Positions 1-39,007 of a stretch of DNA of 39,007 nucleotides are shown here, in pieces (the first letter of the stretch is position 1; each line of letters begins with the position of its first letter). Origin of the DNA: Clostridia bacterium (GTDB taxonomy: Bacteria; Bacillota; Clostridia; Christensenellales; UBA1242); the NCBI GenBank assembly GCA_028708805.1, contig JAQVYC010000002.1, positions 23,001-62,007 of the forward strand, given 5' to 3'. The notes beneath the pieces were generated by a model. The model did no database searches and was not told the origin of the DNA. It saw nothing but the letters and a program-made list of their open reading frames with translations. Made by a program: the position numbers and the translations under genes.

Positions 1-5
1 TTTTT

Positions 6-281
6 TTATTCAGCACAAACACTGGCAACTTTTTTCCCGTTTTTTGCCTCAAATTTCACCTTACCATTAATTAAGGCAAAAAGTGTGTGGTCTTTTCCTA
101 AGCCCACATTGCAACCTGGATATATTCTCGTGCCACGCTGACGAAGTATAATTGAACCAGCCGAAACACTTTGACCATCACTGGCTTTAACACCTAGACG
201 CTGTGATGCACTATCTCGACCATTCCTACTGCTACCGCCACCTTTTTTATGTGCGAATAATTGAATGTTTATATATCTCAT
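6..281 (-). CDS. rpmA: 50S ribosomal protein L27 with cleavable N-terminal extension
   Basis: Protein [32 protein letters not shown]... is typical L27; SD aggagg upstream; ATGA overlap with prp. Confidence 0.97.
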
Positions 282-619
282 TTCAATCCTCCTATTTTAT
301 TAACTGTAACAAAATCTTTATAATCTTGGGAAATTTCAATCAAACTTAAAATTGTAGTTTGAAGCAAAATCTGTGCTTTTTCCATTAATTGTTCGGAAAC
401 ACCATCCTGAATTTTAACAAGGAAATAACCGATTTTATCATTTTGTTTATGTTCCACATTTATTTTAACAACTTCTTTTAATCCTAGCAAGCACGCTCCT
501 AAAATTGAAGACACTGCACTGCACACAATGTCTTTACCTGACCTTGCAAAGCCACTATGCCCCTTGCATTCAATGCTTATTATGTTGTTGTTTTTCTCTA
601 AAATATTTATTATAGTCAT
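278..619 (-). CDS. prp: Ribosomal-processing cysteine protease Prp (YsxB family)
   Basis: [17 protein letters not shown] motif with conserved His and Cys; lies between rplU and rpmA. Confidence 0.93.
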
Positions 620-677
620 ATTTTTCTATTTACTTTTTATTTTGTTTTCTTTTAAAAAAGAAATTAAATTTAGCCTT

Positions 678-983
678 CTACTTTATTTCTGTTATTTTTA
701 TTTCTGTGAAAGGTTGTCTGTGTCCATATTTTTTTCTGGTGCGTTTCTTTGGGTTATATTTAAACACTATTATTTTATCTGCCTTACCTTGACCAGTTAC
801 TTCGGCACTAACTTTAACATTATTAGCATTTTTACCAAATTTTATCTGACTTTCATCATTTATAAAAAGAGCATCAAAAATTATTTTGTCTCCAATATTT
901 TTTTCAAGCTTTTCAACTTGTAAAACATCTCCGACATTTACACTGTATTGCTTACCGCCAGTTTCTATGATTGCGTTTATCAT
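678..983 (-). CDS. rplU: 50S ribosomal protein L21
   Basis: MINAIIETGGKQYSVNVGDVLQVEKL...KKRTRKKYGHRQPFTEIKI is typical L21. Confidence 0.97.
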   Translation of the reverse strand: MINAIIETGGKQYSVNVGDVLQVEKLEKNIGDKIIFDALFINDESQIKFGKNANNVKVSAEVTGQGKADKIIVFKYNPKKRTRKKYGHRQPFTEIKITEIK

Positions 984-1068
984 AATGATTTCCTCCCTTA
1001 TAAAAAACTCGCTGTTAAAGGTGTACTTTATATTATAATTAAAAATACTTTAACCTTTACCATGCGGA
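984..1068 (-). ncRNA. Probable rplU 5' leader (L21-leader-like)
   Basis: About 85-nt leader between a strong promoter and rplU, with complementary GTTAAAG/CTTTAAC segments. Position matches the known Firmicutes L21 leader; not checked against a covariance model. Confidence 0.4.
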
Positions 1069-1074
1069 TAAGTT

Positions 1075-1103
1075 ATAATAACACTTGATAATATTTTTGT
1101 CAA
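1075..1103 (-). promoter_or_regulatory. Sigma-A-type promoter for rplU-prp-rpmA
   Basis: Minus strand TTGACA (1098-1103), 17-nt spacer, TATTAT (1075-1080). Confidence 0.75.
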
Positions 1104-1181
1104 GAAAATAATTTTGTTTAACATTAATATTCTAATATTTTATCGTATAAATTTTTTGGAATAATGAATTAGTTAAATAAA

Positions 1182-1220
1182 AAAAGTTCTCTTTGATAAA
1201 ACTTAAAAAAGAGAACTTTT
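1182..1220 (-). terminator. Intrinsic terminator downstream of rplA
   Basis: AAAAGTTCTCTTT...AAAGAGAACTTTT inverted repeat with flanking A and T tracts. Confidence 0.85.
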
Positions 1221-1251
1221 ATTTATATTCTTTTAGAATAATTAAAACAAA

Positions 1252-1938
1252 TTAACTTCTAGCATCTAATTTTATGCCTGGCCCCATTGTTGTGCAAATT
1301 GAAATATTTTTAATATATTGTCCTTTTGCAGATGCTGGTTTTGCTTTGATAATCACATTTAAAATTGTTTCATAATTTTCTATAAGCTTTTCAGCTCCGA
1401 AACTAATTTTTCCAATTGATACATGAATATTGTTAAACTTGTCTAATCTATACTCAACTTTACCTTTTTTAACATCTGTTATTGCCTTTGCAACATCGTT
1501 TGTTACTGTTCCTGATTTCGGATTTGGCATTAAACCTTTTGGTCCTAATATTCTAGCAATTTTACCAATTACTCCCATCATATCAGGTGTTGTAATACAA
1601 ACATCAAAGCCTAGCCAATTATCATTTTGTATTTTGGCAATCATTTCTTCACCGCCAACGAAATCTGCTCCGGCTTTAACTGCATCTTCTGCTTTGTCGC
1701 CTCTTGCAATAACAAGAACTTTAACAGATTTTCCTGTTCCGTTAGGAAGAACAACTACGCCACGAACTTGTTGGTCTGCGTTTCTGCCGTCAACCCCTAA
1801 TTTTAAATGAAGCTCAACTGTTTCATCAAATTTTATTTTAGATAAATCTATTGCTAGTTTGAATGCTTCTTGAACCTCGTAAAGTTTAGACGAATCTACT
1901 GCTTTTTTTGCTTCTGCAAATCTTTTACTTATCGCCAT
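1252..1938 (-). CDS. rplA: 50S ribosomal protein L1
   Basis: L1 signatures [28 protein letters not shown]. Confidence 0.97.
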
Positions 1939-2374
1939 TTTCTTCGCCCTCCTCTACTGTAATTCCCATACTGCGTGCCGTTCCAGCAATCATACTCATT
2001 GCTGTTTCAAGACTTGCAGCATTTAAGTCCGGCATTTTAAGTTTTGCAATTTCTTCAATTTGTGCCTTTGTTATATTGCCAACTTTTTCCTTGTTTGGAA
2101 CTGCTGATGCCTTATTTAAATTACATGCCTTTTTAATTAAAACTGGTGCAGGCGGTGTTTTTGTGATAAATGAAAAACTTCTATCTTGATAAATTGTAAT
2201 CACAACAGGGATTATCAACCCTGTTTGAGATGCTGTTCTTTCATTAAATTCTTTGATAAAGTTTCCTATTGCGATTCCGTGAGGTCCTAATGAAGAACCA
2301 ACCGGAGGTCCAGCAGTTGCTTTACCAGCTTGCAATTGCAATTTTACAACTGCAGTTATTTTTGGTTTTGCCAT
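1925..2374 (-). CDS. rplK: 50S ribosomal protein L11
   Basis: [26 protein letters not shown]; overlaps the rplA start by 14 nt. Confidence 0.97.
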
Positions 2375-2470
2375 TTTAATCTCCTTTTATGTGGTCATTG
2401 TGAGATGTGGCATACACCTCTTCCACTTTTTTATATATTAATCAATTATTATATAATTGCTAATATCAAA

Positions 2471-2986
2471 CTAAACTTTTCTTATTTGGCTGAAATCTAA
2501 ATCAACTGGAGTATCACGCCCAAACATTTCAACAACAACTTTTACTCTTTGATTTTCTTTGTTAACCGATTCTATTGTCCCTATAAAATTGTTAAGCGGA
2601 CCATCAATAATTTCAACTCTATCGTTTTTTTCTAAATCCATATCAACAGCAATTTTTTCAAGTCGCATTTTTCTAATCTCATCTTCGGTCAATGCAAGCG
2701 GTCTGCCTTTTGGACCTACAAACCCAGTAATGCCCCGTGTGCGTGTTATATTGTGCCAAATGTCATCGCCGTAAATCATTTTTACTAGCAAATAACATGG
2801 CATAATTTTGCGTTGTATAAGTTTTTTCTTGCCGTTTTTTTCTTCTATTACATCTTCCATAGGAATAATAACATCGAAAATTCTATCTTTTAAATTATAT
2901 TTTTCAATAACTGTTTCAAGATTTTCTTTTGCAACATTTTCATAACCCGAAAATGTATGGAGCACATACCATTTTGCTTCTTCCAT
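2471..2986 (-). CDS. nusG: Transcription termination/antitermination protein NusG
   Basis: WYVLHTFSGYENVAKENLE...RTRGITGFVG...KOW-like C-terminus. Confidence 0.97.
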   Translation of the reverse strand: MEEAKWYVLHTFSGYENVAKENLETVIEKYNLKDRIFDVIIPMEDVIEEKNGKKKLIQRKIMPCYLLVKMIYGDDIWHNITRTRGITGFVGPKGRPLALTEDEIRKMRLEKIAVDMDLEKNDRVEIIDGPLNNFIGTIESVNKENQRVKVVVEMFGRDTPVDLDFSQIRKV

Positions 2987-3092
2987 TGCTTCTCCTATTA
3001 TTTTTATGCTTGAATTTTAAGATTAAATAAATTTTTAAACTTATGTTCTTCTAAAAATATTTTTCTATTTTTTGTTATGCTTTACCTAAACT

Positions 3093-3551
3093 TTACTCAA
3101 ATAGCCCAAAAAACCAACTGTAAGCAAAATCTAAAACTGTATCAATGCCAAGTAATATAACCGCAAAGATTAGCACAAATGCTATAACCGTACCCGTTTT
3201 TTTGGCAACCTGAGAAAAAGTTGGCCATATAACTTTTTTTAGTTCAGAAAACACTTCCTTAGTTTTTCTTTTAAATTTGGAAGGTTTCTTGTCTTTTTTA
3301 ACATTTTTATCTTTAGCTTTTCCACTTTTAGTGTCGGTCTTAGTTTCTTGCTTTTTTTCCTGCTTTGCTGGCAATTGCATTTCATTAGTTTCAGCTTTTT
3401 CATCTAAATCAGCCAAAACAGGCACTTCTGCAACAGAAATTTCAGAAGAATTTAATTCTTTAACTTCTGTTATTTGTTCTGTTTCTAATTTGCCCTTAGA
3501 GTTGCTTTTTTTATTTTTTGCCAACTTCTTTTTGGTGTTTTTACTAGGCAT
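3093..3551 (-). CDS. secE: Preprotein translocase subunit SecE with long charged N-terminal extension
   Basis: C-terminal FSELKKVIWPTFSQVAKKTGTVIAFVLIFAVILLGID is SecE; adjacent to nusG. Confidence 0.93.
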   Translation of the reverse strand: MPSKNTKKKLAKNKKSNSKGKLETEQITEVKELNSSEISVAEVPVLADLDEKAETNEMQLPAKQEKKQETKTDTKSGKAKDKNVKKDKKPSKFKRKTKEVFSELKKVIWPTFSQVAKKTGTVIAFVLIFAVILLGIDTVLDFAYSWFFGLFE

Positions 3552-3632
3552 TTACTCCTCCTTGTTCTAAGCCCGCAATTTTATTAAATTAATAAAATAA
3601 AAACAGGATTAAAATTTAAACCTGATTTAAAC

Positions 3633-3803
3633 TTATTTTGTTTCTTTATGCAATGTTCTTTTTCCGCATCTCGGACAAAACTTCATTAGTTCAATTCTTT
3701 CGGGATTATTCCTTTTATTTTTTGTAGTAGCATAATTACGCTCTTTACACTCTGTGCAAGCAAGCATTATTCTTTCATTAATATGACTTTTCTTAGTTGC
3801 CAT
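3633..3803 (-). CDS. rpmG: 50S ribosomal protein L33 (CXXC zinc-binding type)
   Basis: [29 protein letters not shown]...[14 protein letters not shown]; start moved to the internal ATG at 3803. Confidence 0.95.
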
Positions 3804-3825
3804 GTTATCCCCCGTTAAAAAAACT

Positions 3826-3847
3826 CCCATAAGGAGTGTCTTATGGG
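3826..3847. promoter_or_regulatory. 22-bp perfect dyad at the rpmG transcription start
   Basis: CCCATAAG-GAGTGT-CTTATGGG; overlaps the predicted TSS; followed on the minus strand by AGTTTTTTT. Confidence 0.6.
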
Positions 3848-3849
3848 CT

Positions 3850-3878
3850 AATATAACATAACCAACAAGGGTTGTCAA
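3850..3878 (-). promoter_or_regulatory. Strong promoter for rpmG-secE-nusG-rplK-rplA
   Basis: Minus strand TTGACA (3873-3878), 17-nt spacer, TATATT (3850-3855) with TGn extension. Confidence 0.8.
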
Positions 3879-3914
3879 TGTAAATTTCAAATTATTTGAT
3901 AAAAAAACAACAAA

Positions 3915-4469
3915 CTAACTTCTTAAAAATTTAAGCACTTTTGGTATGGCAAAACTTCTTGCCCTATTAAAAGATAACATTAATTTTGGATTAAACTCTA
4001 TATGAGATAAACCTTCTTTTATCATTCTTTCAGCATTAAGTTGTAGTTCATCAGCAATTGCTTCGCAAACTAACCTGCCCACTATATAATTAAAATTTTG
4101 TTCACTTAATTCATTTCTTGCAATAATATAACCAATGTCATTAGCCATCATAATTTCATTTAAAGCATGACTTAAAAATAGTGCCAACTTATCTATGGCA
4201 AACTGATTTCCGTTTGCAGCCGCTAATATTTGCCATTTCATGCTTTTGTCAAAGTTTACAGGAATTACGCTTTCCAAGCCCTTTTTAAAAATATAAGATA
4301 GATAGTCTTGAGCAATCGGATCATTTTTCGCAGCATCCAAGCATACATCGTTGTAACAGTCAATAACAACTTCTTCTTTGTTTTCATAACTTGCTTTTTG
4401 TATTGTTTTATTTATTTTACTTCTTAATGCCATAAACTGCTTTCTACAATTTTCGCTTGTCCAATCCAT
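3915..4469 (-). CDS. Hypothetical protein with weak Sel1-like helical repeat character
   Basis: 184-aa ORF with SD aaggag; segment DPIAQDYLSYIFKKGLE..MKWQILAAANGNQFAIDKLALFLS resembles Sel1/TPR-type repeats. Confidence 0.7.
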   Translation of the reverse strand: MDWTSENCRKQFMALRSKINKTIQKASYENKEEVVIDCYNDVCLDAAKNDPIAQDYLSYIFKKGLESVIPVNFDKSMKWQILAAANGNQFAIDKLALFLSHALNEIMMANDIGYIIARNELSEQNFNYIVGRLVCEAIADELQLNAERMIKEGLSHIEFNPKLMLSFNRARSFAIPKVLKFLRS

Positions 4470-4592
4470 TTTAACTCCTTTAAATTTTTGAATATATATT
4501 AATTACATTATAAACTAAAATTCTCAATTTGTCTTTAAAAAGTCCATGTAAATTTAATAATTATAAAGCTTAGAAAACAAACCAACTATTTT

Positions 4593-6029
4593 TTATAACA
4601 ATGGTGCAAATAATCTGAATACAACTTGTCCGAACTTACTGTAAATTGGACTTTTTTTGAAATATAACATATCTATTTTCACGCTTTTTTCTAAGTCTAC
4701 TTTAATGTCTTTTAAATGTTCCTTGATAATTTCTTTTTGATACAAGACCGCAGTTATTTCAAAATTTAAGGAAAAAGACCTGTAATCTGCATTACATGTT
4801 CCAATACACATCGCCGTTTTGTCTACAATTAAAACTTTGCTATGTAGAAATCCGTCATAAAGAAAAACCTTTCCGCCAGATTCCACAATTTCTTTGGCAA
4901 AAGATAACGAAGCTCCGTATACAATTTTTTTGTCTGGCTTCTTAGGAATCATCACAGTTACTTCAACTCCGCTTTTAATAGCCTGCTTTAAAGCACTCAT
5001 AAAATTTTCATCAGGCACGAAATACGGCGTTTGTAATATGATAGATTTCTCAGCATTGCACATCATTTTAATCATTGCTTGTTTTATCTTGTTTTTGCTA
5101 TCGTCTGGACCACTCGTGATTATTTGAGCAATTACATTGCCTTTTGATTTCATTTTAGGAAAGAAACCTTCTTTGACATAATCCTCAGACTGTATGTCTT
5201 TTTTCATACAAAACTGGCAAAAGTTAAAGAAAGAGTTTTGAAGAGCATATACGGCTTGTCCCTCTATTCTAATATGCGTATCCCGCCACGGCTTCAACCT
5301 TCTATGATAGCCCATATGGTCTTTTCTAATATTTATACCACCCGTATAGCCAATCTTGCCGTCAATAACTGCTATTTTTCTATGGTCACGGTAATTCATT
5401 TTTAAATTAATTAATCTGATATTAAAAAGTGGCGGAAAAAATTCTTTAACCTCGCCTCCTGCTTTCTTGAGCCTTCTAAAAAAACGCCTAGGCGCACCAA
5501 AACAACCAACTGAATCATAAATCAGTTTAACTTTAACGCCTTCTTTGGCTTTCTCGCATAATAAATCCATAAACGGCTTGCCAATGAAATCATCTCCGAA
5601 AATGTAATACTCTAAATTAATAGAATGTTTTGCATTTTTAATATCTTCTGTAAGAGCCGACATCTTATCTAATCCATTTGTGAAAATTTCAACTTTATTT
5701 CCAAAAGTTGGAACACTTTTTGCGTTTATTAAATTAAAGTGTATTAATTTTGATGCTTTTTTATCACTTATGATATCCCCGCCCTTTTCAATTTCACGAT
5801 AAAAGTTTTTATGCTTATCATCATAAAAATGCTTGGTTCTCAACATTCTTCTGTTTTTAATACTAAGACCACTACCAAATAAGACATATAAAAAAAAGCC
5901 TACTATCGGAAGAAAAACAAATAGAAGAGTCCAAGAAATAATGATTTCTGGCTTTTTTCTTTCCAAAAAAATCATTGAAATAACTAAAAGTGCATTTAAA
6001 ATGGTAAAGATATTAACAAAGTATTCCAC
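4593..6029 (-). CDS. cls: Cardiolipin synthase (two PLD/HKD motifs)
   Basis: DHRKIAVIDGKIGYTGG and LHSKVLIVDKTAMCIGTCNAD; N-terminal TM helices; GTG start at 6029 preceded by AGGAG. Confidence 0.92.
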   Translation of the reverse strand: MEYFVNIFTILNALLVISMIFLERKKPEIIISWTLLFVFLPIVGFFLYVLFGSGLSIKNRRMLRTKHFYDDKHKNFYREIEKGGDIISDKKASKLIHFNLINAKSVPTFGNKVEIFTNGLDKMSALTEDIKNAKHSINLEYYIFGDDFIGKPFMDLLCEKAKEGVKVKLIYDSVGCFGAPRRFFRRLKKAGGEVKEFFPPLFNIRLINLKMNYRDHRKIAVIDGKIGYTGGINIRKDHMGYHRRLKPWRDTHIRIEGQAVYALQNSFFNFCQFCMKKDIQSEDYVKEGFFPKMKSKGNVIAQIITSGPDDSKNKIKQAMIKMMCNAEKSIILQTPYFVPDENFMSALKQAIKSGVEVTVMIPKKPDKKIVYGASLSFAKEIVESGGKVFLYDGFLHSKVLIVDKTAMCIGTCNADYRSFSLNFEITAVLYQKEIIKEHLKDIKVDLEKSVKIDMLYFKKSPIYSKFGQVVFRLFAPLL

Positions 6030-6128
6030 ACTTAAACTCCTGAATTTAAGCAATATATATTTCAATTATTATATCATAGATTGCCCTTAAATACAAACAA
6101 AATCATAATTATATGAAAATATCTTAAC

Positions 6129-7232
6129 TTAGTGTTTATATATATTTTTAAAATAAGTTTTTGCAACTTTTGCCTTGTTAGGATTCCCGCTCGTGCTTGA
6201 AAATTTTATGTTTTTAAAATTACCAACTTTTTTTATTGGCTTTAAATTTGAATTGTGTTTTAGGTCGTTTTCAATTAAGAATTGTACTCTTTTTGCAACC
6301 GGAATTGCACCATCATAAATTTGAACTTTTTCACCGAATATGTTTTCAAGTTGTTTTTTTATTGCAATAAAATGCGTACATCCTAAAACTAAATTCTCGG
6401 TATTTTTATAAATAGGATTATCAAACTCTTGCAATAAAATAGACATTAATGAATTTAAATTATTATCATATTCATTTTCTTTATTTTCGTTTGCTATATT
6501 ATCAATTCCTTCTACCGCTTCATCTGTTTGTTCAGTGGTTTCTTCATTTGATTTGATGTTGTTTTCAATTTCTTCGTTTAGTTTTTGTTCTATTTTTTTA
6601 TTTAACTTTCGGCTTGACTTTTTAATTATTGCTTTTTCAACTTCTTCATCTATTTTTGCAGGCAAGCCTGAAATGTAAACCTTATGCACTTTATCTTTAT
6701 TATAATAACGCAATTTGTTTTTTCTATACTCTAACCGTAACTGCCAAGTGCATTTTTTGTTTAGTCTATTATAGTATTTTAATGTGCTTTGCGTAGCAAA
6801 AATAATAATATCTCCACCATTAATTCGTGCTTTTTTTAAAGCTGGCTCAATTCCAACAATGCTAATTTTAAATTTTCTACGCAAATGCTTAATGCAATTT
6901 ACTGTTAATGTATTACATGCCAAAACGACAAGCATCGGTTCAAATTCTTTTATTGCTTTTTCTAGCAGATTGTCTGCAATTTCAATTAATTCTTGCTTGC
7001 TTTTGTTCCCATACGGAGCATTCGCATCATCCGAAACATATACATAATTAAAATTTGGAAGCAGTTTATAACATTCTTTTAAAATATGTAGCCCGCCTAT
7101 TCCACTGTCTATCAAAACAATTGTATTATTGCTGTCCTTCTGGCTTGAAATTTTTAAATCTTTACTATTTGCATTAGAGATATTTTTATCAACAAATAAA
7201 TTGACAAAAAAACTTTTAACAAAATTTCCCAT
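6129..7232 (-). CDS. Divergent glutamate racemase-like protein with charged insertion
   Basis: IDSGIGGL, DANAPYGNKS, LACNTLT, GIEPALKKA, LGCTHF motifs; about 70-aa K/E/N-rich insertion before the second Cys motif. Confidence 0.82.
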   Translation of the reverse strand: MGNFVKSFFVNLFVDKNISNANSKDLKISSQKDSNNTIVLIDSGIGGLHILKECYKLLPNFNYVYVSDDANAPYGNKSKQELIEIADNLLEKAIKEFEPMLVVLACNTLTVNCIKHLRRKFKISIVGIEPALKKARINGGDIIIFATQSTLKYYNRLNKKCTWQLRLEYRKNKLRYYNKDKVHKVYISGLPAKIDEEVEKAIIKKSSRKLNKKIEQKLNEEIENNIKSNEETTEQTDEAVEGIDNIANENKENEYDNNLNSLMSILLQEFDNPIYKNTENLVLGCTHFIAIKKQLENIFGEKVQIYDGAIPVAKRVQFLIENDLKHNSNLKPIKKVGNFKNIKFSSTSGNPNKAKVAKTYFKNIYKH

Positions 7233-7338
7233 ATAAAAATATATGATAAATATTTTTTTTAAGTGAAATATTGATAAAAATACTTGATTTTTTTATTAGC
7301 CTATGCTAGACTTAATGCTAATTTAAGGAGATTAATTT

Positions 7339-7608
7339 ATGCCAAATATTAAATCAGCAGAAAAAAGAGTTCATACATCCGAAAAAAATAGAATGATAAA
7401 CAAGTCTGTGAAGTCGGAAATTTCAACCTACATTAAAAATTTTAAAAATGCTTTATCCAACAACGAAATTGAAAAAGCAGAAAAGCTTTACAAAGAAGTT
7501 GAAGGCTTTTTAGATAGCGCTACAAGAAGAAATATTATTCATATAAATAATGCAACTCGTAAAAAAGCACGTTTTGCTAAACTTTTGGACACAGCAAAAA
7601 AGTCATAA
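7339..7608 (+). CDS. rpsT: 30S ribosomal protein S20
   Basis: MPNIKSAEKRVHTSEKNRMINKSVKSEIST...NNATRKKARFAKLL. Confidence 0.96.
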   Translation: MPNIKSAEKRVHTSEKNRMINKSVKSEISTYIKNFKNALSNNEIEKAEKLYKEVEGFLDSATRRNIIHINNATRKKARFAKLLDTAKKS

Positions 7609-7640
7609 AATTTTAAATTCATTAAAATAATACAAAAAAT

Positions 7641-7666
7641 AAAAAGCCTAAACTTATAGGCTTTTT
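7641..7666. terminator. Bidirectional intrinsic terminator
   Basis: AAAAAGCCTA-AACTTA-TAGGCTTTTT between the convergent genes rpsT and 7680-8276. Confidence 0.88.
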
Positions 7667-7679
7667 GTATTTTCTATAT

Positions 7680-8276
7680 TTATCTGCAAGAATTTAATTC
7701 GTTTTTGCTTTCATTTACTTTTGTTTTTTCGGGTGCTTCTATTATATCAGCCATCAACCAATTGTTTTTATCATCATAATATGAAATAACCCTGTTTCCT
7801 TCATAGTCTTTTTTATCAACAACAAGTATAGTATATTCAGATTTATTACTATCTTTTTGATTCGATACATTGTAAGCAACCGAATTTTTATCTCCTGTAC
7901 AAACAGCCATTTTAATGCTTTCAAAACGGTTTTGCTCAGTCGGTTTTTGTGTTAATTTAAATAATACTGACTTTACCACTTCAAGTCCGCCCTGTTGATA
8001 ATCTTCATCTGGGGTTTTTATATCTTCATCAATTAAAAAGCCATATACACCATTTGCGGTTCTTACTTTTCCATATTTATCAGCAAGCTTTGCATTTTTG
8101 CCAAAAAACATTTTTATATCTCCAAAGTCTATAAATTGAAGAAAATTATTAGCAAGCTTTTTAAATTCTACATTCTCATATATCAACGGCAATAAATTAT
8201 AAGATTTAATAAATCTTTGAACAACTTTTTGATTTTCTTTTAAATTTTCTTTCCCAAACTTTAATTTTGAAAACAT
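7680..8276 (-). CDS. Hypothetical protein
   Basis: 198-aa ORF with SD aaggag; no family recognised. Confidence 0.75.
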   Translation of the reverse strand: MFSKLKFGKENLKENQKVVQRFIKSYNLLPLIYENVEFKKLANNFLQFIDFGDIKMFFGKNAKLADKYGKVRTANGVYGFLIDEDIKTPDEDYQQGGLEVVKSVLFKLTQKPTEQNRFESIKMAVCTGDKNSVAYNVSNQKDSNKSEYTILVVDKKDYEGNRVISYYDDKNNWLMADIIEAPEKTKVNESKNELNSCR

Positions 8277-8468
8277 TTAATCTCCTTTGAAACCTTAATT
8301 TGTTTAAAGTTCTTAAATATATTTTTTTAATAATAATATTATATCACATATTATATATTTGTAAATAGCATCTTTTTTTGCTTTGTTTGCAAGTAAATTT
8401 TTAAAAATTACTTTATTTTTTGCACAATATGATGTATAATACAGGTTAGTTTAAAAAAGAGGAATATT

Positions 8469-9755
8469 ATGAAAACTAAGACTAATGAATTAAAATGCAA
8501 TACAAATGTTGAAATTGCAGGATTTATTGAAAAAATAAGAGACCAGAAAAATATGCAATTTATTATTTTAAGAGATTTATATGGTGCTGTTCAAATTACT
8601 GTTGATAAATCTAAATGTACAAGCTTACTATCTGTAACAGAGAAATTATCTATTAATTCTTTTGTAATAATTAAAGGTGAAGTGGTTGAAAACAGTTATG
8701 TAAAACTTGGCGGAAAGGAAATAATTCCGTCTGAAATTATAATTGAAAGCATTGCCGATACTTTGCCTATTGACGAAGAAAGCAACATTGACCAAAAGCT
8801 TGATTATAGATGGATAGATTTGCGTCAACCTAAAAATGCTTTAATGATGAAAGTTCAAACACTATTCACACATTCGGTTCGTAATTTTCTATACGAAAGA
8901 GATTTTGTTGAAATGCATTCACCTAAAATAATTTCTCAACCGAGTGAATCTGGCTCAGACCTTTTTACTCTTGATTATTTTGGAGAAAAAGCATACCTTA
9001 CGCAGTCGCCACAATTTTATAAGCAAATGGCAATTGCAAGCGGACTTGAAAAAATATTTGAAGTAGGTCCTGTGTTTAGAGCTGAAAAAAGTTTCACTTC
9101 TCGACACGCAACAGAATTTACTGGCATTGATTTAGAAATAGCAAATATGCACAATGTTGAAGACATAATGAAATTTGAAGAAGAAATGCTTACTTATGCA
9201 CTTGAAAAAGTAAAAGAAAAATTTGGCGAAGAAATAAAACAATATTTTGGCATCGAATTAACTATTCCGACCTTGCCATTCCCTCGAATTGAAATGAAAA
9301 CAGCCGTTGAAATTTTGCAAGACCTAGATTTTGATATCGAATTCGGCGAAGATTTTTCAACCGAGCAAGAAAAAGCTTTGGGTGAATATTTAATTAGAAA
9401 AAACGGACACGAATTCTATTTTATTACAGATTACCCTGCCGAAATTCGTGCATTCTATCATATGAAAGATGAAAAAGGCTTAACCGCAAAAGGATATGAC
9501 CTTTATTGGAAGGGTATTGAAATTACAACCGGAGCAATAAGGGAACATAGATATGACATACTTTTAGCACAGGCAATTGAACGAGGAAACTCTCAGAAAA
9601 AACTTCAATTTTATTTAGACTTTTTTAAGTATGGTTGCCCTGCTCACGGCGGTTTCGGAATTGGACTTGATAGAATTACAATGCTATTGCTTGGAATACC
9701 GACAATTAAGGAATCAATGTTTATTTTTAGAGGCCCAACAAGAATTAAACCTTAA
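8469..9755 (+). CDS. aspS: Archaeal-type (probably non-discriminating) aspartyl-tRNA synthetase
   Basis: About 428 aa without the bacterial GAD insertion; class II motifs (FVEMHSPKI, VFRAEKSFTSRHATEFTGIDLE, GIGLDRITMLLLG); upstream of gatCAB. Confidence 0.93.
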   Translation: MKTKTNELKCNTNVEIAGFIEKIRDQKNMQFIILRDLYGAVQITVDKSKCTSLLSVTEKLSINSFVIIKGEVVENSYVKLGGKEIIPSEIIIESIADTLPIDEESNIDQKLDYRWIDLRQPKNALMMKVQTLFTHSVRNFLYERDFVEMHSPKIISQPSESGSDLFTLDYFGEKAYLTQSPQFYKQMAIASGLEKIFEVGPVFRAEKSFTSRHATEFTGIDLEIANMHNVEDIMKFEEEMLTYALEKVKEKFGEEIKQYFGIELTIPTLPFPRIEMKTAVEILQDLDFDIEFGEDFSTEQEKALGEYLIRKNGHEFYFITDYPAEIRAFYHMKDEKGLTAKGYDLYWKGIEITTGAIREHRYDILLAQAIERGNSQKKLQFYLDFFKYGCPAHGGFGIGLDRITMLLLGIPTIKESMFIFRGPTRIKP

Positions 9756-9792
9756 AATGTAAATTTAAAAAAAGAAATTATAGGAGTATAAT

Positions 9793-10080
9793 ATGGATAT
9801 AACTGTTAAAGATGTGGAATATTTGGCTAATCTTTCAGCACTGAGTTTTTCATCAGATATTGAAAAACAAGACACTGTTAAAGATTTAAATAATATTTTG
9901 AAAATAATAAACAAATTAAAAGAGCAAGATGTTGATGCTGATAATGTGTTCAATAAAAGTCATGATTTAAGCGAACTCCGTGAAGATGTTGTGGGGAAAA
10001 GTTTATCTCAGGAAGAAGCTTTAGCTAATGCTCCAAAGCAACGCAGAGGTTGTTTTAATGTTCCTTTGGTTATTGAATAA
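9793..10080 (+). CDS. gatC: Asp/Glu-tRNA amidotransferase subunit C
   Basis: MDITVKDVEYLANLSALSFS...; small ORF before gatA. Confidence 0.93.
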   Translation: MDITVKDVEYLANLSALSFSSDIEKQDTVKDLNNILKIINKLKEQDVDADNVFNKSHDLSELREDVVGKSLSQEEALANAPKQRRGCFNVPLVIE

Positions 10081-10128
10081 GGTTTTTATAATTTAGAAAA
10101 TAAATTTTGTAATATGTAGGTATAAAAA

Positions 10129-11607
10129 ATGGATAATAAATTTAGTAAAATAAAAAATGTAGATGATGCCGACTTAAAAAATTTAACGGCGGTTTCTGTT
10201 ATTGAAAAGATAAAATCAAAACAAATTTCTTGTAAAGACTTGGTTAAATATTATTTAAGTAATATTGAAAAATATAAAAATAAAAATGCCATTCTAGAAG
10301 TATTTGATAATGCTATTATTCAAGCAGAAAAAATTGATGATATGGTTGCAAGCGGAGCTTCGCTTCCTGCATTAGCAGGTCTGCCTATAATCATAAAAGA
10401 CAATATTTTATACAAGGGTAAAACTTGCAGTTGTGGCTCTAAATTTATGCAAAATCATAAAGCACAATACAATGCTACTATTATAGATAGATTGCTTGAT
10501 GCTGGTGTTATAATTTTGGGAAGAGCAAATATGGACGAGTTCGCATTAGGTGCAAGTTGCGAAAATTCGGCATTCGGGCCATGTTTAAATGCCTTTGATA
10601 ATGAAAGAGTGTCAGGCGGGAGTAGCGGTGGCAGTGCTGTTGCCGTAGCTTTGGATATGTGCACAGTTGCACTTGGAAGCGATACAGGCGGTTCAATTCG
10701 TCAGCCTGCTTCGTTTAATGGTTTGATTGGTAGTAAACCAACTTATGGTAGAGTTTCTCGTTACGGACTAGCTGCTTATGGTTCCAGCTTTGACCAGATT
10801 TCTGCTATTACCAAAACAGTAGAAGACAATGCTCTAATTTTAAAATATATTTCAGGCAAAGATATAAATGATGAAACTTCTTTAAATAACGAAGTTCCTG
10901 ATTATTTTAACCAAATTAAAAAGGATATTAAGGGTCTCCGAATTGGAATTTTAAAGGAAACAAAACAACTTACAGACAAAACAGAATATAAAGAAAAATA
11001 TGAAAAAATTGCTGAGTGGTTTAAAAATCAAGGTGCAGAAGTTTCAGAATATTCTGTGCCCGCTTACGAACTAGGTTTGGCGGTTTATTTTGCTTTATCT
11101 TTTGCTGAATTATCTTCTAATATGGGTAGATTTGACGGAGTTAAATTTACGACTAGAAGCGAAGATTCTGAAAACATTGATAAACTTATAACAAACAGTC
11201 GAACCGAAGGCTTAGGTAAAGAAGTTAAACGCCGTATTTTGCTTGGAAATTTTGTTTTAAGTAGCGGTAATTACGATGATTATTATTTGAAAGCTTTGAA
11301 AATAAGAAAGCAACTTCAACTTCAATATAATGATATTTTCAAAAAATGCGATATATTAATAAGCCCGACTACAATTGGCGAAGCTTTTAAACTTAACAAT
11401 AAAATTAAAAATCCCGTTGATATGTATGTTGAAGATATGTTCTTAGCAAATGCAAATGTAACTGGTAATCCAGCAATTACTGTTCCATGCGGAACGGGTG
11501 TTGATAATTTACCCTTAGGCTTGCAAATGATTGCGGATAATTTAAATGAAGATATCCTTTTCCGCATTGCAGATTATTTTGAAAAAAATTTTAAGGAAGA
11601 AAAATAG
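10129..11607 (+). CDS. gatA: Asp/Glu-tRNA amidotransferase subunit A
   Basis: Amidase signature RVSGGSSGGSAVAVALDMCTVALGSDTGGSIRQPA. Confidence 0.97.
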   Translation: MDNKFSKIKNVDDADLKNLTAVSVIEKIKSKQISCKDLVKYYLSNIEKYKNKNAILEVFDNAIIQAEKIDDMVASGASLPALAGLPIIIKDNILYKGKTCSCGSKFMQNHKAQYNATIIDRLLDAGVIILGRANMDEFALGASCENSAFGPCLNAFDNERVSGGSSGGSAVAVALDMCTVALGSDTGGSIRQPASFNGLIGSKPTYGRVSRYGLAAYGSSFDQISAITKTVEDNALILKYISGKDINDETSLNNEVPDYFNQIKKDIKGLRIGILKETKQLTDKTEYKEKYEKIAEWFKNQGAEVSEYSVPAYELGLAVYFALSFAELSSNMGRFDGVKFTTRSEDSENIDKLITNSRTEGLGKEVKRRILLGNFVLSSGNYDDYYLKALKIRKQLQLQYNDIFKKCDILISPTTIGEAFKLNNKIKNPVDMYVEDMFLANANVTGNPAITVPCGTGVDNLPLGLQMIADNLNEDILFRIADYFEKNFKEEK

Positions 11608-11623
11608 GAGCGGAGGAATTTAA

Positions 11624-13060
11624 ATGAAAGAATATGACTTAGTTATAGGGCTTGAAATACATGCAGAAGTTAATACTAACACAAAGGTTTTTTGCTCGTG
11701 CAAAAACTCATTCGGCGAAGAGCCAAACACAAACTGTTGCCCTGGTTGTTTAGGATTACCCGGCTCTCTTCCTGTATTAAATAAAAAAGCCGTTGAATAT
11801 ACAGTTAAAACAGGTCTATGTTTAGGCTGTGAAATTTCACCGTTATCTGTTTTTGAAAGAAAGAATTATTTTTATCCTGACCTTTCAAAAGCTTATCAGA
11901 TAAGCCAACTTGTAAAACCGCTTTGTTTAGGTGGTGGATTAGAATTAGATAGTGGAAAATTTATTAGGCTTAATAGAATACATTTAGAAGAAGATGCAGG
12001 AAAACTAATTCATAAAACCAAAACAATAGGTACTCTTGTAGATAACAATAGAGGCGGAATTCCGCTTATGGAACTTGTAACCGAGCCAGACATTTCAAGC
12101 GCTAGTGAGGCTGTTGAGTTTTTGGATAAACTTCGTAGAACACTAATTTATGCAGGCGTTGCAAATTGCAAAATGGAACAAGGTGGAATGCGTTGCGATG
12201 TGAACTTATCTATTAAAGAAAAAGGCAGTTCTAAACTTGGAACCCGAACTGAAATGAAAAATTTAAACTCATTTAAAATGGTAACAAGAGCCATTGAATA
12301 TGAAACAAAAAGGCAAATTGAAGAAATAGAAGCTGGCAATAAAATAATTCAGCAAACACGAAAATGGGATGATAACAAGGGTAAAAGTTATGCAATGCGA
12401 AGCAAAGAAAATTCGAATGATTACAGATATTTTCCTGACCCTGATTTGTTAACGGTTACCATTAGTAAGCAAAGTATAGAAGAAATTAGAAAGTCTATTC
12501 CTGAACTAGCAAAAGACCGAATAATAAAATATACAGAACAATATAACTTGCCTGAATATGACGCCCGAATCCTAACAAACGAAAAATTTATTTCAGATTA
12601 TTTTGACCAATGTTTAAAACTCACTAACAGGCCAAAACAACTATCCAACTGGATTATGACACAAATATTAAAAGTTTTGAAAGATAATCCTTGCGAAGAT
12701 TTAAACGAGATTATTAATGCTGAGAATTTAGTTGCCATAGTTGATATGTTAGAGCAAAAAGAGATAACCCGCCCTAATGCAAATGAATTATTTAACATTT
12801 TATGTTTCAGTAATTTAAAAGCAAAGGCAGTTGCAAAAGAAAAAGGAATGTTAGTAACCTTAAACGATGAAGAACTTGAAAATTTTGTGGATGAAGTTTT
12901 GAAAAACTTTGCTGATGCCTTAAAAGATTATTCTAGAACTCCTGAAAAAGTTATAATGTTTTTTACAGGCAAAGTTATGGCATTATCTAAGGGTCAGGCT
13001 AACCCGCTAAAAACTCAGGGATTATTAAAAAATAAAATACCTAATATTATTAAAGAATAA
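11624..13060 (+). CDS. gatB: Asp/Glu-tRNA amidotransferase subunit B
   Basis: YDLVIGLEIHAEVNTNTKVFCSC...NCCPGCLGLPGSLPVLN... Confidence 0.97.
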   Translation: MKEYDLVIGLEIHAEVNTNTKVFCSCKNSFGEEPNTNCCPGCLGLPGSLPVLNKKAVEYTVKTGLCLGCEISPLSVFERKNYFYPDLSKAYQISQLVKPLCLGGGLELDSGKFIRLNRIHLEEDAGKLIHKTKTIGTLVDNNRGGIPLMELVTEPDISSASEAVEFLDKLRRTLIYAGVANCKMEQGGMRCDVNLSIKEKGSSKLGTRTEMKNLNSFKMVTRAIEYETKRQIEEIEAGNKIIQQTRKWDDNKGKSYAMRSKENSNDYRYFPDPDLLTVTISKQSIEEIRKSIPELAKDRIIKYTEQYNLPEYDARILTNEKFISDYFDQCLKLTNRPKQLSNWIMTQILKVLKDNPCEDLNEIINAENLVAIVDMLEQKEITRPNANELFNILCFSNLKAKAVAKEKGMLVTLNDEELENFVDEVLKNFADALKDYSRTPEKVIMFFTGKVMALSKGQANPLKTQGLLKNKIPNIIKE

Positions 13061-13148
13061 AAAATTTTTACTTATGACTATCTGTTGTTTTAAGATTAGA
13101 TATTAACAAAATAAATAAACAAAATTTAAAAATACACCATTATAAAAG

Positions 13149-13168
13149 AGCAGTAAATTTTTACTGCT
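13149..13168. terminator. Intrinsic terminator shared by gatB and the M28 peptidase gene
   Basis: AGCAGTAAA-TT-TTTACTGCT followed by TTTTCTTTTT; contains the peptidase stop codon. Confidence 0.8.
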
Positions 13169-14303
13169 TTTTCTTTTTATCTTTCAAATTTACAAAAATG
13201 TAAAACCCTGTAATGATTAAGGCTATTAAGATTACACCTAATATTTTCAATGCCCAATCGGAATAAAGTATAACATCAATTTGACCTGCATAAAAGTTGC
13301 TTTCATTAAAGCTTTCATCTGCAAACAAATTAAAACATAGGTCAGTTATTGCCGAAATGTTTTCATAGAACAAATCACCAAAAACACTTATATTAACTTG
13401 TTCAGTGTCTGTGTTATGCATAATTTTGCTATACCCTTGTTTTTCAAAAAAACCTAATCCGTTGTTTGTATCTAAATCACCAGCGAAAAAAAATAACGAA
13501 TTTATCCCTTGCTTTATATAAGACGAATTATCTGAATTTAACGAAATGGTTGTGTAATTTAAATCATTATTAAATAGGCTTGAAAAAAGCCTGTTAGTAT
13601 TCGGTTTGTTAAAACTATTTGTTTGCTGGCTTAAAAAACTATCTATGATATTTCCATATTGCGTTGGATAGTCTGTATGAAAATAATATAATTTGTCGCC
13701 TGAGCCAATGCTATCAAAATTAACCGAAAGCAAGATATTGTTTTTAATTTCAGAGGAAAGTTGGCTTAAAAAATATTTAGAGCCTAAACAACCAACTTCT
13801 TCAGCACCATAAAATACAACAATGATATTATAATTTAAATTGACTTCTGAAAGTTTTTTTGCTAACTGTAATGTGCCAACCACACCGCTTAAATTATCAT
13901 TAAACCCATATGATAAACCTTCTAAATAAATAGAATCATAATGAGCCCCTATAACAACATAATTTTCTGAGTTATTGTTTTTAAACCCAACTACATTCTT
14001 AGATGTTTTATTATCTGAAATTGAAAAGGATTGTGTAAAACTTTCTGTTTCTGGAAGAAAACTTAAACCCATTTCACTTAGTTTGCCAGATAAAATATCT
14101 GCAAAAGCACTTTCGCCATGACTCCCAGCAGTACGATTTTTCACTTCATCTAAACTAGAAATATAAATCTCTGATATTAATTGCTTGATTTCTAAAATAC
14201 TTGCACTTTCTGGATTGTCAGCCCTTACGGTATTATTTGTTGTAGAAAACGAAAAACACATTGATATCAAAAAAGCTAAAAAAATAAAACTAATTTTTCT
14301 CAT
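13161..14303 (-). CDS. Secreted or membrane-anchored M28-family metallopeptidase
   Basis: Signal peptide MRKISFIFLAFLISMCFSFS; VVIGAHYDS, FNDNLSGVVGTLQLA, VVFYGAEEVGCLGS; C-terminal TM. Start set at 14303 (ATGA overlap with the upstream gene). Confidence 0.87.
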   Translation of the reverse strand: MRKISFIFLAFLISMCFSFSTTNNTVRADNPESASILEIKQLISEIYISSLDEVKNRTAGSHGESAFADILSGKLSEMGLSFLPETESFTQSFSISDNKTSKNVVGFKNNNSENYVVIGAHYDSIYLEGLSYGFNDNLSGVVGTLQLAKKLSEVNLNYNIIVVFYGAEEVGCLGSKYFLSQLSSEIKNNILLSVNFDSIGSGDKLYYFHTDYPTQYGNIIDSFLSQQTNSFNKPNTNRLFSSLFNNDLNYTTISLNSDNSSYIKQGINSLFFFAGDLDTNNGLGFFEKQGYSKIMHNTDTEQVNISVFGDLFYENISAITDLCFNLFADESFNESNFYAGQIDVILYSDWALKILGVILIALIITGFYIFVNLKDKKKKQ

Positions 14304-14812
14304 ATAACCCCCCACAACATTGTAAGCAAAAATAAGTAAACAAAAATAAAACCGAAATAAGATGTGCAAAAGCTTTTATTTGCTATTTCTTTAAAATAGT
14401 GCTTTTTAAGATATACATAAATTAAACACATTATAAAAAATGAAAATGCAATATTGAAAAACAACAATAAAAAAACCGTATAAAAATTTAATAAGATTAA
14501 TATTTTTGTGAATATGAAAATTATGATATTTGATAAAATTATAAACGCTCGAAAAATATTTAAAAAACTATCCATTGAAATTTTGCTTTCAATCTTTGTT
14601 TTTAAAGCCCCATAAAAGAAACTGACCATTACTTCAAACAATAGCCAATAAAAAACGCCGTATGCTAAAATAAATAACAAAGATAAAAATATTCCATTAA
14701 CTGAATGTGTGGCTATTGGATTATAGGACTTTAAAAGCGCAAACGATAATATTAAAAAAATTATTAATATTACTTTTTTATAGCCTGTAAATTTTGATAT
14801 TTTATTCAACAT
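14300..14812 (-). CDS. Hypothetical multi-pass membrane protein, coupled to the M28 peptidase gene
   Basis: 170 aa with several hydrophobic helices; 4-nt overlap with the downstream peptidase. Confidence 0.75.
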   Translation of the reverse strand: MLNKISKFTGYKKVILIIFLILSFALLKSYNPIATHSVNGIFLSLLFILAYGVFYWLLFEVMVSFFYGALKTKIESKISMDSFLNIFRAFIILSNIIIFIFTKILILLNFYTVFLLLFFNIAFSFFIMCLIYVYLKKHYFKEIANKSFCTSYFGFIFVYLFLLTMLWGVI

Positions 14813-14916
14813 TTTAATCCCTTTTCTTTAAGTTTGTTTTGATTTTGTTTTTTTAAAACATTAGTGGTTAGTCAAGAAGTTTTCTTATAATTTTTAAAGT
14901 TTGGAAAACCTAGTTT

Positions 14917-15894
14917 TCAAACTTGTCGCATTACTTCAAGAATTGCAAACACTAAAAAATACATTGCGTTTATATTTGCCATTTGCCCATCTTTAATTTG
15001 ATAGTCTACATCTAAAATAAGTTCATTTATTTTAACTAACTGTGCTAATTTAAAGTTTTTAGATAACTGCCTTGCTTTTGTGATTGCATATTCTTTTACA
15101 CCCATTTTCGACGCAATTTCTGCATCTGTTCCTTCCGACATTGCACTATATAGCAATCGCCTAAAATGTGAAGATATAAGCCCTAGCACAAAAGGAAAAT
15201 CTTTTGTTTCTAACATTTTTTTTAAAAGAAAAATTGCTCTATCGCCTTGCCTATGTGTAAGAGCATCTGAAATTTCAAAAACACTATAAGTTTCATTTTT
15301 ATGAACTAATTTTTTTATGATATCTTCATCAATGAGTGCTTTGCCTAATTTGAAAAACCCTAGTTTTTTAATTTCGCTTTTGATAAGCATTAAATCTTTC
15401 AAACAAAAATCAATTAAAAGATTAATGGCTTCGGGAGTTATTTCTTTATCATACAGGTTTAACTCTTGAACAATAATTTTTTTAAGTTCAAAGTCGTTAA
15501 GTTTATTGCAAACTACTTTTTCAAAATTCATTTTGTCAAAAACACTTAATCTCAACATTTCACATAAGACTAAAACGCAGGAATCAGAAGGGTTTTTTGA
15601 ATATTGAATTAATTTTTTTAATTCAGAATCTGCTATCTTTGTTATATTTTTAACTAAAACAAATCTTTTTTCGGCAAACATAGGAATTTGATTGCAAACA
15701 GAAATTAATTCATTCGCACTAAAATTTTCATCTGTAAAAACAGCACGATTTAAATCTCCCATCTCATTTTTACAAGCCTTTTCAATCAGCCTACAAGCCT
15801 CTTCAATTAAAAATAAATCATTGCCTTTTATATGATAAGCATCTAAAACTCCTTTTTCCAAATTTTTCCGAAGATTATTCAATATATACTCCAA
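14917..15894 (-). CDS. holA: DNA polymerase III subunit delta (exact start uncertain)
   Basis: HolA-like architecture AYHIKGNDLFLIEEACRLI...FVLGLISSHFRRLL...; downstream of comEC. Confidence 0.88.
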   Translation of the reverse strand: MEYILNNLRKNLEKGVLDAYHIKGNDLFLIEEACRLIEKACKNEMGDLNRAVFTDENFSANELISVCNQIPMFAEKRFVLVKNITKIADSELKKLIQYSKNPSDSCVLVLCEMLRLSVFDKMNFEKVVCNKLNDFELKKIIVQELNLYDKEITPEAINLLIDFCLKDLMLIKSEIKKLGFFKLGKALIDEDIIKKLVHKNETYSVFEISDALTHRQGDRAIFLLKKMLETKDFPFVLGLISSHFRRLLYSAMSEGTDAEIASKMGVKEYAITKARQLSKNFKLAQLVKINELILDVDYQIKDGQMANINAMYFLVFAILEVMRQV

Positions 15895-15906
15895 TCTTAA
15901 AATTTT

Positions 15907-18018
15907 TTAAACTCTTCTTATATTGCTAATTGTACCATTATTAAATTCAAATGTAAAGTTGCCTGTTGAAAAAATATCATAACTTGGAATGTTATCTTCT
16001 AAATGATTTTTAAAGGTGGTAAGTCGTAAATCATAATCAGAAAGTTCGGAAAACCCTTGACTATCTTTTTTAGAGTAAACCATATTAATCTTTGTGTTTT
16101 CAAAGTTGTTTTTTAAAGTTAAAATCTGATTACTGCCTAAATGGACATTACAAGCAAACAACATTGTAAAATTATTTACATTTATTAAAACTGCTTTTTT
16201 AAGTTCATTTAAATTTATAAACTCAATTTTAAATTCACCTGCAAAAATCGGCTCTGTTGTGTTAAGTATGACTTTGTCTATTTTGTATTTTGCAACAAAC
16301 TCACTAGTTTCGTCATCGGTTTCCGACATAACCACAAGTGTATGTACTTTTCTAATTTTTTGCATATTTAAATAATCCGAAACAAATTCGGTGTCTTTTG
16401 TCCCGCCCACAACTAAAACTTCATTATTTTTAGTTCTAAGAACTGCACAAGAATCGCTTGAATTCAATTGCGTAAAGGTGTTACTATTTGGAATATTAGG
16501 AAGATTGAAAATAATTGAAATCACAATGCAAACAACTGCAACACTCGAAATTATTATCGTCTTATTTATAAACTTCAAAAGAACATAACAGCTTAAAATA
16601 AACAAACTAATGTAAAAAAACATAAGCATTACATTATCTAGTTGCGGAAGTGTTAAAATTGAACTTTCAATTTCGGCAACAAAACCCGCCACTAATATAA
16701 TAAGTCGTAGAATAACATCAGGTATGAAAAGCAAAAAGCCTAAAAAGCCAAACAGACAAACTAAAATTATAAGTCCTAGCAAAATTATATAACCAACTGC
16801 AAATAAAGGAACAGAAATTAAATTTGCAAAAATTGTTAAGAAAGAAAGCTTGCCAAAATAAATTGCTAGAATTGGAAAAATAGCAATCGTGGTACTGACA
16901 TCAATTGCAATGGCAACACTTAAATTCCTTGGTATTTTTATTTTTTGCAAAGCTCTTGAAATTGGTTTCCAAAAAAAAGCAATTGCCAAAACACAAGCAA
17001 AACTCATTTGAAACCCTACATCAAAAACCATTAACGGCGAAAAAATTAAAATTATTAGCCCCGAAATTGCAATTGAGTTTAAAGTGTCATAAGGGCGACC
17101 GAACAGTCCAGCACTTAAAAACACAAGACACATTAAAGAAGACCTTACAACAGAAGCCGAAAAACTGCAAAGATATGCATAGATTAATAATATAATACCA
17201 ATGATTATAAATTGAGGTAATTTGGCAACTTTAAATTTTTTTAAAAGAAAAAATAAAGCCAAAGCTAGAAACTGAATTTGCAAACCCGAAACCGCTAAAA
17301 GATGTGCAATTCCTGAAATGCTAAAATCTTGCTTTAAGTCTTTGTTTAAATCAGACTTTTCGCCGAAAAGTGTATTAAATCCAAATAAGGCTCCGTTTTC
17401 TGACATATTATCTTGTAAAATTGTTTTGATTGAATCTTTTAATTTTTCAGAAAGTGTCATTTCGCCGTGGACTATTAATGTATCTTCAAAATTAACATAA
17501 CAAAAATAAGGTGTATTTTTCATATAAGCAAAATAATTAAATTTATTATTTTCGAATAAGTGATGATTGTAAATTTCAGCTGAAAACACCATTAGATTTC
17601 CAACTATTATATTTTCAGAACTTCCATAAATACAAACATTTATGTTATGTTCGTTTTTTTGGTTTATATTAACATTTTCAAGAGTTACATAACAATAATT
17701 GTCATTTTCAAAAATATCATCACTAATTCTGCCGTAAACGATACACTCTTGCCCGTTGTAAATTTGCCCACAAAAATTATTCGAATCTACATAAAAGGCA
17801 CCTATTCCTAGCAAAAATGCAAATGCAATATACAAAAAATGTTTCCATAACCTATAAACAAAACAAATTATAGTAAATGTAAGCCAAGTTAAAATTGTTA
17901 TAATTAAAATATAAATATCCGTCTTAAAAATAAAATTAGCAAAGCAAATGCCAATTGCAAAAGCCAAAAAGCAGTAAAATAAAGGTCTGAAATTTATAAT
18001 TCTTTTTTCCATATCCAT
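15907..18018 (-). CDS. comEC: ComEC/Rec2-family DNA uptake channel with degenerate C-terminal domain
   Basis: Competence domain DFSISGIAHLLAVSGLQIQ...SSLMCLVFLSAGLFGRPYDTLNSIA...; many TM helices; adjacent to holA. Confidence 0.92.
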   Translation of the reverse strand: MDMEKRIINFRPLFYCFLAFAIGICFANFIFKTDIYILIITILTWLTFTIICFVYRLWKHFLYIAFAFLLGIGAFYVDSNNFCGQIYNGQECIVYGRISDDIFENDNYCYVTLENVNINQKNEHNINVCIYGSSENIIVGNLMVFSAEIYNHHLFENNKFNYFAYMKNTPYFCYVNFEDTLIVHGEMTLSEKLKDSIKTILQDNMSENGALFGFNTLFGEKSDLNKDLKQDFSISGIAHLLAVSGLQIQFLALALFFLLKKFKVAKLPQFIIIGIILLIYAYLCSFSASVVRSSLMCLVFLSAGLFGRPYDTLNSIAISGLIILIFSPLMVFDVGFQMSFACVLAIAFFWKPISRALQKIKIPRNLSVAIAIDVSTTIAIFPILAIYFGKLSFLTIFANLISVPLFAVGYIILLGLIILVCLFGFLGFLLFIPDVILRLIILVAGFVAEIESSILTLPQLDNVMLMFFYISLFILSCYVLLKFINKTIIISSVAVVCIVISIIFNLPNIPNSNTFTQLNSSDSCAVLRTKNNEVLVVGGTKDTEFVSDYLNMQKIRKVHTLVVMSETDDETSEFVAKYKIDKVILNTTEPIFAGEFKIEFINLNELKKAVLINVNNFTMLFACNVHLGSNQILTLKNNFENTKINMVYSKKDSQGFSELSDYDLRLTTFKNHLEDNIPSYDIFSTGNFTFEFNNGTISNIRRV

Positions 18019-18112
18019 TTTGCTTTTGTACTTCTTAAATTAAAAGAAAACAAAATTTAATTTTGCATTTTCTTGTTAACCATAAATCTTGCTTATTTAT
18101 TATATAATCAAA

Positions 18113-19240
18113 CTAAATTTTTTTAATGTAACTGCGTCTACGCTTGTGTTGTATGTGATCAAAGTTATCCCAAGTTTGCTGAATTCTCAAATTATCTTCT
18201 AGCATTAAGTTAGTTTCGCAATATTCAAATTTTTCTTCAATCATATGCTCAATAATAAAACTCATAACAACGGCAGGTAAACCTTTATTTTGATACTTAT
18301 CTCTAACCCCAATTAAACCTAAATCGGCACGCTTGTTTTTTTTGCTCTTAACAGCCCGAAGCATTCTGATAAAACCAAAAGGAAGATATCTTCCCTTAGA
18401 TTTTCGAACAGCCTCTGATAAAGAAGGTATTGCAAAACCAAATGCAGCAATTTCATCGTTTTCGTCAACAATTGTAATAATATATTCTAATTTTATAAAA
18501 AGCTTAAACTGAGAAATAATCTGATCACGAAGCTTGTCTGTAAAAGGCACAACTCCATATAAAGTACTATATGCCTCGTCTAAAACATCGAAAATGCCTT
18601 TTTTATATTTTTCTATATATTTTCTTTTGCTTTTTTCTTTTACAACTCTTAATTTAAACCTTTTAAGAACAGCTTCAGATAATTTTTTTACTCTTTCATT
18701 TATTTCCTTAGGCGGAAATATTCTGTATTCTAACCAATCAATTTCTTTGCCGTAACCACATTTTTCAATTAATTTTGGATAATAATCATAATTATATTGC
18801 TCTTCAAAAGTAGAATCATAATCAAAACCATTAATTAAAAGACCTTCTCTATCTAAATCATTAAAACCAAGTGGACCGTGAACCATTTCCATTCCATTTT
18901 TCTTTGCCCATTTCTCCACTGCGCCAAAAAGAGCCTTAGCAACCTCTTCATCGTTAACGCTATCAAATCTTGAAAATCTAACTCTTTTTTCTTTTGTTTT
19001 TTCATTATAAACATTTTGTTGTATGCCTGCAATTCTGCCAACAACTTTTCCGTCTTTCAACGCAAGATAATAAACCGCATCACAATCTTTATATATCTCA
19101 TTTTTGTTGCGGTTAAAAAGTTTCATCTCGTCAACGCGTAACGGATGAACATAATATTCGCATTTATCATAAAGTTTAGTAGGAAAATCAACGAACTGCG
19201 CACGCTGTTTCCTCGTTATAACCTCTTTAATTTCTATCAT
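18113..19240 (-). CDS. GNAT-fold acyltransferase (YghO-like family)
   Basis: GPLGFNDLDREGLLINGFDY...YNYDYYPKLIEKCGYGKEIDWLEYRI; C-terminal GLIGVRDKYQNKGLPAVVM acyl-CoA-site-like motif; ATG start at 19240. Confidence 0.8.
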   Translation of the reverse strand: MIEIKEVITRKQRAQFVDFPTKLYDKCEYYVHPLRVDEMKLFNRNKNEIYKDCDAVYYLALKDGKVVGRIAGIQQNVYNEKTKEKRVRFSRFDSVNDEEVAKALFGAVEKWAKKNGMEMVHGPLGFNDLDREGLLINGFDYDSTFEEQYNYDYYPKLIEKCGYGKEIDWLEYRIFPPKEINERVKKLSEAVLKRFKLRVVKEKSKRKYIEKYKKGIFDVLDEAYSTLYGVVPFTDKLRDQIISQFKLFIKLEYIITIVDENDEIAAFGFAIPSLSEAVRKSKGRYLPFGFIRMLRAVKSKKNKRADLGLIGVRDKYQNKGLPAVVMSFIIEHMIEEKFEYCETNLMLEDNLRIQQTWDNFDHIQHKRRRSYIKKI

Positions 19241-19246
19241 ATTAGT

Positions 19247-19275
19247 ATTATACAATTGACGGTTTCAAAAATCAA
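19247..19275 (-). promoter_or_regulatory. Promoter of the GNAT gene, leaderless geometry
   Basis: Minus strand TTGATT-17-TATAAT, then actaat, then ATG. Confidence 0.75.
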
Positions 19276-19420
19276 GTATAATTGATTTTTTTTTATTTTT
19301 ATATTTTTTTGTGTGTTTTTGTTTTTTCTTGCAGTTTAATAATAAATAATTTTAATAAACTTTAACAACATTTTAATGAGTTTAGCTATAAATTTAAAAA
19401 CACATTAATATATTAACTTT

Positions 19421-20965
19421 GTGAAGTCAATTTTCAAGGCTGTGGCTCTTATTACTTTTTTCTCAGTAATAACAAGGTTTTTAGGCTTTTTATTTAGAGT
19501 TTATCTATCAAGGGAAATCGGTGCCGAAGCCCTTGGTATTTATCAAATTTCTTTTTCTGTTTTTATGGTCCTTGTTACACTTGTAGCAAGTGGACTTCCT
19601 CTTATTATCTCTAAAATTTCATCAAGATTATATACTATGGGTGAAGTCAAAAAAGAACGCTCAATGGTTACAACCGCACTTATTCTATCTATAATTACTT
19701 CTATTATAGCTTGTTTAATTGTTCTTGTTTTCAATAAACTATTAAGTGCAATCTTTACAGATGAACGCTGTATAATTTTGCTTATTATTCTATTGCCCGC
19801 AGTTATCTTCTCAGCAGTATACTCTACATTCAGGGGATATTTATGGGGACATTCTAACTATTTTGGTCTTTGCATATCCGAACTTTTTGAGCAGGTTGTA
19901 AGAATTATTATTTGCGTTTTGATGCTAAACGGAGCTTTAACTTTAATGGACGGAGCAATCACGGCGGCGACTTCTCTTACACTTGCATGTCTTTGCTCCG
20001 CCGCCTTTGTTACTATTTTATATTTTGTTTACGGTGGAAGGCTTAGCCGACCAAAAGGTTTTACAAAAGAATTAATTAAATCATCAATGCCTATAACAGG
20101 TGTAAGAATGGCATCTAGTTTAATCCAGCCACTAATTGCAATAATAATTCCTTTAAGACTTGTTGCCGCAGGAATGTCTGGGTCTGATGCAATTTCACTT
20201 TATGGAATTGCAATTGGAATGACTTTACCATTTCTTTTTATACCTTCTGCTCTGGTAGGCTCTTTGGGGACAGCTCTTGTGCCAGACCTTTCCGCAGCCG
20301 TAACTCAACAAGATACAAATCATGTAAAAAACAGAATTACTTCATCAATTATTGCAACAATGTTTATATCTTGCTTTTTTGTACCTTTGTATATGGGGGC
20401 GGGCAACAATATAGGAATTTTCTTTTATGGCAATGAATTAAGCGGGCAACTACTAGTTTATTCAGCTTGGATAATGATTCCTATCGGAATAACAAATATT
20501 ACTTCATCTATATTAAATGCCCTTGGATGTGAATTGAAATCTATGAAAAATTATCTTGTTGGTTCTGTTTTAATGTTACTTTCAATGTGGTTCTTGCCAC
20601 AGTTTATTGGAATTAACTCTATTGTTGTCGCAATGGGGCTTTGTATGAGCGTTTCAAGTTATTTGAATTTAAAAATGATAAATAAAGTAGCTACTTGCAA
20701 GGTTAGCATAAAAAAGCAACTTATGGCAATTCTGGTGATTTCTATCCCTGTGGCAAGTTTGGTTAGTTTTACTACAAATGTTTTAAACTATTTTATACCG
20801 CTGTTTTTTAATTTGGCAATTTCTTGTAGTCTTGGAGCATTTTTCTTCCTAGCCTTATGCCACATTTTCAAACTTATTGATATTAGAATCTGGTCTGTAA
20901 ATTTTGCATTAAAGATTAAATCTAAACTTAAAAAGAAGAAGACAGTGAATAAAATTCCTGTTTGA
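19421..20965 (+). CDS. SpoVB/MurJ-like polysaccharide/lipid flippase (MOP superfamily)
   Basis: MKSIFKAVALITFFSVITRFLGFLFRVYLSREIGAEALGIYQI...; about 14 TM helices; GTG start. Confidence 0.9.
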   Translation: MKSIFKAVALITFFSVITRFLGFLFRVYLSREIGAEALGIYQISFSVFMVLVTLVASGLPLIISKISSRLYTMGEVKKERSMVTTALILSIITSIIACLIVLVFNKLLSAIFTDERCIILLIILLPAVIFSAVYSTFRGYLWGHSNYFGLCISELFEQVVRIIICVLMLNGALTLMDGAITAATSLTLACLCSAAFVTILYFVYGGRLSRPKGFTKELIKSSMPITGVRMASSLIQPLIAIIIPLRLVAAGMSGSDAISLYGIAIGMTLPFLFIPSALVGSLGTALVPDLSAAVTQQDTNHVKNRITSSIIATMFISCFFVPLYMGAGNNIGIFFYGNELSGQLLVYSAWIMIPIGITNITSSILNALGCELKSMKNYLVGSVLMLLSMWFLPQFIGINSIVVAMGLCMSVSSYLNLKMINKVATCKVSIKKQLMAILVISIPVASLVSFTTNVLNYFIPLFFNLAISCSLGAFFFLALCHIFKLIDIRIWSVNFALKIKSKLKKKKTVNKIPV

Positions 20966-20983
20966 TTTATTTATAAGAAAAAA

Positions 20984-21007
20984 AAGTCTTAGTTTAATCT
21001 AAGACTT
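20984..21007. terminator. Intrinsic terminator, stronger T-tract on minus strand
   Basis: AAGTCTTAG-TTTAAT-CTAAGACTT; preceded on + strand by A8, i.e. a T-tract for the minus strand. Confidence 0.75.
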
Positions 21008-21182
21008 CTCTTTGAAAAATGTTTGTAATCTTTTAGAGTACTGAATATAGTTAAACAATTTAAAATATATGGCATATCTTATAAAAATTTATAACTTATT
21101 CACCAGCTCTTTTGTAAGCTTATTTAATTTGATAATTTAAATTTTATGGATTTTTTTTGATTTTAAAGATAGCTTATGTAAA

Positions 21183-21422
21183 TTATTTACAGCCACGGTC
21201 ATGACCACATCCACAACCACATATTGACAATAAAAGTATTATCCAAATAAAATTGCAACAATCCATTCCGCCACCGCATCCACAGCAACTAAGTAATAAT
21301 AATATTAAAATTAGCATGCATGGATCACAGCAGGATGAATTGCAACAATTATCCATATCTCGACCGCCGTATCCGCCGAATCCGCATCCATTTCCATATC
21401 CGCCGCCACCAAAAAAGTTCAT
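21183..21422 (-). CDS. Cys/Gly-rich small protein with two hydrophobic segments
   Basis: 79-aa ORF with 15 Cys and 19 Gly; strong SD AGAGGAGG; internal duplication DNCC..MLILILLLLSCCGCG / MDCCNFIWIILLLSICGCG. Confidence 0.8.
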   Translation of the reverse strand: MNFFGGGGYGNGCGFGGYGGRDMDNCCNSSCCDPCMLILILLLLSCCGCGGGMDCCNFIWIILLLSICGCGCGHDRGCK

Positions 21423-21721
21423 AGGTATTTCCTCCTCTTAAATGTAAATAAAATTATGTTATGTAAATTAATTTTTTCTTTTGTACATTAAATTTTTTTT
21501 CTTTGGCTACATTTACATAATATGTTATTTCTTTAAATGTGTGCATTATTCATAGTTACTTCTAGCACTTAATCACTTTATTAGATTGGTAAAAAAGTAT
21601 GCGAACACGGAATAAATTCTAAAAGCATTGCAGAGTTTAATATACTAAAAACTTCATATAAAACAACAAAATTCAAAGATTTCTAAATAAAAATTGAATT
21701 TTCTAAATATGTTTAATAATC

Positions 21722-21753
21722 TGTCGAAAGCCGTTTTCATACTTTCTTCGACA
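21722..21753. promoter_or_regulatory. Inverted pair of Spo0A-box-like heptamers
   Basis: TGTCGAA (21722-21728) and its exact reverse complement TTCGACA (21747-21753). Confidence 0.4.
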
Positions 21754-21853
21754 TATTTAGTGTTTTTCTGTTAGAATAGATTACTTGCTTTTATTTAAAA
21801 TAAATAAAGAAAGTATTCAATTTAAAAAAAATGCAAGAATTTGTTATTTTTCG

Positions 21854-21882
21854 TTGACAATAATGCCCCTATGGTATAAAAT
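21854..21882 (+). promoter_or_regulatory. Promoter of the large surface protein gene
   Basis: TTGACA-17-TAAAAT, about 38 nt upstream of the ATG with SD aggag. Confidence 0.7.
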
Positions 21883-21920
21883 ATTTTCGTTATTATACAA
21901 ATATTAAACAGGAGTTTAGA

Positions 21921-24900
21921 ATGAAAAAATTTATTAAAAAATTCTCACTTATCATGGCATTAGTTATGTGTTTAGGATTAGGATATCCTGCACTTACGCC
22001 ACTAAGAGTGTCAGCGGAAGAGACAGCTTTCGATGTCGTAGTTCCGGGAATTATAATTGAAAATTTTAAAAACACAGCAACAAAGGGGGCACAGTATATT
22101 ATTCCGCAAGGAACTGTTGGTGCTGAAACTGCTACTATAACTGTTACCAACCCGATTGGTGAAGCAGTTGAAGATATAGCAAACTTCATCCCAGATATGG
22201 CAGGAACTTATATAATAAGTTATACGCACGGAGCACACGCAACAGATTTAACCCTTGATGTAAGCGGTGTTGCAACAGGCACAGAAATTACTTTTGAAAA
22301 GAATAGTAAATATATTGTGCCATCAATAATCAATCCAGAGCATCAAGATGATGGACTTAGAATAACATTACCTAATCCTAGTGTGGTTGATTCTAATGGC
22401 GACATAATTAATGCTGCCGTAGTTACAGTAACCGTAGCTTTCTCGGGAGAAAGTACAGATTATAGTTTTTTACTAGACGAAGTTACAGGTGATAACAACG
22501 AAAAATTTGATGTGCTAGAACTAGACCCAAATGCTAGCGGAATTTATACAATTAGTTATAAATATAAAAATGGAGACACATTATTAGCTTCTGCATACAA
22601 GACAATTCAAGCTGATGTTAATTATAACAATGATTTTGAATATACTTATGATTATGAAGCTTCATTACCGTCAACAGCTGAAATTGGAGTTAGTAAAAAA
22701 CTTCCTACAATATCAGCAACAACAAAAATTAAAAATAAAGATACAAAAATAGAAGCTTTTTACACAGTTAAAGCACAGTTAACAACAGGAGCTCAAACCG
22801 TTTACAATCTAGGCGATGACACTGCGGTTATAACTCAAAAAGACGGAGCTTACTACTTCACACCAATTTTAAATGGCGACTATATCATAACTTATACAGT
22901 TAAAAATTTCTTTAATAATGAACCAACAGTATCAAGCACAAGCTTCCAAATTGAAAATGTTAAAGATACAATAGCACCTGAAACAGTAGTAGTTATGCCT
23001 TACACAGAAGAAGACTTTAATGAAAAAGGTGTTTTAACTGACTATATAATTGCAAACGAAGCAATTGCAAATAATACAATCGATGAAAATATTTTACTTT
23101 TCCCTATCTATGCAAATGATGCAGCTAACGGGATTGTAGAAGATAACCTAACATTATATAGAACTTTGAAAAAGCAACCTAATACAACAATATTTGATGA
23201 AAGAACAGATATAACTGATGAAAACGCAAATGGAAAAATCTTAGTATTTAATTCTAATTTAGATATAACTGGAGAACCAACACATATAGTTTTGACAGTT
23301 AATATAAATGGAATTGCTGATGAAATTACTGAATCTCAGATTTATGTCGTTTCAGAATATACTAGCGAAGATAAATTACTTAATGGAACTTATACAATGA
23401 CCTATATTGCTAACGATAAAGCAGGAAACGGCGAAAAATATCCAACACCTTACACAATGGTAGTTGACTCAGACTTTGAAGACATTGATGCCCCTACTGT
23501 GAAATTTGCCGAAAATTTACCAACAGCAGTTTTCTTGGACACAGAAGTATCTTTCAAGGCTCCAACAGCCACAGACAAAGATAAAAAAGATACTCGTTTA
23601 AGTGTTTATATTACTTATAAAACAATAGATAATGGCATAGAATCTGCGGAAATCAGAGCTGATGCCGAAGAAAGCCTTATCTCTTATAATAGTAAAGCAG
23701 ACACATATAGTTTTACAATAACAGATGTAGATACTTCAAAAATTATAATTATTGCAAACTCACAAGATAATAGCGGAAACCTTGGAACAACAGAGCAAGA
23801 AGTAATAATATTAAACACGGGTGATAATGCACCTACAACAATTAGTAATGTTAATACTTCTACAACACAAGATGAAAGCGAATTAGTTAACGGAAATAAT
23901 ATATTACTACCAACCGTTATTTACGGCGATGATTTAATTGACTATTTAAATGTAGAAATATTAGTTGAAAATAATGGTGTTAATTATACTGCTTATGATG
24001 CTAAAAGAATTAGAAACTACACAGCTAATACCTTAACTGTTTCAGACGCATATTTCTGCGCTAACACTTCTGGCGAATACTTTGTAACCTATATTTCAAC
24101 TGATGCTGGCAACAATAAAACCATTTTAGTGTTTAGCGTTACTATTGGAATAAATGTTGGAATTATGAATTTTGAGTTTACTGGTCTACCTAGTCAAATA
24201 AATAATGGCTCAGCTGAAAAAGGCGAATCTGTAAGACTTGAAATACCTAACCTTGATTTAGGCTCAGCAACAGCTGAATATGAAATTGAAAACGGAACTT
24301 ATTACTTGGATATTACAGGCTCAAACTATAATTTATCTGGAAATTATTACTTTACACCAAATGAAGTTGGAACTTACACAATTCAGTATAAAGCAAACAT
24401 TGTTAACATTCTTTCACAAGAACTTTTAAAAGAAGTGGTAAGTGATGTTTATTCAATTGAAGTTGTAGACACAAACGGACCAATTTTTGATAATGAAGAT
24501 GTAATCTATATTGAAAACTATTTTGCAGATTATAATGCACAAGGTGTAAAAAAGGGAGATAATATAACCATTCCTTTACCATCATTATATAGCGATGTTG
24601 TTCGTGAAACTTCAACAGTTACAATTTCAACCTCTACTGGTGGAACAACAACTATTGATTTAAGTAAAGAAGATGACATTATTAGACTTACCGATTATAA
24701 ATTTAACCGAAATGACACATACACAATCACTTATAACTTGTTAGATGAATTTGGCAATAAAACTTCAAAAGCATTTACACTTGATGTAGGTGATGTTGAA
24801 CCGCCAGTTTTAGATATTGATGATAAAATCTTTGCTGATGAATATTCAATCAATCAAAAAATTGAAATAGATTTAAGTAAAATTTCGGCAACTGATAATG

Positions 24901-25280
24901 TTGATGGCAAAATTATATTAAAAAATGAAGAAACTGGTATCTACTCACTTAAATCTGGAACAACATTTACAATCACAGTTAAAAACACATCTACAAAAAT
25001 AGAAGTTGAAAGCGACTTTGAATTTGATGAAACTGACATGAGATTCCAATACACAATACCAACAGCAGGAAGTTATACAGTTACAATTGAAGTTGCAGAT
25101 ACAGCTGGCAAAATTAAAACATCAACTCATAATTTTACTGTTAGCGCTGATTCTAACGCAGGAATGTCTGCTCAAGAAATTTTAGGAACAGTTTTAATTA
25201 TAGTTTCAGTTTTACTTCTTGGCGGAGTTATAACTTACTTTATAGTATCTAAAAAGAATCTTGAAAAGAAGTATAAATAA
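21921..25280 (+). CDS. Large surface-anchored protein with repeated Ig-like domains
   Basis: Signal peptide MKKFIKKFSLIMALVMCLGLGYPALTPLRVSA; about 9 copies of G-x-Y-x-I-x-Y type Ig-like strand motifs; C-terminal TM helix plus KKNLEKKYK. Confidence 0.88.
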   Translation: MKKFIKKFSLIMALVMCLGLGYPALTPLRVSAEETAFDVVVPGIIIENFKNTATKGAQYIIPQGTVGAETATITVTNPIGEAVEDIANFIPDMAGTYIISYTHGAHATDLTLDVSGVATGTEITFEKNSKYIVPSIINPEHQDDGLRITLPNPSVVDSNGDIINAAVVTVTVAFSGESTDYSFLLDEVTGDNNEKFDVLELDPNASGIYTISYKYKNGDTLLASAYKTIQADVNYNNDFEYTYDYEASLPSTAEIGVSKKLPTISATTKIKNKDTKIEAFYTVKAQLTTGAQTVYNLGDDTAVITQKDGAYYFTPILNGDYIITYTVKNFFNNEPTVSSTSFQIENVKDTIAPETVVVMPYTEEDFNEKGVLTDYIIANEAIANNTIDENILLFPIYANDAANGIVEDNLTLYRTLKKQPNTTIFDERTDITDENANGKILVFNSNLDITGEPTHIVLTVNINGIADEITESQIYVVSEYTSEDKLLNGTYTMTYIANDKAGNGEKYPTPYTMVVDSDFEDIDAPTVKFAENLPTAVFLDTEVSFKAPTATDKDKKDTRLSVYITYKTIDNGIESAEIRADAEESLISYNSKADTYSFTITDVDTSKIIIIANSQDNSGNLGTTEQEVIILNTGDNAPTTISNVNTSTTQDESELVNGNNILLPTVIYGDDLIDYLNVEILVENNGVNYTAYDAKRIRNYTANTLTVSDAYFCANTSGEYFVTYISTDAGNNKTILVFSVTIGINVGIMNFEFTGLPSQINNGSAEKGESVRLEIPNLDLGSATAEYEIENGTYYLDITGSNYNLSGNYYFTPNEVGTYTIQYKANIVNILSQELLKEVVSDVYSIEVVDTNGPIFDNEDVIYIENYFADYNAQGVKKGDNITIPLPSLYSDVVRETSTVTISTSTGGTTTIDLSKEDDIIRLTDYKFNRNDTYTITYNLLDEFGNKTSKAFTLDVGDVEPPVLDIDDKIFADEYSINQKIEIDLSKISATDNVDGKIILKNEETGIYSLKSGTTFTITVKNTSTKIEVESDFEFDETDMRFQYTIPTAGSYTVTIEVADTAGKIKTSTHNFTVSADSNAGMSAQEILGTVLIIVSVLLLGGVITYFIVSKKNLEKKYK

Positions 25281-25308
25281 CCTTTACTAGAAGATTTAAT
25301 TATAGCTT

Positions 25309-25338
25309 AAAAAATCCACTCTTAATGGTGGATTTTTT
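25309..25338 (+). terminator. Intrinsic terminator after the surface protein gene
   Basis: AAAAATCCAC-TCTTAATG-GTGGATTTTTTTT. Confidence 0.85.
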
Positions 25339-25455
25339 TTGCTTTTTTATTAACGAAAGAAATAAAATAGATTGAATTTTTGCACACTAAAACAAAGAAA
25401 GACTCAATTTGCAACTTATCTTATAAATTTAATTAAAAAGTCAATAATAAATATT

Positions 25456-25827
25456 ATGTTAGATAATCGGTCTAAGCTTGTTTTAAAACATTTGGTTAAA
25501 GAATGTTCGGATGGCTCTTATAAAATTATTGAAGCCGAAGACATTCTTTCTGTCTTACCTAATAAGTTCAATGCTGATAAGGAAATAATTTCTCAAATTA
25601 TTAGGCATTTGGAAAATGGCGAATATGTGTCTGTTAAATATTCAGACGATTATCAATTTTGCTTATGCCCCTTACCTTTCGGTCGGCAGTTTATTGAAAC
25701 TGATGAAATGCAGAATAAAAACAAAAAATCTATGAAAAACATAGGTGCTAGAATTTATCTATATGCTTTTATTAGTGCATTAATAGGTTCTCTTCTGGGA
25801 ACACTTATTTATAATTTAATTTGGTAG
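25456..25827 (+). CDS. Small membrane-anchored protein, paralog A (possible winged-helix-like N-terminus)
   Basis: MLDNRSKLVLKHLVKECSDGSYKIIEAEDILSVLPNKF... plus C-terminal TM; co-linear with 25943-26302; start chosen by alignment to paralog B. Confidence 0.65.
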   Translation: MLDNRSKLVLKHLVKECSDGSYKIIEAEDILSVLPNKFNADKEIISQIIRHLENGEYVSVKYSDDYQFCLCPLPFGRQFIETDEMQNKNKKSMKNIGARIYLYAFISALIGSLLGTLIYNLIW

Positions 25828-25905
25828 TAATGAGTTTATTATTGAGATTAAAAAAATTAAGCCTAGTTATTTTAAATTAATCGAAGCTTTGAGCAATGCT
25901 AACTT

Positions 25906-25934
25906 TTGATTTATTTAAACTTAACCTTTATAAA
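25906..25934 (+). promoter_or_regulatory. Promoter of paralog B, leaderless geometry
   Basis: TTGATT-17-TATAAA, then gttttatt, then ATG. Confidence 0.6.
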
Positions 25935-25942
25935 GTTTTATT

Positions 25943-26302
25943 ATGTTAGAAAAAAAAGAAAAAATGGTTATGCTGTTTCTAAGTGAGGTATGTTCTGGAA
26001 AGAAGTCATATCTTATTTCTGCTGACCAAATTGCAGAATACCTTTCTAGAAAATATGTTCTTTCTATTGCTGAGTTAGATGAAATAATGTTAATGTTAAG
26101 TAAAGACAACTATATAGATTTAGTTTTCAGTGATGGAAAAAAGGGCTATTTTTACTGTATTTCTTTAAAAAACAAAGGCTTGACCTTTAAAAAAGATTTA
26201 ATAAAACATAGAAAAGAATTAGTTATGCTAGTTTTAAGAACACTAGGTATTACAATTTTAAGTTTTATAGTAGGCTTAATATTAAGGGCAATTTTTAATT
26301 AA
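25943..26302 (+). CDS. Small membrane-anchored protein, paralog B (possible winged-helix-like N-terminus)
   Basis: MLEKKEKMVMLFLSEVCSGKKSYLISADQIAEYLSRKY...YIDLVFSD... plus C-terminal TM; aligns over its full length with 25456-25827. Confidence 0.7.
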   Translation: MLEKKEKMVMLFLSEVCSGKKSYLISADQIAEYLSRKYVLSIAELDEIMLMLSKDNYIDLVFSDGKKGYFYCISLKNKGLTFKKDLIKHRKELVMLVLRTLGITILSFIVGLILRAIFN

Positions 26303-26312
26303 AACTTTTATT

Positions 26313-26346
26313 AAAAAAGATACTTTCTTAATAAAATATCTTTTTT
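26313..26346. terminator. Bidirectional intrinsic terminator
   Basis: AAAAAAGATA...TATCTTTTTT between convergent paralog B and nifJ. Confidence 0.75.
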
Positions 26347-26351
26347 TTATT

Positions 26352-29300
26352 TTAATCGTTTATAAGATTCAAGCGTTGTTTTAATCGCTTATATCGGATT
26401 TCTGCATCTTTTGCACTTTGCTTAAACAACTCTTTCGCCATCTCTGGATTTTGCTTTGCAACGGAAGAATATCTGCTTTCGCCCATTAAAAATTCTTCGT
26501 AATTTAAATGTGGCTCTCTACTGTCTAACGCAAACTTAATTTCTGCATTCGGATTAAACCTGTATAAAAACCAATAACCACTATCAACTGCCCGTTTCAT
26601 CTCTAAAAATGTGTTGCTCATATTATATCCGTGATTTACACAAGGCGAATAGGCAATTATTAGGCTCGGACCTTTATGTTTTTCTGCTTCCTTAAATGCC
26701 TTTATGCACTGAACCATATCAGCTCCCATTGAAACACTTGCAACATATGCATTTGGATAGTTCATTGCCAACGCTCCTAAATCTTTTTTGCTTGTCATTT
26801 TACCACTTGCCGCAAATTTTGCATAGGCTCCTTTTGGAGTGCTTTTAGACGATTGTCCGCCTGTGTTAGAATAAACCTCTGTATCTAAAACCAAGATATT
26901 AACATCTTCCTCAGAGGCTAAAATATGGTCTAGCCCCCCATATCCAATATCATAAGCCCAACCATCTCCGCCAATCATCCAAACTGATTTTTTTGCTAGA
27001 TAATCTTTATTCTCAGATATGTTTTTCAGTAAATCATTTTTATTTTTATCAGAATTTTTTGATACTTCACTTTCTAATAATTGGGTTAATTCCTCTACTT
27101 CTTTTTTATTTAAGATGTTTGGATTTTCCAGCCAGTTCTTTAATTGATTTTTTAAATCTATATTTATATCATCTATTTCAAGCAACAATTCAATATTGTT
27201 TTTTAGGTTTTCTTTTATGGCATTTATTCCAAGTTTAATGCCGTAACCAAATTCAGCATTATTTTCAAATAAGCTGTTTGCCCATGCTGGCCCGCAACCG
27301 TTTTCATCTTTGGTATAAGGACAAGCAGGCGCAGAACCGCCATAAATGCTTGAACAACCTGTTGCGTTAGCAATTATCATACTGTCGCCAAATAAGCAAG
27401 TTGCAAGGCGAATATAAGGAGTTTCACCACAACCTCCGCAAGCATAATTATATTCAAAATATGAGGTTAAAAATTGCAAGCCTTTTGGTATATCTGTTGA
27501 AAATGCTTTTTCTTGTTTTAACGACTTGCTAAATTCATAATTTTTCTTTTCTGCATCTAATATGTCGGTGGTAAGCACCATATCTAATGCCTTACCTTTT
27601 GCAGGACAAACACTTTCGCAAACCCCGCAACCAGTACAATCTAATGGACTAAGTTGAATTTTATATTGATGATTAGGCAAACCCAAAGCATCTTTCGTTA
27701 CAAAACTTTCTGGCTTTGAAGTTCCATTTTTTTCATCTTCATTTTCTAGATTTTCGTTTTTTACAAGCACAGCCCTTAACGCCGAATGCGGACAAGACAT
27801 AACACAAAATCCACATTGAATACAGTTGTCTTCTTTCCAGCTTGGACATTTAAGAGCAATTCCCCTTTTTTCGAATTTGGTTGTACCTGTTGGCACACTA
27901 CCATCTGCTGAAAAACTGGAAACTGGTAATTTAGCACCTTCTAAATCATTAATAGGCTTGATAAACTTATTAAAATATTCATCAGTGTTTTGTTTGCTCT
28001 CATCGTATTTTTGTCCTTCAAGACTTTGCACATCTATTTCAATAATATCAGAAAAACCTTTATCAATTGCCATTATGTTTTTATTAACAATACTTTCGCC
28101 TTTATGCCCGTAAGTGTTTTGAATTGCCGTTTTTAAACTATTATAAATTAGTTCTCGGTCAAGAATTTGAGTAATTTTAAAGAATGCACTTTGCATTATT
28201 ACATTAATTTTATTTCCTAGCCCACAATCATTTGCAATCTTTTGAGCATTAATCACATAAAACTTTGCGTTTCGTTCTTTTAAAATATCAACAAAATGTT
28301 TTGGCAACTTCTCGCTTAAACTAGCTTCATCTAAAACAGTATTTAATAAAACTGTGCCATTCTTTTTTAAATTTTCTATTAAATTATATCTTGCCACAAA
28401 ACTATAATTATGAATGGCAATGAAATCTGGCTCTGTTATTAAATATGTTGATTTTATAGGATTTTCACTTATTCGCAAATGCGAAATTGTTATGCTCCCA
28501 GATTTTTTAGAATCATATTCGAAAAAGCCCTGCGTAAAAAAGTTTGTATGTTCTCCAATAATTTTAATACTATTTTTATTGGCACTTACAGTACCATCAC
28601 TACCTAAACCGTAAAACTTTAAGCAGGTGGTATTTATTTGAGGAAGTTTGAAATCGGTAAGTGGCAATGAAAGATTTGTAACATCATCATTAATTCCTAC
28701 GGTAAAGCCATTTATTGAATTTTCAATTTTTAAATTATCGAAAACTGCTTTGACGCAATCAGGAGTAAACTCCTTGCTTCCGAGTCCATATCTACCGCCC
28801 AAAATCTTAATGTTTTTATTTAAGTTATTTAAACCATTTTCCGCAATGGCACTTAACACATCTGTATATAAAGGTTCGCCAACAGCTCCGCTTTCTTTTG
28901 TACGGTCTAAAACTGCAATTTGTTTAACTGTTTTCGGAATCGCATTAATTAAAGCTTGGGCGTTAAATGGTCTATATAACCTTACTTTGATTAAGCCGAA
29001 TTTATTGCCTTGATTATTTAAATAATCAATTGTTTCTTCTGCCGTCAAAGCTCCACTACCCATCATAATTATAATTTGTTCGGCATTAGCATCACCATAA
29101 TATTCAAATGGCTTATAATATCTTCTACTTACATCACCTACAAGTTTCATTGCCTTTTCAACTTCATCGTAAACATTTGCATAATAAGAATTACATGCTT
29201 CACGGTTTTGGAAAAATATATCAGGATTTTGTGCCGTACCTTTTTGTATTGGCTTTAAAGGATTTAAACTTCGTCTTTTAAACTCAGCCACTTTATCAAA

Positions 29301-29906
29301 TGGAAATATTTTCCTGATATCGCTTTCACTTATTTCTTCAATCTTTTGTACTTCGTGTGATGTCCTGAAACCGTCAAAAAAGTGCAAAAAGGGCAAACTT
29401 GCATTTAATGAAGCAATGTGAGCCACTAGTGCTAAATCTTGGGCTTCTTGAACACTGTTAGAACAAAGCAAATTAAACCCAGTTGTGCGAACTGCCATAA
29501 CATCCGAATGGTCGCCAAAAATGGAAAGAGCATGCGTTGCAATGGCACGGGCAGAAACATGAAAAACTGTTGGCAAAAGTTCGCCAGAAATTTTATACAT
29601 TGTAGGAATCATTAAAAGCAATCCTTGGCTTGCTGTAAATGTTGTTGACAATGCCCCTGCACTTAAACTTCCGTGCAATGCCCCTGCTGCTCCGGCTTCG
29701 CTTTGTAATTCTCGCACAAGCAAGGAATTACCATATATGTTTTTCTTTCCTTTAAAAACCCACTCATCGCAGTTTTCAGCCATTGCCGATGACGGAGTTA
29801 TTGGATATATCTCGGCAACTTCACTTAAAAAGTATGCTATCCTAGAAGCAGCGGTATTGCCGTCTACATTAATTATTTTTTTTGTTGAATTTGATTTATT
29901 TGTCAA
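26352..29906 (-). CDS. nifJ: Pyruvate:ferredoxin (flavodoxin) oxidoreductase
   Basis: Single-chain 1184 aa; YPITPSSAMAE; CIQCGFCVMSCPHSALR and CTGCGVCESVCPAKGKAL 4Fe-4S motifs; GGDGWAYDIGYGG TPP site; TTG start with AGGAG. Confidence 0.97.
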   Translation of the reverse strand: MTNKSNSTKKIINVDGNTAASRIAYFLSEVAEIYPITPSSAMAENCDEWVFKGKKNIYGNSLLVRELQSEAGAAGALHGSLSAGALSTTFTASQGLLLMIPTMYKISGELLPTVFHVSARAIATHALSIFGDHSDVMAVRTTGFNLLCSNSVQEAQDLALVAHIASLNASLPFLHFFDGFRTSHEVQKIEEISESDIRKIFPFDKVAEFKRRSLNPLKPIQKGTAQNPDIFFQNREACNSYYANVYDEVEKAMKLVGDVSRRYYKPFEYYGDANAEQIIIMMGSGALTAEETIDYLNNQGNKFGLIKVRLYRPFNAQALINAIPKTVKQIAVLDRTKESGAVGEPLYTDVLSAIAENGLNNLNKNIKILGGRYGLGSKEFTPDCVKAVFDNLKIENSINGFTVGINDDVTNLSLPLTDFKLPQINTTCLKFYGLGSDGTVSANKNSIKIIGEHTNFFTQGFFEYDSKKSGSITISHLRISENPIKSTYLITEPDFIAIHNYSFVARYNLIENLKKNGTVLLNTVLDEASLSEKLPKHFVDILKERNAKFYVINAQKIANDCGLGNKINVIMQSAFFKITQILDRELIYNSLKTAIQNTYGHKGESIVNKNIMAIDKGFSDIIEIDVQSLEGQKYDESKQNTDEYFNKFIKPINDLEGAKLPVSSFSADGSVPTGTTKFEKRGIALKCPSWKEDNCIQCGFCVMSCPHSALRAVLVKNENLENEDEKNGTSKPESFVTKDALGLPNHQYKIQLSPLDCTGCGVCESVCPAKGKALDMVLTTDILDAEKKNYEFSKSLKQEKAFSTDIPKGLQFLTSYFEYNYACGGCGETPYIRLATCLFGDSMIIANATGCSSIYGGSAPACPYTKDENGCGPAWANSLFENNAEFGYGIKLGINAIKENLKNNIELLLEIDDINIDLKNQLKNWLENPNILNKKEVEELTQLLESEVSKNSDKNKNDLLKNISENKDYLAKKSVWMIGGDGWAYDIGYGGLDHILASEEDVNILVLDTEVYSNTGGQSSKSTPKGAYAKFAASGKMTSKKDLGALAMNYPNAYVASVSMGADMVQCIKAFKEAEKHKGPSLIIAYSPCVNHGYNMSNTFLEMKRAVDSGYWFLYRFNPNAEIKFALDSREPHLNYEEFLMGESRYSSVAKQNPEMAKELFKQSAKDAEIRYKRLKQRLNLIND

Positions 29907-29994
29907 TTTTATCTCCTACCTTAAAATACTTTCAATTAATTATATATCGACAGTCAGAAATAGTCAAACATAGATTAAAATGTTTTAAATTTAT

Positions 29995-30022
29995 TTGAAA
30001 GCTGTCTAAATAGTGCTATAAT
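29995..30022 (+). promoter_or_regulatory. Promoter of truA, leaderless geometry
   Basis: TTGAAA-16-TATAAT, then gttagt, then ATG; no SD. Confidence 0.75.
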
Positions 30023-30028
30023 GTTAGT

Positions 30029-30763
30029 ATGAAAAGATTATGTTTAACAATTCAATATAATGGTAAAAACTTTTCGGGATGGCAAATTCAAAACAATGAA
30101 CGCACGGTTCAAAGTGTTTTAGAGAAAAAAATTTCTAGTTTGTTAAAAGAAGATATAAACTTATATGCAAGTGGTCGAACTGACTCAGGCGTGCATGCTT
30201 ATAATCAGATAGCGCACTTTGATACGGAATCTAATTTTGATATGAAGAAATTAGCATTTGCTATAAATTTTGGTCTTGAAGATGATGTTCGTGTGCTTGA
30301 AGCAAGAGAAGTTGCAAGCTCTTTTCATTCTAGATATTCCGCTAAAAAGAAAACTTACATTTATAAAATTTATATAAGCAACATACTCAAACCGCTTAAA
30401 AATGGTCTAGTTGTTCAAATCAAATATAACTTAGACATTAAAAAAATTAAGTTGGCAATGGAATATTTTATAGGTACACATAATTTTTTTGCATTTAGTG
30501 CAAGCGGTTCGAATGTAAAAGATTTTATTCGGACAATCTATGATTTTAAACTTGAAGAGAATAACGATGAATTTTCTTTTGTTATTACTGGTAGTGGGTT
30601 TTTATATAATATGGTTAGAATAATTATAGGAACACTAATTGAGGTTGGAAAAGGAAATTTACAGCCACAGGACATTTCTCAAATTATAAAAGATAAGGAA
30701 CGAAAAAATGCAGGGCAAACAATGCCTCCTTATGGGCTTTATTTATATAAAGTTTATTATTAA
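30029..30763 (+). CDS. truA: tRNA pseudouridine synthase A
   Basis: YNGKNFSGWQIQ, ASGRTDSGVHAYNQIAHF, GSGFLYNMVRIIIGTL. Confidence 0.96.
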   Translation: MKRLCLTIQYNGKNFSGWQIQNNERTVQSVLEKKISSLLKEDINLYASGRTDSGVHAYNQIAHFDTESNFDMKKLAFAINFGLEDDVRVLEAREVASSFHSRYSAKKKTYIYKIYISNILKPLKNGLVVQIKYNLDIKKIKLAMEYFIGTHNFFAFSASGSNVKDFIRTIYDFKLEENNDEFSFVITGSGFLYNMVRIIIGTLIEVGKGNLQPQDISQIIKDKERKNAGQTMPPYGLYLYKVYY

Positions 30764-30772
30764 TTAATTTGT

Positions 30773-31549
30773 TTAATACTTTCCACCCTTAAATTTGTTA
30801 GTTGCCTTTATAAACCAATTAAGCGGAAATATTTTATAAAGAATATATAAAAATTTATATTTCTTACCGATTATATATTGTGGTTTTAACTTTTTCTTAT
30901 TTATAATTTTAAAAACCTTACAGGAAGCATATTGCACAGACATTCTCTTACTTTCATTTTTATCTATGTTGTCTGTCGCAGACTTAATTCGATTACCATA
31001 TCTTTCATTTGTTTCAAAATTTTTAACTCTATTTTTTGTAAAACTTGTTTTAATATCCCCTGGGCAAATAGCACTAACTTGCACATTTGCATTTTTAAGT
31101 TCCATATTTAAGCAGTTAGTGAACATACTCACTGCCGATTTGCTTGCACAATACAGAGTTCGAAATGGCAATGGAAAAAAAGCACAAACTGAGCTGATAT
31201 TAATAATTTTTCCACCTTTTCTCATAAGTGGAAGAGCATTTTGAATGCAAAATAATGTTCCAAAAAAATTTACATCAAAAATCCTGCGGGCTTCTAATGC
31301 CGAAATTAATTCTGTTGCCCCCGAAATTCCATAACCTGCATTATTTAAAAGCAAGTCAATTTTATCAAACTTTTCACCAATTTCTTTGAATGCTTTTTTA
31401 ATATCATTCTCGTTAGACAAGTCGCATTTTATACCGTCCTTCTCATCAACACTTCTTGCCAAAACAATAATATTATGTCCCTGATTTTTAAATTTCAAGG
31501 TAAGCTCTTTACCTAAACCGCTTGTTCCGCCTGTTATAACTATATTCAA
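30773..31549 (-). CDS. Classical SDR-family oxidoreductase (paralog 1)
   Basis: TGGTSGLGKE, NNAGYG, ISSVCAFFPLPFRTLYCASKSA (S-Y-K triad); hydrophobic C-terminus; TTG start with AGGGG. Confidence 0.9.
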   Translation of the reverse strand: MNIVITGGTSGLGKELTLKFKNQGHNIIVLARSVDEKDGIKCDLSNENDIKKAFKEIGEKFDKIDLLLNNAGYGISGATELISALEARRIFDVNFFGTLFCIQNALPLMRKGGKIINISSVCAFFPLPFRTLYCASKSAVSMFTNCLNMELKNANVQVSAICPGDIKTSFTKNRVKNFETNERYGNRIKSATDNIDKNESKRMSVQYASCKVFKIINKKKLKPQYIIGKKYKFLYILYKIFPLNWFIKATNKFKGGKY

Positions 31550-31574
31550 TTTTATCCCCTATTTATATATTTAA

Positions 31575-31603
31575 AGTTTAGTGTAAAATTTAAGTATTGT
31601 CAA
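31575..31603 (-). promoter_or_regulatory. Promoter of SDR paralog 1
   Basis: Minus strand TTGACA-17-TAAACT. Confidence 0.65.
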
Positions 31604-31621
31604 TAAATATCATTAAATATA

Positions 31622-31650
31622 TTGACTTTATACCTTTTTGGTTGTAAACT
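31622..31650 (+). promoter_or_regulatory. Promoter of SDR paralog 2 and the SPT-like gene
   Basis: TTGACT-17-TAAACT. Confidence 0.65.
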
Positions 31651-31687
31651 AAATTAATATTCGTAAACAAAATTAAGGAGTTTTAAT

Positions 31688-32473
31688 TTGATTGTTATAA
31701 TCACAGGAGCAAGTAGCGGAATCGGGCTTGCAACAGCCAATTTCTTAACGGAGAAAGGTTACAAGGTTTACGGACTTTCTAGAAGATTACCTGAAAACAG
31801 TAAATTTGAAAATCTTTCATGTGACATCACAGATTATGATGCTGTTTTGCAAAAACTAAATTACATATTTGAAAAAGAAGGCAAGATTGATGTGCTTATA
31901 AACAATGCTGGAATGGGTATTGCAGGGGCAATTGAGCATACAGAAAATGAAAATATTCAAAAGATTTTTGACTTGAATATTCTAGCAGTAATAAATTGCA
32001 GTAAGCTGGTTGTTCCTTTTATGCGTGCAGGCGGTGGCGGAAAAATTATAAATATTAGTTCTGTTGCTGGTGTAATTCCTATTCCATTTCAAACATGTTA
32101 CTCGGTAACCAAATCCGCAGTGGATATGTTTTCAATGGCGTTCGGATTAGAGGTGAAAGATTTTAAAATACAACTAACATCTATAATGCCTGGTGACACA
32201 AAATCTAGCTTTGTAGATAACCGTGTTAAAAATAAATTGCTTGAAGACGAAAATTATAAAACCAGAATTGAGTCCTCCATCAAAAAAATGGAAAAAGACG
32301 AAAGAAAAGGAATGAGCCCGCTTTGTGTTAGTAAAGTAATTTATAAAACTATAAGAAAAAAGAAATCACCATCTAGAATAACAGTCGGATTTAACTACAA
32401 ATTGATAGTTTTTTTAAGCAAAATTTTACCAAGAAAATTTATGCTCTATGTTATTAAAAAAATCTACGGGTAA
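31688..32473 (+). CDS. Classical SDR-family oxidoreductase (paralog 2; candidate 3-ketosphinganine reductase)
   Basis: TGASSGIGLATANFL, NNAGMGIAGAIE, ISSVAGVIPIPFQTCYSVTKSA; TTG start with AAGGAG; 31 nt before the SPT-like gene. Confidence 0.9.
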   Translation: MIVIITGASSGIGLATANFLTEKGYKVYGLSRRLPENSKFENLSCDITDYDAVLQKLNYIFEKEGKIDVLINNAGMGIAGAIEHTENENIQKIFDLNILAVINCSKLVVPFMRAGGGGKIINISSVAGVIPIPFQTCYSVTKSAVDMFSMAFGLEVKDFKIQLTSIMPGDTKSSFVDNRVKNKLLEDENYKTRIESSIKKMEKDERKGMSPLCVSKVIYKTIRKKKSPSRITVGFNYKLIVFLSKILPRKFMLYVIKKIYG

Positions 32474-32504
32474 ATAAAAATGATTATTCATAAAGGAGAA
32501 TAAA

Positions 32505-33695
32505 ATGGATTTATTTAAAAAATGTGAAATATTTAATAAGGAAGTATTAGGAAAAGTTAATGAAACAGGATTATATCCTTATTTCCATTATTTGAATTCA
32601 GGGCAAGATACTGAAGTTATAATGGAAGGGAAAAGAACCATTATGATTGGTTCAAACAATTATTTGGGATTAACATCGCATCCAGATGTAATAAAGGCCG
32701 GAGTTGAGGCAATTGAAAAATACGGTTCAGGTTGTTCAGGTTCTAGATTTTTAAACGGAACTTTGGACATTCATATTGAACTTGAAAAAGAACTTGCCGA
32801 ATTTTTACAAAAAGAAGATGTTGTAACATTTAGTACAGGTTTTCAAAGTAACTTGGGCATAATAAGTACAATTGCAGGACGAAACGATTATATTTTATGT
32901 GATAAAGAAAACCACGCAAGTATTTATGATGCTTGTAGATTAAGTTTTGCAAAAATGCTTAGATTTGAACATAGCGATATGGAAGACCTTGAAAAGCAAC
33001 TTGAAATCATACCTGAGAGTGCAGGAATTTTAATTGTAACCGATGGTGTTTTTAGTATGAGTGGTGAAATATGTAAGTTACCTAAAATAGTTGAATTAGC
33101 AAAAAAATATGGTGCTAGAATAATGGTAGATGATGCTCACGGACTAGGCGTTTTAGGGGACCACGGCAGAGGCACAGCTGAGCATTTTGGACTTGAAAAA
33201 GAAGTTGATATTTATATGGGAACATTTAGTAAATCTCTTGCAAGTCTTGGCGGATATATGGCTTCAACAAAAGAAGTTGTAACCTTTATAAAGCATAATT
33301 CAAGACCATTTATTTTCAGTGCAAGCCCAACACCTGCATGCGTTGCTTGTGCTAGAGCATCACTTAAATTACTTAGAGAAAATCCTCAAATGGTTCAAAA
33401 TTTAAAAGAAATTTCAAACTATATGCGTACTGGGCTTAAAAATAAAGGAATTAAATTAATTGAAAGTATTACCCCAATTATTCCTATCTTTACATACGAA
33501 GACGAAAAAGCTTTTATGGCATGTAAACTTCTTTTAGAACGAGGAGTATATGTAAATCCTGTTATTTCTCCAGCAACTCCTAAGGGACAAGCATTATTAA
33601 GAACAAGTTATATGGCAACACATACAAAAGAACAAATGGATGAAGCCATTGAAAAAATTGCAGAAGTTTTGAAAGAGTTAGAATTATTAGATTAA
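32505..33695 (+). CDS. Alpha-oxoamine synthase, serine-palmitoyltransferase-like
   Basis: GSGCSGSRFLNGTLDIHIELE, FSTGFQSNLGIISTIAGRNDYI, HASIYD, VDDAHGLGVLG, GTFSKSLASLGG (PLP Lys), RPFIFSASPTPA, SPATPKGQALLRTS. Confidence 0.87.
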   Translation: MDLFKKCEIFNKEVLGKVNETGLYPYFHYLNSGQDTEVIMEGKRTIMIGSNNYLGLTSHPDVIKAGVEAIEKYGSGCSGSRFLNGTLDIHIELEKELAEFLQKEDVVTFSTGFQSNLGIISTIAGRNDYILCDKENHASIYDACRLSFAKMLRFEHSDMEDLEKQLEIIPESAGILIVTDGVFSMSGEICKLPKIVELAKKYGARIMVDDAHGLGVLGDHGRGTAEHFGLEKEVDIYMGTFSKSLASLGGYMASTKEVVTFIKHNSRPFIFSASPTPACVACARASLKLLRENPQMVQNLKEISNYMRTGLKNKGIKLIESITPIIPIFTYEDEKAFMACKLLLERGVYVNPVISPATPKGQALLRTSYMATHTKEQMDEAIEKIAEVLKELELLD

Positions 33696-33710
33696 TTTAA
33701 AAATCTTGTA

Positions 33711-33767
33711 AAATTCCGTGTATCTTACCGTTGCATTTATGCACACATAAGCACGGGATTTTTTTAT
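33711..33767 (+). terminator. Structured terminator after the SPT-like gene
   Basis: AAATTCCGTG...CACGGGATTTTTTT with nested CTTA/TAAG and TGCAT/ATGCA pairings in the loop. Confidence 0.7.
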
Positions 33768-33802
33768 TTTCCTTTACCCTTTTATAATTTTAATTAAAAA
33801 AA

Positions 33803-33818
33803 CTTTCTTTGAAGAAAG
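33803..33818 (-). terminator. Weak intrinsic terminator downstream of ychF
   Basis: Minus strand CTTTCTTCAAAGAAAG followed by TTTTTTT. Confidence 0.5.
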
Positions 33819-33899
33819 CTTTAAAAAAGTTTATATTAAATTTAAAAAGACAATTTGATACTATAAATGTTTATTTACTAATCTTCGTTGCTTTGCACT

Positions 33900-34991
33900 T
33901 TAAACATTAAACTTAAACAGAACAACATCACCATCCTGCATAACATATTCTTTGCCTTCAATTCGGACTTTGCCTTTTTCTTTTGCTATGTTCCAGCTTC
34001 CGCATTCTATTAAATCTTTATAACTTACAATTTCGGCTTTAATAAATCCTCTTTCAAAATCTGTGTGGATTTTGCCCGCCGCCTGTGGTGCTTTTGAGTT
34101 TTTTTCAATTGTCCACGCTCTGACTTCTTTTTCACCAGCAGTTAAAAAGCTCATTAGTCCTAAAAGTGAATAGCCCGCTTTTGCAAGTTTATCTAAACCA
34201 CTCTCAGTTATTCCTAGTTCCTTTTTGAATAAATCTCTATCTTCGTCATCTAAATTAATAAGTTCTTCTTCAATTTTAGCACATAAGGTTATAACTTCCG
34301 AGCCTTCATTATCGGCAATTTCTTTTATTGTTTGAACATATTTATTATCTGCCTTTCCTATATCTGCCTCATCAATATTTGCCGCATAAATAACTGGCTT
34401 AGTGCTAAGCAGAAAAAAGGAATTCACAATTTTGATTTCTTCTTTATTAAAACTTACTGTTCTAACAGGTTGATTATCTTCCAAAGCATTTTTAACCTTA
34501 ATTAAAACTTCTAGTTCTTGTTGTGCTATTTTATCTCCTTGTTTCGCAAGCTTTGAAGATTTATCAAACTTTTTTTCAATAGATTCCAAATCAGATAAAA
34601 TTAATTCAAGATTAATAATTTCAATATCTCGTTTCGGGTCGGTATTGCCATAAACATTTATGATTTTGTCATTATCAAAGCAACGCACAACATGAACAAT
34701 TGCATCTACCTCTCTAATATGGCTTAAAAACTTATTGCCTAGCCCTTCGCCTTTGCTAGCACCTTTAACTAGCCCCGCAATATCCACGAACTCAATGCAA
34801 GCAGGAACTATGTTTTTTGTATTATAAAGTTTAGCAAGTACATCTAACCTTTCATCCTTGATGTCTACAATGCCTATGTTTGGTTCAATTGTGCAAAAAG
34901 GATAATTCGCACTTTCTGCACCTGCTTTTGAAAGAGCATTGAATAAAGTGCTTTTCCCAACATTCGGCAATCCAACAACTCCTATTTTCAT
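33900..34991 (-). CDS. ychF: Redox-regulated ATPase/GTPase YchF
   Basis: MKIGVVGLPNVGKSTLFNALSKAGAESANYPFCTIEPNIGIV; TGS-like C-terminus. Confidence 0.97.
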   Translation of the reverse strand: MKIGVVGLPNVGKSTLFNALSKAGAESANYPFCTIEPNIGIVDIKDERLDVLAKLYNTKNIVPACIEFVDIAGLVKGASKGEGLGNKFLSHIREVDAIVHVVRCFDNDKIINVYGNTDPKRDIEIINLELILSDLESIEKKFDKSSKLAKQGDKIAQQELEVLIKVKNALEDNQPVRTVSFNKEEIKIVNSFFLLSTKPVIYAANIDEADIGKADNKYVQTIKEIADNEGSEVITLCAKIEEELINLDDEDRDLFKKELGITESGLDKLAKAGYSLLGLMSFLTAGEKEVRAWTIEKNSKAPQAAGKIHTDFERGFIKAEIVSYKDLIECGSWNIAKEKGKVRIEGKEYVMQDGDVVLFKFNV

Positions 34992-35121
34992 AATAAAATT
35001 TTCCTTTTAATTTATAAAGCATGTTAATTTATTTCTTTTGATAACAAAATTAAAATTCTATCAAATTACTTAATGCTAAAATTTTAGTAATTACAATTCA
35101 GCATTCTTTTTCTTTAAAGTT

Positions 35122-35802
35122 TTAATATTGCTTTTCACCTATAAAGCTATAAAAAATAATATCAAAAATTTGCAGAATACCCTCTTGAGAAATCAAAACA
35201 ACTTTACCTAATATGAGGCTTTCGCTTATAGCTCCGTAAGTTGAACTATCTTGGCTGTTTGCACGATTATCACCTAACAAATAAGCACTTTTTTCTGGTA
35301 TTACTAAAAATTGAATTATTTGAGATTGATATTCAATAAATTCAAAGTTTTTGTCTAATAAATTTGAAGATATCAATCTGTTATACGAGGTTACATTTCC
35401 ACTCTTATCAACATAATCTTCTTGCAAAATTGTAACTTCATTACTGCCTGAATAAATAACGGCAACCTCATAATAGCCTTCATCAGAATTATGATAGTAG
35501 CCTACCTTATCTCCACCCACGGCAATTAGCCTTTTAACAATACGCGTATTCGAATTGTTATAAGAAACAATAATATCTCCGTAAGCGCCTTTGTTGTTCA
35601 AATCAACATAAACACCTTGCTCACCGCCCAAAATTGTTGGAGACATAGAGCTTCCCTCAACCAAATAATAATTATGCGAAACAATAAAATATAAAATCAA
35701 CGCCGCAATAAAAAAAATTGAAAGTATTATTCCTATTAAAAAATAATATAAAAAAACCATCTTATTAGATTTTTCCACATAAATTAACTTGTTAATTTCC
35801 AT
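35122..35802 (-). CDS. lepB: Signal peptidase I (S26)
   Basis: N-terminal TM; GSSMSPTILGG, RIVKRLIAVGGDKVG, YLLGDNRANSQDSSTYG. Confidence 0.9.
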   Translation of the reverse strand: MEINKLIYVEKSNKMVFLYYFLIGIILSIFFIAALILYFIVSHNYYLVEGSSMSPTILGGEQGVYVDLNNKGAYGDIIVSYNNSNTRIVKRLIAVGGDKVGYYHNSDEGYYEVAVIYSGSNEVTILQEDYVDKSGNVTSYNRLISSNLLDKNFEFIEYQSQIIQFLVIPEKSAYLLGDNRANSQDSSTYGAISESLILGKVVLISQEGILQIFDIIFYSFIGEKQY

Positions 35803-35808
35803 GAGAAT

Positions 35809-35837
35809 ATTTTAGCATAAATCATATTCAAAATCAA
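35809..35837 (-). promoter_or_regulatory. Promoter of lepB, leaderless geometry
   Basis: Minus strand TTGATT-17-TAAAAT, then attctc, then ATG; no SD. Confidence 0.7.
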
Positions 35838-35900
35838 ACATTATTAAATATTGTAATAATAAACATTTTGTGCTAAAATCAAATAAAAGGTCAAACAGAA

Positions 35901-36449
35901 ATGGATAAGAAAATTGATAAACCAAAATTGTTGTTACACTCTTGCTGTGCTCCGTGTTCAACAACAGTAATCGAAAAATTAGTTCCTGATTTTGATATCA
36001 CGGTTCTTTATTATAACCCCAATATTTATCCAAAAGAGGAATATATCTTACGAAAAAACGAACAAAAAAAATTATTAAATATACTAAATATTAATCTTAT
36101 AGAAGACGAATACGAACCAGAAGAATATTTTAAAAATATGAAGTCGTTTGAAAATCAAAAAGAGGGCGAACACAGGTGTTATGAATGCTATAAGTTGCGA
36201 CTCACAAGAACTTTTGAAAAAGCAAAAGCATTAAACTATAAATTTTTTACCACAACACTTTCGGTTAGCCCACAAAAAAATGCAAAATGGATAAATGAAA
36301 TAGGCTTAAAGCTAGAAAACGAACACTGTAAATTTTTGGTTAGAGATTTTAAAAAACAAGACGGTTATAAACATAGCATTGAACTTTCAAAAAAGTATGA
36401 TTTATATAGGCAAAATTATTGCGGATGTAAGAACTCTATCAGGGAATAA
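35901..36449 (+). CDS. queH: Epoxyqueuosine reductase QueH (DUF208)
   Basis: LLLHSCCAPCSTTVIEKL, YYNPNIYPKEEYILR, EHRCYECYKLRL, YCGCKNSI. Confidence 0.93.
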   Translation: MDKKIDKPKLLLHSCCAPCSTTVIEKLVPDFDITVLYYNPNIYPKEEYILRKNEQKKLLNILNINLIEDEYEPEEYFKNMKSFENQKEGEHRCYECYKLRLTRTFEKAKALNYKFFTTTLSVSPQKNAKWINEIGLKLENEHCKFLVRDFKKQDGYKHSIELSKKYDLYRQNYCGCKNSIRE

Positions 36450-36566
36450 TTCTAGCAATTCTTTTTTTTGATAATTAAAAAAAATTAATACATATTTAGT
36501 TACAAAGTATGAAACTAATTTAAGATTAAGTTTTTTTGATTACAAAAATAAAGTAAAAACCCAAAA

Positions 36567-36623
36567 CAAGAGAGTAAAATAAGTGAAGACAAACAACCAC
36601 TTCTATTTTGACAACTTTTCTTG
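36567..36623. other. Extended imperfect hairpin in the queH-radC intergenic region
   Basis: CAAGAGA/TTTCTTG, AAAAT/ATTTT and AAGTG/CACTT pairings around a 12-nt loop. Confidence 0.4.
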
Positions 36624-36648
36624 CTAATACAAAAATAAAAGAAAATTT

Positions 36649-37356
36649 TTAATAACGACTTATATCTTTTATTTTATCTAATCTCGCGTAACTGTAACAG
36701 CCATCTATACCCACTATTATATGGTCAACAAAGGCTATGCCTAACATATTTGCAATGTCAATAATACATTTCGTTGAGCTGATATCTTCGCAAGAAGGTT
36801 GGCAAACTCCGTCCGGATGACAATGTGATAAAATAACCTTAGAAGCTCCACTATTTATCATTAACTTCGAAAGCTCTTTTTTGTCTATTTTTAAAGAATT
36901 CATATCACCTTGCGAAATTTTTTTATTTGCAATAATTCTATTTTTTGTATCTAAACATGTTATGTAAAACTCTTCTTTTGATTTATTGTAATAAAGTGCA
37001 AGGTAAAAATCTAAAATATCTCCCCTACTTTTTAAATATTTCTTATTCGCCAGCTTTTCAAACTTATATCTATAAAAAACTTGTGGCAACAATGTTAACA
37101 ACTTTGCACTTCTTTCGCCTAACCCGTCAATTTTTTCTAGTCTTTCAACATCTGCATCAAAAACCGCTGAAAAATTTCCAAACTCTTCAATTAATCTATG
37201 TGCCAAAGGATTTGTATCCTTTCTTGGAATTAAATAATTTAAAACAAATTCTAATGCTACAATATCACTTACATTTTCAAGCCCTGATTTATAAACGGTG
37301 TCAAGCAATCTTTTACGATGATTTTTGTGGATATTTTTTTCTTTATTATCAAACAT
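36649..37356 (-). CDS. radC: RadC/JAMM-domain DNA repair-associated protein
   Basis: HhH-like IDGLGERSAKLL; JAMM core SHCHPDGVCQPSCED. Confidence 0.92.
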   Translation of the reverse strand: MFDNKEKNIHKNHRKRLLDTVYKSGLENVSDIVALEFVLNYLIPRKDTNPLAHRLIEEFGNFSAVFDADVERLEKIDGLGERSAKLLTLLPQVFYRYKFEKLANKKYLKSRGDILDFYLALYYNKSKEEFYITCLDTKNRIIANKKISQGDMNSLKIDKKELSKLMINSGASKVILSHCHPDGVCQPSCEDISSTKCIIDIANMLGIAFVDHIIVGIDGCYSYARLDKIKDISRY

Positions 37357-37591
37357 TTTTCTCCATATTATGCCTATTTTTTGTATAATTTTAACATATT
37401 ATTTGCAAGTTGTAAAATTAAATTTTTGTTTTATATCATATAATGTATTTGACAAGCACTTCTTTCATTTTCATAAATTTAAGAGCAAAGATATATGAAG
37501 TTGATTTATAATAATTTTAAATGCTGTTTGACTTAAATTTTAGTTTATGTTAAACAATATATAAAATATGGTTTTGAGATAAGGAGGAAAA

Positions 37592-38428
37592 ATGAAGATA
37601 GTTATAACTGCCGATAGCACTTGCGACATCCCTCAAAATTTGGTTGAAAAGAATAATATCCATATAATTCCAATTGCCATTATTATGGGTGATAAAGAAT
37701 ATTTAGAGGGTGTGAATATTTCACGGCTAGATATTTATGAATTTGTTGATAAAAATAATATTTTACCTAAAACCTCTGCCCGAGGCTCTTACGAATACAA
37801 GGAAGTTTTTGAAAAATTGAAAAAAGAATATGATGCAATCATACATTTTTCGTTATCATTTAATATTTCATGTACTGGGGATAATGCACTGCAAGCATCA
37901 AAAGAATTTGAAAATGTTCATGTAATTGACACAAAAAGCTTATCTTCTGGCTCAGGGCTTTTGGTTTTATCTTGTGCAGACAAAATAAAAAATGGTTTAC
38001 CACTTGAACAGATATTAGAAGAAATCAAGCAAGAGGTAGATGAGGTTCAAGCATCATTTATTATTAGCAATTTAAATTACCTAAAAAAAGGTGGAAGATG
38101 TTCGGCAATTGCGTTGCTGGGGGCTAATCTGCTGGGCATTAAAATTCAAATTCAACTCATCGATGGAAAAATGCAACCAACTGAAAAATATATAGGAAAA
38201 ATCTCGGCTTGTTTGGAGAAGTATTTGAGTAATTTAATTAAAGAATACCCGCCTAAATTAAACCGTGTTTTTGTAACAAGTTCATCAGCAATGCACGGAA
38301 TTCGTGAAAAATTAGTTAAACAAGTTAAATCTTTGGGCTTCGAGGAAGTTATTGAAATGGATGCTGGCGCAACTATTTGTTGTCATTGCGGACCTGGAAC
38401 AATTGGTGTATTATACATGAAAAAGTAG
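37592..38428 (+). CDS. DegV-family fatty-acid-binding protein
   Basis: ITADSTCDIPQNL, LPKTSARGSYEYKEVF, SCTGDNALQAS, C-terminal GPGTIGVLYM. Confidence 0.92.
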   Translation: MKIVITADSTCDIPQNLVEKNNIHIIPIAIIMGDKEYLEGVNISRLDIYEFVDKNNILPKTSARGSYEYKEVFEKLKKEYDAIIHFSLSFNISCTGDNALQASKEFENVHVIDTKSLSSGSGLLVLSCADKIKNGLPLEQILEEIKQEVDEVQASFIISNLNYLKKGGRCSAIALLGANLLGIKIQIQLIDGKMQPTEKYIGKISACLEKYLSNLIKEYPPKLNRVFVTSSSAMHGIREKLVKQVKSLGFEEVIEMDAGATICCHCGPGTIGVLYMKK

Positions 38429-38510
38429 CTTGTATGTTCGACATTCTGCACAGCTTAGCAAACAAACATAAAAAAGTACCGCTAATTACCATTAAATTAT
38501 GAAAATATGC

Positions 38511-38538
38511 TTGAAAAATATTAATTATATATTATAAT
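38511..38538 (+). promoter_or_regulatory. Promoter of the HU gene
   Basis: TTGAAA-16-TATAAT, about 48 nt before the ATG. Confidence 0.65.
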
Positions 38539-38585
38539 TAGGTAACTTTGAAAAATAGATATTCAAGGGGGAAAAAGGAGTAATT

Positions 38586-38858
38586 ATGAATAAAACGCAA
38601 TTTATTAAAAGTATTGCTGAAACATCAGGACTAACAATTAAAGAAGCAACAGCAGCATACGATGCATTTGTGGAAACAGTGGTTAAATCTTTAAAGAATG
38701 GTGAAAAGGTTTCATTGCTTGGTTTTGGCAACTTCGAATTAAAGAAGAGAGCTGCTAGAATGGGCATTAACCCACAAACAAAAGAACAAGTTAAAATTTC
38801 CGCTTCAAATGCACCTGCATTTAAAGTTAGCAAAACTTTTAAAAGCTTATTCAATTAA
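38586..38858 (+). CDS. hup: HU-family DNA-binding protein
   Basis: MNKTQFIKSIAETSGLTIKEA...VSLLGFGNFELKKRAARMGINPQTKEQVKI. Confidence 0.95.
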   Translation: MNKTQFIKSIAETSGLTIKEATAAYDAFVETVVKSLKNGEKVSLLGFGNFELKKRAARMGINPQTKEQVKISASNAPAFKVSKTFKSLFN

Positions 38859-38872
38859 AAACTCAGAATTAG

Positions 38873-38898
38873 AACCGTCATTAATTTGGCGGTTTTTT
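38873..38898 (+). terminator. Intrinsic terminator after hup
   Basis: AACCGTC-ATTAATTTG-GCGGTTTTTT. Confidence 0.85.
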
Positions 38899-38920
38899 AA
38901 TTCTTAGAAAGAGTGTTGCA

Positions 38921-38951
38921 AAAAATCCGTCTTTCATTAGGCGGGTTTTTT
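38921..38951. terminator. Second terminator-like hairpin
   Basis: AAAAATCCGTC...GGCGGGTTTTTT; could serve a gene beyond the window. Confidence 0.65.
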
Positions 38952-39007
38952 GTAAGTGCTCAAATCTTTATAAAATAACTTTATGATTTACCATTCTCAA
39001 AAAAAAG

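Follow-up and report, generated by a model that had tools for sequence, protein, structure and literature searches.

A candidate dihydroceramide pathway core in a Clostridia bacterium with a small genome

Three genes from an uncultured member of the Clostridia with a small genome probably form the core of a bacterial sphingolipid (dihydroceramide) pathway, as judged from the families, neighbours and co-occurrence of the encoded proteins. The window (the whole stretch of 39,007 nucleotides that was analysed) maps to contig C38 of an assembly that spans 0.93 Mb and is 93% complete. In the proposed pathway, an alpha-oxoamine synthase (AOS) would join an amino acid, most likely L-serine, to a long-chain acyl thioester to generate 3-ketosphinganine; its placement among the serine palmitoyltransferases (SPTs) and its active-site residues point to this reaction. 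SDR1 would then use NADPH to reduce the ketone to sphinganine, a step suggested by its family, its motifs and its conserved adjacency to the AOS. Finally, a YghO-type acyltransferase would N-acylate the base to yield dihydroceramide, as indicated by its homology to YghO/bCerS and its co-occurrence with the AOS. The last two steps may occur in either order, and N-acylation ahead of reduction has been argued for Caulobacter (PMC11087976). The acyl chains presumably come from the FASII system and acyl carrier proteins (ACPs) of the genome itself.

Table 1. Genes of the proposed pathway and the neighbouring paralogue, with window positions
Feature	Position	Strand	Product
SDR2	30773-31549	-	258 aa
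SDR1	31688-32473	+	261 aa, TTG start
AOS (alpha-oxoamine synthase)	32505-33695	+	396 aa
YghO/bCerS-like GNAT-type N-acyltransferase	18113-19255	-	380 aa; candidate (dihydro)ceramide synthase by homology

The three open reading frames at the AOS locus were first marked in a sequence-only reading of this DNA. All three are real, the sequence blocks which that reading quoted for the synthase are present, and the arrangement is as it claimed: the AOS begins 31 nt downstream of a classical SDR (SDR1), and a second, paralogous SDR (SDR2, 38% identical to SDR1) is divergent, with 138 bp between the two. The genome was correctly described as Firmicutes-like, in that the nearest named records to the AOS locus are uncultured Clostridia; the AOS of 'Christensenella sp. 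UBA5489' is 90% identical. Relatives in the genus retain TruA, PFOR and YchF around the SDR and AOS genes, arguing that the locus is native and against a mis-binned or contaminating contig. Two other features of this contig lie outside the proposed pathway. Upstream of the window, region L206 (12523-14385) encodes a P22-like portal protein among large same-strand open reading frames without Pfam matches, and is a probable prophage. Within the window, positions 21921-25280 encode a 1119-aa protein with bacterial Ig-like domains, which is probably a surface protein.

The synthase is closest to the Bacteroidota-type SPTs. Its top NCBIfam match is NF047600 (SPT-CFB) at 558.3 bits, short of the equivalog cut-off of 640 but 133 bits ahead of every other model; the next are SPT-beta (425), PRK06939 glycine C-acetyltransferase (410), gly_Cac_T_rel (407) and BioF (380). 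Among PDB entries, the Sphingobacterium-type SPT (3a2b/8guh) scores 442 bits, the Sphingomonas SPT about 305-311 and Kbl 293. Identity to the window AOS is 54% for the Parabacteroides SPT, 51% for the Bacteroides SPT and 41% for the E. coli spt product, as against 38% for E. coli Kbl and 31% for BioF. A residue map places the PLP lysine at K243, and N51, H137, D210, H212 and R366 are also present.

The relationships of the enzyme were analysed with an IQ-TREE tree of 55 rows, comprising Clostridia AOS proteins, SPTs, WOR-3 proteins, a Priestia plasmid protein, SulA, Kbl, BioF and ALAS. The Clostridia proteins form a single clade (100/100). This clade falls within a larger SPT clade that holds all SPTs together with the Clostridia, WOR-3 and Priestia plasmid proteins; support for the larger clade, 89/86, is just short of firm. 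With 95/94 support SulA is the sister of the SPT clade; Kbl, BioF and ALAS fall outside this grouping. The sequence-only reading had taken the synthase to be SPT-like rather than a Kbl or BioF, and had proposed a phylogeny in which placement inside either of those clades would count against it; the enzyme groups with the SPTs instead. The window AOS shares with the Bacteroidota-type SPTs (NF047600; Sphingobacterium 3a2b; Parabacteroides/Bacteroides) its fold family, active-site set, tree placement, GSRFLNGT and FSAS motifs and 50-54% identity, but differs in belonging to a well-supported Clostridia clade of its own and in scoring below the NF047600 cut-off. The Priestia protein is encoded at positions 8001-9215 of the Priestia megaterium plasmid locus (L110, CP109762.1); it is an SPT-clade AOS in Bacilli, 49% identical to the window AOS, which adjoins acyltransferase-family and methyltransferase genes and is labelled only as an aminotransferase-fold enzyme.

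SDR1 had been expected to be a 3-ketosphinganine reductase, and the family match, motifs and conserved adjacency support it as a candidate for that role (KdsR). Its top NCBIfam match is NF049977 (KdsR) at 237.6 bits, below the cut-off of 400. The GxxxGxG (TGASSGIG) and YxxxK (YSVTK) motifs are present, as used for KdsR of the BT_0972 type (PMC9278070), along with the Arg pair after beta-2 that belongs to the SDR/NADPH motif; with 238 of 400 bits, KdsR activity is putative for SDR1. At 24 of 75 related loci the AOS has a relative of SDR1 as its same-strand neighbour, lying upstream in 10 (the genus itself and its kin) and downstream in 14, the latter in other Clostridia, 'Tenericutes'-labelled MAGs and a Cloacimonadota contig, whose adjoining SDR scores 244 bits to NF049977. 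The adjacency thus survives a change of gene order, which suggests a functional link. B. thetaiotaomicron differs on this point: its KDSR (BT_0972) is not clustered with its SPT (BT_0870; PMC9278070), whereas a KdsR-like SDR adjoins the AOS in a third of the related loci here. SDR2 has PRK06179 as its best NCBIfam match (163 bits), with KdsR at 160 bits, and is retained beside SDR1 and the AOS within the genus and in some other members of the family.

The synthase has matches in 33 of the 60 nearest related genomes, nearly all of them strong, and so is not a chance occurrence. Across the phylum it was found in about 5% of sampled species (21/398). The host does belong to the Clostridia, but the sequence-only reading, which considered sphingolipid genes notable in a Firmicutes-like genome, made the case more exceptional than this frequency allows.

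The SPT-like and SDR part of the module described earlier stands, but the module is larger than that, because the gene for a YghO/bCerS-type N-acyltransferase had been missed. When neighbours of the AOS were clustered, the protein encoded downstream of the AOS on WOR-3 chromosomes was found to be homologous to this gene's product. The window protein is a full-length homologue of YghO (27.6% identity over 388 aa, E 1.3e-45). In E. coli, yghO adjoins spt; their cluster further comprises genes for a fatty acyl-AMP ligase, an epimerase-family protein and an ACP, and 4039 of the 5426 complete genomes of this species have most of it. Together with Caulobacter CC_1154, yghO has been assigned to the acyl-CoA N-acyltransferase of dihydroceramide synthesis (PMC9386255). 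SPT has a YghO-like neighbour in Rubrobacter, Aureispira and WOR-3 as well. The family has an invariant core, with 21 positions at least 90% conserved across 39 sequences; an AF2 model of the window protein, built from 4 sequences, has a poor pLDDT of 54. On a Rubrobacter radiotolerans plasmid (L175, 3908-7275), an SPT-like AOS, a YghO-like 'hypothetical protein' and an NAD(P)-dependent oxidoreductase are consecutive and are followed by an LTA synthase-family gene, in what is apparently a sphingolipid cluster on an actinobacterial plasmid.

The YghO-like protein tracks the AOS closely: it is present in 18 of 21 AOS-bearing species of the phylum versus 27 of 377 without AOS (398 species; Fisher 2.8e-16, a test that ignores kinship), and in 25 of 30 AOS-bearing relatives versus 9 of 29 without (59 relatives; 5e-5, likewise ignoring kinship). 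This strong co-occurrence, and the adjacency to SPT in four unrelated groups, make it rather unlikely that the synthase is an SPT while the YghO-like protein acylates some other amine, the dihydroceramide step then being absent or the work of another gene. That alternative would account for the YghO-like genes of SPT-less genomes and for the five AOS-bearing relatives (of 30) that lack one, and gut Clostridia do make other N-acyl amines (reviewed in PMC10191378). It would also fit the gene's position in this genome, 13 kb from the AOS, where no operon-level link was found. Because the family is not exclusive to SPT-bearing genomes, other N-acylations may be possible. Some relatives with no detectable SPT (for example G011, G014, G015, G016, G031 and G055) retain both SDR1-like and YghO-like genes, possibly for salvage of sphingoid bases or for some other role of both. 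The window protein resembles YghO/CC_1154 (bCerS, aca; E. coli BL21, Caulobacter) in full-length homology, invariant core residues and co-occurrence with SPT, but differs in its approximately 28% identity, its lack of SPT adjacency and the presence of its family in SPT-less genomes.

The proposed dihydroceramide pathway further assumes that the synthase uses serine. A long-chain condensing enzyme that uses alanine or glycine would instead lead to 1-deoxysphingoid bases, and the conserved active-site set, taken alone, is compatible with that; alanine use by Spt and abundant 1-deoxyceramides in anaerobic waters have been described (PMC11334938). We nevertheless consider this outcome improbable, since both the residues and the placement of the enzyme match the serine-using Bacteroidota/Sphingobacterium SPTs. 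Still less probable is an enzyme of the Kbl/gly_Cac_T_rel type (glycine plus acetyl-CoA) or the BioF type, with SDR1 an unrelated oxidoreductase. These enzymes belong to the same superfamily and their models match the AOS strongly, but the score of each falls far short of that of the SPT model. Constraining the Clostridia proteins to group with Kbl cost 58 log units and was rejected in the AU test (p-AU 0.00055). Moreover, the AOS has the SPT-diagnostic A273: in the alignment this column is Ala in the aligned SPTs and in all 25 Clostridia proteins, Asn or Thr in Kbl and Thr in BioF and ALAS. On the tree, the AU test and the diagnostic residues together, Kbl, BioF and ALAS identities were rejected. 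The sequence-only reading had noted no threonine dehydrogenase or biotin gene nearby, and the window proteins that were scanned likewise include no tdh or bio partner. A search of the genome (0.93 Mb, 93% complete) turned up no other AOS. Finally, a cysteate-condensing enzyme of the SulA/CapA type, with a pathway leading to sulfonolipids (capnine), can be dismissed despite the sister position of SulA in the tree, because SulA forms a separate clade on a long branch and has Lys (Lys281) in the column of A273, an Ala/Lys difference between SPT and SulA that has been reported, with K281A lowering SulA activity by about three orders of magnitude (PMC9304779).

For the acyl supply of the dihydroceramide pathway, a FASII operon on contig C41 encodes AccD, AccA, a MarR-type regulator, FabH, FabK, FabD, FabG, FabF and FabZ (names other than FabF were read from the sequences and not assigned by model), and the genome encodes two ACPs. 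In this genome the AOS has neither a dedicated ACP nor an acyl-ACP synthetase beside it. In distant relatives, the small genes upstream of the AOS resembled, by eye, regulators or unrelated proteins, and so no dedicated ACP is claimed. In one relative (L085), the AOS is preceded, at a distance of 30 nt, by a gene for an AMP-binding protein of the acyl-CoA synthetase type. At three other Clostridia loci (L068, L094 and L104), a gene for a PlsC-like acyltransferase is divergently adjacent, directly upstream of the AOS; the Pfam match is for L068.

The chemistry and the gene families involved are already known. The rhodobacterial cluster (aasR-epi-acpR-spt-aca) likewise combines SPT with a YghO-type acyltransferase; the window differs from it in having no adjacent acpR, aasR or epimerase-type CerR, and a classical SDR takes the place of the reductase. 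The set of phyla that potentially produce sphingolipids has been widened to 40 (PMC11334938), and small Gram-positive groups have been mentioned (PMC11087976). In the literature searched, no description was found of this Clostridia AOS clade, which combines a KdsR-like neighbour with a YghO-like partner.

A large group of uncultured, small-genome, gut-type Clostridia stands about an even chance of being overlooked sphingolipid producers, with a three-gene pathway of SPT, KdsR and YghO retained in genomes of roughly 1 Mb, and those SPT-less relatives that have the SDR1-like and YghO-like genes may salvage host or microbial bases. Sphingolipids in the gut are usually credited to Bacteroides and its kin, including Prevotella, and several known sphingolipid roles concern outer membranes. 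One gut study, for example, counted spt with Bacteroides queries (PMC12816596). If the proposal is true, it would alter both the range of known producers and how faecal sphingolipid and spt data are interpreted, and a costly lipid pathway would have been retained through genome reduction in a presumably single-membrane lineage.
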